From the NCBI GenBank assembly GCA_001303785.1, contig LJUJ01000013.1:1-54635 (forward strand): DNA of 54,635 nucleotides, read 5' to 3'. The first letter of the stretch is position 1. Every line of letters begins with the position of its first letter. The translations under genes were made by a program, and so were the position numbers. Below, piece by piece: positions 1 to 54,635 of the stretch. The notes under the pieces were generated by a model that was given only the letters and a program-made list of their open reading frames with translations, was not told the origin of the DNA and searched no databases. The DNA comes from Caldifarciminota bacterium SM23_42 (GTDB lineage: Bacteria; Hydrothermota; Tepidihabitantia; SM23-42).

Positions 1-363
1 GTGAATCCGAAGGCGATTGTCCACGCGCGTGAATTATGCAAGAAGATTTACATTGATGACAAGATAAAGGATTACATACTCGATATCGTTTTTGCTACTA
101 GGGGACCAAAAGAATTCGGTCTTGACGAACTACAAGGCATGATTCGCTACGGCGCATCGCCACGCGCCTCCATTTATCTCGCAACTACGGCGCGGGCATT
201 GGCTTTCCTGAAGCGACGGGGATTTGTCATACCAGAGGACATCAAAGAATTAGCGCCCGACGTCTTAAGACACCGTATCATCCTGACCTACGAGGCGGAA
301 GCAGAGGAAGTGACGACCGATGATGTAGTTCAAAAAATCCTATCCGGTGTTGAGGTGCCATAA
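1..363 (+). CDS. MoxR-family AAA+ ATPase, 3' end only
   Basis: This is the C-terminal lid region of a MoxR-type AAA+ ATPase. The window begins inside the gene, so the GTG at base 1 is probably an internal codon. The Walker A and B motifs lie off the left edge. What remains includes the sensor-2 type stretch GASPRAS at about residues 51-57 and the helical lid ending in LRHRI. MoxR ATPases act as chaperone-like partners of VWA-domain proteins. The next gene (DUF58) starts 26 bases downstream and a batA-batE series follows, which is the standard moxR-DUF58-bat order. The role, assembly or maturation of a VWA complex at the inner membrane, is inferred from the family and context. Confidence 0.9.
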   Translation: MNPKAIVHARELCKKIYIDDKIKDYILDIVFATRGPKEFGLDELQGMIRYGASPRASIYLATTARALAFLKRRGFVIPEDIKELAPDVLRHRIILTYEAEAEEVTTDDVVQKILSGVEVP

Positions 364-389
364 CATAGCAACCCCCGTGTTGGTTCAAT

Positions 390-1283
390 ATGTTGTCGAC
401 TGAGTTCCTACAAAAAATCCGGCGTATAGAAATTAGAACGAAGAAGCTCGTAAACACGATGTTCGCCGGTGAATACAAATCTACATTCAAGGGTACGGGG
501 GTTGAATTCCTCGATGTGCGCGAGTACTTGCCTGGCGATGATGTGCGCACGATTGACTGGAAAGTAACGGCACGTATGGGGCGACCTTATGTGAAGAAAT
601 TTGCTGAGGACCGTGAGCTGACCGTTATCCTTTGTGTTGACGCATCAGGGTCTGGTCACTTCAGCACGCGCAAACAATTCAAACTTGAACAGGCGGCTGA
701 GATAGCGGCAACCCTAGCCTTTTCTGCGGTGCGGAATAATGACAAGGTAGGGCTCTTATTCTTCACCGATCGCGTTGAAAAGTACGTGCCTCCCAAGAAG
801 GGAAGATTTCATGTGCTACGATTAATCCGTGATATTCTCTATTTCAAGCCGCAAAGTAAGGGTACGGATCCGACGATGGCCCTCGAATTCCTCATGCACA
901 TTCTGAAGCACCGCGCAATAATTTTCTTCCTCAGTGATTTTCTCGGCGAGGGTTTTGAGCCTGAGACATTGCGTATTCCAATCGGGGTCGTCGCCCGGCG
1001 TCACGACTTTGTGGTTATTACGATAACCGATCCAGCTGAGAATGTGTTGCCGAGAATCGGTCTTCTCGAACTCGAGGATGCGGAGACGGGTGAAATTGTC
1101 GCCATAGATACTTATGACAAGAGACTTCTGGATGATTATCGTGCCCACCGTTTGCAGGACATTGATAATCAGAGAAGGCTTCTCAAATCGTTGGGCATTG
1201 ACAGTATCGACCTGCTCACATCGGATGATTTCACACCCAAACTGCACAAATTCTTTCAGGAACGCGCCAGGAGATATCGGTGA
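390..1283 (+). CDS. DUF58 domain protein (VWA-like) of the Bat operon
   Basis: A 297-residue cytoplasmic DUF58 protein. The family signature is visible around residues 45-70 (FLDVREYLPGDDVRTIDW, then KVTARMGRPYVKKF). A VWA-type metal-binding motif DASGS follows at about residue 84. There is no signal peptide or membrane segment. DUF58 proteins are regularly encoded between moxR and the bat VWA genes and are thought to be the soluble VWA partner of the ATPase. The start ATG has no clear ribosome site, but it gives the usual family N-terminus. The stop codon overlaps the next start (GTGA), so translation is probably coupled. Confidence 0.92.
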   Translation: MLSTEFLQKIRRIEIRTKKLVNTMFAGEYKSTFKGTGVEFLDVREYLPGDDVRTIDWKVTARMGRPYVKKFAEDRELTVILCVDASGSGHFSTRKQFKLEQAAEIAATLAFSAVRNNDKVGLLFFTDRVEKYVPPKKGRFHVLRLIRDILYFKPQSKGTDPTMALEFLMHILKHRAIIFFLSDFLGEGFEPETLRIPIGVVARRHDFVVITITDPAENVLPRIGLLELEDAETGEIVAIDTYDKRLLDDYRAHRLQDIDNQRRLLKSLGIDSIDLLTSDDFTPKLHKFFQERARRYR

Positions 1284-2155
1284 TTCTATTATTGTTGATT
1301 ACCCAGATAGAGATTAAAGCACAAATTAGTGGGGCATACGTTAACAAAGAACTGACCATCGGTGATCCTTTTGAACTAACACTCTTCGTCCAATACCCTC
1401 AAGGAACAGAAATATCCGAGCCTTTTGTGGATTCAGTAGAGCCGTTCATGATTCTCCAGCAAGAGGGTAGAGTGATCGAGGAAGAGGGAATGGTGACGAA
1501 AACATATGACATCAGGCTCGTGCCATTTGGTACCGGGGCACTGAGTATTCCAAGATTCAAATTTTTGTATAGAACGGGTGAGACACTTGACACGTTATCA
1601 AGCAACATGGTCACATTAAACGTTGCTAGCGTCAAGCCGCAAGACATGCAGGATATCAATGACATCAAGAAAGCAGTGGAATTCCCTAATCTCCTACCTT
1701 TGATTATTGCCGGTATTGTCCTTATCGGTGCAGTCGTTGGATACTTAGCATATCGCTACGTTAGAAGAATACAGAAAATGCGGAAGATTGCTAAACCGTT
1801 GCCACCACCGTGGATTGAAGCTATTGTAGCACTGGAGAATATTCCACTAGATGATTGGCTTACAAAAGGGTTGATCAAAAAACTCTACTACGCGTTGTCG
1901 GAAATCTTGAAGAAATACCTTGAGCGCCGTTTTGTGTTCAAGGCTGCAGAGCAGACCACCACCGAGATAATTGCACATCTGAAAGAACGCAGGATACCAC
2001 AGCGTGATGAATTCAATGATTTTTTCACACGTGCTGACATGGTGAAGTACGCTAAATACATGCCTCCTCAAGACGAAATAAGTACCGTCGTCGATACGGC
2101 AAAGGAACTAGTCGATAAAACTAGACCCGAAGAGACTACCGCGGAGAAAGCATGA
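1280..2155 (+). CDS. Short BatD-like membrane protein of the Bat operon
   Basis: A 291-residue protein starting at a GTG that overlaps the upstream stop, with ribosome site AGGAG about 10 bases before it. It has an N-terminal hydrophobic export signal, a beta-rich extracytoplasmic domain (about residues 20-125), one strong membrane helix near residues 137-158 (FPNLLPLIIAGIVLIGAVVG), and a basic cytoplasmic tail of helices. This is the topology of the BatD/DUF4381 group, with the first domain resembling one BatD repeat. The full-length BatD is encoded separately at 4892-6652, so this is a second, short BatD-like partner. The start overlaps DUF58 and the stop overlaps batA. Exact function is unknown. 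Confidence 0.72.
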   Translation: MILLLLITQIEIKAQISGAYVNKELTIGDPFELTLFVQYPQGTEISEPFVDSVEPFMILQQEGRVIEEEGMVTKTYDIRLVPFGTGALSIPRFKFLYRTGETLDTLSSNMVTLNVASVKPQDMQDINDIKKAVEFPNLLPLIIAGIVLIGAVVGYLAYRYVRRIQKMRKIAKPLPPPWIEAIVALENIPLDDWLTKGLIKKLYYALSEILKKYLERRFVFKAAEQTTTEIIAHLKERRIPQRDEFNDFFTRADMVKYAKYMPPQDEISTVVDTAKELVDKTRPEETTAEKA

Positions 2156-3129
2156 GATTCGCACAACCCTTGTATTTGCTACTCTTGTTGCTCGTTATTC
2201 CGCTCGTTTATTTTGAATTAAGGAAGCGTAAATCGGCAATCAGGTTTTCTGATGTCTCCTATTTTAGGAAAACGAGGAATCGTGGCAAGATCTTTCGTTA
2301 CATACCAACATTCCTCAACGTAGTCGTGCTTGTTTTGATGGCTTTTGCCCTGGCTAGGCCTCAGAAAGGCAGAGTGTATGAAGAAATGGAGACGCGTGGT
2401 GTCGACATCATGCTCTGCCTTGACACATCGACGTCCATGAGGGCCGAGGATTTCCAGCCTAAGAACCGGTTGTATGTTGCCAAGGAAAGGGCCAAAGAAT
2501 TCGTCGAAAGGCGTAGGGGTGATAGGATCGGACTCGTCATCTTTGCCGCTGACGCTTTGACCCAGTGTCCTTTGACTTTTGACCACACGATTCTCAAAGA
2601 CCTACTTGATTTTGTGGATTTTGGCATCTTGGAGGATGGAACAGCAATCGGAACGGGATTGGCAACAGCCGTTACGCGTTTGAAAGATTCAAGAGCTACT
2701 GAAAAAACGATTATCCTACTGACCGACGGCGTCAATAATCGCGGCGAAATCGACCCGGTCAGTGCGGCGAAGATTGCCCAGACCTATGGTATCAAGGTTT
2801 ACTGTATTGGCGTCGGTACCAAGGGGATGGTGCCGTATCCGGTTGACCATCCATTATACGGCCGTCGCTATACGCAAGTGGAAATTGATTTTGATATGAA
2901 TACGCTGAACGAAATAGCTACCATTACGGGTGGCCATGCATTTCTAGCCTCGGATGCAGCGGCACTGAAGACGGTGTATGATGAGATAGATGAGATGGAG
3001 CCAACCACTTTCAAGACCACCCAACACACAGTCTATGCAGAGAAGGGAGGCAGGCTCATGCTGCCCGCGACGGTGTTGCTGGTGGTGAATCTTCTGTTCG
3101 GTTTTGTATTCTTCAGGAGACTGCCGTGA
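2152..3129 (+). CDS. batA: BatA, VWA-domain membrane protein
   Basis: A 325-residue protein with two N-terminal membrane helices (about residues 5-20 and 51-67), a von Willebrand A domain and a C-terminal membrane helix (about 300-320). The MIDAS metal site is complete at its first motif, DTSTS beginning at D91, and the second acidic motif sits in LLTDGVNNRGE. BatA is one of the Bacteroides aerotolerance proteins: inner-membrane VWA proteins thought to form a complex tied to stress tolerance. It overlaps the genes on both sides by 4 bases. Confidence 0.93.
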   Translation: MRFAQPLYLLLLLLVIPLVYFELRKRKSAIRFSDVSYFRKTRNRGKIFRYIPTFLNVVVLVLMAFALARPQKGRVYEEMETRGVDIMLCLDTSTSMRAEDFQPKNRLYVAKERAKEFVERRRGDRIGLVIFAADALTQCPLTFDHTILKDLLDFVDFGILEDGTAIGTGLATAVTRLKDSRATEKTIILLTDGVNNRGEIDPVSAAKIAQTYGIKVYCIGVGTKGMVPYPVDHPLYGRRYTQVEIDFDMNTLNEIATITGGHAFLASDAAALKTVYDEIDEMEPTTFKTTQHTVYAEKGGRLMLPATVLLVVNLLFGFVFFRRLP

Positions 3130-4142
3130 TCAAGTGGGTTGCACCGCAAGCATTGTATCTGCTTTTTTTGATTCCTATAATCATCGTAGGATTCATCGTT
3201 CACATGATTCAGAAGCGATCGCGTCTCAGACGTTTGGCCGATGAGAAAATGATTCCTAGAATAACGGATTCCTTGAGTACCCGCTTGCAGGTTTTCCAGC
3301 TGGTACTTTTTATCTTGGGATTCGTCTGTCTCGTTGTGGCTCTGGCCCGTCCTAAGTGGGGAGAGAAACTGCAAATATATAAGGGCAAGGGTATTGATGT
3401 GGTGATTGCCCTCGATGCATCCAAAAGTATGCTGGCACAAGATATGAAACCAAATCGTCTGAGTCGAGCCAAGACCGAAATCGCGCTGTTGCTCGAGAAC
3501 ATCACGAGCGATCGAGTAGGCATAACGGCGTTTGCGGGCGATTGCTACGTCATGTGTCCACTTACTACCGATATCGAAGCGGCGAGACTCTTTCTTGATA
3601 TCATCTCACCAGATGTTGTTCCGAAACCCGGCACCGATCTGGAAAAGGCAATACGGATTTCGAGCTCCCTGTTTAATTCTGAAGAAGATACGTACAAGGC
3701 TTTGATCATATATACCGATGGAGATAATCTTGTCGGTGACCCGATGGCCGCAATCGACAAGATAAGAGATGAAGGTGTAAGAATGTTTGCAGTGGGTACG
3801 GGTACAGTCGAAGGAGCGCCCGTTCCTGAATTTGACCAAGGGGGGAACTTCGTTTCTTACAAGAAAGACAAAGATGAGAAAATCGTCATGTCACGACTTG
3901 CCGAAAGGTTGTTGATTGTGATGGCTAAAGCCACCGATGGCAGATATTTCCGGACCGAAGGCATTTATGTCGATCGACTGGTCGCAGAACTCGACAAGAT
4001 TAAGAAAAAAGAAATTGGCGGTGGTGAGTACATTGATTATGAGGAACGGTATCATTACTTCTTGCTACCGGCATTTATTTTTGTATTCTTAGGTGTGTTC
4101 CTGAACGACCGAAGGGGAAGATGGTTCAAATATGAAGGTTAA
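3126..4142 (+). CDS. batB: BatB, VWA-domain membrane protein
   Basis: A 338-residue paralogue of BatA with the same plan: two N-terminal membrane helices, a VWA domain with MIDAS DASKS starting at D97, and a terminal membrane helix around residues 309-326. The second acidic motif is in IIYTDGDNLVGD. It starts at GTG overlapping the batA stop by 4 bases. The batB stop is overlapped by 11 bases by the longest batC frame. BatA and BatB are expected to work together in the membrane, with BatC and BatE as TPR partners. Confidence 0.93.
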   Translation: MIKWVAPQALYLLFLIPIIIVGFIVHMIQKRSRLRRLADEKMIPRITDSLSTRLQVFQLVLFILGFVCLVVALARPKWGEKLQIYKGKGIDVVIALDASKSMLAQDMKPNRLSRAKTEIALLLENITSDRVGITAFAGDCYVMCPLTTDIEAARLFLDIISPDVVPKPGTDLEKAIRISSSLFNSEEDTYKALIIYTDGDNLVGDPMAAIDKIRDEGVRMFAVGTGTVEGAPVPEFDQGGNFVSYKKDKDEKIVMSRLAERLLIVMAKATDGRYFRTEGIYVDRLVAELDKIKKKEIGGGEYIDYEERYHYFLLPAFIFVFLGVFLNDRRGRWFKYEG

Positions 4143-4911
4143 TTCTCCGAGGGTTGTCGGTAACGAATTCCGTATCGTCCAAGGTATAACGGTTTCGTCG
4201 GAAAACCGAGAGGAGATGTACAATCTACGGAGCGGGGTTTGTGCCCGTACGACAACAGACAAAACGAAAGAGTGTAGATTATCGGTGTCGTCTTTGATAT
4301 TCTGTTTGATGCTATTAATGATGCAACTAGTGTCTGCAGACGTTGGCTCCAGTATGCGGCGCGGCAATCGTCTTGAACGCAGCGGTGAGTATGAAGAAGC
4401 ACTGAGGCATTACCAGGAGGCACTAGTTCAGGAACCGGATAATCCTAAAATCCATTACAATATGGGAAGGGCGCTTTACCGTCTTGAAAAATACGATGAG
4501 GCAATCAGTGAGTTTCAGCTCGGATTTTTGGAAAAGGCAAAGGATTTTCAGGCAAATGTTTTTTATAACATCGGCAACAGCCAGTTTAGAAAGGGACAAC
4601 TCGACGCAGCCATCGAGTCATATAAGATGTCCTTGCTCGTGAATCCGAAGGATGTTGAGACGAAGCAAAACCTTGAATTCTGCCTGGGACTGAAGGAACA
4701 GCTGCAGAACCAGCCCCAAAGTGATTCTTCTCAGCAACAACAACAGCCTGAGCCGCAAGAACAGGAGCAACCTCAACCCCAGCCAAGGGAGGGCGAGATT
4801 AGTAAAGAAGAGGCAGAGCGTATTCTTCAGGCACTACAGAGTGAAGAGAAAGAAAACTTGGAGAAGTCACGCGCCCAAGAAAGGAAGGAACGTGTTGATA
4901 AAGACTGGTAA
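4132..4911 (+). CDS. batC: BatC, TPR protein
   Basis: A 259-residue protein whose longest frame has about 47 residues before a hydrophobic export signal (SLIFCLMLLMMQLVSA). A later in-frame ATG at 4216 would give a more usual signal peptide, but its ribosome site is too close, so the start is uncertain. Three TPR units follow at about residues 70-180 (motifs GEYEEALRHYQEAL, KYDEAISEFQLGF, GQLDAAIESYKMSL). The tail is a low-complexity glutamine/proline stretch and an acidic helix. This matches the BatC TPR protein of aerotolerance operons, a periplasmic scaffold in the family model. Confidence 0.85.
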   Translation: MKVNSPRVVGNEFRIVQGITVSSENREEMYNLRSGVCARTTTDKTKECRLSVSSLIFCLMLLMMQLVSADVGSSMRRGNRLERSGEYEEALRHYQEALVQEPDNPKIHYNMGRALYRLEKYDEAISEFQLGFLEKAKDFQANVFYNIGNSQFRKGQLDAAIESYKMSLLVNPKDVETKQNLEFCLGLKEQLQNQPQSDSSQQQQQPEPQEQEQPQPQPREGEISKEEAERILQALQSEEKENLEKSRAQERKERVDKDW

Positions 4912-6652
4912 AATTCTTATTCTGCTGAACGTACTTCTCTTCGCGGGAGACCTCAACTTTGTGGCGTCGGTCAATAGAACAGAGGTTGGACTTGGTGAGC
5001 CGGTGCTGCTCACGGTATCGGTAGAGGGGGAGGATATCGGTCAGGTACCTTCTCCACAATTACCGGCGTTACCCGATTTCGACATTGGCGGTACTCAATC
5101 ATCACAATCGACCAGTATTCAAATGAGCGGGGGAAAGATTGTCCAGCGTCAATTCATTAACTTCATTTATACATTGTATCCTAAGGAGATTGGAGAGACT
5201 TTCATCGGGGCGTGTCAGCTGGAATTCAGGGGTGAGACCTATCGGACAAAGCCAATTTCCATAAAGGTGGTGAAGGGACCAGCACAACCAACTCAGCCGC
5301 CGGCGAAGATGTCGCCTTCACCTGGTGAACCGGGCGCAGCTCTGGGTGGCAATATCAAGTTGGTGGCAACTGCGAACCGCAAGAGTATTTACCAGGGTGA
5401 ACAAGTGATAGTCGACTATACTCTCTATACGAGACTCAGACTGGCCGACCTTGATCTTTCTGAAGCACCATCATTCCGCGGTTTCTGGGTTGAACCTATA
5501 TTTGATGCCCAGCGTATTGAATTTCAACGTAAGACCATAGACGGCAAGCTGTATGATTATAGCGTGTTAAGAAAATCGGCGCTCTTTCCTATGACGAGCG
5601 GTCAGCTACGTATAACGCCAATGAAACTCGACGTCGCGGTCTTGCAATCGCCGCGCGATTTCTTTGATTTTTTCGGTACCACGAAAACTCTACGTCTGGA
5701 ATCTGACCCGTTATACATTGATGTCAAGCCATTACCGAGTGAAGGCAAGCCGGAAGAATTCACGGGTGGTGTTGGGCAATTCAATATCAAAACGTCACTC
5801 GATAGAACGACTTCTGAAGCTGGAGAACCGATAAATCTTATTGTGAGAATCAGCGGTTCTGGTAACATCAAGTTGCTTGAGAAGCCGCTTATTCCATCAA
5901 TACCGGGAGTGAAGGTACTGGAGCCTGAGATACAAGAGAGCACGGATTTTGTGAATAGCCGTATTCAAGGTTACAAAGAATTCCGCTATCCCTTGATTCC
6001 CCAGACTGATGGCGAGCATGCAATTCCAGGTTTGAATATTGCCTACTTCGATCCGGCGGAAAAGACGTATCAGATGCTCGAGACTGACGAATTGAGATTC
6101 ACGGCAACTCAAACAGCGGCGGCGGTTGAACTTGCTCAGACAGGTGGGCTCAAGATTACTGGTGCCGACATCATACACATCAAATCGGACGCCGATAATC
6201 TTAGGAGTCAAAGGCAGTCTGCAGGCTGGTGGCTAGCACTTCCGTATTTCGCTTCGCTGCTCGGAATTGGTTTATCTCTCCTGTATCGTCGACATCAAGC
6301 AAGACTCCTTACGGACCGGGCCTACGCACGAAAATTGCGTTCGAGTAAGTTAGTGAAGAAACGTCTGAAACAAGCTGAGCAGCATCTGAAAAAGAACAAC
6401 CATAAGGAATTTCATGCTGCTCTTTCAAGAGTACTGATTGGTTACATTAGCGATCGCTACAACCTTGATGTTGGGTTACTTACCAACGTGGATATCGTTG
6501 ATGAACTCGCGAAGAGAAATGTCAGTGAGGAAATTGTGAGGAGACTCAATGATCTGTTAAACCAGTGCGATATGCGTTTCTCGCCGGGGATGAAATGTGA
6601 AAATCCGCAGGAGCTTTTTGACGAGGCAAAGGAATTACTCGACGAATTATGA
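4892..6652 (+). CDS. batD: BatD, oxygen-tolerance protein
   Basis: The open frame extends back to 4721 inside batC, but the real start is most likely the GTG at 4892: it has the ribosome site AAGGAAGG just before it and gives a clean signal peptide (VLIKTGKILILLNVLLFAGD). The product is about 586 residues. It has tandem Ig-like beta domains of the BatD family (first about residues 20-125, second from about 155 with motif SIYQGEQVIVDYTLYTRL, third from about 300), one membrane helix near residue 450 (WWLALPYFASLLGIGLSLLY) and a basic helical cytoplasmic tail. It overlaps batC by 20 bases and batE by 4. Confidence 0.9.
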   Translation: MLIKTGKILILLNVLLFAGDLNFVASVNRTEVGLGEPVLLTVSVEGEDIGQVPSPQLPALPDFDIGGTQSSQSTSIQMSGGKIVQRQFINFIYTLYPKEIGETFIGACQLEFRGETYRTKPISIKVVKGPAQPTQPPAKMSPSPGEPGAALGGNIKLVATANRKSIYQGEQVIVDYTLYTRLRLADLDLSEAPSFRGFWVEPIFDAQRIEFQRKTIDGKLYDYSVLRKSALFPMTSGQLRITPMKLDVAVLQSPRDFFDFFGTTKTLRLESDPLYIDVKPLPSEGKPEEFTGGVGQFNIKTSLDRTTSEAGEPINLIVRISGSGNIKLLEKPLIPSIPGVKVLEPEIQESTDFVNSRIQGYKEFRYPLIPQTDGEHAIPGLNIAYFDPAEKTYQMLETDELRFTATQTAAAVELAQTGGLKITGADIIHIKSDADNLRSQRQSAGWWLALPYFASLLGIGLSLLYRRHQARLLTDRAYARKLRSSKLVKKRLKQAEQHLKKNNHKEFHAALSRVLIGYISDRYNLDVGLLTNVDIVDELAKRNVSEEIVRRLNDLLNQCDMRFSPGMKCENPQELFDEAKELLDEL

Positions 6653-7374
6653 TGTCGATGATTTTTTCTCTTGTGATCATCACGCAGTTCGAATCAGGCC
6701 CTACCGATTTATATAATCAGGGCAACGAGTATTACCAGCAGGGCAGGTACGCTGAAGCGATCGCCGCATACGAGCAGGCGAGTAAGAACGTTGGCAGCAC
6801 CAAAATTTATTACAATCTGGGTAATTCTTACTTTAAGCAAGGTATGTTTGGTAAGGCGATCTTGAATTATCGTAAGGCAAACTTTCTCTCGCCTCGTGAC
6901 AAGGATGTTATGCATAACCTCGATTTCGCACGCAACTATCGCGTCGATAAAACGTCTGCCAGAACCAGTCCTGTCATGCAAGTACTATTAAATGTCTTTC
7001 GCTACCTTTCTTTCTATGAAGCAGAAGTCGTGACCACAATTTTCTTTGTCATCGCTGCGGCATTTGCTTCACTTTTCATCATATACCGCAGGAGCATTTA
7101 TTGTTACGCGCTTGTTGTTGCCTCAGTGCTCTGCATGCTTTTTTTTATCAGCTGGCAGAGTTGGGCCGCCGATACTGCTGCACGCCATGCCGTCGTCACC
7201 GTGTCTGAAGTCAGTGCCCTGAGTGGGCCGGGAGAGGACTATAAAGAGATTCTTGTTATCCATGATGGGGCAGAGGTAAAGCTGCGTGAAACCAGAGGCG
7301 ATTATGCCTTGATCCAGCTACCCGGCGGTGTTGGTGGTTGGGTACCTGCTGAGGCAATAGAAGAAATATTCTGA
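6649..7374 (+). CDS. batE: BatE, TPR and SH3-like protein
   Basis: A 241-residue protein: export signal, two TPR units (YNQGNEYYQQGRYAEAI and YYNLGNSYFKQGMFGKAI), two membrane helices around residues 127-145 and 151-170, and a C-terminal SH3-like domain (about 180-241, with SALSGPGEDYKEILVIHDGAEV and the final GGWVPAEAIEEIF). The TPR plus SH3 plan is typical of BatE. It is the last gene of the operon: its start overlaps the batD stop (ATGATG) and a strong hairpin terminator follows 50 bases after its stop. Confidence 0.9.
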   Translation: MMSMIFSLVIITQFESGPTDLYNQGNEYYQQGRYAEAIAAYEQASKNVGSTKIYYNLGNSYFKQGMFGKAILNYRKANFLSPRDKDVMHNLDFARNYRVDKTSARTSPVMQVLLNVFRYLSFYEAEVVTTIFFVIAAAFASLFIIYRRSIYCYALVVASVLCMLFFISWQSWAADTAARHAVVTVSEVSALSGPGEDYKEILVIHDGAEVKLRETRGDYALIQLPGGVGGWVPAEAIEEIF

Positions 7375-7424
7375 CACAGAGAGGCTTCCAGCATTTACCG
7401 CTTTTTGTGAAAATAAACAAAAAA

Positions 7425-7447
7425 GGGTGATCGTCCGTTGATCACCC
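7425..7447. terminator. Bidirectional hairpin terminator between batE and the transglycosylase gene
   Basis: A perfect 8-bp stem, GGGTGATC (7425-7432) with GATCACCC (7440-7447), and a 7-base loop. It is preceded by a run of A and followed by CTCTTTGTT, so it can end the bat operon on the plus strand and the convergent transglycosylase gene on the minus strand. Confidence 0.88.
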
Positions 7448-7471
7448 CTCTTTGTTCTGACTGCAATTATC

Positions 7472-8083
7472 CTATTGCACGTTAAAGGTTAAATTGGCAG
7501 CTTCAACATTCCAGGACGCCTTGGCAGCTGCGATTTTCTTTGTGTACAGATGGTAGTATTTGGTGTTACGTCCCGCATAGTAATAGCCTAATCCTCTTTT
7601 CTCACCTAATCGCTCAATGCATTCCTTTAGGAACACAGTTCCGATTTGTATATTCTTCTCAATATCATACATGTCGCTTTCACTGTCGATCCATAGCCCA
7701 AGACTCCTGCCTACGTATATTCCTGTGACCGGCATTACCTGCATTAGGCCAATAGCGCCTGCTTTGCTGTAGGCATTTGGATTAAACTCGGACTCAACTT
7801 TTATTACGGAGAGAATCAATTCAGGAGCCAAATCGTATTGCACGCTGTTTTCATACACCGCTGCGAGAATACGCTTAGCAGTTATTTCGGATTCAGTATA
7901 GGCGTTGACCATTGGCAGATAATCTTCGATGAATTGTGCTTTCGCCTCGTATTTCGAGATCATCAGATTCACCATGTCGATTTTGTCCTGCAGATCCTGG
8001 CGCATGACTATCGTCTGCCACGATACTAATATGATAGCCGCTATTCCAACTCCCGTTGCAATGCTTATTAAAATTTTCTTCAT
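7472..8083 (-). CDS. Membrane-anchored lytic transglycosylase (SLT domain)
   Basis: A 203-residue protein that cuts peptidoglycan glycan strands. It has an uncleaved N-terminal membrane helix (residues 4-25), a short coiled region, then a goose-type SLT domain. The catalytic glutamate is E97 in KVESEFNPNAYSKAGAIGLMQ, and the typical GLMQVMP and YYAGRN motifs follow. A good ribosome site (GAGGAGGA) lies upstream of the ATG. It is a stand-alone gene between the bat terminator and a divergent sensor gene. A role in cell-wall turnover or in passing a machine through the wall is inferred. Confidence 0.9.
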   Translation of the reverse strand: MKKILISIATGVGIAAIILVSWQTIVMRQDLQDKIDMVNLMISKYEAKAQFIEDYLPMVNAYTESEITAKRILAAVYENSVQYDLAPELILSVIKVESEFNPNAYSKAGAIGLMQVMPVTGIYVGRSLGLWIDSESDMYDIEKNIQIGTVFLKECIERLGEKRGLGYYYAGRNTKYYHLYTKKIAAAKASWNVEAANLTFNVQ

Positions 8084-8155
8084 TTTTCTTTTATCCTCCT
8101 CGTGTTAAGTTTTATCTTGCCGAATAGATGAGATACCCAAGGAAAGGTAAAAAAT

Positions 8156-8180
8156 AGAACCGAGACGTCACCTCGGTTCT
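8156..8180 (-). terminator. Hairpin with minus-strand U-tract in the transglycosylase leader
   Basis: Stem AGAACCGAG/CTCGGTTCT (9 bp, 7-base loop). On the minus strand it is followed by ATTTTTTACC, the form of an intrinsic terminator. It lies 73 bases upstream of the minus-strand transglycosylase start, so it either ends a minus-strand transcript or acts as an attenuator. The rest of 8181-8413 holds no gene that I can support. Confidence 0.6.
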
Positions 8181-8413
8181 CAACTATCTATTAATTTCCT
8201 TGCTCTTTCTTAATATTGGACACGAGTTTCCTAGCTAAGGTTTATTATGACATGCCCCGGTGAAATCATGTTCTGGCACGAAGTGCCTCGAGGTAGCTAT
8301 TGGATGACATATTGGCTGGCTAAATGCGCGGCTTGGTCGTTCGCAGGAAACACATGGGTTTCCATGCATTTACGGCTTGTTTGAAAGAACAAGATGCTTT
8401 TTAAACGAAATAC

Positions 8414-8442
8414 TTGACTTTTTCACGGTTGTGTTGTATATT
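8414..8442 (+). promoter_or_regulatory. Sigma-70-type promoter for the sensor/HD-GYP operon
   Basis: TTGACT (8414-8419), a 17-bp spacer, and TATATT (8437-8442). The first gene starts at 8493, giving a leader of about 45 bases. A small inverted repeat, GACT/AGTC around TAAG (8449-8460), lies at the expected transcription start. Confidence 0.7.
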
Positions 8443-8492
8443 TTACTAGACTTAAGAGTCATAAGTGGATTAGTTGACCGAAAGGAAGGGCT

Positions 8493-9092
8493 ATGATAAA
8501 GAAGACAGAGGCCGAAAAACTGGTCAAAATGAATGGTCGAGTAAGGGGTACGGTTTTCGAAACAGATGCCGAATACATAAGAAACAAATGTGGGGATGAA
8601 GGGTTAGTCAAGGTCAAGGCGAGACTGCAAGAACTGGGTTACCCTATTTCCTATGAGAACGTGAAGTCGATGGAGTGGCTGCCGCTTGGCATGCGTGCGT
8701 TGTCCTTGTTGGTGATCAAGGATATATTCAATTGGACCGATGAAGATATCAAAGAGATGGGGGATGCCGCTCCCAAGTACTCTTTCATTGTCAAACTGCT
8801 TATGAAATTCTTTGTTTCGCCACGCGTTGCATTCACTCACGCACCAGAATATTGGATTAAACACTATGATACGGGGCATCTGGATGCCGAGCAGTTAGAT
8901 GAGGAAAATCGGCATGCAGTAATCCATCTTCATGATTTCAAGGTTCATCCATTATATTGCAGGTATCTGGAAGGTTATTTCCAGCGGTTATTTAAGTTCA
9001 TGTATCCAAGATCGCGCGTTGAAATCCAAGAAAGCAGCTGTATGTGTAAGGAAGATGCCTATCACGAATTTCTTGTTACCTGGGAGCCGTAA
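8493..9092 (+). CDS. DUF2378/V4R-like sensory domain protein
   Basis: A 199-residue soluble protein with ribosome site GAAAGGAAGG. The N-terminal part (GTVFETDAEYI, then KARLQELGYPI) resembles the DUF2378 (Myxococcus TIGR02265) family. The C-terminus (ESSCMCKEDAYHEFLVTW) resembles the end of V4R/HNOB-type sensory domains, where a cysteine-rich edge and an aromatic strand close the fold. I place it in this broad small-molecule-sensing class from the pattern only. The stop is 3 bases before the TTG start of the PAS/HD-GYP gene, so the two are co-expressed and this is likely an input partner of the phosphodiesterase. The ligand is unknown. Confidence 0.6.
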   Translation: MIKKTEAEKLVKMNGRVRGTVFETDAEYIRNKCGDEGLVKVKARLQELGYPISYENVKSMEWLPLGMRALSLLVIKDIFNWTDEDIKEMGDAAPKYSFIVKLLMKFFVSPRVAFTHAPEYWIKHYDTGHLDAEQLDEENRHAVIHLHDFKVHPLYCRYLEGYFQRLFKFMYPRSRVEIQESSCMCKEDAYHEFLVTWEP

Positions 9093-9095
9093 GCT

Positions 9096-12000
9096 TTGAA
9101 CAATAACAACGATAACGGCATAAACGAACAGGCGTTGGTTGAATTTGAGCAATACATAAAAGACATCTGGTCCTTTCTGCCGACTCCTATTTCTTATCTC
9201 AGCCCATTGGGTGTTATATTGGATTTGGATAAGACCCTGGAGAATATGTTACAGTGTTCAAAGGAAAAAATTGTGGGTAGGTTCCTTGCTGATTTCTCAC
9301 CGCAAAAGGATAGAATTGAAGAATTGCAGAAGTTGACATTTGAAAAAGGTTTTGTAAAAAACTATGTGTGTAGCTTGCAAAGCAACAATAGCGTAATCCC
9401 GGTCAGCGTATCCACGCTTGTCAGGAAGTCACAAGAGGGAGAGATTATTGGCTATTTTGCTGCCTTTACCGATATATCAGAAAGCAAGCGGGCCGAGCGT
9501 CTGTTGCAAAAAACAACTGATTATCAACGCCAGCTGCTAGAAACAGCGCGCTACCTTACCGAGAGTCTCGATATTAGAGAAGTTCTGACGCGCATTGGGT
9601 CAAGCGCGAGAAATATCCTCAATGCCCACGGATGTGCGATATACTTGCTCGAACCGGATAAGAAAACACTCACCCCCGTGGTTGCCATTGACCCCCCTTA
9701 CGAAGACGAAATCATGGCCACCCCGCTTGATATCGACAAAAGCTTTACGGGTCACGCAATCAAAATGGGAAAGGCGACAATTTTCAATGAAACGCTTCAG
9801 AGCCCTGTTGGTCATCACATTCCCGGCACGCCCGATGAGGAGGACGAGCATATTATCGTGGCGCCCCTTATTGTTGACGGCGAAAAACTGGGTGCCATGT
9901 GCCTTAACCGTTACACCAAGGGGTTTGATGATGACGATTTATCCGTTGTTGATGTTTTTGCAACTTACGCAGCTACGGCGCTGAGGAATGCTCGGACCCA
10001 TAATGATCTACATCAAGAAATAGAACAGCGTAGATACGTGCAGCAGGCACTAGAAAGTGAGAAGGCACACCTTGAGCAGTTGCTCGAAAGCGCCCAGGAG
10101 GGTATCGCGGTCACGGATACCGAGGGCATGGTGCGAAGGATAAACAGTGAATTTACCAAGATATTTGGTTACACACGCAAGGAAGTCGAAGGCAAGTCGA
10201 TCGAGGAACTCATCGCTCCTCAGGATCGATTTGAAGAGGCTAAATCTATCACAGAACGCGCAAGAAAAGGTAAGAGTGTTTCGTTGGAGGCAGTGTGTCA
10301 GCGTAAAGATGGAAGCATGCTTGATGTATCAGTTCTCGCTTCTCCTATTGTCGTTAACAAGAAACTGGTTGGAATGTACGCTATCTATCGTGACATTTCA
10401 TCACGCAAAGAGGCCGAAAGAAGCCTAAAGGCATCAGAGGAACGGTACCGTACTTTGGTGAACACCACGCCCGAGGCGGTTACGGTTGCTGACTTAGAAG
10501 GTTATATTACGTATGTGTCTCCACAGACACTGCAGATGCACGGTTTCGATAACCCGGATGAGTTGTGTGGGAAGAATGGGTTTGATCTGATTGACCCGGC
10601 AGAACACAAGATAGCAATGGCTAATCTGAAGAAGACATTGGAAAAGGGTACGATGAGGAACGTTGAATATAGATTACTGCGGAAGGATGGAACTTCGTTC
10701 GACGGCGAGGTAAACGCCTCGCTGATAACAGATGATCAAGGTAATCCCCAAGCGTTTGTTACGACAACCAGGGATGTCTCAGAACGCAAATTGGCGGAGA
10801 GGGCTCTGAGGGAAAACGAAGAGAAATACCGAAATCTCTTTCAGAACTCAAACGATGCAATATTCATCCACGACTTAGATGGCAACATCATTGATGTGAA
10901 TAATAAGGTGCTAGAGCTCTTTGAATACTCAAAACCCGATATTCTCTCCCTGACGATCGACAAACTGCACCCATCAGATGCGCTGTCGAAATCAGCAAAG
11001 GCATTCAAGGATATATCAAAGAAAGGATCCGTAAATTTCGAAATTAATTTCAAGAAAAAAGATGGCACGGTTTTTCCTGCCGAAGTTTCATCTAGTTTGT
11101 TTGAGATTGCTGGTGCGCAAGTCATTCAGGGTGTTGTCCGTGATATCAGTGGACGAGTGCAGGCCGAGCATAATCTACGTGATTCAGAAGAACGCTACCG
11201 AGAACTCGTTGAAAAGGCAGGTGCCGCGATATTGATCGACGATCGGGAAGGAAAGATCAAGTTCTGTAACAAGCGCCTAGCGGATCTGTTCGGCTATACT
11301 TTGGAAGAAATGAAAACGAAAGATATCGGTTCGATCATCCATCCCGATGATTTTGATCGCGTTGTGAAAATCCATAATGGACGTATTAATGACAGGAAAG
11401 TACCCTCAAAGTATGAGTTCATGGGGATCAAGAAGAGCGGCGAGATTATGTATCTCGAGATTGATGCTATCGCCTTGAAGGAGGGTGACAAGATAATCGG
11501 GACCCGTTCTTATTTGTGGGATATTACTCAGCGAAAGATGTCAGAGGATACCATTAAGAGCTCGGAAGAGCGATTGAAGATTCTTTTCGAGTACGCTCCG
11601 GACGGATATTATTTAACCGACCTGAGAGGTATTTTCCTCGATGGTAACAGGGCTGCCGAGGAAATGGTCGGCTATAAGAAGGAAGAATTAGTTGGCAAGA
11701 ATTTCGCAAAAACGAAATTGCTGTCAACCAAGCAAATACCAAAAGCCGCTGCACTTCTGGCACGCAATGCACTGGGTCAGCCAACCGGTCCAGATGAGTT
11801 CATCCTTACCAGAAAAGATGGCAGCAAGACGATGGTCAGCATCCGCACATTTCCCGTGAGAATAGATGGCAAGACTGTGGTGTTAGGTATTGCGCACGAC
11901 ATCACCGAGTATAAGCGAACCCAAGATGAACTGAAGCGCAGTTACGAAAGAATGCAAAAGGTCTTGGAAGATACTATTAACGCATTGACGTCCGCGGTCG

Positions 12001-12527
12001 AAAAGCGTGACCCGTATACCGCCGGTCATCAACATCGTGTCGCAGTATTGGCTGATGCTATTGCCGAGAGAATGCGTTTACCTGAGAATCAGAAAGAGGG
12101 ATTGCATGTTGCCTCACTAGTGCACGATATCGGCAAGATTAATGTACCAGCCGGTATTCTCAACAAGCCCAGCGGTTTGAGCGAACCTGAGTTTGCTCTG
12201 GTAAAAGACCATGTCTTAGTTGGTTACGACATACTTAGGACCATTGAATTCCCATGGCCGGTTGCAGAAATCGTGCTTCAGCATCACGAAAGATTGGACG
12301 GTTCAGGATATCCAAGCGGAATTAAGGATGGTGAGATCATGCTCGAAGCTAAGATACTCGGGGTGGCTGATGTTGTCGAGTCGATGTTGGCGCATCGTCC
12401 CTACCGTCCCGCGCGCGGTATGGAGGTTGCGGTCAAGGAAATAACCAAGAATAAGAAAAAACTCTATGACACTAAGGTCGTGAATGCTTGCCTTAAGGTG
12501 CTAAGAGATAAGCAGTTCAGCTTCTAA
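9096..12527 (+). CDS. Multi-PAS/GAF sensor with HD-GYP c-di-GMP phosphodiesterase
   Basis: A 1143-residue cytoplasmic sensor starting at TTG, with GGGAG 9 bases upstream. Domains in order: PAS (about 20-130), GAF (about 150-310), five more PAS domains (about 325-440, 445-570, 570-690, 695-820, 820-945), each ending in a DIT/DIS-type junction helix, then an HD-GYP domain (about 960-1140). Catalytic elements are intact: H1010-D1011 in VHDIGKIN, the HHERLDGSGYP stretch, and GYP starting at G1071. The expected reaction is hydrolysis of cyclic di-GMP. There is no membrane segment, so the inputs are cytoplasmic (redox, ligand or light cofactors; not determinable here). It is paired with the sensor domain gene directly upstream. 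Confidence 0.93.
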   Translation: MNNNNDNGINEQALVEFEQYIKDIWSFLPTPISYLSPLGVILDLDKTLENMLQCSKEKIVGRFLADFSPQKDRIEELQKLTFEKGFVKNYVCSLQSNNSVIPVSVSTLVRKSQEGEIIGYFAAFTDISESKRAERLLQKTTDYQRQLLETARYLTESLDIREVLTRIGSSARNILNAHGCAIYLLEPDKKTLTPVVAIDPPYEDEIMATPLDIDKSFTGHAIKMGKATIFNETLQSPVGHHIPGTPDEEDEHIIVAPLIVDGEKLGAMCLNRYTKGFDDDDLSVVDVFATYAATALRNARTHNDLHQEIEQRRYVQQALESEKAHLEQLLESAQEGIAVTDTEGMVRRINSEFTKIFGYTRKEVEGKSIEELIAPQDRFEEAKSITERARKGKSVSLEAVCQRKDGSMLDVSVLASPIVVNKKLVGMYAIYRDISSRKEAERSLKASEERYRTLVNTTPEAVTVADLEGYITYVSPQTLQMHGFDNPDELCGKNGFDLIDPAEHKIAMANLKKTLEKGTMRNVEYRLLRKDGTSFDGEVNASLITDDQGNPQAFVTTTRDVSERKLAERALRENEEKYRNLFQNSNDAIFIHDLDGNIIDVNNKVLELFEYSKPDILSLTIDKLHPSDALSKSAKAFKDISKKGSVNFEINFKKKDGTVFPAEVSSSLFEIAGAQVIQGVVRDISGRVQAEHNLRDSEERYRELVEKAGAAILIDDREGKIKFCNKRLADLFGYTLEEMKTKDIGSIIHPDDFDRVVKIHNGRINDRKVPSKYEFMGIKKSGEIMYLEIDAIALKEGDKIIGTRSYLWDITQRKMSEDTIKSSEERLKILFEYAPDGYYLTDLRGIFLDGNRAAEEMVGYKKEELVGKNFAKTKLLSTKQIPKAAALLARNALGQPTGPDEFILTRKDGSKTMVSIRTFPVRIDGKTVVLGIAHDITEYKRTQDELKRSYERMQKVLEDTINALTSAVEKRDPYTAGHQHRVAVLADAIAERMRLPENQKEGLHVASLVHDIGKINVPAGILNKPSGLSEPEFALVKDHVLVGYDILRTIEFPWPVAEIVLQHHERLDGSGYPSGIKDGEIMLEAKILGVADVVESMLAHRPYRPARGMEVAVKEITKNKKKLYDTKVVNACLKVLRDKQFSF

Positions 12528-12599
12528 GTCAGGGCCGCGACCATCGTCGAAACGGCAGGATCAAAGACTTGAGATTTTGGTAATCTAGGGCACGTCCGG

Positions 12600-12920
12600 C
12601 TAATCGATTTTGTGTAATTCCTTGCCGAGTTTTTGTTCGAGCGATTCGATTTTTGCTTTCATTCTACTATTTTTACCCTCACGATAGTCGATTTTTATGG
12701 AGATTGAAATTCTGGAACATTCTTCCTTCATTTTCATAAAGCCCTGCTTGAGGACGGTCATCACTTCATCCCAGGTTTTACTCTCGATTATTGTACCCAT
12801 TGGCGTGATGACGTAGGGGAGACCTGACTGGTCGACAACATCCACAACTTTAGCAACATGTTGACTCACACTCTCACCTTCTTCTAGTGGTGTCATGGAA
12901 ACAAGCGTCATGAAACTCAT
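12600..12920 (-). CDS. Thiamine-binding YkoF/MTH1187-type protein (DUF77)
   Basis: A 106-residue protein with the MTH1187/YkoF fold pattern: SFMTLVSMTPLEEGESVSQHV at the start, VVDQSGLPYVITPMGTIIES in the middle, then two amphipathic helices. Family members bind thiamine or hydroxymethylpyrimidine, usually without catalysis. Ribosome site AGGAGGCGAAA is directly upstream. It is the second gene of a two-gene unit, 9 bases after DUF3795 on the minus strand. The region between this gene's stop and the convergent HD-GYP gene (12528-12599) shows no clear terminator. Confidence 0.88.
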   Translation of the reverse strand: MSFMTLVSMTPLEEGESVSQHVAKVVDVVDQSGLPYVITPMGTIIESKTWDEVMTVLKQGFMKMKEECSRISISIKIDYREGKNSRMKAKIESLEQKLGKELHKID

Positions 12921-12929
12921 TTTCGCCTC

Positions 12930-13382
12930 CTATTCATCGTCAGCAAACCAGAATCGCTTCGCTTTGTTAATCCAATCCTCGATGCCCACTTCTTTAATCG
13001 CCCTCAGATTCTTTATAGGGGCATCGCCATGAGGTTCGGTCAATTTTTTTATTTTGTCGCAGGTTTCAAAATCGTTGCACTCATGACAAGCATAGAAGCC
13101 CTTCTCAGTGCAGCATTTTCGAATTTCGCATTTTGTTTCACCTTTGGTTTTATGCCGGCAGACTTTTGAGCATCTTAGTGTGGTAATGAAGCTGAGCATT
13201 TCGTAAAGCTTATCATAGTCTTTAAGATCCTTGGGAAAAAAGTGCTTTGCAGTACGGTGAAACTTGAATCTATCCAGCGTTTCTTTTAACTTCTGCGCCT
13301 TGTCGGCAATAGCTCCATCGTAACCTCCGCAATCACCACAGTATAGCCCGCAGTAAGCGAGTAATTCTTTCTTATCTTCCAT
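12930..13382 (-). CDS. DUF3795 cysteine-rich protein
   Basis: A 150-residue soluble protein that opens with the DUF3795 signature YCGLYCGDCGGYDGA and ends with clustered cysteines (CSKVCRHK, CEIRKCCTE, CHECNDFETC). At least twelve cysteines are present, which suggests metal or Fe-S binding, but the family has no assigned function. The ATG has no ribosome site; the -10 element ends 6 bases before it, so the mRNA is probably leaderless. It leads the unit with the thiamine-binding protein. Confidence 0.87.
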   Translation of the reverse strand: MEDKKELLAYCGLYCGDCGGYDGAIADKAQKLKETLDRFKFHRTAKHFFPKDLKDYDKLYEMLSFITTLRCSKVCRHKTKGETKCEIRKCCTEKGFYACHECNDFETCDKIKKLTEPHGDAPIKNLRAIKEVGIEDWINKAKRFWFADDE

Positions 13383-13388
13383 GAAAAC

Positions 13389-13416
13389 ATTGTATGCAAA
13401 ACGCCAATAGAATCAA
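13389..13416 (-). promoter_or_regulatory. Promoter giving an apparently leaderless DUF3795 mRNA
   Basis: On the minus strand TTGATT (13416-13411), a 16-bp spacer and TACAAT (13394-13389), then 6 bases to the ATG at 13382. Transcription would start at or next to the A of ATG. Confidence 0.7.
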
Positions 13417-13438
13417 GTAATCAACCCACACTCCGTCC

Positions 13439-13456
13439 CTCCGGTAATTACCGGAG
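13439..13456. repeat. 18-bp perfect palindrome in an otherwise empty stretch
   Basis: CTCCGGTAATTACCGGAG is fully palindromic and is followed by TAACGG. The core CCGGTAATTACCGG with the same TAACGG trailer recurs inside hypE at 33785-33808. The rest of 13417-13677 shows no gene that I can support, apart from a GGCGCGCC palindrome near 13471-13478. Confidence 0.5.
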
Positions 13457-13677
13457 TAACGGCGCGAATGGCGCGCCATCCTGCTTGACTCCGCTTTTAG
13501 GACTGTGGACATTATTTATTGTCCTTTTGTGATTTTCTTGAAGAGATGGTTATCAAGAATGCTGTATTTCGCGTAGAATTGGCGTCTCCTTTGTTCTTGC
13601 CAGCTCTCGACACATTGCTCGCTAGGGAGTTGTGGAAAATTCACTTTTTTGTATGGTTGACTGATTTAGGGGTTTGT

Positions 13678-16600
13678 CTATTTCAACCAGATGATTTTTT
13701 GTGACTGCTCAAACCCGGCTGTCTGGAGTCGGCAGAAATAGACCCCGGCGCCTAGTTTTCTGCCTTGATTGTCTCGGCCGTCCCAAATAACCGATTTCAG
13801 TCCGGGAGTCTGTGTTTCGTTTATTAGTGTTCTCACCTGTTGGCCCAGAATGTTGTACATTTGTAGTGTTACACCACTTGTTGCACTTAGTTGATATCTG
13901 ATTATCACTCTGGATTTAGCCGGATTCGAAAAACTCTGGAATAACACGTATGGAAAATCATTTTTCATACTGTAATCCACTACGGCGCCCGGGTTGTATA
14001 TCATCTCTTCATATGAGACTGTTGCGTCATATGTTTCGACATCAGTTCTTATTTGAATCCAGTAGTAGTCGTTAGGTGTCGGGAAGGTGATTGCGGGGTT
14101 GAACGCTTGCCAATTTTCCCATTCAATCACTCCGATATCATCGAACCAAACATGGGCTTCACCGCTTTGTGGCCCTTCGCTCCTCAGCCAGATGTCAAAG
14201 TAGTTTGTGCCATTGGCAGGCGTGAAATTATCATGGTACGACGTCCAATCGGTGGTATCATCTACTTCGCCGATAGTTCGTGAGCCAAGACTATATGAGC
14301 CATATCTTGACTCATAAAACCTGACGACCGCCCGGGCATTATTGGCGTTCTGGGTCTTGATGTACCCATAGAGCGTGTAATGTGTCGTGTCTGAATAGCA
14401 TGTTATTCTTTTCTCGAACCCTGTAGTTATTGTCGAACTTCCTTCAAGCCGCCTTTGGCAAAGTGACCTCGCACCGCGGAAGGCCACGGTACTATCATAG
14501 AACTCATCATCGTGGTCAAGTTCCCAGAGAGTGCACCCTTCATCTTCAAAATTACCAAACCATATCGTTTCTCTACCCAGTCGAAATTGCCAATTTCCTG
14601 ATGGAATAATCGAAAGCATCGACCATACGTCCCCGTCCCTTGTCAGACGCTGTGGGTTAGATATCCAATAATTATCCTCGTAGTGCAATTGCACTTCATC
14701 CGCCTGTGTTATTGTCATGGATGTCATGTTGAGCGTGTCCAGAATAAGCTGAGCAGTGATACTATCGCGGTCGACGACGAGATAGGTGTTGAGATCTTTT
14801 GTGCGGCGTGCAAGATAATCAAGGATGTACAATCCAAGCTCACCCTTTGCTCTCATCGGGATGTAATCGTCTATGTATACCGGCACAATACAATATTCGT
14901 AGAAACCTGTCTCATTGATCTTGGTATTGAGAATCATTGATGGAAACGTTTCCGTATAATTAAGATCGAAGGTGAAATCACCCAGCGAATGAGCGATAAG
15001 CTTTCCATTATACACTTCGAGACCTTGTAGAACGTGAACATGATGGCAAACAACCAAATCTGCGCCCTCGTCTATTGCGTGACGCCGGTCTTCAATGTCG
15101 CCTCTCGTGGGCACGAAGAGAAATGGCGAATACATTTCATCCTCATTGTAATCAGCAGGATTTCTGTCCGGCAGCGCTGGCGTTGGCGAATACTCGTTTC
15201 CTGAATGCATTTCAACGATTATCAGATCAGCGTCGTTTTCAACTGTGTGTATCTGCCGAGAGATGTCAAATTGAGTAAGGTTGGCAAATCCTGATTTGTT
15301 GAAGCCGGCATTCAGGTATGGTTGGTAATTGTCATACTGTCCCGTTCTGTCGCTAGATGCCAAATAAGCAATATTGACGCCTTTCTTGTTGTAGAAGAGG
15401 GGAAGGTATGCCTCGTACGCATTTGCACCAGCACCCGAATATCTAATGTTGTTCGAGTCGAGGACAGATTGCGTTTCCTGTAAGCCTTCCAGACCATAGT
15501 CGATGATATGGTTGTTGGCGATCGTCACGACATCGATACCTGCGTAGGCCAAGCCATCGACGTTCTCAGGTGAACCCCTGAAGATGATGGGCTTGGTGGG
15601 ATGCGGTGTACCAGTATCGGTCAATGGGCACTCGAGGTTAGCTACGGTGATCTCCGCGGCGTCCCCTAAGTAGGGAATGGTCGGCTCAAAAATTGCTTCA
15701 ACACCTAGGGTAGGAATTATCCCACCTGGTTGCTCGTACCGTCTTGCGAGCATGACATCGCCCACAAAATTCATGGTCAGAGGAAATGTCGTGGGACCAG
15801 GGTCTACGAATACCGAACAGGACGCACGCCCCCACAGATAGGTGCTGTCGACCACTTCCAAGAGCACGGTGTATTCATGATCATCTTCAACGATGTAGGT
15901 ATGAAACGGATTCGGTTCGCTGCTTGTAGAATCATCACCAAAATACCAGAAATATTCATGATACCAACTGTCGGTATCTACGACGGTACTGTAGAATTGA
16001 ACATCAACGAGTCTTGTGCCCTTAGTGTCTTCGTAGATTTGTCCAGACGTGAACCATATCGTGACTTGCGGAACCATAGGAAGGTCATTTGTGATATCGA
16101 GTACTTCATCGAAATAGACGACACCATTGGGATCGTAGTCGCGGTCATTAATGAAAACGATGCCGTTGACCGTGGGTAAGTAGCCATAATAGGCAAGCCA
16201 GTCTTGACCAACCGGTAGTTGGTAGAGATTCCAGTTTTGATTCGGAAATGCGCCCTGGTATACCGTAACCCAGTCTTCGATATTTAATTGCTGGGTGCCG
16301 GCAAAGGAATATAGTAGGGTGTGCGCAGTGTCCCTCAAAGCAAAGCCGTGGATCTCACCGATGGTGTCGACATATGCTGCTACCTGCCATACGTCACCCG
16401 TATCCAGAGTGACCGGGATAATACTTTCCAGTTTCCAAGTATTCCCCCATAATTTGAGTGAATACGGAGAGTTGTTGTAGGTGATGAGAGAATCTAAAGA
16501 CCAGGCACTTGAGTCATAGTCCTCTCCCGGGTAGGAAAACAATTCAATCATTCCATCATCGAAATTCTCGATGGTGTCGGCGCGAATTGGGTACGATTTC

Positions 16601-16701
16601 GTTTTTTGTGTTGGCTGTCGGATACTATGACTCGAATCTATCGCATAGCTCGCAACCGATATCGTTAGTATTAACGCAATTGCCGATTTACGGTTTTTCA
16701 T
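13678..16701 (-). CDS. Exported CapA-like metallophosphatase-fold protein with PKD and C-terminal sorting domain
   Basis: A 1007-residue exported protein. Order: signal peptide (1-21), beta-sandwich region, PKD-like domain (about 210-300, YFGDDSTSSEPNPFHTY), CapA/PGA_cap domain (about 308-580), a carbohydrate-binding-like beta region (about 700-860), and the sorting domain (about 930-1007, from FSNPAKSRVIIRYQL to the final GVYFCRLQ and WLK). CapA signature residues are present: NFVGDVML, ANLECP, TIANNHIIDYG, VEMHSGNEY, CHHVHVLQG and SLGDF. CapA proteins belong to polyglutamate capsule systems, but this one is secreted and carries extra domains, so an extracellular phosphatase-fold enzyme is as likely. 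Single gene with its own promoter. Confidence 0.85.
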   Translation of the reverse strand: MKNRKSAIALILTISVASYAIDSSHSIRQPTQKTKSYPIRADTIENFDDGMIELFSYPGEDYDSSAWSLDSLITYNNSPYSLKLWGNTWKLESIIPVTLDTGDVWQVAAYVDTIGEIHGFALRDTAHTLLYSFAGTQQLNIEDWVTVYQGAFPNQNWNLYQLPVGQDWLAYYGYLPTVNGIVFINDRDYDPNGVVYFDEVLDITNDLPMVPQVTIWFTSGQIYEDTKGTRLVDVQFYSTVVDTDSWYHEYFWYFGDDSTSSEPNPFHTYIVEDDHEYTVLLEVVDSTYLWGRASCSVFVDPGPTTFPLTMNFVGDVMLARRYEQPGGIIPTLGVEAIFEPTIPYLGDAAEITVANLECPLTDTGTPHPTKPIIFRGSPENVDGLAYAGIDVVTIANNHIIDYGLEGLQETQSVLDSNNIRYSGAGANAYEAYLPLFYNKKGVNIAYLASSDRTGQYDNYQPYLNAGFNKSGFANLTQFDISRQIHTVENDADLIIVEMHSGNEYSPTPALPDRNPADYNEDEMYSPFLFVPTRGDIEDRRHAIDEGADLVVCHHVHVLQGLEVYNGKLIAHSLGDFTFDLNYTETFPSMILNTKINETGFYEYCIVPVYIDDYIPMRAKGELGLYILDYLARRTKDLNTYLVVDRDSITAQLILDTLNMTSMTITQADEVQLHYEDNYWISNPQRLTRDGDVWSMLSIIPSGNWQFRLGRETIWFGNFEDEGCTLWELDHDDEFYDSTVAFRGARSLCQRRLEGSSTITTGFEKRITCYSDTTHYTLYGYIKTQNANNARAVVRFYESRYGSYSLGSRTIGEVDDTTDWTSYHDNFTPANGTNYFDIWLRSEGPQSGEAHVWFDDIGVIEWENWQAFNPAITFPTPNDYYWIQIRTDVETYDATVSYEEMIYNPGAVVDYSMKNDFPYVLFQSFSNPAKSRVIIRYQLSATSGVTLQMYNILGQQVRTLINETQTPGLKSVIWDGRDNQGRKLGAGVYFCRLQTAGFEQSQKIIWLK

Positions 16702-16717
16702 TTAGAAGTATCGTTGA

Positions 16718-16745
16718 ATTGTAAAGCGTTATGGCTGTATGTCAA
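16718..16745 (-). promoter_or_regulatory. Promoter of the CapA-like gene
   Basis: Minus strand: TTGACA (16745-16740), 16-bp spacer, TACAAT (16723-16718), then 16 bases to the ATG. The very short leader has no ribosome site. Confidence 0.75.
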
Positions 16746-16795
16746 TAGGGGACAGGATAATTTTTCCCCAGAAATCTAACCTGTCCCCATTATAC

Positions 16796-17869
16796 CTACC
16801 TGATGAACAAAATTCTGTGTACCTCTTTCTGGTGGTCTATCTTACACCACAAGAAATAAATGCCAGCTGCGAACTTCGGCAGATTCAGCGTATGTGACCC
16901 GGATTCGTATGTAGCTCTTTCTGCTGACCAGCATTCGCGACCAGTGATGTTAAAGAGCCGAATGCAAATTGAACTGCTTTGGTTAATTGTGAACGGAAGG
17001 ATGGTACCACTAAGAATTGTTGGCACCATGATTGTTGGCTCCTGGTCAGTGATGCTCAATTGCTGCTGTTCTCTAGCGCCAGGTTGAGTAAGCCACGGGT
17101 CGAAATCGACCCATTGGTTCACTGAGTCGCCTGTTCCAGGTCCGGCGCCGCCAGGACCGCTGGGGTCATCCCACCAGTTATTCTCTGCATCGACCATGAC
17201 AACCGAATCAAGATTACACATTCCGTAGCCGGCATTATCACAAATGTTGTTGTAATTGACTACCGGATTAGAAATATAGTCGCAATATATCCCGTCACCA
17301 GTGTTGTCTATTATGTTGCAGCTATCGATGTGAGGATTGCACAACAGACGACAGGCGATGCCAGCACCGGTGTCACCTACGTTGCTGAAAATGGTGTTAT
17401 GCCTGATTAGTGGTGAACAGCTCACATAGCAGGCTATGCCTCCACCGCCGACAGCGCTTGCACTATTGTTAGTGATTGAATTACCGATGATATTTGGTGA
17501 GCTGTTTGTGAAGAGTCCAATACCACGGCCGTCTATATATCTCCCATTCTGAATAGTGAAACCGTGAATAATGGTGGTTGAATCTACGGCTGTGCTTATC
17601 TTCACGGCGCTCGTGACAAGGCTGCCATCTATTATTGTTGTATCTGTTCCATATTCACTTGTTAGGCCAATGCCTTGTGTGCTTGGCCAGACTATGTTCT
17701 CATAGTAGATACCGGACCCGACGAGAACGGTATCATTGGTAGCGCAAGCATCTAATGCAGTCTGAATCGAGTTCAATGTCGAATCGGGATGTACATACTA
17801 GATTGCGGCATGCGCTGCGTTAATTACTATTAGCAGCATGCTGACCGTTTTTACATAATGATGTCTCAT
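16796..17869 (-). pseudogene. Parallel beta-helix protein with C-terminal sorting domain, interrupted by an amber codon
   Basis: The natural start is the ATG at 17869 (ribosome site GGGAGGAAAG). It encodes a signal peptide (MRHHYVKTVSMLLIVINAAH), but codon 24 (17800-17798) is TAG. Translation could only resume at the TTG at 17776. The paralogue at 31863-33047 has tryptophan at this position (TTWYVHPDST against I*YVHPDST), so a single TGG to TAG change explains it. The body (about 300 residues) is a right-handed beta-helix with repeats such as NIIGNSITNN and PLIRHNTIFSN, ending in a sorting domain (IRLFNITGRECW ... AGIYFLWC ... ILFIR). Everything after the TAG is intact, which points to a recent mutation, an assembly error or readthrough. 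Confidence 0.8.
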
Positions 17870-18360
17870 TCTTTCCTCCCCCGAGCCTGTCTTGGCTCGC
17901 GTGAGAAGGAAACAGGCAACTTTTCTTTGAAATTTTGACACGCAGTATGCTGTGACATTGAAATCTGGGAATTGCCAAAGAAATGTCCTCTGTCGACGCG
18001 CTAAAGCAGCCTGTTCCCACTACCCACAACATGGCCTTTATTCCTCCTCTTACTGCCTCCTAGCCTTGCTGTGCAGAAATAAAAGGCCGATATAACAAAA
18101 AAACTCAGCCGCATGAAAAATATGGGTGATAATCAACCGTCAAAGGACAACGGACTGTCAGATATCTTGACGACGAATGCTCATAGATTCTTCCGGTATA
18201 TGATTGAGATGACATTCTCTACTCCTTACGATCACTCCTTCTTCCATCGTTACTGAAACTACGTTCTTATAGGTAATTATAACTTACTTATGGTGTCTGT
18301 TAATAGTCACGATACAGGCCCTGCTGGTACGAGTCAAGTTACCCCGGTGCATTTTACCCC
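17870..18360. other. Intergenic stretch between the beta-helix gene and the ArsR-type regulator
   Basis: I see no convincing gene. A small hairpin CGAGCC/GGCTCG (17882-17899) lies in the leader of the beta-helix gene. A 70-codon minus-strand frame starting near 18032 has a ribosome-site-like GGAGGAA, but its composition is not protein-like and I do not call it. Confidence 0.4.
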
Positions 18361-18388
18361 TTGACAAATTCCGTTTTTTTATTATAAT
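18361..18388 (+). promoter_or_regulatory. Consensus sigma-70 promoter of the ArsR-type regulator gene
   Basis: TTGACA (18361-18366), 16-bp spacer, TATAAT (18383-18388). Both hexamers are perfect. The tandem palindromes at 18394-18421 sit directly downstream, over the transcription start. Confidence 0.9.
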
Positions 18389-18393
18389 GTAGT

Positions 18394-18421
18394 TGAATAT
18401 TCACATATATTTGAATATTAA
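18394..18421 (+). promoter_or_regulatory. Tandem palindromic operator, probably for autoregulation
   Basis: TGAATATTCA (18394-18403) is a perfect 10-bp palindrome; TGAATATTAA (18412-18421) is a near copy 18 bp further on. Both cover the expected +1 region of the regulator gene, the classic place for ArsR/SmtB repressors to bind their own promoter. Confidence 0.65.
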
Positions 18422-18445
18422 AATTATGATGAATAAGGAGCTAGC

Positions 18446-19027
18446 ATGAAGGAAGTGTTTGAACTGAAGAGTCTGGAGCAAGTGAAAGTCATGGCTCATC
18501 CCTTAAGGGTGCAGCTACTAGAAGCCTTCGCATGTAATCCGAGAACCGCTAAACAGGTGGCTGACTCGCTTGGGCAGCAGCCGACAAAACTCTATCATCA
18601 CGTGGAGATTTTGGAACGTGCGGGTTTAATAAAGCTCGTCAAGACACGGAAGAAACGCGGCACTCTGGAGAAATACTACCGCACAGTGGCGAATCAATTC
18701 TCCGTGGATAGCAAGTTGTTCCGGATGCAAGCACAGGGTAAGGAAGTGCTCGGCGAATTCCAGGCAATGTTTGCATCAATGCTTGAGAATACTCTGTCTG
18801 AGGTTAACGAAAGCATCGCTGCGAAACTGATAAAACCGGGGAAAGAGGAAAGGCAAGCTACCGCGGCTCGTACCCACATCCGTACAACTCCGGAACAAAT
18901 AAAGAAATTGGAGAGGAAAATTCGGATGTTACTGAAAGAATTTGACAGCGCCGAGTGGAAAAAAGACGGCCTCGAATATGGATTGACCTTGGTTTTCTAT
19001 CCAGTGTTCAAGAAGAAAGGAAGGTAA
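18446..19027 (+). CDS. ArsR-family winged-helix transcriptional regulator
   Basis: A 193-residue regulator with ribosome site AAGGAG. The winged helix is at about residues 10-75: VKVMAHPLRVQLLEAFACN, then TAKQVADSLGQQPTKLYHHVEILERAGLI, which contains the recognition helix, and a basic wing (KTRKKRGTLEKYYRT). The C-terminal half is helical, probably for dimerization, and lacks the CxC metal site of metal-sensing ArsR proteins. It has a consensus promoter with a tandem palindrome at the start site, which suggests autorepression. It leads a unit with the 19031 short frame and the retropepsin-like gene. The signal sensed is unknown. Confidence 0.9.
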   Translation: MKEVFELKSLEQVKVMAHPLRVQLLEAFACNPRTAKQVADSLGQQPTKLYHHVEILERAGLIKLVKTRKKRGTLEKYYRTVANQFSVDSKLFRMQAQGKEVLGEFQAMFASMLENTLSEVNESIAAKLIKPGKEERQATAARTHIRTTPEQIKKLERKIRMLLKEFDSAEWKKDGLEYGLTLVFYPVFKKKGR

Positions 19028-19030
19028 ACA

Positions 19031-19138
19031 ATGTTGTTCTGTTATTTATACCCTAACTACTATGAATTTTTCGATCCGTACAACGTATTACCAATAGAAA
19101 GAATTGTGGTAAGTATTGGTGATAGGAGGAAGTTATGA
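19031..19138 (+). CDS. Short frame coupling the regulator to the protease gene
   Basis: A 35-codon frame with ATG at 19031 and ribosome site GGAAGG 7 bases upstream. Its TGA overlaps the ATG of the next gene (ATGA at 19135-19138). The peptide is tyrosine-rich (starts MLFCYLYPNYYEFFDPYN). It could be a real small protein, or just a translated linker that couples expression of the downstream gene. I recognise no family. Confidence 0.35.
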   Translation: MLFCYLYPNYYEFFDPYNVLPIERIVVSIGDRRKL

Positions 19139-21000
19139 TTTCAAGGCGATTGATCCTCACATATTTGTTGAGTCTCACAGTATTGAGTGGCACATTTTTT
19201 GGCGAGAAGTCTTTAACTGATCCCCATGCAATCCTCGAAAAGCATTTTGAGGCGATTGGCGGATTGGAAAATTTGAAGGCAATGAAGACGATGTACCAGG
19301 AAGGTGCAATCGTAATTGAGGGTGCCGGGCTTGAGGGAACATTCAAGCAATGGAGCGAACGCCCGCTCAGGTTGAGGCAGGAAACAGACCTCAAAATAGT
19401 GAGTGAAGTATCAGGTGACAACGGGGAAGTAAGCTGGGTGGTTGACGCAAATGGGAAGGTGTTGATTAAACGGGATGAAAATACGTTAAAAGAACGCGAG
19501 GTGAGAAAACTGATGGAGGAATACGAATATATGAATTCGGAATCAGAATTTTTCACACTGACATTCGAGGGTGTTGAAAAGGTGAATGGCAAAGATTGCT
19601 ACGTTGTGAAGATCGCGAACACAATCAACCAAGATGTTCAGATTAATTTCTATAACAAATCAAATTTCTATCTGTTGAGAACGATGATCATCAAACCTGA
19701 TAACGAGGATCATATTACTTACTCAGATTTCCGCACGGTGGACGGAATGACTTTCCCGTTTCGTGAAAAGGTTAAAACCCTGCCAACTGGTGAGACAACC
19801 ACGGTGGAATATGCGAAGTATGCGTTTAACGTTGAAATCGACAATTCGCTTTTTGAACCACCGCAAGAAGATGTCGAGGATTTCGTCTTCATGAAAGGTG
19901 ATAATGCCGAAGACGTGCCGGTTGAGTTTATTGAAAGCCATATCTACCTGCCGGTCAATGTACTCGGCAAAGAAAGACTGTGGGTTCTGGACTGTGGGGC
20001 TTCGGTCAATGTTATTGATTCTAGTTTCGCTGCTGAGTTAAATCTTCAATTCGAAGGACCCATTAAGGGGCAGGGTGCTTCGGGAGTCGTCAACTTCTAT
20101 TTCGTTACTCTCCCGGCGTATACGGTAGGTAGCATTCAATTCCGGGAACAGAAGGTGCTCGCGCTTAGTTTTCGTGAAATCTTTCAGAGAGCCCTCGGTT
20201 TAGATGTTATAGGCATCTTAGGTTATGATTTTCTCTCGCGTTTTGTAACGAAAATCGATTATGCGAAGCAGACGTTGTCTTTCTATCATCCGTCGAAATT
20301 CGAATATCATGGTAATGGCAAAGTAATTGATTCACCGATTGAGGGTAGTATGTTTAGTCTGCCACTCACGGTTGACGGCGAATATTCAGGTAAATGGCGC
20401 TTGGATATAGGCGCACCGGATATTGATTTTCACTATCCATATACGAAGGCCAATGATCTGCTGAATCGGGAAGGCGTTGATGTTATTGTCGGTGATGCTG
20501 CTGGTTGGACTAAATCTAGGATATCACGATTTAGGACGATCGAGATTGACGGTTTCATTTTGGAAAATCCGCTGATTGGTATGCCATCTCAGGAAGGAAC
20601 TGGCAGTTTTGCGGAAGAGTCCATGATAGGAAACGTAGGTAATTCTTTTCTGCGTAACTTTGTGCTGTACATGGATTACAGCGATCAGAAGGTGATACTA
20701 GAAAAGGGAGATGATTTTGGCAAAGAATTTCAGCGGGGGAAAAGCGGGCTTCAGTATCTGTATAACGCGGACAATGACGTCGAAGTGCAATTTGTCTCAC
20801 CCAACACTCCGGCAGACGATGCGGGTTTTAAAGAAAGAGATATCATTACATCCATAAATGGAATTGAAGTCCAATACCTTGACGGCGTTATTGCCTTAAG
20901 AAAACTAATGAGGGCAGAAGCCGGTACGACTTATACAATCGGAATACTGCGGGAAGGCAAAACTTTCGACAAACAACTGACATTGAGGGATTTGTTCTGA
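19135..21000 (+). CDS. Exported tandem retropepsin-like protein with PDZ domain
   Basis: A 621-residue exported protein with ribosome site AGGAGG. Order: signal peptide (1-23), LolA/outer-membrane lipoprotein carrier-like beta domain (about 28-245), two retropepsin-like domains, PDZ domain (about 535-621, SPNTPADDAGFKERDIITSINGIEV). The first retropepsin motif is LDCGAS near D286, with partner ILGYDFLSRF; the second is LDIGAP near D424, with partner GNVGNSFLRNF. Canonical enzymes have D-T/S-G; here Thr/Ser is replaced by Cys and Ile, so activity is doubtful, although both aspartates remain. Tandem lobes could pair inside one chain as in pepsins. The nearby gene at 24199 is a related protein. 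Confidence 0.82.
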   Translation: MISRRLILTYLLSLTVLSGTFFGEKSLTDPHAILEKHFEAIGGLENLKAMKTMYQEGAIVIEGAGLEGTFKQWSERPLRLRQETDLKIVSEVSGDNGEVSWVVDANGKVLIKRDENTLKEREVRKLMEEYEYMNSESEFFTLTFEGVEKVNGKDCYVVKIANTINQDVQINFYNKSNFYLLRTMIIKPDNEDHITYSDFRTVDGMTFPFREKVKTLPTGETTTVEYAKYAFNVEIDNSLFEPPQEDVEDFVFMKGDNAEDVPVEFIESHIYLPVNVLGKERLWVLDCGASVNVIDSSFAAELNLQFEGPIKGQGASGVVNFYFVTLPAYTVGSIQFREQKVLALSFREIFQRALGLDVIGILGYDFLSRFVTKIDYAKQTLSFYHPSKFEYHGNGKVIDSPIEGSMFSLPLTVDGEYSGKWRLDIGAPDIDFHYPYTKANDLLNREGVDVIVGDAAGWTKSRISRFRTIEIDGFILENPLIGMPSQEGTGSFAEESMIGNVGNSFLRNFVLYMDYSDQKVILEKGDDFGKEFQRGKSGLQYLYNADNDVEVQFVSPNTPADDAGFKERDIITSINGIEVQYLDGVIALRKLMRAEAGTTYTIGILREGKTFDKQLTLRDLF

Positions 21001-21044
21001 GAGCGCGTGCGTGCCTGGTGCAACGTGTCCCTTATCAAAAAATG

Positions 21045-21066
21045 GGGGGAGTACTTGTGCTCCCCC
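21045..21066. terminator. Hairpin terminator after the retropepsin-like gene
   Basis: Stem GGGGGAG (21045-21051) with CTCCCCC (21060-21066) and an 8-base loop. It is preceded by AAAAAAT, so the minus strand reads into ATTTTTTGATAA; it is therefore strong in the minus direction and moderate in the plus direction. Confidence 0.75.
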
Positions 21067-21215
21067 TTCTGCATCAGGATAACGGTTAACGCTGACTGGG
21101 TTATGTAGTTCTCGATTCCCCCGCACCTTTACTGCGTAGCTATCTGTGAATACCCGAATAACTTGCCGATTGCACGCACACATTATCCCGTCGAAATCCT
21201 TGTGCCCGAAAAGGT

Positions 21216-21264
21216 GCGGTCTCGCTCGAACAGTACGACATGCGTAGGTTTAGAGCGAGACCGC
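21216..21264. repeat. 12-bp inverted repeat with a 25-base loop
   Basis: GCGGTCTCGCTC (21216-21227) and GAGCGAGACCGC (21253-21264) are perfect complements. Further units follow up to 21355 (TAGGGC ... GCCCTA). The whole 21067-21358 stretch looks like a dispersed-repeat patch without a gene. Confidence 0.6.
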
Positions 21265-21358
21265 CGTGGAATGGAGTGGAGGAGTCGAGAAGCAATGTAG
21301 GGCAAATCTTTAGGTTTGCAGATTCTTTTTTGCAGGGCGTAAAACCATGCCCTACTGA

Positions 21359-24019
21359 CTATCGTACGAGCAGTATTTTCTCTGTAATGCTATGGTCGTT
21401 GGTCGTCAGTCTAACGAAATAAACGCCACTGCCTAATTGACGATTAGCGTCGTCTGTACCGTCCCAACCAATCGTCGATGCACGATCCGTGATGCATGAT
21501 TCATGATTAAGAGATTTGACTAGCCGTCCTGCTGCATCGAAGATCTTCAATTCCGGGTTTTCTATCATGTATCGTGAATCGTGAATCATGAATCTGATAT
21601 TGGTGATGTGTGTGAATGGATTCGGTGAAGCGGTCAGATTATATCCTGCATTCTGTGCCTGCTGTCCTGTATGTTCTTCGATTCCTGTGAACGGATAGAA
21701 CGTACCCCAAACGCGCATGGCGTTGGCAGCGCGGGTGTTTATATATTGAGCCCATCCGGAATAGGTGACAAGAATGTCTGATCCGGCACCTTTGGTTGTG
21801 GCTGGATATAGCTGAAATCCTGGTTGCGTGGATACGGCGAAGCTATCGATCACCGTGCTGCTTGCATCGACCAGTGCGCCATAGAGATCAGTGACTGGAC
21901 CGTTACGATTGTCTTCCCACACTATCACGAAGTTGGTGCCGGCATACGAAACTGACGGTTTTGTCTGGTCACCGTTGGCGATCGAGATCTCGAAACCATC
22001 AGGGTCAAGCACGACGCCATTCTGAGTTACGCGTGCTCCGTAGATATCGTTTGAACCGTTACGTTCATCATCCCAAACGACGAGATAGTTGGTACCGTCA
22101 AAAGCAACTGAGGGATTGTCTTGGAATGACGTTGCAGTCGATACGAGAATACCGTTGGGATCGAGTACATTACCATTGGACGTTACACGTGCACCATAGA
22201 TGTCGTGCAGTCCGTTTCTATTATCCCGCCACACTACGAAATAATCTGAGCCGTCCGATGCAACTGATGCGCTATACTGAACTTCACCATTCGTGCAGAT
22301 GGCAATGCCTCCGGGATCGAGAACCATGCCATTAGTATCCAAGCGCGCACCATAGATGTCAGGGCTGGTATAACTGTCACGGTAGTCGATCCACACCACT
22401 AGATGGTTAAGATTGTTTGAGGCACAGTGCGGCGACATGGCCATACCTCCCGATGAGATATTTATGTAAGTCGGATTGAGGACAATGCCTTGCCTACTCA
22501 CGCGGGTGCCTTTGACTGCCCATGAACCACCTATATTGTGCGTCCAGACCACACAGTAGTTGTTGCCGTCGAAAGCGATCACCGGGGAATATTGACCAAA
22601 TGTAGCATTGCAGATGACAAAACTGGGAGAATCGAGAATGTTGCCGGCCGCATCGACCCGTGCCCCGTATATATCAGAAGAATATAGACCTGCACGTAAA
22701 TCACCCCAAGCAATTAAGAAATTTGCTCCATCGCAAGCAGCCGCAGGCTCATTTTGGAAAACTGCCGATAGAGAGATGTCGATACCAGCGGGATCAATAA
22801 CCGTACCGGCCGTGCTCACGCGCGAGCCGTAGATATCACCCGTGGGGTAGTCTCGGTCGTCGTGCCATGCCACCAGGTAGTCTGTGCTGCCAAATGCGAC
22901 TGCTGGCAGTCGTTTCTGTCCCTGGGTTACAGAAATGGGAATGCCTAGAGCATCGAGCACAATGCCCCCCTGATCGACACGCGCGCCGTAGATGTCTGGA
23001 TAAGTGCCATTTCTGTCGTCTTCCCATACAACAAGATAATTCGTACCATCAAAAGCAATCGCAGGACTGCATTCGGGGGACATAGGGTCCGCAGATATAG
23101 CAATGCCATTTGGTTCAAGGACAACTCCTGCAGTATCCATACGCGTACCGTAGATGTCACGCGCCGGTGAACGCCGATCTTCCCATACGATCAGAAAATC
23201 AGTACCGTCAAAATCTACCGAAGGAAGCAATTGATCCAAGGTATAATCGGATATTGCGATACCGTCGGTATCAATGACTATGCCGTTCACGCTTACCCTT
23301 GCACCATAGATATCACATCGACTGCTTGTAGTATCACGCGCGTCTTGCCAAACGACGAGATAATTCGTGCCATCAAAAGCAGCCGCGGGATATTTCTGAC
23401 TATGTGTAGTACTGCAAATTGGAATGCCATTCGGATCCAGTACGACGCCTGTTTGGGTCACGCGTGCACCACAGATATCTGGTGCTCCGGAACGCTCGTC
23501 TTGCCATACTACAAAATAATCCGTGCCATCAGAGATGATCGCAGGATGTCTTTGATGGGCACTTGCAGTTGAGATGGCGATACCGCTTGAGTCTAAGACG
23601 ACACCTGAAGTATTTAGCCGGGCACCGTAAATGTCAATGTCTGAGGAATTCCGACGATCCTGCCAGACCACCAGATATTCAGTACCATTAAAGGCTACTG
23701 CTGGAATGGCGTCGCAATAGTCTTGTAAATAATCATACGTTGCGGTCCCGATATGGATCCCTGCAGAATCAAGAAATATGCCCTGAGAATTGACGCGTGC
23801 ACAGTATATGTCAATCTGAGGATAGCAGCGCGTGTCTTCCCATACCACGAGGTGATTAGTCCCATCAAAGGCTACGCCAGGCCAAGTTTGGCTGCCTCGG
23901 CCCTGGGTATATATGACATTTGTGTCGACGAGAAAAGCATTCTCTCTCTCTGCGTGGACGAACGTCGTAATAAGCAAGATCATCATTACATAAAATAATA
24001 CATATTTGGTTCTGATCAT
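21359..24019 (-). CDS. Exported 13-repeat beta-propeller-like protein with C-terminal sorting domain
   Basis: An 886-residue exported protein with ribosome site AAAGGAG and signal peptide (1-23). The body is 13 repeats of about 58-62 residues with the pattern YLVVWxDxRN-xx-DIYGARV-xxxGxVLDPxGIxIS-xxxxQxxPAVAFDGTN. The ninth repeat is the most diverged (YCVVWTHNIGGSW). Repeats of this form are found in secreted proteins of WOR-3-like genomes and probably fold as propeller blades. It ends in a sorting domain beginning at SPNPFTHI and finishing GVYFVRLT ... LLVR. Both loops of that domain are built from 7-bp DNA repeats (see repeat entries). Function is unknown; surface binding or display is inferred. 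Confidence 0.8.
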   Translation of the reverse strand: MIRTKYVLFYVMMILLITTFVHAERENAFLVDTNVIYTQGRGSQTWPGVAFDGTNHLVVWEDTRCYPQIDIYCARVNSQGIFLDSAGIHIGTATYDYLQDYCDAIPAVAFNGTEYLVVWQDRRNSSDIDIYGARLNTSGVVLDSSGIAISTASAHQRHPAIISDGTDYFVVWQDERSGAPDICGARVTQTGVVLDPNGIPICSTTHSQKYPAAAFDGTNYLVVWQDARDTTSSRCDIYGARVSVNGIVIDTDGIAISDYTLDQLLPSVDFDGTDFLIVWEDRRSPARDIYGTRMDTAGVVLEPNGIAISADPMSPECSPAIAFDGTNYLVVWEDDRNGTYPDIYGARVDQGGIVLDALGIPISVTQGQKRLPAVAFGSTDYLVAWHDDRDYPTGDIYGSRVSTAGTVIDPAGIDISLSAVFQNEPAAACDGANFLIAWGDLRAGLYSSDIYGARVDAAGNILDSPSFVICNATFGQYSPVIAFDGNNYCVVWTHNIGGSWAVKGTRVSRQGIVLNPTYINISSGGMAMSPHCASNNLNHLVVWIDYRDSYTSPDIYGARLDTNGMVLDPGGIAICTNGEVQYSASVASDGSDYFVVWRDNRNGLHDIYGARVTSNGNVLDPNGILVSTATSFQDNPSVAFDGTNYLVVWDDERNGSNDIYGARVTQNGVVLDPDGFEISIANGDQTKPSVSYAGTNFVIVWEDNRNGPVTDLYGALVDASSTVIDSFAVSTQPGFQLYPATTKGAGSDILVTYSGWAQYINTRAANAMRVWGTFYPFTGIEEHTGQQAQNAGYNLTASPNPFTHITNIRFMIHDSRYMIENPELKIFDAAGRLVKSLNHESCITDRASTIGWDGTDDANRQLGSGVYFVRLTTNDHSITEKILLVR
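21476..21510 (-). repeat. Five tandem heptamers in loop 2 of the sorting domain
   Basis: Plus-strand units CGATGCA, CGATCCG, TGATGCA, TGATTCA, TGATTAA: 35 bp, unit length 7. They encode the stretch LNHESCITDRAS within the sorting domain. Unit TGATTCA is the reverse complement of the loop-1 unit TGAATCA. Confidence 0.75.
21564..21591 (-). repeat. Four tandem heptamers in loop 1 of the sorting domain
   Basis: Plus-strand units ATCATGT, ATCGTGA, ATCGTGA, ATCATGA: exactly 28 bp. They encode FMIHDSRYMIE, which replaces the short strand connection seen in unexpanded sorting domains. Confidence 0.8.
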
Positions 24020-24164
24020 GTTTGACTCCTTTTTCTACATTTTCATTCTAAGCAGTAATCCCACAATATGCTCACAGTCTGTCTCAACCCATGAAACAGG
24101 ATTCTAGATAAATTATACATGGCTTTGGTCGGAAGGCAAGCCTTCACGTCATGTTTGAAGAGGC

Positions 24165-24193
24165 TTGAGTCTTTAGCCTGTGGGGTATATAAT
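24165..24193 (+). promoter_or_regulatory. Promoter of the frameshifted retropepsin-like lipoprotein
   Basis: TTGAGT (24165-24170), 17-bp spacer, TATAAT (24188-24193), then 5 bases to the ATG at 24199 without a ribosome site, so the mRNA would be leaderless. Confidence 0.55.
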
Positions 24194-24198
24194 CATCC

Positions 24199-25190
24199 AT
24201 GTTAGGGCAAGAGTCAGCGATAATATTGATTCTCTGTGTGAGCTTACTTGTTTGCTCATGCACTTGCAGGCGCGATCGCCAGCCGAGAAATACCACTGGT
24301 CAACACGTTGCATTGAAGAATTCAGTGTCTGGCCAGAGCCTTTCAATACCATTTAAACTCTCAAGAAACAAGGTCATGTTGCCGGTTAGAATTGACGATT
24401 CGCGCGAGCTCAAAGTCATTTTGGATACGGGTATGCCTTCGAAGGACTTTTAGTGTACAACGTAGATTTGAGGGATAGCCTGAATCTCCCTAATGTCGTT
24501 GACGTGGAAGTGCCTGGTGCCGGAGAAGGTCCGGCTGCGACAGCAATCATGGCCGAATCAGTATCATTTTTCATTGGTGACGTAGAGTTCACAGATCAAA
24601 GAATCATCGTTCTTCAGGATAACATAATGAGAGGGTTTCCAAGTGACGGCGTTACCGGATATTCATTGTTCGGTAACTATGCAGTCGAGATCGACTACGA
24701 CCATATGATTATAAGACTTCACGAAAATTCGGATCAATTAGTTGATTCCTCTTGGGCGTGGATTCCGCTGACATTCAGGAACAACAAGCAAATCCCTTGG
24801 ATTGAGGCGGTGATAAGTATCAAGGGTGAAGCAAGAACAGCCGTTTCGCTCTATATCGACTTGGCATCAAGCGATGCGTTGGAGTTGCTGATAAGGGAGC
24901 GCATGAAGTTTGCACTGCCCGAGAGGCTTGAGGATTGTTATCTCGGTACAGGCCTCAGTGGCGATATCTATGGTAAGAAAGGAAGAATCGCTTCGTTGAT
25001 ACTGGGATCTGTTGATCTGGAAGATGTGGTTACGGCGTTTGCACCAGCCCACGCTAGATCCAAACAAGAGGGTGCGGATGGAATTATCGGCAGTGATGCA
25101 CTCAGACGATTTAACGTCATTTTTGACTACAAGAAATTACGGCTCTATATGAAGCCAAATTCTTATTTTAGTGAGCCTTTCCAGGAATAG
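24199..25190 (+). pseudogene. Retropepsin-like lipoprotein broken by a frameshift at the active site
   Basis: The frame from 24199 encodes a lipoprotein-type signal (ILILCVSLLVCSC) and runs to LDTGMPSKDF, where it stops at 24453. The second frame (24453-25190) continues the same protein. Reading back by one base after ATG CCT gives DTGMPFEGLLVYNVDLRDSLNL across the joint, so one base is missing near 24434-24440. Here the catalytic DTG is canonical, unlike the gene at 19135. The second half contains the flap and partner region (GVTGYSLFGNYAVEIDYD) and a second lobe-like unit ending GIIGSDALRRFNVIFDYKK. Either a recent loss of function, a sequencing error or, less likely, recoding; no classical slippery heptamer is present. 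Confidence 0.78.
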
Positions 25191-25251
25191 TTGTTATTAT
25201 GTGGACGTGGCGCAAAATTTGTCTGGGCGGGTCTTTGTGTTAAGTGTACCA

Positions 25252-25279
25252 TTGACATCCTTCCGATAACTCCTATAAT
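25252..25279 (+). promoter_or_regulatory. Consensus promoter of the Tat-exported aminotransferase gene
   Basis: TTGACA (25252-25257), 16-bp spacer, TATAAT (25274-25279). The leader is only about 10 bases, including the ribosome site AGGAGA. Confidence 0.88.
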
Positions 25280-25295
25280 TAATCAGGAGAATTAG

Positions 25296-26714
25296 ATGAC
25301 TAAAAATCGTGTAACACGTAGGGAGTTTATGCAAGCCTCGATTGCTGGCTTGAGCTTCATGTATTTACCTGGGATTGGCCGGCTGAATGCTCGGCCATTT
25401 GGGTTTACGCATTACGGCGAGACTTATGGGCGCTTGTGCTATAATGAAAATCCATTAGGACCGTCACCTCTTGCAATAGAGGCAATGCAGGAGGCCACAC
25501 AAAGAGCCCATCGCTATCCCGATTGGTTTAACGGCTCTCTGGAAAATCGGATCGCGTCACTTCACGACATGAACGCGAATAATATCTGTGCGGGAACCGG
25601 TGCAACCGAGATAATTCGTTTGATCGCGGATGCTTTCTTATCGGCAGGTGATGAGATGATTACTGCAAATCCAACCTATGCTCAGATGGCTTCCGAGGCC
25701 ACGGCTAATGGTGCAACAGTAGTCCATGTACCCGTTGGAGCGGACTATGTGATTGATTTGGATGCAATTGTAAAGGCGATCAATGGCAGAACCAGGCTCA
25801 TATCTTTGGTTAACCCCAACAACCCCCAGGCAACCGTCATCCGGAAGCAGGCCATGGAGCGTTTTATGTACTCACTACCCAGTCAAATTGTCGTTGTGGT
25901 AGATGAAGCATACCACAATTACGTGCAGACTTCTGACTATGAGAGTTGCATAAGGTATATCGATGAGGGCCTGCCAGTGATTGTGGTTCGCACTTTTTCA
26001 AAAATCTATGGCTTGGCCGGAGCTCGCATCGGCTATTCGGTGGCATCTGGTCAGTTTACCGCTCAGATAGGCTCATCCCAAAACTTTGGCATGGTGAGCA
26101 ACGTCAGTCAAGCTGCTGCACAGGCCGCGCTTGATGACGAGCAACATGTCATCAACACGGTTACGTTGAATAATCAGGCAAAAGAAATTCTCATCGCTGG
26201 GTTTGAATCGTTGGAATTGGAATATATTCCTTCTGAAACCAATTTCATGATGTTTAATACTGGCACAAGCGGCAGCATGGTCGCTTCCCGGCTCGCCGCC
26301 AAGGGATATCAGGTTCGTGTCGGCTGGGGAATGCCTCAGCATATTCGAGTGTCTACCGGTACGATTGAGGAGATGGAAGGATTTATCGAGGCTCTTGGTG
26401 AAATACTGAGACAGGGTTATGATGGCGAGACTCCACCGACATTTGGATTGAATCACATATATCCTAACCCGTTTAGTGCGCAATGTACGATAAGAATCTC
26501 GACCATGGGGAATGAAAAGGTTTCGCTGACAATATATGATACAGTTGGTAGAAAAGTACAGACACTTGCAAATGATGTGCTAGAGCCCGGTGTTCATCAT
26601 ATCAATTGGGATGGGAAAGATGTGCATGGTAGAAGGGTCGCCTCTGGAGTGTATATCATAAACCTTATGCAAGGTGAATTCGCGACAAGTGGTCGAATCA
26701 CCCTGGTTAGATAA
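25296..26714 (+). CDS. Tat-exported histidinol-phosphate-aminotransferase-like protein with C-terminal sorting domain
   Basis: A 472-residue fold-type I PLP protein. The N-terminus is a twin-arginine signal (VTRREFMQASIAGLSFMYL). The enzyme domain (about 45-375) follows the HisC subfamily: NENPLGPSP, GTGATEII, NPTYAQM, NPNNPQ, DEAYHNY, and the PLP lysine K236 in TFSKIYGLAGARIGY. The end (about 385-472) is a sorting domain (IYPNPFSAQCTIRISTM ... GVYIINLMQ ... LVR). Tat export carries folded, cofactor-loaded proteins, so delivery of a PLP enzyme to the outside is consistent. A cytoplasmic histidine-biosynthesis role is therefore unlikely; an extracytoplasmic amino-acid or cell-wall amine substrate is inferred. 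Single gene with its own promoter. Confidence 0.88.
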   Translation: MTKNRVTRREFMQASIAGLSFMYLPGIGRLNARPFGFTHYGETYGRLCYNENPLGPSPLAIEAMQEATQRAHRYPDWFNGSLENRIASLHDMNANNICAGTGATEIIRLIADAFLSAGDEMITANPTYAQMASEATANGATVVHVPVGADYVIDLDAIVKAINGRTRLISLVNPNNPQATVIRKQAMERFMYSLPSQIVVVVDEAYHNYVQTSDYESCIRYIDEGLPVIVVRTFSKIYGLAGARIGYSVASGQFTAQIGSSQNFGMVSNVSQAAAQAALDDEQHVINTVTLNNQAKEILIAGFESLELEYIPSETNFMMFNTGTSGSMVASRLAAKGYQVRVGWGMPQHIRVSTGTIEEMEGFIEALGEILRQGYDGETPPTFGLNHIYPNPFSAQCTIRISTMGNEKVSLTIYDTVGRKVQTLANDVLEPGVHHINWDGKDVHGRRVASGVYIINLMQGEFATSGRITLVR

Positions 26715-26737
26715 TTACCCTGCTTAGAATAATACCA

Positions 26738-26765
26738 TTGACAAACTCGTCTTTTTACATATACT
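26738..26765 (+). promoter_or_regulatory. Promoter of the NicO-type transporter gene
   Basis: TTGACA (26738-26743), 16-bp spacer, TATACT (26760-26765); the gene starts at 26818 with ribosome site GAAAGGAG. Confidence 0.82.
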
Positions 26766-26817
26766 TATTTCGTAACACTTCTGTCAAAATAGTAACACAT
26801 GTTGAAAGGAGAATACT

Positions 26818-27528
26818 ATGTCCGGTGAGTTAGCTGTCTTGGTCGGTACCGCAGCCACTCTTGGCTTCGTGCATACAATATTTGGTCCAGACCACTACGT
26901 ACCATTTATTGTTCTCTCAAAAGCACGAGGCTGGAGTGTTTTGAAAACTTCGATCATTACTGTGTTATGCGGTGTCGGACACGTGCTCAGTTCGATCATT
27001 CTTGGATTTGTAGGTATCGCCTTGGGTATCGCGGTGTTTAAATTGGAAGGAATCGAAGCCGTGCGCGGTGATATAGCGACATGGTTCGTCATGATATTCG
27101 GCTTCACGTACTTTGTGTGGGGGGTGCATAGGGCACTTCGCAAGAAGCCCCATCGACATAAGCATCTTCATATTGACGGCACGACGCATTCGCATGCTCA
27201 CGAGCATAGTGCTGAGCATACCCATGTGCATAGTGCAGTGTCTGCGAGCATTACGCCTTGGATTCTCTTCATCATTTTTGTGTTTGGTCCCTGTGAGCCG
27301 TTGATTCCGCTGATCATGTATCCTGCAGCTAGAGGTAGTATCATAGATGTTTGGATCGTTGCCCTGGTATTTGGTGGAATTACAATCTCTACCATGCTTG
27401 GCGTTGTATTAGTTTCGTACTTCGGGTTGTCTGCAGTGCCACTGCGTAGATTTGAGAGATACTCACACGGCATCGCCGGCCTCGCCATATTTCTGTGTGG
27501 TGCTGCCATGAAATTCCTCGGTTTATAG
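26818..27528 (+). CDS. NicO/UreH-type nickel-cobalt transporter
   Basis: A 236-residue protein with about six membrane helices. The first helix carries the family motif GFVHTIFGPDHYVPF (histidine and HxxxxGPDH pattern), and a histidine-rich loop lies in the middle (RHKHLHIDGTTHSHAHEHSAEHTHVH, about residues 115-140), followed by PWILFIIFVFGPCEPLIPL. These are features of the NicO/RcnA/UreH permeases that move Ni2+ or Co2+. The direction (uptake or efflux) cannot be read from sequence. There is no urease, hydrogenase or metal regulator beside it in this window. Confidence 0.86.
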   Translation: MSGELAVLVGTAATLGFVHTIFGPDHYVPFIVLSKARGWSVLKTSIITVLCGVGHVLSSIILGFVGIALGIAVFKLEGIEAVRGDIATWFVMIFGFTYFVWGVHRALRKKPHRHKHLHIDGTTHSHAHEHSAEHTHVHSAVSASITPWILFIIFVFGPCEPLIPLIMYPAARGSIIDVWIVALVFGGITISTMLGVVLVSYFGLSAVPLRRFERYSHGIAGLAIFLCGAAMKFLGL

Positions 27529-27675
27529 AAACTGAAGTAAGTCACAACAGCAAGCCCATAGCCGATTTAAAGACAGCCCCAGTAGAGGGCGGATTCTCTA
27601 CTAAACCCTACATATTGATATTTGTCCAAATATTGGAGAGAAGAGGGATGTATTCGGGAAATCTGAATTTGCCCG

Positions 27676-27703
27676 TTGACAATTCTCAATTTTACGATAT
27701 AAT
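27676..27703 (+). promoter_or_regulatory. Consensus promoter of the YCF48-like gene
   Basis: TTGACA (27676-27681), 16-bp spacer, TATAAT (27698-27703). The leader to the start at 27817 is about 105 bases. The longer frame covering this region is not protein-like. Confidence 0.87.
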
Positions 27704-27732
27704 TGAGTATACGCTCAGTGAGTATTTGCTCA
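27704..27732 (+). promoter_or_regulatory. Tandem TGAG-N6-CTCA operator at the transcription start
   Basis: TGAGTATACGCTCA (27704-27717) and TGAGTATTTGCTCA (27719-27732): two copies of an inverted repeat with 15-bp period, immediately after the -10 element. The position fits a repressor site; the binding protein is unknown. Confidence 0.6.
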
Positions 27733-27816
27733 ACCAGTGGTTTGAAGGTGTGATGAAAAAACGAGTCTATGCTTATCTGAGGTTCGATGTGTCTAATATA
27801 CTAACGGAGGTGCGCT

Positions 27817-29088
27817 ATGAAGGACGAGAGAAATAGGTATCTGGACTTATTACTGGCAATAGTACTACCTTTGCTTACATTTGCTCAGGGCTGGTATACA
27901 CAGACATCCGGTACAAACAAGTCGCTTTTTGATGTCCATTTTGTAGACACCCAAAATGGATGGATTGCGAGCATGACCAACTCGATATTTTATACGAGTG
28001 ACGGCGGACAGACTTGGGTTGATCTTGAACCACAGCCGTCGGTGAACTATTGGGGCATTTATTTCGTCACCATACTGGAGGGGTATGCGGTGGGCAGTCC
28101 TGGTAAAATAAGACACACCACTGATGCAGGCATCACTTGGGAAGACCAGACTGGCGGGGACTACAATAACTGGGGTGTTTATTTCTTGGATGAAAATAGC
28201 GGCTGGATTGCAGGTGGCAGAGAAGAGGGATTCCCGGGACAGGACCCGATACGATATATCTATCATACGAGTAACGGAGGCGATAACTGGACTGCGCAGC
28301 TCTATGACTTCGACGAACTACAACTATGGGCTGTTCATTTCTTCGATGCCGACATTGGCTATGCAGTTGGTGATGGTGGAACGATTTTTCATACTACAAA
28401 TGGTGGAGGAGCATGGTTGGAACAGACATCTGGGACAATACGTCATTTGAGGAGCGTGCACGCCACGAGTCCGGATACGGCATGGGCCGTAGGTGTTGGC
28501 GGATTAGTACTACGCACGATCGATGGCGGTTCAACTTGGGATTCTTTGTATGTGGGTGTTTCATACGGCCTCAGTGACATCTACTTCGTGAACTACCAAA
28601 CCGGTTGGATTGCTGGTGGTGATACTATAAATGGGATTATACTTAGTACTACCAACGCTGGTGATAGTTGGGTGCTGCAGAATAGCGGCACGAGTAACTT
28701 CCTCTACGCAATCTATTTCACGGATCCAGACACTGGTTGGGCAGTCGGTTACGATGGTACCATTGTACATACCACAAGCGGGGGAACTGGTATTGAGGAG
28801 TTATCCGATTTTACGAAGCCGCAGTCAGAGGTCGTTCTGACTCAGAACAATCCGAATCCATTTAGCCGTTCAACCGTGATTAGCTTCACTATGCCCAAGA
28901 CGAGTCGCGTGGAACTCAAGGTCTATGACTTAATAGGTCAAGAAGTAGCTATTCTCGTCGATGAGGAGCTGTATGCAGGTGAACATGCTGTCATATTTGA
29001 CGGGAAAAATCTGCCCAACGGTGTATATTTCTATCGACTGACTAGTGGCGATATCACCAAGACAAAACTGTGTGTTTTGTTGAGATAG
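27817..29088 (+). CDS. Exported YCF48/BNR-repeat protein with C-terminal sorting domain
   Basis: A 423-residue exported protein with ribosome site GGAGGTG and signal peptide (to about residue 23). Its repeats follow the YCF48/BNR pattern (VHFVDTQNGWIA ... SIFYTSDGGQTWVD; IYFVTILEGYAVG; VYFLDENSGWIAGG; VHFFDADIGYAVG; IYFTDPDTGWAVG), about seven blades of a propeller. It ends in a sorting domain from NNPNPFSRSTVISFTMP to GVYFYRLT and LLR. This domain has no heptamer insertion and gives the short loop for comparison. YCF48 itself is a photosystem II assembly factor; here only the fold is shared, and the protein is likely surface displayed. Confidence 0.86.
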   Translation: MKDERNRYLDLLLAIVLPLLTFAQGWYTQTSGTNKSLFDVHFVDTQNGWIASMTNSIFYTSDGGQTWVDLEPQPSVNYWGIYFVTILEGYAVGSPGKIRHTTDAGITWEDQTGGDYNNWGVYFLDENSGWIAGGREEGFPGQDPIRYIYHTSNGGDNWTAQLYDFDELQLWAVHFFDADIGYAVGDGGTIFHTTNGGGAWLEQTSGTIRHLRSVHATSPDTAWAVGVGGLVLRTIDGGSTWDSLYVGVSYGLSDIYFVNYQTGWIAGGDTINGIILSTTNAGDSWVLQNSGTSNFLYAIYFTDPDTGWAVGYDGTIVHTTSGGTGIEELSDFTKPQSEVVLTQNNPNPFSRSTVISFTMPKTSRVELKVYDLIGQEVAILVDEELYAGEHAVIFDGKNLPNGVYFYRLTSGDITKTKLCVLLR

Positions 29089-29134
29089 CTGTTTAGTATT
29101 GCTCGTTATTTTTCAGGCTTTAAAGATATGAAAA

Positions 29135-29157
29135 GGGTCGGTGGTTTCCGCCGACCC
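29135..29157. terminator. Hairpin terminator between the YCF48-like and DUF2769 genes
   Basis: Stem GGGTCGGTGG (29135-29144) with CCGCCGACCC (29148-29157), one wobble pair. AAAA lies to the left, so the minus strand reads into TTTTC. It probably serves the minus-strand gene ending at 29205 and possibly also the plus-strand gene. Confidence 0.8.
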
Positions 29158-29204
29158 TTCGGTTCAGATAGATCATGTGTAAGTTGAAAGATTATCTCGT
29201 CTAA

Positions 29205-29576
29205 TTAACCCGTCGCTTCAGCCTCCATCAGCGATTTTGCACTGCCAGCAACGCAGTAGTAACCCCACTTCAAACCCATCTTCGCGGTCACGGGACACTC
29301 AGGACAGATACAGCCTTTTTTCTCTTTGATGCATTGACTCTTGCCAACGAGACAGAAGCCACCTTTTTCATCACACTCGACCCAACTTGGACACTTGCCG
29401 CAGATGCAGTTTGCAAAGACATATTCTTTTTTCTGTTCTTCAGTCATCTCGGGTGTTTCAGGCTTGGCTGCTTCTTCCTTTGGGGTCTCTTTTTTGCCGC
29501 ATCCGAAGGCCATCAATCCGGCAAAGAAAGCCACGACACCAGTACCTAGTGATTTCAGAAAGCTTCTTCGTGTCAT
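29205..29576 (-). CDS. Tat-exported DUF2769 cysteine-rich lipoprotein
   Basis: A 123-residue protein that starts with a twin-arginine motif (MTRRSFLKSLGTG) and has a lipobox-like LMAFGC, so it appears to be a Tat-exported lipoprotein. After a charged linker comes a DUF2769-type domain: CICGKCPSW, GGFCLVGKSQC, KKGCICPECPVT, and WGYYCVAGSA. The eight or so cysteines suggest Fe-S or zinc binding, and a Tat route fits a prefolded cofactor protein. Good ribosome site (GAGGAGG) and its own promoter at 29600. It lies downstream of, and on the same strand as, the rhodanese gene, but a terminator separates them. Confidence 0.82.
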   Translation of the reverse strand: MTRRSFLKSLGTGVVAFFAGLMAFGCGKKETPKEEAAKPETPEMTEEQKKEYVFANCICGKCPSWVECDEKGGFCLVGKSQCIKEKKGCICPECPVTAKMGLKWGYYCVAGSAKSLMEAEATG

Positions 29577-29599
29577 AATTCCTCCTCGTGCAGTGAATT

Positions 29600-29627
29600 A
29601 TTATAGACTGTATGTCATAGAAATCAA
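29600..29627 (-). promoter_or_regulatory. Promoter of the DUF2769 gene
   Basis: Minus strand: TTGATT (29627-29622), 16-bp spacer, TATAAT (29605-29600). The start codon is 24 bases downstream of the -10 element. Confidence 0.75.
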
Positions 29628-29749
29628 GTATTTCATGCCGAGGCGATCCATTCTTGGTGCTGGTAGCACCAAATGTATAGCATCTAACACACAACATCTT
29701 GTGGTGGAAGCTGAAAAATCAGACTGGAATTCTTTGATTAAAAGAAAGA

Positions 29750-29777
29750 GGCCGTATCGACTTTCATCCATACGACC
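29750..29777 (-). terminator. Terminator of the rhodanese gene
   Basis: On the minus strand the stem GGTCGTAT/ATACGGCC (one G-U pair) is followed by TCTTTCTTTTAAT. On the plus strand the same position would be a C-A mismatch, so the structure forms best in minus-strand RNA. Confidence 0.65.
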
Positions 29778-29803
29778 CCGAAATGTAAGAAGCAATCTAT
29801 AGT

Positions 29804-30262
29804 CTATTTAACCAATTCACGGCCGAGCTTTTCCCATCCTGAAATTCCACCCTTAGCGATCCAGGCATCATGCCCGTTCATCGCCAGTACTGCGACCGCA
29901 AATGCAGAATTGGTGTCCATGGAGCAGACCACTGCAACTTTCTTACTGTCTGGAATAGTCTCCATTTTCTCAACGAGCATGGGCAGGGGAATGTGCATTG
30001 ATCCCTTAATGTGACCCTTTCCATAATGCTGCGGTGGTCTGATATCCAAGATGATGAGGTCTTTGTTGCCGGCATCAACCATTTCTGCGAGCTTTTCCAT
30101 GCTCATTAGATACATCATTTGCTCGGGAACCGACTTGACGAAAGCGTCAGTCTTGGTCTGTACACACGCGCCGGTGCATTTGCCCGGACATTGTGCATTC
30201 ATAAGTGCTGGCAAGGCCACGACAGCAACAGCAACTATGAGTAATTTTGGTGCTAATTTCAT
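29804..30262 (-). CDS. Exported rhodanese-domain protein
   Basis: The frame is open to 30289, but the ATG at 30262 has the ribosome site GGAGG and gives a clean signal peptide (MKLAPKLLIVAVAVVALPAL). About 152 residues. A short cysteine-rich stretch follows the signal (CPGKCTGACV), then a rhodanese domain with DIRPPQHYGKGHIKGSMHIP and the active cysteine in VVCSMDTNSAFA. The expected role is periplasmic sulfur transfer or redox chemistry. It is next to a cysteine-rich DUF2769 lipoprotein on the same strand, which may be a functional neighbour. Confidence 0.87.
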   Translation of the reverse strand: MKLAPKLLIVAVAVVALPALMNAQCPGKCTGACVQTKTDAFVKSVPEQMMYLMSMEKLAEMVDAGNKDLIILDIRPPQHYGKGHIKGSMHIPLPMLVEKMETIPDSKKVAVVCSMDTNSAFAVAVLAMNGHDAWIAKGGISGWEKLGRELVK

Positions 30263-30342
30263 AATAGCCTCCTTATGGAACTTAGACAATGATTTGTTGA
30301 TTAGGTTTAGGGTTTGTCCGTTTTTCTTGGAATCAGTGGTTG

Positions 30343-31848
30343 TTACCTCATTAAGATTACTTTTTTCCGTACAAAATTGCTTCCTGCATGCAACGACAGA
30401 AAGTACACGCCACTTGGTAATCTCCTGTTGGCGTCATCGATGCCAGACCAGGAGATTACAGTAGGTAATAGGCAGTGGGTAGTAGGCAGTGAAAAAGACT
30501 TTACTAACTGTCCTACAGCATTGTAAATCCGTAGTACTGGTTGCTGATGTTCTGGCATTCCTCCTTTTGATCCTCTGGTATCATTCTGACCGATATCAGA
30601 TGTCTGATATCGGATATCAGTGGAATGTGTAAACGGATTGGGACTTACTTGAAGGACAATTTGGGGCGCGTGTGGGGATTCGTATTCCATAATACCAACA
30701 TCTGGTTGTGTTTTTACAAGCCAGACATCAGTACCACCCGTTCCAAACGAAGAAGTAAATCCTGCAATGACATATCCTTCATCAGGCGTTAGGTGACCGA
30801 TATGTGCCCTATCCCAATTAGGACCGCCAATGGTCTTTGTCCACAAGGTCGAGCCATCAAGATCGGTCTTGATGAGATAGAAATCGGCACCTCCCATACC
30901 GTATGAAAAAGTGCTTCCGAAAATAATGTATCCTACGTCTGGTATCTCACGGACACTCAGTGCTTTATCCTCAAGTGGACCGCCATAAGTCTTAGTCCAC
31001 AATGTATCACCGTTTTCATCCATTTTAATGAAATAAACATCAGTATCTCCCGCACCGAAGGACTCGGTCCATCCGACGGCGACATAGCCGTTGTCAGAGG
31101 TAGGTATTGCTGACCATGCGTAATCATCGTTATACCCGCCGTATGTTTTTGTCCATTGCGTGTTGCCGTTCTTGTCTGTCTTTACCAGATACACGTTGTA
31201 ATTGCCGAAATAACCAGTGTAGCCGGCAAGGATATAACCGCTGTCCGGAGTAACACATACGCTGTTGCACCATTCGACCAGCGTGGTTCCAAAGATCTTT
31301 GTCCACAGGGTGTCGCCGTTATCGTCAATTCTCAGTAGCCAGAAATCAAACAGAGGGTCTGAAATACCAGTGAAACCGGCAACGATATATCCACCTCCTG
31401 GGGTTTCTTTGATACACCACGCTTGATCATAGAGATATCCGCCATAGGTTTTTGTCCATTGTACCGCTCCCAGAGAGTCAGTTTTAATAAGATAGACGTC
31501 AAACATACCAGCGCCATACGAGTATGTATGCCCAGCCATGATGTAGCCGTTATCAGAAATCTGCTCGACCCAGTTGCCACCATCTTCTTGGGGTCCACCA
31601 TAGGTTTGCGTCCATACTGTATCGCCATTGGCATTTGTTTTGATAAGATACACATCAACATTGCCTGAGCCGAACGACTCGGTCCATCCGCATATGATAT
31701 AACCACTGTCAGAGGTTTGCTGCAGAGACATCCCGAAATCATCCAATGGTCCTCCATATGTTTTTGTCCAAGCTGTATCAGGTATTTGGGCAATAAAAAG
31801 CGCAGGGAGTAAGGCGAAAACTGTAATGCGGTAAAATAGATATGGCAT
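30343..31848 (-). CDS. Exported seven-repeat propeller protein with C-terminal sorting domain
   Basis: A 501-residue exported protein: signal peptide (1-20), then seven repeats of about 50-52 residues with the pattern WTKTYGGPxxDxxxSVxxTxDxGYIxxGxTxSFGxGxxDVYLIKTDxxG. Seven repeats fit a complete seven-bladed propeller. The end is a sorting domain (VSPNPFTHSTDIRYQ ... GVYFLSLH ... ILMR). Loop 1 contains a palindromic heptamer array and loop 2 an AGTAGGY heptamer array. It lies 14 bases downstream of the beta-helix gene (31863-33047), and its ribosome site GGAAGAG overlaps the end of that region, so the two are likely one transcript. Confidence 0.8.
   Translation of the reverse strand: MPYLFYRITVFALLPALFIAQIPDTAWTKTYGGPLDDFGMSLQQTSDSGYIICGWTESFGSGNVDVYLIKTNANGDTVWTQTYGGPQEDGGNWVEQISDNGYIMAGHTYSYGAGMFDVYLIKTDSLGAVQWTKTYGGYLYDQAWCIKETPGGGYIVAGFTGISDPLFDFWLLRIDDNGDTLWTKIFGTTLVEWCNSVCVTPDSGYILAGYTGYFGNYNVYLVKTDKNGNTQWTKTYGGYNDDYAWSAIPTSDNGYVAVGWTESFGAGDTDVYFIKMDENGDTLWTKTYGGPLEDKALSVREIPDVGYIIFGSTFSYGMGGADFYLIKTDLDGSTLWTKTIGGPNWDRAHIGHLTPDEGYVIAGFTSSFGTGGTDVWLVKTQPDVGIMEYESPHAPQIVLQVSPNPFTHSTDIRYQTSDIGQNDTRGSKGGMPEHQQPVLRIYNAVGQLVKSFSLPTTHCLLPTVISWSGIDDANRRLPSGVYFLSLHAGSNFVRKKVILMR
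30460..30487 (-). repeat. Four tandem heptamers in loop 2 of the sorting domain
   Basis: Plus-strand units AGTAGGT, AATAGGC, AGTGGGT, AGTAGGC (28 bp), encoding LPTTHCLLPT. The same family of unit fills the same loop in the gene at 38210. Confidence 0.78.
30590..30615 (-). repeat. Palindromic heptamer array in loop 1 of the sorting domain
   Basis: Heptamers ATCAGAT, GTCTGAT, ATCGGAT (30595-30615). They form a perfect hairpin CCGATATCAG (30590-30599), loop ATGT, CTGATATCGG (30604-30613) inside coding sequence. Confidence 0.75.
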
Positions 31849-31862
31849 GATTTTATCTCTTC

Positions 31863-33047
31863 CTACCTGACTTTTATCACCTTGTGTGAAATTCGTCCCT
31901 CTAGTTCTATGAAATAGACACCGCGTGTGATCCTGTTTGGTTCCACAATTCTACCCACAATATCATAGACTCTGCATTTCTTGCCTGCTCGCAGTTGTAG
32001 AGGCCCGCTGAAGATGGTTGCGCCAAGGTATTCACCTTCCTTGACCGGTTTGACAATTGGCCGGTCCATGACACCCGGGCCCGTGAGCCAGGGGTTGAAA
32101 TCCACATAATCACTCACCGAATCACCTAAACCACCCGGATTGAGGGTGGGATGATATGGTCCGGTTGCATCACCCCACCAGTTGTTTACGGCATTAACGA
32201 TATTGTTTGACGAATTGTTCCTTACCCCATAACCTGTGTTATTCACTATGTCGCTGTAATGTATTTCCGGGTAAGTGATATATGCCCAATGGAAGGCTAT
32301 GCCATCGCCGCCATTTTCTGCGATTACACAATGATCAATTATTGGCGAACCATCGCCAAAGCTTAGACCGTGACCGGCGTTTTGGCTGATGGTAGTGTAA
32401 GATATGATCGGTGAGGCGTACCAGCCATCCAAACCACAGACCGAATTGTCAGAAATGATATTACCGATAATGGTTGGGGCAAAGATGTACCCAGCAATCC
32501 CATGTCCGTCATTCATGCTTATTTCATTGTTGATAATCGACGCCTGTGAGGCATATAGGTTAATGCCATTACCATTGCCAATGATGGTGTTGCCGATGAT
32601 CACAGGTGACGCAAAGCCACAGGAAACACCACAGACATTCGCGGTAATGATGTTGTTGGCGATCGTTGGCGAGCTTCCCCCAGGAATTGCTTGGCAGAAT
32701 ATGCCGCAATTTGGACTACCGTTGCGAATGGTGAATCCATCTATTATTGTTGTAGTATCAACACTGGGACAGGAGTCTATCCAGAGGACATCGCCGATTG
32801 AATCACCATCTATTATTGTGGTATCAGGCCCTATTTCACTGGTGAGTTTGATACCCCTTACGTTCGGCCAAACGATATTTTCATGATAGGTTCCTGGCCC
32901 GACGAGTACAGTGTCGTTGTTGGCACATGAATCTAAAGCCGATTGAATGGAGTTGAGTGTGGAGTCCGGATGTACATACCACGTGGTTGCGCTAATCGCT
33001 CCGGTTATTAGTATGAGTGCGATGATTATTCTACTTTGTCCGGCCAC
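31863..33047 (-). CDS. Parallel beta-helix protein with C-terminal sorting domain
   Basis: The frame opens at 33098, but the GTG at 33047 has ribosome site GAGGAGGAG and gives a normal signal peptide (AGQSRIIIALILITGAISA). About 394 residues. The N-terminal motif TTWYVHPDSTLNSIQSALDS and the repeats (PTIANNIITANVCG, PVIIGNTIIGNGNG, PTIIGNIISDNSVCG) define a right-handed parallel beta-helix of the NosD/pectate-lyase type. The end is a short sorting domain (RVYDIVGRIVEPNRITRGVYFIELEGRIS and final VIKVR). It is the intact paralogue of the interrupted gene at 16796-17869. Promoter at 33108-33135; the propeller gene follows in the same transcript. Confidence 0.87.
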   Translation of the reverse strand: MAGQSRIIIALILITGAISATTWYVHPDSTLNSIQSALDSCANNDTVLVGPGTYHENIVWPNVRGIKLTSEIGPDTTIIDGDSIGDVLWIDSCPSVDTTTIIDGFTIRNGSPNCGIFCQAIPGGSSPTIANNIITANVCGVSCGFASPVIIGNTIIGNGNGINLYASQASIINNEISMNDGHGIAGYIFAPTIIGNIISDNSVCGLDGWYASPIISYTTISQNAGHGLSFGDGSPIIDHCVIAENGGDGIAFHWAYITYPEIHYSDIVNNTGYGVRNNSSNNIVNAVNNWWGDATGPYHPTLNPGGLGDSVSDYVDFNPWLTGPGVMDRPIVKPVKEGEYLGATIFSGPLQLRAGKKCRVYDIVGRIVEPNRITRGVYFIELEGRISHKVIKVR

Positions 33048-33107
33048 AACTCCTCCTCTTTTTGCTACATTGCAAAACTCGCAAAATGCGTCACACAATA
33101 CTAATAG

Positions 33108-33135
33108 ATTATAAGAGAAAAGCGATGTCCGTCAA
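33108..33135 (-). promoter_or_regulatory. Promoter of the beta-helix/propeller unit
   Basis: Minus strand: TTGACG (33135-33130), 16-bp spacer, TATAAT (33113-33108). It diverges from the hypE promoter, with 36 bp between the two -35 elements. Confidence 0.82.
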
Positions 33136-33171
33136 GGTATTGAATCTTGCGGTGTTATCAACCAGTTGGCG

Positions 33172-33199
33172 TTGACACGCGTTCGAAAATACCGATAAT
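33172..33199 (+). promoter_or_regulatory. Promoter giving an apparently leaderless hypE mRNA
   Basis: TTGACA (33172-33177), 16-bp spacer, GATAAT (33194-33199), then 6 bases to the ATG at 33206. No ribosome site is present. Confidence 0.72.
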
Positions 33200-33205
33200 A
33201 TCAGA

Positions 33206-34033
33206 ATGGCACGCGTCAAACAAAACAAGGGAATGATATTCGACATCATTAGGTACGCGATACATGACGGTCCTGGTATTCGTACAACTGTTTTCTTGAA
33301 GGGTTGTCCACTTTCATGTTGGTGGTGTCAAAATCCTGAGAGCCAGAAGTTAGAGCCAGAGAAGGTGGGCGCTATTGACCGTCGTAAGTATTCCAATTTG
33401 TTCTATGTCGAGGATGGAAACATAATCGGCCGTGAGGTAACGGTTGCACAGGTAATGGCCGAGGTTGATAAGGACAGAATTTTCTACAAGTACTCGGGTG
33501 GTGGTGTGACATTTTCTGGAGGTGAACCGCTGATGCAACCAGATTTTCTTTTGGAACTGCTGAAGGTAAGCAAGAAAAAAGGACTCCACACTGCACTCGA
33601 CACTTCAGGATACGCTTCTTGGGCAATCGTGAGACGTATATTGAAAGACGTTGACCTGTTTCTCTATGACCTCAAACTGATGGATGAGCGAGTGCATCAG
33701 AAATACACCGGGGAAGGCAACGAACTGATACTGGACAACCTTAGAAAACTTGCACGCAACAAGGCACATATCATCGTCCGTATTCCGGTAATTACCGGAA
33801 TAACGGATAAACGTGAGAACATCCGTGAGATTGGTGAGTTTGTTCGCAGCGTCAAGGGTATTGAACAAATGCATCTGTTGCCATATAATTACTTGTGCAA
33901 GGATAAATATCAGAGAATGAAGAGAGAATATGCGATGCAACACATCAAGCCGACTTCGGACCAGTCACTACGCAAGATCAAAGAACATCTTGAAACCTAT
34001 GGCTTGCGTGTGAAAATCGAGGGTGGAATGTGA
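33206..34033 (+). CDS. hypE: Glycyl-radical-enzyme activase for HypD (radical SAM)
   Basis: A 275-residue radical SAM activase. The cluster-binding CxxxCxxC is C34/C38/C41 in GCPLSCWWCQNPESQ, and the SAM-binding glycine motif is GGGVTFSGGEPLMQ. The family opening IFDIIRYAIHDGPGIRTTVF is intact. Many activases carry an insertion with one or two extra 4Fe-4S clusters between these motifs; here that segment is short and has no cysteine, so only the radical SAM cluster remains. The gene overlaps hypD by 4 bases. It is expected to install the glycyl radical on HypD under anoxic conditions. A later ATG (33233) is possible as the start. Confidence 0.85.
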   Translation: MARVKQNKGMIFDIIRYAIHDGPGIRTTVFLKGCPLSCWWCQNPESQKLEPEKVGAIDRRKYSNLFYVEDGNIIGREVTVAQVMAEVDKDRIFYKYSGGGVTFSGGEPLMQPDFLLELLKVSKKKGLHTALDTSGYASWAIVRRILKDVDLFLYDLKLMDERVHQKYTGEGNELILDNLRKLARNKAHIIVRIPVITGITDKRENIREIGEFVRSVKGIEQMHLLPYNYLCKDKYQRMKREYAMQHIKPTSDQSLRKIKEHLETYGLRVKIEGGM

Positions 34034-36393
34034 ATATAAGAATCAGAAAACTTAGAGAGAAGAGCCTGAGTACGAAACCATATGTTTCACCGGAACGTGC
34101 CAGTCTAATAACTGAGTTTTACAGGAGCGACATAGCCAATCGTGTTTCAGTACCAGTGGCTCGCGCCCTTGCATTCGCGCACATTCTCAAGCATAAGAAG
34201 ATCTTTATCGACGATGGAGAACTTATTGTCGGCGAGCGCGGGCCTGGGCCACGGGCAACGCCTACGTATCCGGAGATTTGCATTCATAGCCTCAAAGACC
34301 TCGACGTATTGGATTCACGAAAAAAAGTAGCATTCTCCGTGAATAAGCGCACCCGAGATGTATACAAAAAGAATATCATTCCCTTTTGGCGAGGCCGTTC
34401 AATACGCGAGCGCATATTCCAGGTAGTCGACCCGGCGTGGCGATTAGCCTATGAAGCAGGTGTGTTCACCGAATTCATGGAGCAGCGCGCACCCGGTCAT
34501 ACTGTGCTTGATGATAAGATATACAAATGCGGGTTTCTTGATTTTAAAGCGAAAATTCAAGATCAGTTGCAGAGACTGGACTTCTACAATGACCCGGATG
34601 CCTTTGATAAACGTGAAGAGCTTTCTGCTATGTCGGTTGCTGCCGATGCCCTTATAGTCTTTGCACAGCGATATGCATCAGAGGTGAAACAACGACTCAG
34701 GAAGACCAAATCGCCAACGCGGAGAAAAGAGCTAAGGCAGATAGCAGAGATATGTGAACGGGTACCTGCTCATGCGCCCCGAACGTTCTGGGAAGCATTG
34801 CAATATTATTGGTTCGTGCACCTGGGCGTAGTGACCGAGTTCAATACCTGGGACTCTTTCAATCCCGGCAGACTTGACCAACACCTCTATCCATTCTACA
34901 GGCGTGACTTAGCAGAGGGCATTTTGACCGAAGAGAGGGCGCGCGAGTTGCTTCAGGCATTCTGGATAAAATTCAACAATCAACCAGCTCCGCCCAAAGT
35001 TGGCGTGACCGCCCAAGAGAGTAACACCTACACGGATTTCTGCTTGATAAATCTTGGCGGCTTGAAGCCAGACGGTTCGAATGCCGTGAATGAATTATCA
35101 TATTTAGTCCTCGATGTTATTGAAGAGATACGCATTTTGCAGCCAAGTGCTATGGTTCAAATAAGCCACAAGAACCCGGACGAATTCTTAAAGCGGGCAC
35201 TCAACATAGTCAAAACCGGTTTTGGCCAGCCATCTATATTCAATACTGATGAAATCGTCCAGGAGATGCTTAGGCAGGGCAAGTCCATTATCGATGCACG
35301 TAACGGGGGAGCGAGTGGTTGTGTTGAAACCGGTGCATTTGGCAAGGAAAGTTACATTCTTACTGGTTATTTCAATCTCGTCAAAATCCTCGAAGTTACA
35401 CTTAGCAATGGCAAAGACCCTTTGACAAACAAGATTGTTGGACTGCGAACTGGCAACCCCATACGCTTCAAAACATTCAATGAGCTATTTTCTGCATACA
35501 AGAAACAACTTAACCACTTCGTAGACATGAAGATCAGGGGTAACGTCATCATTGAACGGATATATGCGAAGTATATGCCGGCAGTTTTCTTGTCTGTACT
35601 CATCGACGACTGTATCGCTAGGGGTAGGGATTATCACAATGGCGGTGCTCGCTATAACACTTCATACATCCAGGGTGTAGGTACCGGCAGTATTACTGAT
35701 TCGTTGACGGCCATCAAGTATCATGTGTTCGACAGAAAAGATATCGGTATGCTTCGGTTGTTGAAAGCGCTACGTAACGACTTCAGAGGTTTCAAAACAT
35801 TACGCAACAAACTTTGGGATTCTACGCCGAAGTACGGAAATGATGATGATTATGCCGATGACATCATGAAACAGGTTTTTGAGGTTTTCTTCGAGGCAGT
35901 CGATGGCAGACCCAATACCAAGGGTGGACATTTCCGCATTAATCTTCTGCCAACAACCGTGCATGTATATTTTGGTAGCAAGGTTGGTGCTACGCCAGAC
36001 GGCAGGCGTGCGCGCACCCCGCTATCCGAAGGTATTTCACCGGTGCAGGGAACGGATAAGAACGGACCGACAGCAGTAGTAAAATCTGCCGCAAAGATGG
36101 ACCACATTCGTACTGGAGGAACGCTGCTGAATCAAAAATTCACGCCCCAGTTGCTCACCGATGAGGAAGGGATTGACAAACTAGCTGCGTTGATACGTGC
36201 CTATTTTAGCATGAACGGGCACCATATTCAGTTCAATGTCGTGACTGCAGAGACTTTGAGGAAAGCACAGAAAGACCCTGAGAAGTACCGAGACCTGATT
36301 GTACGGGTCGCGGGATACAGTGATTATTTTATTGATCTGGGAAAAGACTTGCAGGATGAAATAATACGACGCACCGAGCAGGGGAGATGCTGA
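34030..36393 (+). CDS. hypD: Trans-4-hydroxy-L-proline dehydratase (glycyl radical enzyme)
   Basis: A 787-residue glycyl radical enzyme, the usual length for HypD (about 789). The active site is C431 and E433 in SGCVETGAFGKE, and the radical glycine is G762 in RVAGYSDYF. HypD-type stretches are kept: APTYPEIC, FTEFMEQRAPGHTV, FNNQPAPPKVGVT, GGARYNT, IQGVGTGSITDSLTAIKY and KYGNDDDYADDIM. HypD removes water from 4-hydroxyproline to give pyrroline-5-carboxylate, letting anaerobes use collagen-type proline. The assignment rests on the overall pattern as I know it from clostridial HypD. The usual proC reductase is not beside it. It starts at GTG overlapping hypE. Confidence 0.86.
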   Translation: MNIRIRKLREKSLSTKPYVSPERASLITEFYRSDIANRVSVPVARALAFAHILKHKKIFIDDGELIVGERGPGPRATPTYPEICIHSLKDLDVLDSRKKVAFSVNKRTRDVYKKNIIPFWRGRSIRERIFQVVDPAWRLAYEAGVFTEFMEQRAPGHTVLDDKIYKCGFLDFKAKIQDQLQRLDFYNDPDAFDKREELSAMSVAADALIVFAQRYASEVKQRLRKTKSPTRRKELRQIAEICERVPAHAPRTFWEALQYYWFVHLGVVTEFNTWDSFNPGRLDQHLYPFYRRDLAEGILTEERARELLQAFWIKFNNQPAPPKVGVTAQESNTYTDFCLINLGGLKPDGSNAVNELSYLVLDVIEEIRILQPSAMVQISHKNPDEFLKRALNIVKTGFGQPSIFNTDEIVQEMLRQGKSIIDARNGGASGCVETGAFGKESYILTGYFNLVKILEVTLSNGKDPLTNKIVGLRTGNPIRFKTFNELFSAYKKQLNHFVDMKIRGNVIIERIYAKYMPAVFLSVLIDDCIARGRDYHNGGARYNTSYIQGVGTGSITDSLTAIKYHVFDRKDIGMLRLLKALRNDFRGFKTLRNKLWDSTPKYGNDDDYADDIMKQVFEVFFEAVDGRPNTKGGHFRINLLPTTVHVYFGSKVGATPDGRRARTPLSEGISPVQGTDKNGPTAVVKSAAKMDHIRTGGTLLNQKFTPQLLTDEEGIDKLAALIRAYFSMNGHHIQFNVVTAETLRKAQKDPEKYRDLIVRVAGYSDYFIDLGKDLQDEIIRRTEQGRC

Positions 36394-36472
36394 TTGGAAG
36401 TTGAAAAGTTGGTGTTTACTCTCGTCGTAGACGGAACCTGTCACCAAGTGTGTATGAAAAAAGGAGGATACT

Positions 36473-38197
36473 ATGAGGAGAATATCAGTAACATTAAGTT
36501 GTATATGCATAACATGTTTGCTTGCATCGAAAACACCGTCTGAGTTAAAATTCGCGGAACAGGGAAAAGCGATTGCTCGTTATGAAGTATGGGTGCCGTT
36601 TGACGGCCCTGAGCTAAGCATACCGACAGGAAGGTTGGTAATTTTCTTCGAAGACTTTGAATCAGGTATGCCATTAGGTTGGCAGGTTATCGATGGAAAC
36701 AGTGATGGGTGCACCTGGACTGTTGGTACCACCGATGACCTGTTCCTTCCACCGCCAAACTACGGTACTGCTTATGCCTATTATTCGGATGACGACGCTG
36801 GTGAGAATGCGCCATCCGGTACCGAATATCTTATCTCTCCATCCTTGGACTGTATTGGGCTTACTGATTTGTTTCTCAGCTATAGCTGGGCCTTCACTAT
36901 TTTCGATCCTCCGATCGGCGCCTCCTATGTAAGTTTCCATGATGGTAGCACGTGGGGAAGCTGGGATCAATTGGCCACCTATTATGTCGATAGCAGTGGC
37001 GTTGATACGTTTGATCTAACCACATATCTCCCAGCGGATTCAGTGCAAGTCCAATTTACTTATGAGGACCCAACCGGTGGTTGGGGCTGGGCGTTTGGTA
37101 TTGATAATGTTCTTCTGGAAGTCCCACAGGACCATGATGTCGGAGTAGCGTCTATTGAAATACCCTGGTATATTCCTACAGATACCTCTTTTCATCCGCA
37201 GGCGAACGTAAAAAACTATGGTCTCAATATTGAAACATTTGACGTTACATGTGAAATCAGTCCGGGCGCCTATATTTCAACAGAAACCGTGAGTAATATT
37301 GACCCAGGTAATGTTACCTTAGTTACTTTTCCTGATTCCTTTGCGTTTGAAAGTGGACTTTTTACAGTGACTGTTTATACGCAACTCGTAGGCGATGAGA
37401 ATCCGCTGAACGATACCCTGATTAAAGAGATTACGGCATCAGACTGGCTAATATATGATGATGGTTTTGCCTATGGCGGCGCATACTGGTTCGATGCAGG
37501 CAATGGCTGGGGTGTCCAGTTTCCAGTGACCGAGGATTGGTGGGTTGACTCGATTGCCTGCTATTTCGATTCCACGTGGCCTTCACCGGGTGACACTACC
37601 GCAACCTTTCGAATATATGACGGTGCTGCTACACCGACAAATGTGCGTTGGGAATCCATTAGCACGACCATACAAAGAGGAGTCTGGAACTACATTGGTG
37701 TTGATACCAGCGGGACGTGGTTTACCAGCGGTGATAATGTGTTTTTCTTCTATTTCCAGGTGCAGCCAGGTCCAGCTTGCCCAGCGCTCTCGTTCGATTG
37801 GGCTATCGACTATCCACAATATGACTGGTATTGTACTAGCGGTACCTTCAGTAATGGCAATATGTGGGGAGGCGATTGGCTCATGCGAATTCATTTCACG
37901 ACACCAGCTGGCATTAATGAATGGGTCTCGTTGACTCCGGATGAATTCTTGTTCAAGGCGCCAGTGATAACTAGCAGTAGAGTATCTCTTGCATTCACGC
38001 TCCCACAAGCGACAGAAGTCGAGCTCAGTGTTTATGATGCTGCAGGCAGAAAATGCGCGACACTCATCAAAGATTATCTGGGGGCCGGAGATTACTCGCG
38101 TACATACATGCTCGATCTTGCAGACGGGGTATATTTTTACAATCTGAAGACAGAATCAGGCATTGATGTCACTAAGAAGTTTATAATCGTGCAGTAA
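36473..38197 (+). CDS. Exported choice-of-anchor-J/adhesin-like protein with C-terminal sorting domain
   Basis: A 574-residue exported protein with ribosome site AAAGGAGG and a signal peptide (about 1-22). The first domain (about 60-225) matches the cleaved-adhesin/choice-of-anchor-J type: FFEDFESGMPLGWQVIDGNSD, then a jelly-roll with EYLISPSLDC and WGWAFGIDNVLLEV. An Ig-like domain (about 225-320) and a further jelly-roll domain follow. The sorting domain at the end (FTLPQATEVELSVYDAAGRKC ... GVYFYNLKT ... FIIVQ) has no heptamer insertion. It lies 79 bases after hypD without an obvious terminator. Surface adhesion is inferred from the family. Confidence 0.82.
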   Translation: MRRISVTLSCICITCLLASKTPSELKFAEQGKAIARYEVWVPFDGPELSIPTGRLVIFFEDFESGMPLGWQVIDGNSDGCTWTVGTTDDLFLPPPNYGTAYAYYSDDDAGENAPSGTEYLISPSLDCIGLTDLFLSYSWAFTIFDPPIGASYVSFHDGSTWGSWDQLATYYVDSSGVDTFDLTTYLPADSVQVQFTYEDPTGGWGWAFGIDNVLLEVPQDHDVGVASIEIPWYIPTDTSFHPQANVKNYGLNIETFDVTCEISPGAYISTETVSNIDPGNVTLVTFPDSFAFESGLFTVTVYTQLVGDENPLNDTLIKEITASDWLIYDDGFAYGGAYWFDAGNGWGVQFPVTEDWWVDSIACYFDSTWPSPGDTTATFRIYDGAATPTNVRWESISTTIQRGVWNYIGVDTSGTWFTSGDNVFFFYFQVQPGPACPALSFDWAIDYPQYDWYCTSGTFSNGNMWGGDWLMRIHFTTPAGINEWVSLTPDEFLFKAPVITSSRVSLAFTLPQATEVELSVYDAAGRKCATLIKDYLGAGDYSRTYMLDLADGVYFYNLKTESGIDVTKKFIIVQ

Positions 38198-38209
38198 CAT
38201 ATCTTCGTA

Positions 38210-39907
38210 CTACCTTATTAACGCCAACTTCTCTGTGGTACTTTGCCCCTCTATTTCGAACTTCAGAAAGTAAACACCACTTGGTAATTCCCTGTTGGCG
38301 TCATCGACGCCTGACCAGGAGATTACAGTAGGTAGTAGATAGTAGGTAGCAGATAGTGAAAAAGACCTTACCAACCGTCCTGAAGCGTCGTAGACTTTTA
38401 ATTCCGGGTTTTCTATCGTGCATCGTGAATCGTGTATCCCCGGCCTCGCCTTGTGAAGCGGGGCGGGCGTGAATCGGATATCAGTCGAATGCGTGAATGG
38501 ATTTGGATAAACCATCAGGCTGAGCGTTTTATCGTGCATCACCAATTCAGCTTCCTCCTCAATTCCAACACTTGAATATTTGATAGTCGCATAATCGTAG
38601 CTGGTACCGATTCCCTTGCTGCATCCGGTTACATAAACATTGCCAGTATTATCAACCGCGAGTGCATATGCTTGATCTGAGCTATTGCCTGGTCCATCGT
38701 ATCGCGCCGTCATTTGCTGAATACCGAATGAGTCGTACACTACGGTTGCGTAATCGTAATCAGTATTGATGCCCTTGCTCCACCCAGTCACGTAGACATT
38801 ACCCGCATTATCAATAGCAAGCGCACGTGCGTAATCAAAACCGTTTGCTGGTCCATCGTACCGCGCTTCCCAATGCAAATCACCGGAAAAGTAATACCTC
38901 ACTGTCGCGTAATCATAGTAGGTACCCGGTCCTTCACTCCATCCGGTCACATAGACGTTGCCCATGTCGTCAACGGCGAGCGCATAAGCCTTTTCCTGGT
39001 TGTCGGTTGGACCACAATGCCGTACTGCCCATTGTTCCTCTCCCAATGAATCGTACTTAACGGTTGCATAGTCATAACCACTATTCGTTCCCTCGCTCCA
39101 TCCAGTAACATATACATTACCGACAACATCGGTAGCAAGGGCATAAGCACAGTCGTCACCGATGCCCGGACTAGTGTACCGTTTCGCCCATTGCTCGATT
39201 CCCAAAGAATCATACTTGATGGTAGCGTAGTCATAGCCGGTGCCGAAACCCGCACTCCATCCCGTGACATAGACATTGCCCGAGATATCAACGGCAAGCG
39301 CATTGGCAAAATCCCACCCATTGCTTGGACCATCGTATCGTGCGACCCACTGCTCAAATCCTAAGGAATCATATTTGATTGTCGCATAGTCATAAGCAGT
39401 ACCTGTCCCGGCGCTCTTACCTGTGACATAAACATTCCCAGCACTGTCAACTGAAATCGCATTTGCCTCATCCAAACCGTTTGCTGGACCATCATATCGT
39501 GCGACCCACTGCGCTGCACCCGAAGAATCATACTTCACAGTTGCGAAGTCTCGGCCACTAGAAGGCCCTTGACTGCCTCCCGTGATATATACGTTAAGCG
39601 CATTATCAACGGCAACTGCATAAGCGTAATCCCAGGTGTTTTCTCGGTCGGTTGGTCCGCCGTATCTTGCTAGCCACTGCTCGACACCCGAAGCGTTGTA
39701 TTTCAATGTCGCATATTCATAGCCTACAACTGCACGCCAACTCCATCCGGTGATATAGATATTGCCAGCGTTGTCTAAAGCAAGGGCATATGCTATGTCA
39801 TCCCCATTGCCTGGACCATTATACCGCGCGGTCCATTCTTGGGCAGAACTAATCATCGGTGATACTAATAGGAAAATAATACATGACCAATGTGTGTATA
39901 AATTCAT
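38210..39907 (-). CDS. Exported eight-repeat SBBP-type propeller protein with C-terminal sorting domain
   Basis: A 565-residue exported protein: signal peptide (1-22), then eight repeats of about 52-56 residues with pattern ARYDGPxNGxDxAYALAVDNxGNVYVTGxSxGxGTxYDYATIKYDSxG, the SBBP (beta-propeller) type. It ends in a sorting domain (VYPNPFTHSTDIRFTPAP ... GVYFLKFE ... LALIR) that carries heptamer arrays in both loops plus a GC-rich insert. It is 28 bases downstream of the AGCS symporter gene on the same strand, so co-transcription is possible, though the functions look unrelated. Confidence 0.82.
   Translation of the reverse strand: MNLYTHWSCIIFLLVSPMISSAQEWTARYNGPGNGDDIAYALALDNAGNIYITGWSWRAVVGYEYATLKYNASGVEQWLARYGGPTDRENTWDYAYAVAVDNALNVYITGGSQGPSSGRDFATVKYDSSGAAQWVARYDGPANGLDEANAISVDSAGNVYVTGKSAGTGTAYDYATIKYDSLGFEQWVARYDGPSNGWDFANALAVDISGNVYVTGWSAGFGTGYDYATIKYDSLGIEQWAKRYTSPGIGDDCAYALATDVVGNVYVTGWSEGTNSGYDYATVKYDSLGEEQWAVRHCGPTDNQEKAYALAVDDMGNVYVTGWSEGPGTYYDYATVRYYFSGDLHWEARYDGPANGFDYARALAIDNAGNVYVTGWSKGINTDYDYATVVYDSFGIQQMTARYDGPGNSSDQAYALAVDNTGNVYVTGCSKGIGTSYDYATIKYSSVGIEEEAELVMHDKTLSLMVYPNPFTHSTDIRFTPAPLHKARPGIHDSRCTIENPELKVYDASGRLVRSFSLSATYYLLPTVISWSGVDDANRELPSGVYFLKFEIEGQSTTEKLALIR
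38327..38354 (-). repeat. Four tandem heptamers in loop 2 of the sorting domain
   Basis: Plus-strand units AGTAGGT, AGTAGAT, AGTAGGT, AGCAGAT (28 bp), encoding LSATYYLLPT. They closely match the array at 30460-30487. Confidence 0.78.
38415..38476 (-). repeat. Heptamers interrupted by a GC-rich insert in loop 1 of the sorting domain
   Basis: Plus-strand units ATCGTGC, ATCGTGA, ATCGTGT (38415-38435), then a GC-rich segment of about 31 bp (38438-38468, CCCCGGCCTCGCC at its left), then GTGAATCG again. The insert encodes PAPLHKARPG and keeps the frame open. Confidence 0.72.
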
Positions 39908-39935
39908 CTTCCAGCCTTGCGTGCCTGTCCTCAGG

Positions 39936-41294
39936 TTACTTATTTATCTGTTGCGATAGAAACTCCTTTGTGCGCTTTGCTACGATACCGCCCAACGCAA
40001 CAATCGCTATCAAATTAGGGATTGCCATGAGTCCGTTCAAGGTGTCAGATATTGCCCAAATAGCCTCGAGTTTTCCCAATGCGCCGATCATGGTGAAGGG
40101 CAGCCATATAAGCCGATAAACGGTCCTGGCTCCACGCTTGAATAAATAAGCCACACAAGTTTCACCGTAGAAACACCAGGCAAGAATGGTATCGTAGGCA
40201 GTAAGAACCATGGAGAGAACAACCAATGAAAAGCCTACTCGCGTGCCAAAAACAGCCTGGAAGGCATGCATGGTAAGGGGTGCACCGCTTTTTCCTGATG
40301 CCCAAGCACCAGTTATGATAATAGCTAGTGCCGTGGCTGAGCAAACGATGATAGTGTCAACGAATACCTCAAAGATTCCCCACAAACCTTGACGGGCAGG
40401 ATGGTCAGTAATGGCTGTGGCATGGGCCATGGGGGCACTGCCAAGACCGGCTTCGTTGCTGAAGATACCCCTGGCAATGCCGTAGCGTATGGCGCTGCGC
40501 ATGGTTGCACCTAAGAAGCCACCTGTTGCGGCTATGGGAGTGAAGGCAGACCTGAAGATAAGGGCGAAAGCCTCGGGAACCTTTCCGATTTGTGTAACAA
40601 TAATAAACAATGCACCAAGAATGTAGATGATCGTCATGAAAGGGACAGTAACCATAGCCACGTTGGCGATTCTCTTTATCCCGCCAATTGTAACAAGCCC
40701 AACCGCTACAATAAGAAAAATCCCGGTATAGACACGCGGAATACCGAACGGCAAAAGACCATCTGCCACTGAATTGGCTTGCACCATATTTCCGATTCCA
40801 AATGCGGCGAGGCTGCCGAAGAGGGCGAATATTACCGCAAGGAAAACCCAGTTTTTACCCATACCTTCTCTGATATAGACCATGGGGCCGCCCACCATCG
40901 GACCGCCTTTCTCCCTTTTTCTGTAGTTGACACCCAATACAACCTCGGCGAATTTTGTACCCATGCCAAGAAGGCCAGAAATCCACATCCAGAAGATGGC
41001 GCCTGGTCCACCCATTGCAATTGCGGTTGCCACGCCAGCGATATTTCCTACTCCAACGGTTCCACCCATTGCCACTGATAGTGCTTGAAATGGTCTTACA
41101 TCACCTTCGGCTCTTTTCTCCTTCTTGAAGAGTTTACCCATCGTTTCTCGACACATGAGGCCGAATTTTGCGAACTGGATGAATCTGGTTCTTATCAATG
41201 CATAGACACCAACTCCGATAATAGCGATAATCATCGGTGGACCCCAAACAATGCTATTTATCTTGGTATTAAGTTCCAATAAGAATTCCATCAT
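39936..41294 (-). CDS. Sodium:alanine symporter family (AGCS) transporter
   Basis: A 452-residue membrane protein with about 11 helices. AGCS signatures are present: GGTVGVGNIAGVATAIAMGGPGAIFWMW near residues 77-104, the glycine-rich ARGIFSNEAGLGSAPMAHA stretch near residue 275, and the ITGAWASGKSGAPLT loop. The family takes up alanine or glycine with sodium. Ribosome site TGGAGG. The likely role is import of small amino acids, which fits amino-acid fermentation with HypD nearby, although the link is only by proximity. Confidence 0.93.
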   Translation of the reverse strand: MMEFLLELNTKINSIVWGPPMIIAIIGVGVYALIRTRFIQFAKFGLMCRETMGKLFKKEKRAEGDVRPFQALSVAMGGTVGVGNIAGVATAIAMGGPGAIFWMWISGLLGMGTKFAEVVLGVNYRKREKGGPMVGGPMVYIREGMGKNWVFLAVIFALFGSLAAFGIGNMVQANSVADGLLPFGIPRVYTGIFLIVAVGLVTIGGIKRIANVAMVTVPFMTIIYILGALFIIVTQIGKVPEAFALIFRSAFTPIAATGGFLGATMRSAIRYGIARGIFSNEAGLGSAPMAHATAITDHPARQGLWGIFEVFVDTIIVCSATALAIIITGAWASGKSGAPLTMHAFQAVFGTRVGFSLVVLSMVLTAYDTILAWCFYGETCVAYLFKRGARTVYRLIWLPFTMIGALGKLEAIWAISDTLNGLMAIPNLIAIVALGGIVAKRTKEFLSQQINK

Positions 41295-41450
41295 AATCCT
41301 CCAGTTAAAAATAGCAGTGACTGACCATGAATTCCGCCCATGTTAGTTGATCTTCTGAGTGTGGTTGTGACCCAAAATCATGCAGTATATGTTTTTTATC
41401 GTAACACTCATCGAATTCGTTGACGTAAGCACTGGTTCTAACATGTAGCT

Positions 41451-41493
41451 GAGAGGTCCAACGCCACCCGTAACAGGCAATGTCGGACCTCTC
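41451..41493. repeat. 9-bp inverted repeat with a 25-base loop after the C45 hydrolase gene
   Basis: GAGAGGTCC (41451-41459) and GGACCTCTC (41485-41493), perfect complements, starting 23 bases after the stop codon at 41516. There is no T-tract, so it may stabilise the 3' end rather than terminate. The loop length equals that of the repeat at 21216-21264. Confidence 0.6.
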
Positions 41494-41515
41494 GCCACGT
41501 ACTGTGCATCGTTGT

Positions 41516-42955
41516 TTATTTCATTATTTCAAACGTGGTCCACGGGTATGATATGAGATTCTGAAGATATGGTTTTTGCCAGTTGTACTCTGGATGTTCT
41601 TTCAGAAAGTCCTTGGCAATAAAATCATAATCACAGCCATGACCCCATTTCGCCCAGAGTTTCATCTTATCGGCCAGCTCACTATCCGTTGCTTCGGCAC
41701 ATATGGAGCCGCCTGGATAGTAGGGATCATAACCCCACTCAGGAAGACCTCGTGGATCCAACTCTACGTGGCCACACAATGTGTTGGCGGTTCGGATATA
41801 TTTCTCATGTGAAGGGTCATAGTGGTCGGCTTGAAATTTCTTGGCGATATCAACGTCGATATATCCGTAGTACATCTCCATGAATTCGATCGCCCTGGTG
41901 CGACGTGAGATGGCAGTACTGTTGAAGTTGTTGTAATCAAACGATGTTTCTTTACGGACTTCAGGACTCAGAGCCATGTTGCTTCCCACATAGTAGCCAT
42001 CAAATGTGCGCCAGACATGATAGTTCTTCAGACCCAATTCAAGACGAGCGATCTCCCCTGTTTTTAGGTCACCGATCAGCCAATCATTGGCATAAGCACC
42101 GTTGACACTCTTGGTCATGATTTTGATGAAGTCATCGATGTTGTCCGCGTATTGCAATGATTTCCTGATTCTCACGAAATTGGGCAGAGCCTTTGGATCG
42201 TAACCTGAAAACTCGGAAATAGTTGTTTCCGTGACCATCAAGCCACCGCTATTGATCCAGAAATCGGTGCCACCATATATCCAACCCGGAAAACCTTGGG
42301 TTATGATCCTGTAACCCTTTTCTGGTTTCATATCCATCCACACATTCCAGTAGACGCAGAATAGGTAATCATACCACAGGCTGTGGCACATGACAATTCG
42401 TCCGTCCCGTGTAGCTTTTCCAGTTGCGATGAAAGCACTGCAGCCCGGTCCTGGGGGATGTTTATGTTTAAACCAACCATACTTTACTTCATCATCTGTT
42501 TGTAGTTTACCCACCGTGGGCATGTAGTACCAAGCAAGATCAATCCATCCATTCCAAGCCCAAAGGTCGAGATAGTCGATCCCCGTCACTCCGGCTGCTT
42601 TGATTCCATCAGCTATGCCCTCGAATTCCTTCTTGTATTCGTCGGGCATTATTTTGCTCCATTGTTGTTTGGCGGCATTGCGGAACCATGACCAATCCTC
42701 ACCCGTAGCATGTTTGACATAGAATTTCATGACTGCCAGGGCTTTCTCGACTTCCTTGGCCACAAGGTATCCATTCTGATAACCCATCTTGTAAGGATCC
42801 CCTTCGATGTGAATGAAAATCCAACCCTCTTTTTCCATACGATGGGATCCTTTCATGAGTTCTTCTTGAGTTCTTTGAGCATATGTGAAGTTTAAGCATA
42901 TTGGCAATAAAATGGCCGCCGTCAGCAATGTACGAAGTAGTGTTCTCTTTTTCAT
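41516..42955 (-). CDS. Exported C45/phospholipase-B-like Ntn hydrolase
   Basis: A 479-residue exported protein: signal peptide (1-26), ribosome site GAAAGGAG. It belongs to the acyl-CoA:6-APA acyltransferase/phospholipase B group of Ntn hydrolases, which self-cleave to free a catalytic cysteine. Here the candidate nucleophile is C172 in PGPGCSAFIATGKATRDG, followed by the usual histidine in MCHSLWYD and a later ANDWLIGDLKTGEIARLELG stretch. The family hydrolyses amide or lipid ester bonds; the substrate cannot be read from sequence. It is preceded by an unusually long leader of about 405 bases (see entries at 43131 and 43370). Confidence 0.84.
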   Translation of the reverse strand: MKKRTLLRTLLTAAILLPICLNFTYAQRTQEELMKGSHRMEKEGWIFIHIEGDPYKMGYQNGYLVAKEVEKALAVMKFYVKHATGEDWSWFRNAAKQQWSKIMPDEYKKEFEGIADGIKAAGVTGIDYLDLWAWNGWIDLAWYYMPTVGKLQTDDEVKYGWFKHKHPPGPGCSAFIATGKATRDGRIVMCHSLWYDYLFCVYWNVWMDMKPEKGYRIITQGFPGWIYGGTDFWINSGGLMVTETTISEFSGYDPKALPNFVRIRKSLQYADNIDDFIKIMTKSVNGAYANDWLIGDLKTGEIARLELGLKNYHVWRTFDGYYVGSNMALSPEVRKETSFDYNNFNSTAISRRTRAIEFMEMYYGYIDVDIAKKFQADHYDPSHEKYIRTANTLCGHVELDPRGLPEWGYDPYYPGGSICAEATDSELADKMKLWAKWGHGCDYDFIAKDFLKEHPEYNWQKPYLQNLISYPWTTFEIMK

Positions 42956-43130
42956 TTTTCCACTCCTTTCAATGAGTCTACGAAACTTCGATCTATTTTC
43001 TTTGATTTTGGTTCCTACTACCTCCTCGAGTATATTAAGATATCTTTGTTTCTCTACGGAAAACGAACAAACGACACCCTAGAGAATAGGTTTGATAGAT
43101 ACCCATAGATTTCTCTTTTCTCAATCGTAT

Positions 43131-43346
43131 CATGCTAGAAGTGAACTCCTGTACTGTTCTCTGTTGTTGTGAATAGCGCAATTATTGGTATGGCAGAACG
43201 ATGGAGTTCTGCGTAATGCGCGTCCATCAATGGATTCGCGCCGATGTCCACGGCACATTGGGTGGAAGAGAAAAGAGAAATCCCTATACCTTGTTCTTCT
43301 AATCTCTTTGATCGGGCCTCCTCGACTACTTTTTGTGTCTGTCGAA
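43131..43346 (-). other. Structured leader of the hydrolase gene with a start-less open frame
   Basis: Inside the region between the promoter at 43370 and the hydrolase start, one minus-strand frame stays open for about 71 codons from 43346 to a TAG at 43133-43131. Its translation looks protein-like (VRQTQKVVEEARSKRLEEQG near the start, ANPLMDAHYAELHRSAIP later) but it begins at GTT after a stop and has no ATG until M35. Two hairpins overlap it: GCAGAAC/GTTCTGC (43193-43212) and GCGCGTCCAT/ATGGATTCGCGC (43218-43241). It could be a decayed gene, a leader peptide or a structured RNA. 42956-43130 and 43398-43660 show nothing else that I can support. Confidence 0.35.
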
Positions 43347-43355
43347 CTTATATGA

Positions 43356-43371
43356 ATGTATTCTAATACAT
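43356..43371 (-). promoter_or_regulatory. Palindrome at the start site of the hydrolase promoter
   Basis: ATGTATTCTAATACAT: 7-bp arms around CT, overlapping the end of the -10 element on the minus strand and the expected +1. A repressor site is likely. Confidence 0.55.
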
Positions 43372-43397
43372 TATAAGAGTTAGGAGCCTGGTGTCAA
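43370..43397 (-). promoter_or_regulatory. Consensus promoter with a leader of about 405 bases for the hydrolase gene
   Basis: Minus strand: TTGACA (43397-43392), 16-bp spacer, TATAAT (43375-43370). Both hexamers are perfect. The first annotated gene on this strand starts at 42955. Confidence 0.8.
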
Positions 43398-43660
43398 TTG
43401 GCAGTATGAGACCTAAGTCTTCTTTCTGGAATAGTGTGGCATTGATGACGGGGTAGAATTTCTACATTTTATACAGGTGTGGTCCTAGAAGGGGCGACTT
43501 ACGAGTCGATTAGATGCGGTATGTTCATTCGGTATCGTTTAGGCAAGAAGGTGGTCAAAAGTACGGCGGTGAGATAGAAACAGATATTAGGACATTAAGC
43601 AAAGTTGAAGAATGTGTGTAGCACGCAGAGGTTTGAGTTAATCACGATACTCAGATTATT

Positions 43661-45289
43661 TTACTCCTTAATTCGTCTTCTCCGCGTCTTTTCCTTTATT
43701 TGGTTCCTGCCTGCGGATTTCGCTTTATAGAGAGCTTGGTCAGCGAATTTCAGAATTACTAGGGAATCCTTCATGTCTTTCCGAAACTGAGCCAGACCAA
43801 TACTGCACGTAACATGGAAAACCGTCTCGCCATCATCTGCAAAAACCACCTCAGATATTTCCTCACATAATTTCTTTGCCAAACCCCTTGCCCCTGGTGC
43901 CGTAGTATTCGGAAGCGCCACGCAGAATTCATCTCCGCCGTATCTCGCAGCGATATCGGTTGAACGCACATGTCTTTTTATTAACTCTGCGATCGTTGAG
44001 ATGACACGATCGCCAATAAGATGACCGTACGTGTCATTGACGCGCTTGAAGTCATCAAGATCGAGTATCATGACACTCAAAGGTGAGTCATAACGAACTG
44101 CCTCTTTGATCTCGCGAGTCAACCGATCCATGAAGTGACGGTGATTGTTCAGTCCAGTCAGTGCATCAGTTTTGGCAAGCACTTCCAATTCTTTCTGCTT
44201 TTCTTCGAGTTCTTTCCGGTGAGAATTCAATTGGTCAACCATCTGGTTAAAAGTAGCTGCGAGCTCGCCGATTTCGTTCTTTGAGTGAATATCAACTTTG
44301 AACGTGAAATTCCTGTTTGCAATCTGCCGGACACCGTGAGTTAGTTTAGCAATGGAGCGAGTTATATAGCGTGAAATAAGAAAAGCTAAAAGGACAGCAA
44401 AGCAGAGGGATATAACACCGACCCCAATCGAGAGTCTTCTCATCCTACCTAGACTCCAGTAGACTGTCTCGTAGGGTTGCTGGATGAAGACAGCCCAGGC
44501 AAGGTCCGGCATACTGATTAGTGCCCCGAGCATTTTCCCTTTGTCCTCATCCGTATAATTGTAGGTGGCAAGAAAATTGCTGCTGAACACATCTTCTAAC
44601 CGAGAATCTTCAGTGATGAATCCTCGGTGCAAAACAGATTTTAAGAATTCCTGTCTGGATTCGTCCAAAGGAAGAACAGCATTACCATTTCTGTCGAATA
44701 CAGAAACCAAGTCTTCTGCACCAAGTCTTGAGAGTGAAATATCTTTTATATAGGTAGAGATATCGGACATGTCCATTTCAGTATAAAGGAAAGCGAAAAT
44801 CTCATTTCTGCGCCACCAAGGAATAAGAATACTCAATCTGGCAGGAACGTTATCATCATCAACTAAACCATAATATTTGCCTTTATCGACAACTGTTTGA
44901 CGCAATTCCTCAGGTAGCAGATCAGGAACATCAACCGCACGTGAGGAGATGACATCTTGCTGGTTACCTCTTTTATCAAAAACGGCAATGAAGTCCACCG
45001 ACTCTAAGACCATGATTGCCTTTGCCATTTCGACCTTGTCCGCCGTTGAAATGCCCGGGCTACTAAAAATATTGATTATCTGCTTTAAGGCATTCTCGAA
45101 ACCCTCAGCCTCGTTGGAAACCCTATAGGCAACGTTTTCGGCAACAGAGACCGCATACTCCCGGGCAGAGCGTTTGAGAGCGTCGGCATTAACGTTCAAG
45201 AGCGCATAGGTTATGCTCAAAACAGCAACAACAGCTATGATAATAGTTGTCATCGCTATCTCTTGGAAGGTCGTTCGTCTTCTAAGCAT
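43661..45289 (-). CDS. Membrane diguanylate cyclase (Cache-like sensor, HAMP, GGDEF)
   Basis: A 542-residue protein: first membrane helix (about 12-32), periplasmic double-Cache-like sensor (about 40-285), second helix (about 291-313), HAMP domain (about 314-367), coiled coil, GGDEF domain (about 375-535). The active motif GGDEF is at 451-455, and the inhibitory RxxD site (RSTD) is five residues upstream, so product inhibition is expected. It makes cyclic di-GMP and counters the HD-GYP protein at 9096. It lies 69 bases after the OmpA-like gene on the same strand and may share its transcript. Confidence 0.93.
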   Translation of the reverse strand: MLRRRTTFQEIAMTTIIIAVVAVLSITYALLNVNADALKRSAREYAVSVAENVAYRVSNEAEGFENALKQIINIFSSPGISTADKVEMAKAIMVLESVDFIAVFDKRGNQQDVISSRAVDVPDLLPEELRQTVVDKGKYYGLVDDDNVPARLSILIPWWRRNEIFAFLYTEMDMSDISTYIKDISLSRLGAEDLVSVFDRNGNAVLPLDESRQEFLKSVLHRGFITEDSRLEDVFSSNFLATYNYTDEDKGKMLGALISMPDLAWAVFIQQPYETVYWSLGRMRRLSIGVGVISLCFAVLLAFLISRYITRSIAKLTHGVRQIANRNFTFKVDIHSKNEIGELAATFNQMVDQLNSHRKELEEKQKELEVLAKTDALTGLNNHRHFMDRLTREIKEAVRYDSPLSVMILDLDDFKRVNDTYGHLIGDRVISTIAELIKRHVRSTDIAARYGGDEFCVALPNTTAPGARGLAKKLCEEISEVVFADDGETVFHVTCSIGLAQFRKDMKDSLVILKFADQALYKAKSAGRNQIKEKTRRRRIKE

Positions 45290-45358
45290 TCAATTTACCC
45301 CGCAGAAAGTCCATGTTAAGAGTTTAAAAGTTTATGCCTGTCCCCAAGCATGCTGATC

Positions 45359-46633
45359 TCAGTTTCTAAAATAGTAGTGGACTCCGATTCCGCCCTCTAA
45401 ATCAAGGTGAATTTCGGGCACCAGTTCCACTACCGGACAAAGTTCGCCAAAGAGTCCTAATTGCCGATAAACATACTCAATGCCTACACCAACTTTGATT
45501 CCGAGATTGAGCTGCCGTTCGTCCTGCTCCTGTTTCATCTCCAACCGACCGCCGACGTTCAGATATGGATACCAGTCTTCTTTCTTTATCCACTCCGGGA
45601 AATAGGAGAGATAATCAACAACAAAATGAATTCTTTCTTCAGGGAAAGACCAGCCGACTTTGAAGCCGATTGCGTGTTTCTTGGATATTCCGCTTCTGAG
45701 ACTTATTCCCGTTGGCCTTCCGACGATGACCCCGAGTGCGAATCCAGTCGGTAGACCGGCATCAATACTTTGCTCGACGACCACACTGTCGTCTTTGTCG
45801 ATCGCGGTTTTTTCACTTGCATCCGAGACACGGCCACCGCTCTGATAAGCAACGATAAGACTCTCTAATTTTTCATCTGTTTGTGTCTTACTATCTGGAT
45901 CGTTCAGTTCACCCACGGCAACCGATGCGCTCGAAATGGGATCATCCTGGCTGGCCGCATCTTCTAGTATGGCCCTGAGCCCACCATCCTGCAGCTCCAG
46001 ATTCTGGATGAAGGAATTTTCTCTTTGTATCAGATTCGAACCCTGAATAATGACTGTGGCCTCTTCGCCCATCCTCAGTGTGCCATTGTTCGGGTAGAGA
46101 ATATGCGCACTCGACTTTTTACCGGTCGTTACTTTGTAATCATGATAAAGATAATAATTCGGCACCGGGTCGAGCCAGTAGGGTCTGAGGGAAGGAGGCT
46201 GTACCCTTACGTCATTCTCAAACCATGTCAACACTGCGTCGGGTTTACGTATCACGATTTGTACCCTGCGATTTTCCTTTCTTCCTTGATCAGTTTTGTT
46301 CGAAGCAATAGGGTCTTTTGCGCCAAATCCAGATGTTTGAATCCTGTCGCTCGATAGTCCCAGCTCGACGGTTAGGTGGTTCTTGATCTGATCTGCCATT
46401 CTCTTGGAAAGGACAGTATTGGCCGCAGGCGAATCAGCATTATCTGTGTAGCCACGAATGTCAATCATCAAATTCGGTTCTGCGCGCATCTTTTCGGCTA
46501 TGCTTTCGAGCATGATTTCTGATTCAGACGTCAGGATGCTGCTAGTTGAGTCGAAATATACTGTTCCAAGGAGCACTTCCGCATTGTTCGATTGTGAAGT
46601 TGCAAGAAAGCAGAAAAAAGCCGCTAAATGAAT
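45359..46633 (-). CDS. OmpA-domain outer-membrane protein with an irregular start
   Basis: An OmpA peptidoglycan-binding domain comes first (about residues 25-130: VYFDSTSSIL, IDIRGYTDNADSPAANTVLSK, GFGAKDPIASN, RKENRRVQIVI), then a beta-rich linker, then an outer-membrane beta-barrel-like end (GFKVGWSF ... LEGGIGVHYYFRN). An open frame from GTG (46576) lacks a signal. Extending upstream in frame gives a good signal peptide (IHLAAFFCFLATSQSNNAE) with ribosome site AAGGAGG, but it would start at ATT at 46633, directly after TAG. Removing one A from GCATAGATT would restore ATG in frame. So either ATT is the true start or one extra base is present. Having the OmpA domain before the barrel is unusual. 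Confidence 0.75.
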   Translation of the reverse strand: MHLAAFFCFLATSQSNNAEVLLGTVYFDSTSSILTSESEIMLESIAEKMRAEPNLMIDIRGYTDNADSPAANTVLSKRMADQIKNHLTVELGLSSDRIQTSGFGAKDPIASNKTDQGRKENRRVQIVIRKPDAVLTWFENDVRVQPPSLRPYWLDPVPNYYLYHDYKVTTGKKSSAHILYPNNGTLRMGEEATVIIQGSNLIQRENSFIQNLELQDGGLRAILEDAASQDDPISSASVAVGELNDPDSKTQTDEKLESLIVAYQSGGRVSDASEKTAIDKDDSVVVEQSIDAGLPTGFALGVIVGRPTGISLRSGISKKHAIGFKVGWSFPEERIHFVVDYLSYFPEWIKKEDWYPYLNVGGRLEMKQEQDERQLNLGIKVGVGIEYVYRQLGLFGELCPVVELVPEIHLDLEGGIGVHYYFRN

Positions 46634-46803
46634 CTATGCCTCCTTTAGTGTCAAAGCATGCATAAGTATCTAAGTATAAATAACCCTTCTAACCACTTCT
46701 TGAAAGCAAAATTATGCGGTCTATTAGTACTTACCCAAGGGCGACACGGTGGGCAGTGCCTTAATCTCCGCCAATTTTAAGTGATTATAATAAAAATACC
46801 ATA

Positions 46804-46829
46804 ATTGTCAAGACTTAAGTCTTGACAAT
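46804..46829 (+). promoter_or_regulatory. 26-bp perfect palindrome over the -35 element of the TPR lipoprotein promoter
   Basis: The left half ATTGTCAAGACTT (46804-46816) is the exact reverse complement of the right half AAGTCTTGACAAT (46817-46829). The right half contains the -35 hexamer TTGACA. It looks like a repressor operator or a strong RNA/DNA cruciform. Confidence 0.75.
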
Positions 46830-46849
46830 ATCCAAATCCTGTTTATAAT
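46822..46849 (+). promoter_or_regulatory. Consensus promoter of the TPR lipoprotein gene
   Basis: TTGACA (46822-46827), 16-bp spacer, TATAAT (46844-46849). The ATG is at 46867, so the leader is about 11 bases and includes the ribosome site AGGAGG. Confidence 0.88.
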
Positions 46850-46866
46850 TTGCCCAGGAGGCAATA

Positions 46867-47226
46867 ATGAGATTCTCAATATCTTTTGTATTAATGGTAC
46901 TTATCATTGCTGCGTGCTGTACGGTGGCCAGGCCGCCTGGACATGTTGTGGCCTCGGAGAATCACTTCGAAAATGGGGTCAAGCATTATGAAAAAGGGCA
47001 GGTCAAACAAGCGATTCACCAGTTCGAGAAGGCCGTTGAGAAAAATCCTGCCAACTTCAAGGCCTATTATTACCTAGGTCTTTGTTATAAAAGGCAGGGA
47101 GCGCCGAAGAAGGCCCATAGACATTTCGAAAAGGCGATTGAGCTGAATGCCGATGATGATGTCTGGGTCGCAAAGGTGAAGGCTGAAATGGGGACCGCTG
47201 GTCCTGACAAAGCAAAGAAGAAGTAA
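46867..47226 (+). CDS. Small TPR lipoprotein
   Basis: A 119-residue protein with a lipoprotein signal (VLMVLIIAACC) and two TPR units (ENGVKHYEKGQVKQAIHQFEKAV and YYLGLCYKRQGAPKKAHRHFEKAI), ending in a lysine-rich tail. Ribosome site AGGAGGCAATA. Probably a membrane-anchored periplasmic scaffold. The perfect palindrome on its promoter suggests tight control. It stands alone. Confidence 0.82.
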   Translation: MRFSISFVLMVLIIAACCTVARPPGHVVASENHFENGVKHYEKGQVKQAIHQFEKAVEKNPANFKAYYYLGLCYKRQGAPKKAHRHFEKAIELNADDDVWVAKVKAEMGTAGPDKAKKK

Positions 47227-47331
47227 TCTACATTAGGGTCAGCCCCCGATTCGCCCATTACAGAATAATGTGACGCCACCCACCCCAAACTACCCTGGTA
47301 ACGATGTCTTGGCGCTTAAACTAACCCTGAG

Positions 47332-47359
47332 TTGACATCTGTCATCCAGACATTATGAT
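47332..47359 (+). promoter_or_regulatory. Promoter of the 47446 gene
   Basis: TTGACA (47332-47337), 16-bp spacer, TATGAT (47354-47359). Leader of about 80 bases. Confidence 0.75.
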
Positions 47360-47445
47360 ATGTTAATGTATTGATATGGGAGGCACGACATGTAGAAATG
47401 TAATTAGTCACCGCTGTGTTTCTTGTATGGCGGAAGGGAGGTGTT

Positions 47446-48033
47446 ATGACTTTAGAAAAACCTTGGAAAAAACACTTCAAACGACTCTTAGAACAAATGA
47501 CATCAAACTGGCGCGGAAGACTCACAGGTCCGGACGAACAATCACTTGCCGAGATATACACGTACCCAACATTCAATGGTGAATACAAAGGAAGGAAATT
47601 CATAGTTGAGATAAGTGAATTTCCTTCGACACCGAGAAAGCCAGGGCTCGGCGAGGGCATGGATAATGTTGAATATCTCCGAATTCGATTCACGGTGGAA
47701 AGCAAATACAGGATTCGAATAACTCATGAGGACTTCGCAGATCGTCTCGGAAAACTTATGCATCTACAGCACGAGTTTCAAACGGGTGATAAGAAATTCG
47801 ATCGCCGTTTTTTCATCAAATTAGTGTCACAGGATGACAGACAATTGATGTTGGATGCAGCAGTACGCGACTTGATATCTGAGCTCGAACCTTTTGCCAT
47901 AATCGAAATCACCCAAAATGGAATTCTGTGGTCACAGATGCTTCGCAGCAAGAAACAACTTGAGTTTGAAACCGTGTCGCGTCATTTGGCCAGGTTCTCA
48001 AAACTGGTCGATAGAATAAGTGAGACTGTTTAA
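47446..48033 (+). CDS. Uncharacterised soluble protein
   Basis: The frame is open from 47416, but the ATG at 47446 has ribosome site GGGAGGTGTT and is the better start, giving 195 residues. There is no signal or membrane segment. Visible features: a basic helical start (KPWKKHFKRLLEQMTSNW), a beta-rich middle (YTYPTFNGEYKGRKFIVEIS, YLRIRFTVESKYRIRITHED), the phrase TGDKKFDRRFFIKLVSQDD, which resembles a strand-turn seen in a common family of unnamed bacterial proteins, and a helical end. I do not recognise a named family and assign no function. Confidence 0.75.
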   Translation: MTLEKPWKKHFKRLLEQMTSNWRGRLTGPDEQSLAEIYTYPTFNGEYKGRKFIVEISEFPSTPRKPGLGEGMDNVEYLRIRFTVESKYRIRITHEDFADRLGKLMHLQHEFQTGDKKFDRRFFIKLVSQDDRQLMLDAAVRDLISELEPFAIIEITQNGILWSQMLRSKKQLEFETVSRHLARFSKLVDRISETV

Positions 48034-48158
48034 CCAGCTGAGATCGAACGATGATCGCAATCAACATCCATAATTCTTCTCTTCCAAAATTATAGATGTT
48101 TCGTAGTCCAACCTATCTGACCTTAACTGCGCTTTGTCGAGACGTCTCATTGCCAAGG

Positions 48159-48186
48159 TTGACATGACTATCAGGGTCACTATCAT
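48159..48186 (+). promoter_or_regulatory. Promoter of the 48207 gene
   Basis: TTGACA (48159-48164), 16-bp spacer, TATCAT (48181-48186). The ATG follows 20 bases later. Confidence 0.72.
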
Positions 48187-48206
48187 ATACGAAAAGAGGG
48201 CGTAAT

Positions 48207-48950
48207 ATGAGTAGAACAGCAAAGAGGAATGCTGTAATAGTGAACCTGTTGATAGTCTGCATTCTTATGATAGTTATCTTCGATACAGACTGCAAAGACC
48301 CGTATGAATATGAACCGCCCGAAGACACGCTGTTGACACCGCCAGGACCGCCACTGCTCGTTTATCCCCGTGACAATTTCGTCTTCATGGATCCGGCAGC
48401 CTTGCCTGGTGCGTCATTTGCTATACATGTTCAACTAGACTGGCAACCTGTCGAACATGCGGAATTGTATGAATTAGAGCTTACAACCGATACACTGCCT
48501 CCGAACACCATATACTGCGACAGTGACGGTTGGTATTTCTTGATCCAAAACGATAATACAAAGCTTTGTGATTACTTTTGGCGTGTAAGAGCCTACAGCT
48601 CTGACTGGCAGTACTTTACCGAATACACTGCGCAGCGGCGTTTTGAAGCACGCTGGCGACCCTTTGCACCTCAACAACTATATCCGCTATATAACGGAAT
48701 AATTCATGTCGATTCGTTGCCCGCGCAAATCGATTTTGTGTGGTTCAGAACACAGGATGAAGAATTCTATGAACTAAATATCTTCAGAGATAACGTTTTG
48801 GTCAATTACTCAATTGTGCCCGATACGCACTGGCTGGAAATTGTAAGCGATACGGGTTTGTACACGTGGCAAGTAAGAGCCGGCAGTCAATGTTGGCAAT
48901 ATGCGTCTTTCTGGTCGCCTTTCTGGAATTTTACAGTCATACAACGATAG
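48207..48950 (+). CDS. Exported protein with two fibronectin-III-like domains
   Basis: A 247-residue protein with a hydrophobic export segment (IVNLLIVCILMIVIF) followed by a cysteine (DTDCKD), so it may be a lipoprotein. A proline-rich linker (PPEDTLLTPPGPP) leads to two fibronectin-like beta domains, each with the WQPVEHAELYELEL / FVWFRTQDEEFYELNI start and the YFWRVRAYSS / YTWQVRAGSQ end that are typical of carbohydrate-associated FnIII modules. Function is unknown; it probably lies on the cell surface or in the periplasm. Single gene. Confidence 0.75.
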   Translation: MSRTAKRNAVIVNLLIVCILMIVIFDTDCKDPYEYEPPEDTLLTPPGPPLLVYPRDNFVFMDPAALPGASFAIHVQLDWQPVEHAELYELELTTDTLPPNTIYCDSDGWYFLIQNDNTKLCDYFWRVRAYSSDWQYFTEYTAQRRFEARWRPFAPQQLYPLYNGIIHVDSLPAQIDFVWFRTQDEEFYELNIFRDNVLVNYSIVPDTHWLEIVSDTGLYTWQVRAGSQCWQYASFWSPFWNFTVIQR

Positions 48951-49183
48951 TATCTGCGATAAGGCGTAGTTACAACGACGCCATCAGTAGCAGAGTATGG
49001 TCGTTAAGGTGAGTGGTCTGGTACCATGCAACCATAAGGTTACTTCACTTTTTGGCACAAACCCGACACGGAGACGATCAATTTGAAACCCGTACTCAAC
49101 AAATGGGGTGAATATTGACTTTGGAATATATACAGAAAACAGGCTGGGTTTAGTAGTCCGCAGGGCACCCTTGGTGGGTCAGT

Positions 49184-49201
49184 CGGGGAGTAGATCTCCC
49201 G
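49184..49201 (+). terminator. Terminator inside the 48951-49412 gap
   Basis: Stem CGGGGAG (49184-49190) with CTCCCG (49196-49201), one bulged G, followed by GCTTTTTTTCG. A smaller ACCC/GGGT hairpin precedes it (49167-49179). It ends either a long 3' region of the 48207 gene or an unannotated small RNA starting upstream. No protein frame in the gap is convincing. Confidence 0.7.
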
Positions 49202-49412
49202 GCTTTTTTTCGAATTTGCCAGACCCCGCTATACCCCCAAACCTCAGAATTTTTGAAAGGCTAGTAACGGGGGCTAGCTGGACACACTGATGGTCGTGAA
49301 TGTCTGTATACTATTACATGTGCATCAATGCAAAGCCGTGTCCACAGAAAGTTCAACAGCAAAAAATACACAGTAGGCAGATTGTGAAGCTGTGTTAATT
49401 TATGAAGCACTA

Positions 49413-49441
49413 TTGCCTTTATTGCAAAAAAGTTATATAAT
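49413..49441 (+). promoter_or_regulatory. Weak promoter of the radical SAM gene
   Basis: TTGCCT (49413-49418), 17-bp spacer, TATAAT (49436-49441). The ATG is 11 bases after the -10 element and lacks a ribosome site. Confidence 0.5.
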
Positions 49442-49452
49442 TGTAAAATTTT

Positions 49453-50778
49453 ATGAAACTTCTTCTAATCTCACCGCGTTCATCAGATAAGAAATCACCT
49501 GTAGGTTTCAAGGTTCCACAAGTTGCCTTACAGATTATCGCTGCTCTAACTCCAGAGAATGTCAAAGTCAGTATGGTTGATGAACATATTAATGATATTG
49601 ACTTCTCAGAAAACTATGATCTGGTTGGAATTTCAATAATGACTGCTACAGCAAAAAGGGGTTATCATTTAGCAAGAATATTTAAGGAAAAAGGAAGTAA
49701 GGTAGTTTTCGGTGGGATTCATTCGTCGGTCATGCCTAAGGAGGCAATCAATTATGGGGATGCCGTAGTCATCGGTGAGGCTGAAGGCTCATGGCCTAAT
49801 CTTATTGAAGATTTTAAAAAGAATTCGTTAAAGAAGTATTACGAGAATCAAGAACCTGATCTATCAAAAGCACCTTTGCCAAAAAGAGATTCTAGAATTG
49901 ACAGGAGTGTATTGGGTATTAAGTGGCTTGGTTTTTATACAACTAAAGGGTGTCCGTATGATTGTGAATTTTGTTCAGTTAGCAGTGTTTATGGCAAAAG
50001 AATACGTACTCTGCCAATACCGCTTGTAATAAAAGACATAGAAAATGCGAATTCAAAAGTGTTTCTTTCGCTTGATGATAATGTTGCAGCTAATCCTAAG
50101 TATGCAAAGGATCTATTCAAGGAAATGGCTCGCCTGAATATCGAATGGGGCGGTCAGAGCACTGTTTCAATTGCCAAGGACGATGAATTGTTGCAACTGT
50201 GTTGGAAATCAGGCTGCCGGGGGCTTTTTGTTGGACTGGAATCAGTTTCTGCAAAATCTATGAGTAGGATGCATAAAACATTAAAATCACCAAAGGATAA
50301 TGAAGATGCGATCAAAAAAATTCAGAATACAGGTATCATATTTCATCCTTCATTTGTTTTTGGCTTTGATGACGACACTAAAGCAGTGTTTGATGATACC
50401 TTAGAATTCCTTTACAGAAACAGAATAACAACTGCGACATTTAATATTCTCACGCCGTACCCTGGGACAAGATTATATTATCGTCTTAAACAAGAAGGGA
50501 GGCTTATATCCGAGGATTGGAGTCATTACAACCATTGTACCGTTACATTTCGTCCAAAAAATATGACAGAAAGAGAACTTGCAGAGGGTTATTTTTCTCT
50601 AAAAAAAGAATTCTATTCTTTAAGTAATATATGCCGACGCATAACCAGGCTTCAAGAGATTCTCAATCCGGGTCTTACCCAGTATCTATATGTAATCCTC
50701 AATAATATTGCAGGTAGACAAACATTGATCGACTCATACAAGGCCCTGGACATGTCCGTCTCAAGTTCTATAAAATAG
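49453..50778 (+). CDS. B12-binding-domain radical SAM protein, probably acquired
   Basis: A 441-residue protein: B12-binding-like Rossmann domain (about 1-130, without the cobalamin DxHxxG histidine motif), radical SAM core with CxxxCxxC in TTKGCPYDCEFCS (about residue 170), and a C-terminal helical part. This is the broad B12-radical SAM class (methyltransferases, cyclases and unknowns); the reaction is not predictable. The gene is visibly more AT-rich than its neighbours, with many AAA/AAT/TTT codons. Its last codons run into the remnant of another gene on the opposite strand, which suggests insertion by transfer. Confidence 0.85.
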   Translation: MKLLLISPRSSDKKSPVGFKVPQVALQIIAALTPENVKVSMVDEHINDIDFSENYDLVGISIMTATAKRGYHLARIFKEKGSKVVFGGIHSSVMPKEAINYGDAVVIGEAEGSWPNLIEDFKKNSLKKYYENQEPDLSKAPLPKRDSRIDRSVLGIKWLGFYTTKGCPYDCEFCSVSSVYGKRIRTLPIPLVIKDIENANSKVFLSLDDNVAANPKYAKDLFKEMARLNIEWGGQSTVSIAKDDELLQLCWKSGCRGLFVGLESVSAKSMSRMHKTLKSPKDNEDAIKKIQNTGIIFHPSFVFGFDDDTKAVFDDTLEFLYRNRITTATFNILTPYPGTRLYYRLKQEGRLISEDWSHYNHCTVTFRPKNMTERELAEGYFSLKKEFYSLSNICRRITRLQEILNPGLTQYLYVILNNIAGRQTLIDSYKALDMSVSSSIK

Positions 50779-50822
50779 ATACCTGGTTTTATCGTGTTGG
50801 GTAATACAACTCTTCCCGTTAT
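50757..50822 (-). pseudogene. Remnant of a sorting-domain gene under the end of the radical SAM gene
   Basis: Minus-strand translation gives ITGRVVLPNTIKPGIYFIEL, which aligns with the end of the beta-helix sorting domain at 31863 (DIVGRIVEPNRITRGVYFIELE). A stop precedes it and the sequence then runs into the antisense of the radical SAM gene, so the final K/R tail is lost. Confidence 0.6.
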
Positions 50823-50901
50823 TTAAAATACCTTCTGCGCCACTGTTAAAATCATGTGGGTTTGCAGAGTTCTGCGACGAATTTTTTTGTGTGAATATAT
50901 T

Positions 50902-51198
50902 CTACCAGGACCGACGTTTACCACCGCCTCCTCGTTTTCCGCCGCCTCGATGATCTGGACGAGGACGTGCTTCGTTAACATTGAGTGCTTGACCCATGAA
51001 CTCCTTGCCATTCAAGCCGTCGATCGCAGCCTGGGCTTCTTTGTTGTTAGGCATGTCTACGAATCCGAATCCTCTTGGTCGTCCACTGAACTTATCTTTG
51101 ACAATAGTTACAGATTGAACCTGTCCAAAGGCTTCAAAAGCCTTCTGTAAATCACTGTCAGTAGTGTCACGCGACAAATTACCTACGTATATATTCAC
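50902..51198 (-). CDS. RRM-type RNA-binding protein
   Basis: The start is the GTG at 51198, which has ribosome site AAGGAGG; the longer frame to 51216 adds only untranslated leader codons. About 98 residues: one RNA-recognition motif with RNP2 NIYVGNLS at the start and RNP1 RGFGFVDM near residue 43, then a glycine/arginine/lysine tail ([15 protein letters not shown]). Such small RRM proteins are common in bacteria and cyanobacteria, where they bind mRNA and often respond to cold. It has its own promoter at 51221. Confidence 0.92.
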
Positions 51199-51220
51199 AA
51201 AACCTCCTTGATACAAAATA

Positions 51221-51248
51221 AGTATATTCTAATTCAGTGGAATGTCAA
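51221..51248 (-). promoter_or_regulatory. Promoter of the RRM protein gene
   Basis: Minus strand: TTGACA (51248-51243), 16-bp spacer, TATACT (51226-51221); the GTG start is 22 bases downstream. Confidence 0.85.
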
Positions 51249-51303
51249 TTTTCATGTCGAGAGGTTCCTTATGATCATCACTGACATCTTAATATAATCA
51301 CCG

Positions 51304-51335
51304 CAATCCAAATGTGCTTAGCACATATTGGATTG
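51304..51335. repeat. Intergenic long hairpin
   Basis: CAATCCAA ... TGTGC with GCACA ... TTGGATTG: 8-bp and 5-bp stems separated by a small internal loop. No T-tract on either side. The rest of 51249-51463 shows no gene. Confidence 0.55.
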
Positions 51336-51463
51336 TCTGTCTATATATTTAGTGGCATCAATGGATCTGAAATCATACCACCGTTATCGACATGTGTCTA
51401 AGAAATACCTGAAATATGGTACAAAAAAGGGGAGTGGCCCCGTGTGCTGCAATTTGTGGTTTT

Positions 51464-51526
51464 TTATCTAACCTTGACTACTTTCCTTGTAATGACACCA
51501 TCAATTTCAATGAAATAGATGCCTGC
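51464..51526 (-). pseudogene. Second sorting-domain remnant
   Basis: Minus-strand translation AGIYFIEIDGVITRKVVKVR followed by TAA: a perfect sorting-domain end (compare GVYFIELEGRISHKVIKVR at 31863). It is preceded in frame by TAA, and nothing upstream encodes the rest of such a protein. Confidence 0.65.
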
Positions 51527-51575
51527 TTAGACGTACGTAAAACAGCCTGAAAAAGACAAGGGACACTACGCTCTG

Positions 51576-51815
51576 TCATTCGAGAATCTCTAATACCGTG
51601 CGTTTTCCTTGTTTCATTGCTGCAGCGGTAATGATTGTTCTGACAGCCTTTGCTGTTCTACCTTCTTTGCCAATCACTTTACCCAAATCACCTTCACCGA
51701 CTTTAAGCTCATATATAATGCTCTTTTCTCCAGCGATTTCCTTTACCTCAACTTTTTCCGGATTATCGACTAGTGCTTTCACAATGTATTCGATAAGCTC
51801 TCTAAGTTCGTTCAT
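51576..51815 (-). CDS. khpA: KH-domain RNA-binding protein KhpA
   Basis: The ATG at 51815 has ribosome site AAGGAGG and gives 79 residues, the standard KhpA length; the longer frame to 51890 is not used. A single KH domain with the GxxG loop in [21 protein letters not shown]. KhpA binds RNA and works with KhpB in control of cell growth and division in other bacteria. Here it is not flanked by rpsP or rimM. A promoter and a small basic frame lie upstream (51903-52068). Confidence 0.9.
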
Positions 51816-51902
51816 GATTTGCCTCCTTCTTTTGCAATCGGTTAAGTCACAGTATTGGTAGGTTAAACTCTTGAGAAAGCCAATACTCAATGAGATCCCA
51901 GT

Positions 51903-52031
51903 CTAATTCCACCTCTTTACTTCGGGGATCTTAATGACCCACTTTTTCCACCTAATTACTACCTTTGCCTTTTTCGAAGCCGTTACTACAACACCATAAA
52001 TAAATTTGCCTCTAGTTAATTCATCATTAAC
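51903..52031 (-). CDS. 42-codon basic frame between the khpA promoter and khpA
   Basis: A minus-strand frame of 42 codons ending at TAG (51905-51903). The translation is strongly basic and beta-prone (RGKFIYGVVVTASKKAKVVI, then RWKKWVIKIPEVKRWN) and loosely recalls the first half of ribosomal protein S17. It has no canonical start: the frame opens at GTT right after a stop, while an ATG-ATG pair one base out of phase reads only three codons. It may be a decayed or frameshifted small gene, or a leader. Same phase as the extended khpA frame. Confidence 0.35.
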   Translation of the reverse strand, partial: VNDELTRGKFIYGVVVTASKKAKVVIRWKKWVIKIPEVKRWN

Positions 52032-52040
52032 CTACTTATA

Positions 52041-52068
52041 ATCATACATACATTAATATATGTGTCAA
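52041..52068 (-). promoter_or_regulatory. Promoter reading towards khpA
   Basis: Minus strand: TTGACA (52068-52063), 16-bp spacer, TATGAT (52046-52041). The leader to khpA is about 220 bases. A small inverted repeat GTTAAT/ATTAAC (52015-52031) lies just downstream. Confidence 0.72.
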
Positions 52069-52109
52069 TGGGAAGGATTTGACGTGTCAATAGTTTTGTG
52101 TAAATTCTT

Positions 52110-53245
52110 TTAGAAGATTGCATAGCGGCGATCCTCCCATTTGGTATTGTATTTCTTGACTAAACAGTAAAGTATCCGATCATAACTCTCGACATTAGCA
52201 AATAAGGACATAGGGCGTGTGCGTTTGCGAAGCTCTTTGAAGAGGCGCTCAATAACATTGGTCGTACGTACTTTTACCCAGAGTTTCTTATCTTCCTTGA
52301 GAAAGACCAGCATATCCTCAATATCTTTCTCTAAACACTGCACGGCTTTAGGTACCTTGCCACGCCAGCGCCGACACCAAACCTTATACCGCTGGACTGC
52401 TTGCCGATAACTCACCGCCAAATAGATCCGCTTCGCCTCCCGTAAACAATCCGTCTGATAACGCCGGGGCAGATAACAAGTTACGTTCCGTAACTTGTGC
52501 ACCCAACAACGCTGCCGCGGCACATGCGGATATAACATATCCAAGGCCTTCAACAAACACCACGCAAACCCCGCTGATACAAATCATTCAAAAATACCGT
52601 CCAATCATGCTCACTCTCACTCTTGGCCACCCAATAATCAATCACCTCACGCCGCCCATCCTGGCGAATCCCATAAGCCACCAAAATCACCTTCTTCACT
52701 GCCTGACCGCAACTCACGACCTTCTTCACCACCCCATCAAAAAATACATATACATACTCATCCTTTAATAACTGCCGGTGAAACCGACTCACCTCCTGAT
52801 CTAAGGCCTTGGTAATGCTCGATACGGTGCCGGCACTCACCGAAGCATTCAATAACGCCTTGGTCACCCAACGCACATCCCGGGTACTCACCCCAGCAAT
52901 AAAAACACCCCGAATCCAATCATCCACCTCTTTCCAACGCCGCTGGTAACGACGAAAGACCTTGGTCCGACAACCCAGCTTACGGGTACGAGGCACCATC
53001 AGACGGGGAATCAACCCTAATGAAGTCACCAGATTACGATGGTAATAACCATTACGATAATCCACTACCACCTTACCCCGTTCATACTTCTGGCGCTGCA
53101 AATAACCCACCACCTCAGCCTTCATCGCACCCTCTAAGAGCTGCTTCAAGGCCCGCCGCCCCGGCTCGGCAAACGCCTCCTGCTCCCAATCCACATAATA
53201 ATCCTTGACACCAGCCCAGAGCTGGTTAAGCTTGAAACCGTCCAT
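52110..53245 (-). pseudogene. IS256-family transposase broken by an internal deletion
   Basis: The first frame (53245-52550) carries the N-terminal part with the first catalytic aspartate in YVFFDGVVKKV and the phrase HDWTVFLNDLYQRGLRGVC, then stops. The second frame (52556-52110) resumes at LLKALDMLYPHVPRQRCWVHKLRN and continues through the catalytic glutamate region (TTNVIERLFKELRKRTRP) to the end. Family members read roughly LVxSDGxxG between the two parts; about nine codons including the second catalytic aspartate are missing and the phase is changed. The element therefore cannot move on its own. Confidence 0.85.
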
Positions 53246-53246
53246 T

Positions 53247-53296
53247 GGTGTATCCTCCTTTCTTTAAGGTTATCGATCATAACTGGAGGATACACC
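53247..53296 (-). promoter_or_regulatory. Inverted repeat that can hide the transposase ribosome site
   Basis: GGTGTATCCTCC (53247-53258) and GGAGGATACACC (53285-53296) are perfect 12-bp complements with a 26-base loop. On the minus strand the proximal arm is the ribosome site GGAGG just before the ATG at 53245. Transcripts entering from outside would fold and block translation. Confidence 0.65.
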
Positions 53297-53334
53297 TTTT
53301 TATTTCTCCTTCAAGAACGAATTTACACACAATA

Positions 53335-53984
53335 TTATACACTACCGATTTGACAGTGAGGAGTCATTACATCGGCACACTGTCGAACCCAAGCCTAGAA
53401 TAAATGCTATTTGATGTACACAATACCCTGCGGACGAGTAGTCCGCAGGTACAGCAAACAGTCACCAAAATGGCACAAGGAGATACTGAAAAAGAGTAGT
53501 TACTCGCTAGTCCTTGTAAAATAAGCCCCTCAGAAACGCATGCTTTCTTCATCTCGAGGAACTCGATACCTCCGGCGGGACTAACAGCCTCTCGAGAACA
53601 CGTGGTTCTCTCGAGACTTATAGCCAGCGTTTCAGCAATTGATTCTCTTACGTCATTGTAATCTTATTTTTTATCACTGTCATCGGTTCCACCGGAGGTG
53701 GAAAGCCAGCGACCAGAGTCGAACTGGTGACCTGCGGTTTACGAAACCGTGATATGTTTTGGAATTCCGACAGAAATCGCAAAGATGTAATATAGACAAT
53801 GGTTTGCACCCTTCTGACCATTGCTGGATTTTCTGTCCTGTACCGTATTGTTTGGTAAGAACGTGGCACTGAGATGGCACTGGGGGATGGTTAAGTTCTG
53901 ACCCTCGGTGTCGCAAAGTCACTATTGATTTATGTGTAGTATTCAATCCAGTCTAAGTAGCTGGGTTGGCAGTGTGGTAGTCCC
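53335..53984. other. Gap between the IS element and the last gene
   Basis: No full gene is visible. It contains the hairpin CCTGCGGAC/GTCCGCAGG (53427-53449), a 31-codon plus-strand frame ending at 53497 (its end reads VQQTVTKMAQGDTEKE, which might be the tail of a lost gene), an imperfect CTCGAGA hairpin near 53590-53615, and the tRNA fragment at 53703-53750. Confidence 0.4.
53703..53750 (-). tRNA. tRNA-Thr(CGT) 3' fragment, likely an attachment-site scar
   Basis: The minus strand holds an anticodon arm with loop TTCGTAA (anticodon CGT), a variable loop AGGTC, a T-arm ACCAG-TTCGACT-CTGGT, and an acceptor strand CGCTGGC plus T. The 5' half (acceptor strand, D-arm) is absent from the sequence upstream. 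A 3' tRNA half from the anticodon stem on is what integrative elements leave at one end. Confidence 0.7.
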
Positions 53985-54012
53985 TTGACATCTGGTTGTC
54001 CTTTCCTATAAT
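53985..54012 (+). promoter_or_regulatory. Consensus promoter of the last gene
   Basis: TTGACA (53985-53990), 16-bp spacer, TATAAT (54007-54012). Leader of about 75 bases. Confidence 0.88.
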
Positions 54013-54092
54013 GTTACTGTAAATCACATCTTCCGTAAGTTCATTCAATATTGTAAGTAATAATTGATGTATCAAGATATAAGGAGGAATGT

Positions 54093-54635
54093 ATGTGTAG
54101 TCAATACAAATGGTCATCCATTTTCTTGGTTTGGATTCTGTCAGTGACCATACCTAGTGCCGGCTGTCTGGATAATTTTCTGACTCAACAAAACACTGGG
54201 AGTCTTGCACTTCCGTATAAGGGGGTTGTTTCGACCGATGCAAATGTTGCAGCTTTCTTTGTAGTTAATGAAGGAGATGGCACCGGTATCGGTGGTATAA
54301 CTTACAGTGATACCGCTCATCCTTATGGCGTACGAGGCATAGCTTTTTCAACTGAGGATGTGGAAAATTATGGGGGGATTTTCTCGGCCCACGGAAAGAA
54401 GGGTGTCGGTGTAGCAGGTGTTGCGGAGAATTACGAAGGTAGGGAAAGTTACGGTGGGTTTTTTGTGTCGAAAAGCACACATGGTATTGGTGTTTACGGT
54501 CTTGCATTAAATTCTAACCCTGGTAGTAGCAATCACGGAGGGTACTTCGAATCTCGTAGCCCTTCTGGAACGGGTGTCTATGGCAGTTCTCCAGATACAA
54601 GTGATGCACTCAATTTTGGTGGATTCTTTATGGCT
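54093..54635 (+). CDS. Repeat lipoprotein, 5' part only
   Basis: An open frame from ATG at 54093 (ribosome site AAGGAGG) to the end of the window, 181 codons so far. It has a lipoprotein signal ending in the lipobox SAGC (IFLVWILSVTIPSAGCLD). The body consists of repeats of about 30-35 residues with pattern YGGFFVSxSxxGxGVYG (NYGGIFSAHGKKGVGVAG, SYGGFFVSKSTHGIGVYG, HGGYFESRSPSGTGVYG). Such glycine/aromatic repeats occur in secreted and phage-tail-like proteins of uncultured bacteria. Function is unknown. The gene continues beyond the right edge. Confidence 0.8.
   Translation, partial: MCSQYKWSSIFLVWILSVTIPSAGCLDNFLTQQNTGSLALPYKGVVSTDANVAAFFVVNEGDGTGIGGITYSDTAHPYGVRGIAFSTEDVENYGGIFSAHGKKGVGVAGVAENYEGRESYGGFFVSKSTHGIGVYGLALNSNPGSSNHGGYFESRSPSGTGVYGSSPDTSDALNFGGFFMA

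Follow-up and report, generated by a model that had tools for sequence, protein, structure and literature searches.

A HisC-like PLP enzyme carrying a Tat-type signal and a type IX sorting domain in Caldifarciminota bacterium SM23_42 and its relatives

Exported PLP enzymes and T9SS cargo

In Pseudomonas the PLP-loaded enzymes PtaA and PvdN are exported through Tat and are active in the periplasm (PMC6206403), and cargo of the type IX secretion system (T9SS) is described in reviews as Sec-dependent (PMC9251779, PMC5445135). Neither a Tat-fed T9SS cargo nor an extracellular T9SS aminotransferase was found in the open-access literature searched. Here we describe a gene combining the marks of both routes. 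It lies in a window of 54,635 nt (the whole stretch of DNA analysed, contig LJUJ01000013.1), in a genome of 2.53 Mb that is 97% complete. The reading frame starts with ATG, 5' of which stands an AGGAG-like sequence, and has the following features:

25296..26714, + strand: whole gene, 472 aa, with Tat signal, HisC-like PLP domain and T9SS C-terminal sorting domain (CTD); from ORF, Pfam/NCBIfam profiles and alignment
25296..25391, + strand: Tat signal region, residues 1-32, with the motif TRREFMQAS, a core of low hydrophobicity and a basic c-region residue (R29); from alignment and hydropathy
25362..25373, + strand: Y23-L-P-G closing the signal core, aligned with the N-terminal arm Y-x-P-G of HisC; from two alignments
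25434..26396, + strand: PLP-dependent fold-type I (HisC-like) catalytic domain, residues 47-367; PF00155 Aminotran_1_2, E 2.4e-48
26001..26003, + strand: codon of the PLP Schiff-base lysine K236 (RTFSK), invariant in the family
26457..26711, + strand: T9SS type-A CTD, residues 388-472; from PF18962, TIGR04183 and the model
26484..26486, + strand: codon of C397, conserved CTD cysteine (13/13); from the family alignment

PtaA of Pseudomonas fluorescens (NF051461) is likewise a HisC-like PLP transaminase exported by Tat, and its profile, aligned to the window protein, starts at residue 6 and covers the Tat signal. The two differ, however, in that the window protein scores 199.8 bits where the cut-off is 500, that the PtaA model (359 positions) has no CTD and that no pyoverdine-like pathway lies beside the genes examined here. 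PvdN shares Tat export of a folded, PLP-loaded enzyme, but its reaction is decarboxylating and it presumably belongs to a different PLP family. The nearest sequences examined are PRK09105-like (NF006580): PDB 3ly1 from Erwinia (Pectobacterium) and HisC-like plasmid proteins of Novosphingobium and Zymomonas, the plasmid proteins having Tat-type N-termini as in our family. All of these fall outside the clade of our family and lack a CTD; like the window protein (216.7 bits against 444) they score below the NF006580 cut-off. Membership of PtaA or PRK09105 was ruled out by these sub-threshold scores.

The idea in a preliminary description of this DNA that an exported aminotransferase would be a new setting is not supported, as PtaA, PvdN and the Tat-type plasmid proteins precede it; the substrates suggested there, cell-wall amines or scavenged amino acids, are guesses. 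An exported aminotransferase is already known; what is new is the coupling of Tat to T9SS. For route, location, activity and reaction alike, what we infer as reasonably probable is that a folded, PLP-loaded HisC-like enzyme is exported by Tat and then by T9SS and has an amine or amino acid outside the cytoplasm as its substrate.

A three-part protein family related to HisC

Within its bacterial family, nine further genomes have orthologues with all three parts at 65-73% identity (one lacks its last six residues, lost at a contig end); such proteins also occur, outside the phylum, in L084 (58%), L128 (57%), L129 (52%) and L130 (57%). As nine orthologues and four genomes from outside the phylum keep all three parts, the architecture is not a product of chance, and we conclude that it is real. 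The named orthologue records are metagenome-assembled genomes (MAGs) of candidate division WOR-3 and Candidatus Stahlbacteria, and the genome of the window is likewise a WOR-3/Stahlbacteria MAG. Elsewhere in the phylum, in a search of 147 genomes, the catalytic part scores like HisC among the matches listed, and the inspected N-termini of those matches carry no Tat signal, having the HisC Y-x-P-G arm instead.

In a tenth family genome (G012, L086) the protein is in two pieces at an assembly gap, and L085 (G148) has the N-terminal half only, up to a run of N; L085, like L084 and L128-L130, is presumed to lie outside the phylum because it is not one of the 147 genomes that made up the phylum search. 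G012 and G148 are single-contig MAG 'chromosomes' with runs of ~100 N, the gap falling inside the aminotransferase gene near the PLP-lysine motif. Biological disruption of the gene in these two genomes was ruled out, since each break consists of a run of N within a joined assembly.

The 14 family sequences form one clade with support of 100/100. It sits on a branch of 0.89 beside the HisC rows in an unrooted tree, where a HisC-like row from Treponema, itself long-branched, joins it with support of 95/83. The clade is separate from the Tat-type Novosphingobium and Zymomonas plasmid proteins and 3ly1, several branches here being long, and the grouping of these latter rows together may be an artefact.

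The window protein shares with HisC (TIGR01141) the fold, the PLP lysine, Asp, Tyr and Arg and the NENPLG motif. The fold-type I residues K236, D203, Y206, R244 and N175/N176 are invariant in the family, bearing out the earlier view of a HisC-like enzyme with an intact PLP lysine; R341 and R351, invariant too, align with the substrate-binding arginines of HisC. It is nevertheless HisC-like rather than HisC, since it scores 247.5 bits with TIGR01141, below the equivalog cut-off of 276.55. At about 45 positions the family has a fixed residue (in 12-13 of 13 sequences) that differs from most HisC: C48 and A103 replace Ala and Ser present in 28/28 HisC, Q262 an Arg (28/28) and W344 a Tyr (22/28). 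The predicted structure (mean pLDDT 75) has TM-scores by target length of 0.88 to 3ly1, the highest among the matches listed, and 0.85 to 3ffh. Cysteines 48, 98, 218 and 397 are conserved in 13, 13, 12 and 13 of 13 sequences, C397 lying within the CTD, and disulfides among them are possible; like residues of the pocket, these cysteines set the family apart from HisC.

Could this simply be a HisC of the cytoplasm whose N-terminus has been misread and to which a domain has been fused? The similarity to HisC of 31-40% over residues 46-373 would allow it, but RR-x-F is present in 13/13 sequences, the score is below the HisC equivalog cut-off, the family forms a clade of its own in the unrooted tree, and the same genome has another HisC-like aminotransferase gene (C31:34436-35422, 35% identity), whose product is presumably the true HisC. 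We regard this explanation as extremely improbable and largely excluded; identity as a true HisC is ruled out by the score, the export signals and the separate gene.

The type of reaction is a different matter. A decarboxylase, cyclodehydratase, lyase or racemase would need no 2-oxo acid outside the cell, where the free compound may be in short supply; the CobD decarboxylase and the GntC cyclodehydratase, both among the profile matches here, share the HisC-like fold, and HisC-fixed positions are replaced in the family (A48C, S49Y, S103A, R262Q). Against this, Arg341 and Arg351, whose HisC counterparts bind substrate, are invariant, and the HisC and PtaA models outscore CobD. We hold a non-transaminase reaction to be rather unlikely, and PtaA-like transamination outside the inner membrane remains, by analogy, our leading guess.

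Export signals, machinery and neighbouring genes

The twin-arginine N-terminus of the 472-aa protein is TRREFMQASIAGLSFMYLPGIGRLNA, and residues 1-35, MTKNRVTRREFMQASIAGLSFMYLPGIGRLNARPF, agree by eye with the Tat consensus. The sequence shows these marks of a Tat substrate: an S/T-R-R-x-F-L motif, a weakly hydrophobic core and an A-x-A-like site (here L/V/I-x-A at 30-32), with a putative signal peptidase I site after A32, which is invariant in 10 family sequences. The window sequence falls below the threshold of the Pfam TAT_signal model, which matched 1/10 family members (E 0.0044); the assignment is therefore based on the motif and on how well it is kept, with R8, R9 and F11 invariant in 13/13 family sequences. 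It is on these residues that the earlier proposal of a twin-arginine signal stands, and a chance Tat-like motif is ruled out by this conservation in genomes inside and outside the phylum.

The CTD, also anticipated in the preliminary description, is above cut-off with both PF18962 (30.8 bits against 27) and TIGR04183 (36.3 against 23). As in type-A cargo, it forms a C-terminal beta-sandwich (seven strands in the predicted structure) with the usual ending; the Sec signal peptide of such cargo is, however, replaced by a Tat-type signal. The machinery genes proposed for a search are present as well: TatC (215.5 bits) and TatA (66.3 bits) for Tat, SprA (377.6 against 200) and PorU (449 against 420) for T9SS. 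A genome devoid of Tat, named beforehand as a refutation, is thus not what we see. The motor protein GldL/PorL gave 0 matches here and 0 in every control genome too, so that this search is uninformative.

Each of the 14 full-length members has a CTD, 52-72% identical to that of the window protein, a level close to that of the catalytic domain. This conservation was dismissed as a special feature because neighbouring secreted proteins have CTDs conserved to the same degree. It does bear on the alternative of a Tat-exported enzyme confined to the periplasm, in which the CTD would be a fusion by-product in a tail-rich lineage or a structural domain. That PtaA-type enzymes are periplasmic, and that Tat plus T9SS cargo was not found described in the open-access literature, would fit such an enzyme; the presence of the CTD in every full-length member, including those from four genomes outside the phylum, its near-catalytic level of identity and its score above the TIGR04183 cut-off speak against it. 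We consider confinement to the periplasm unlikely, and continue to favour export by Tat followed by T9SS.

CTDs are encoded at about 110 places in the genome. We read the N-termini of 95 other CTD frames, saw the opening in 92, and could not classify about twenty. In ~75 a start is followed by a hydrophobic core, with a median 12-residue mean hydropathy of 2.62 and a 5-95% range of 2.01-3.28 (the filter removed cores <1.6), against 1.55 for the signal core of the aminotransferase. An RR pair lies near the core in 8/75, and RRxF[LV] close after Met in two (L204, L209), both having Sec-type cores of strong hydrophobicity. The 95 frames, about twenty of them unclassifiable, gave no evident further Tat cargo, so that the aminotransferase carries, to judge by its N-terminus, the only clear Tat-type signal among the CTD proteins surveyed.

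Mean pairwise identity in 13 family sequences is 0.675 for residues 8-35, 0.665 for the catalytic domain and 0.588 for the CTD, and only 0.22-0.33 in the n-region and linkers. Sec signals of neighbouring secreted proteins from the same genomes are 17-38% identical, compared to 57-68% for their bodies. This unusual conservation of the signal could reflect either Tat constraint or a retained arm. In the latter case the N-terminal region would stay uncleaved as a Tat signal-anchor or arm, its Tyr-x-Pro-Gly being the substrate-binding arm kept from HisC: Y23, P25 and G26 fall on the HisC Y-x-P-G in two alignments, the Tyr being present in 28/28 HisC and 12/13 family sequences. In E. coli HisC this Tyr contacts the substrate of the other subunit. 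On the other hand, the conserved L/V/I-x-A at 30-32 is of the kind usually cleaved, signal c-regions also often have L-P-G as a helix breaker, the divergent member L130 is without the motif context, L128 has His in place of Tyr, and T9SS export is at odds with a retained anchor. We thus assign the uncleaved arm a low probability. Lower still, and quite speculative, is a composite in which a Tat-to-T9SS relay of the folded, cofactor-loaded enzyme is combined with a signal region doubling as active-site arm and with C397 tying the CTD to the catalytic part.

A functional gene cluster around the aminotransferase was ruled out, as the neighbours differ between genera, and no pathway-indicating neighbours were found at the loci compared. 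The window order at 18446-29088 (ArsR-like regulator, retropepsin-PDZ protein, aminotransferase, YCF48-like T9SS protein) is partly kept in L080, L082 and L083; in other genera the neighbours are others than this set. Just downstream, at 26818-27528 (+), is a DsbD_2-like membrane protein rich in histidine that may be a metal transporter; in relatives it is absent from that place or further off (L083). A 123-aa cysteine-rich DUF2769 protein at 29208-29576 (-), 2.5 kb from the aminotransferase, has a Tat-type lipoprotein signal, MTRRSFLKSLGTGVVAFFAGLMAFGC; it recurs near the aminotransferase in L080 and L081 at 79-84% identity and is likely a second Tat substrate. A PGA_cap (capsule synthesis) domain protein with a T9SS-type tail is encoded at 13678-16701 (-). 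At 33206-36393 lie a trans-4-hydroxy-L-proline dehydratase (1299.5 bits, cut-off 1100) and a radical SAM activase, pointing to use of hydroxyproline-containing peptides.

Proposed route and its meaning

In the proposed route, the enzyme would fold and take up PLP in the cytoplasm and pass the inner membrane folded, via Tat. Its C-terminal beta-sandwich would then be recognised and the SprA/PorU type IX machinery would bring it to the surface or into the medium. There its substrate would be an extracytoplasmic amine or amino acid, and the likeliest reaction is transamination with a 2-oxo acid as partner, on the model of PtaA in the Pseudomonas periplasm. The proposal is made because 14 full-length sequences of one clade have all three parts, the genes of both machineries are in the genome, the signal core has low hydropathy and a second Tat-type protein lies 2.5 kb away. 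Also in its favour are the invariant PLP residues, the ~45 positions unlike HisC, the separate HisC-like gene and the PtaA precedent. Counted against the proposal are the sub-threshold TAT_signal score, the reviews that call T9SS cargo Sec-dependent and a gene neighbourhood that indicates no pathway.

Judged from the sequences, the pairing of export signals is real, conserved and unusual, and its retention on a PLP enzyme across several lineages suggests a vitamin-B6 enzyme working outside the cell. T9SS is thought to carry folded proteins over the outer membrane, its cargo being said to enter the periplasm unfolded via Sec. If the proposed route is true, the outer-membrane step would also accept cargo that was folded and loaded with its cofactor in the cytoplasm, and this protein would be a natural test of that ability; it would also mean that PLP chemistry takes place on the cell surface of these uncultured bacteria.
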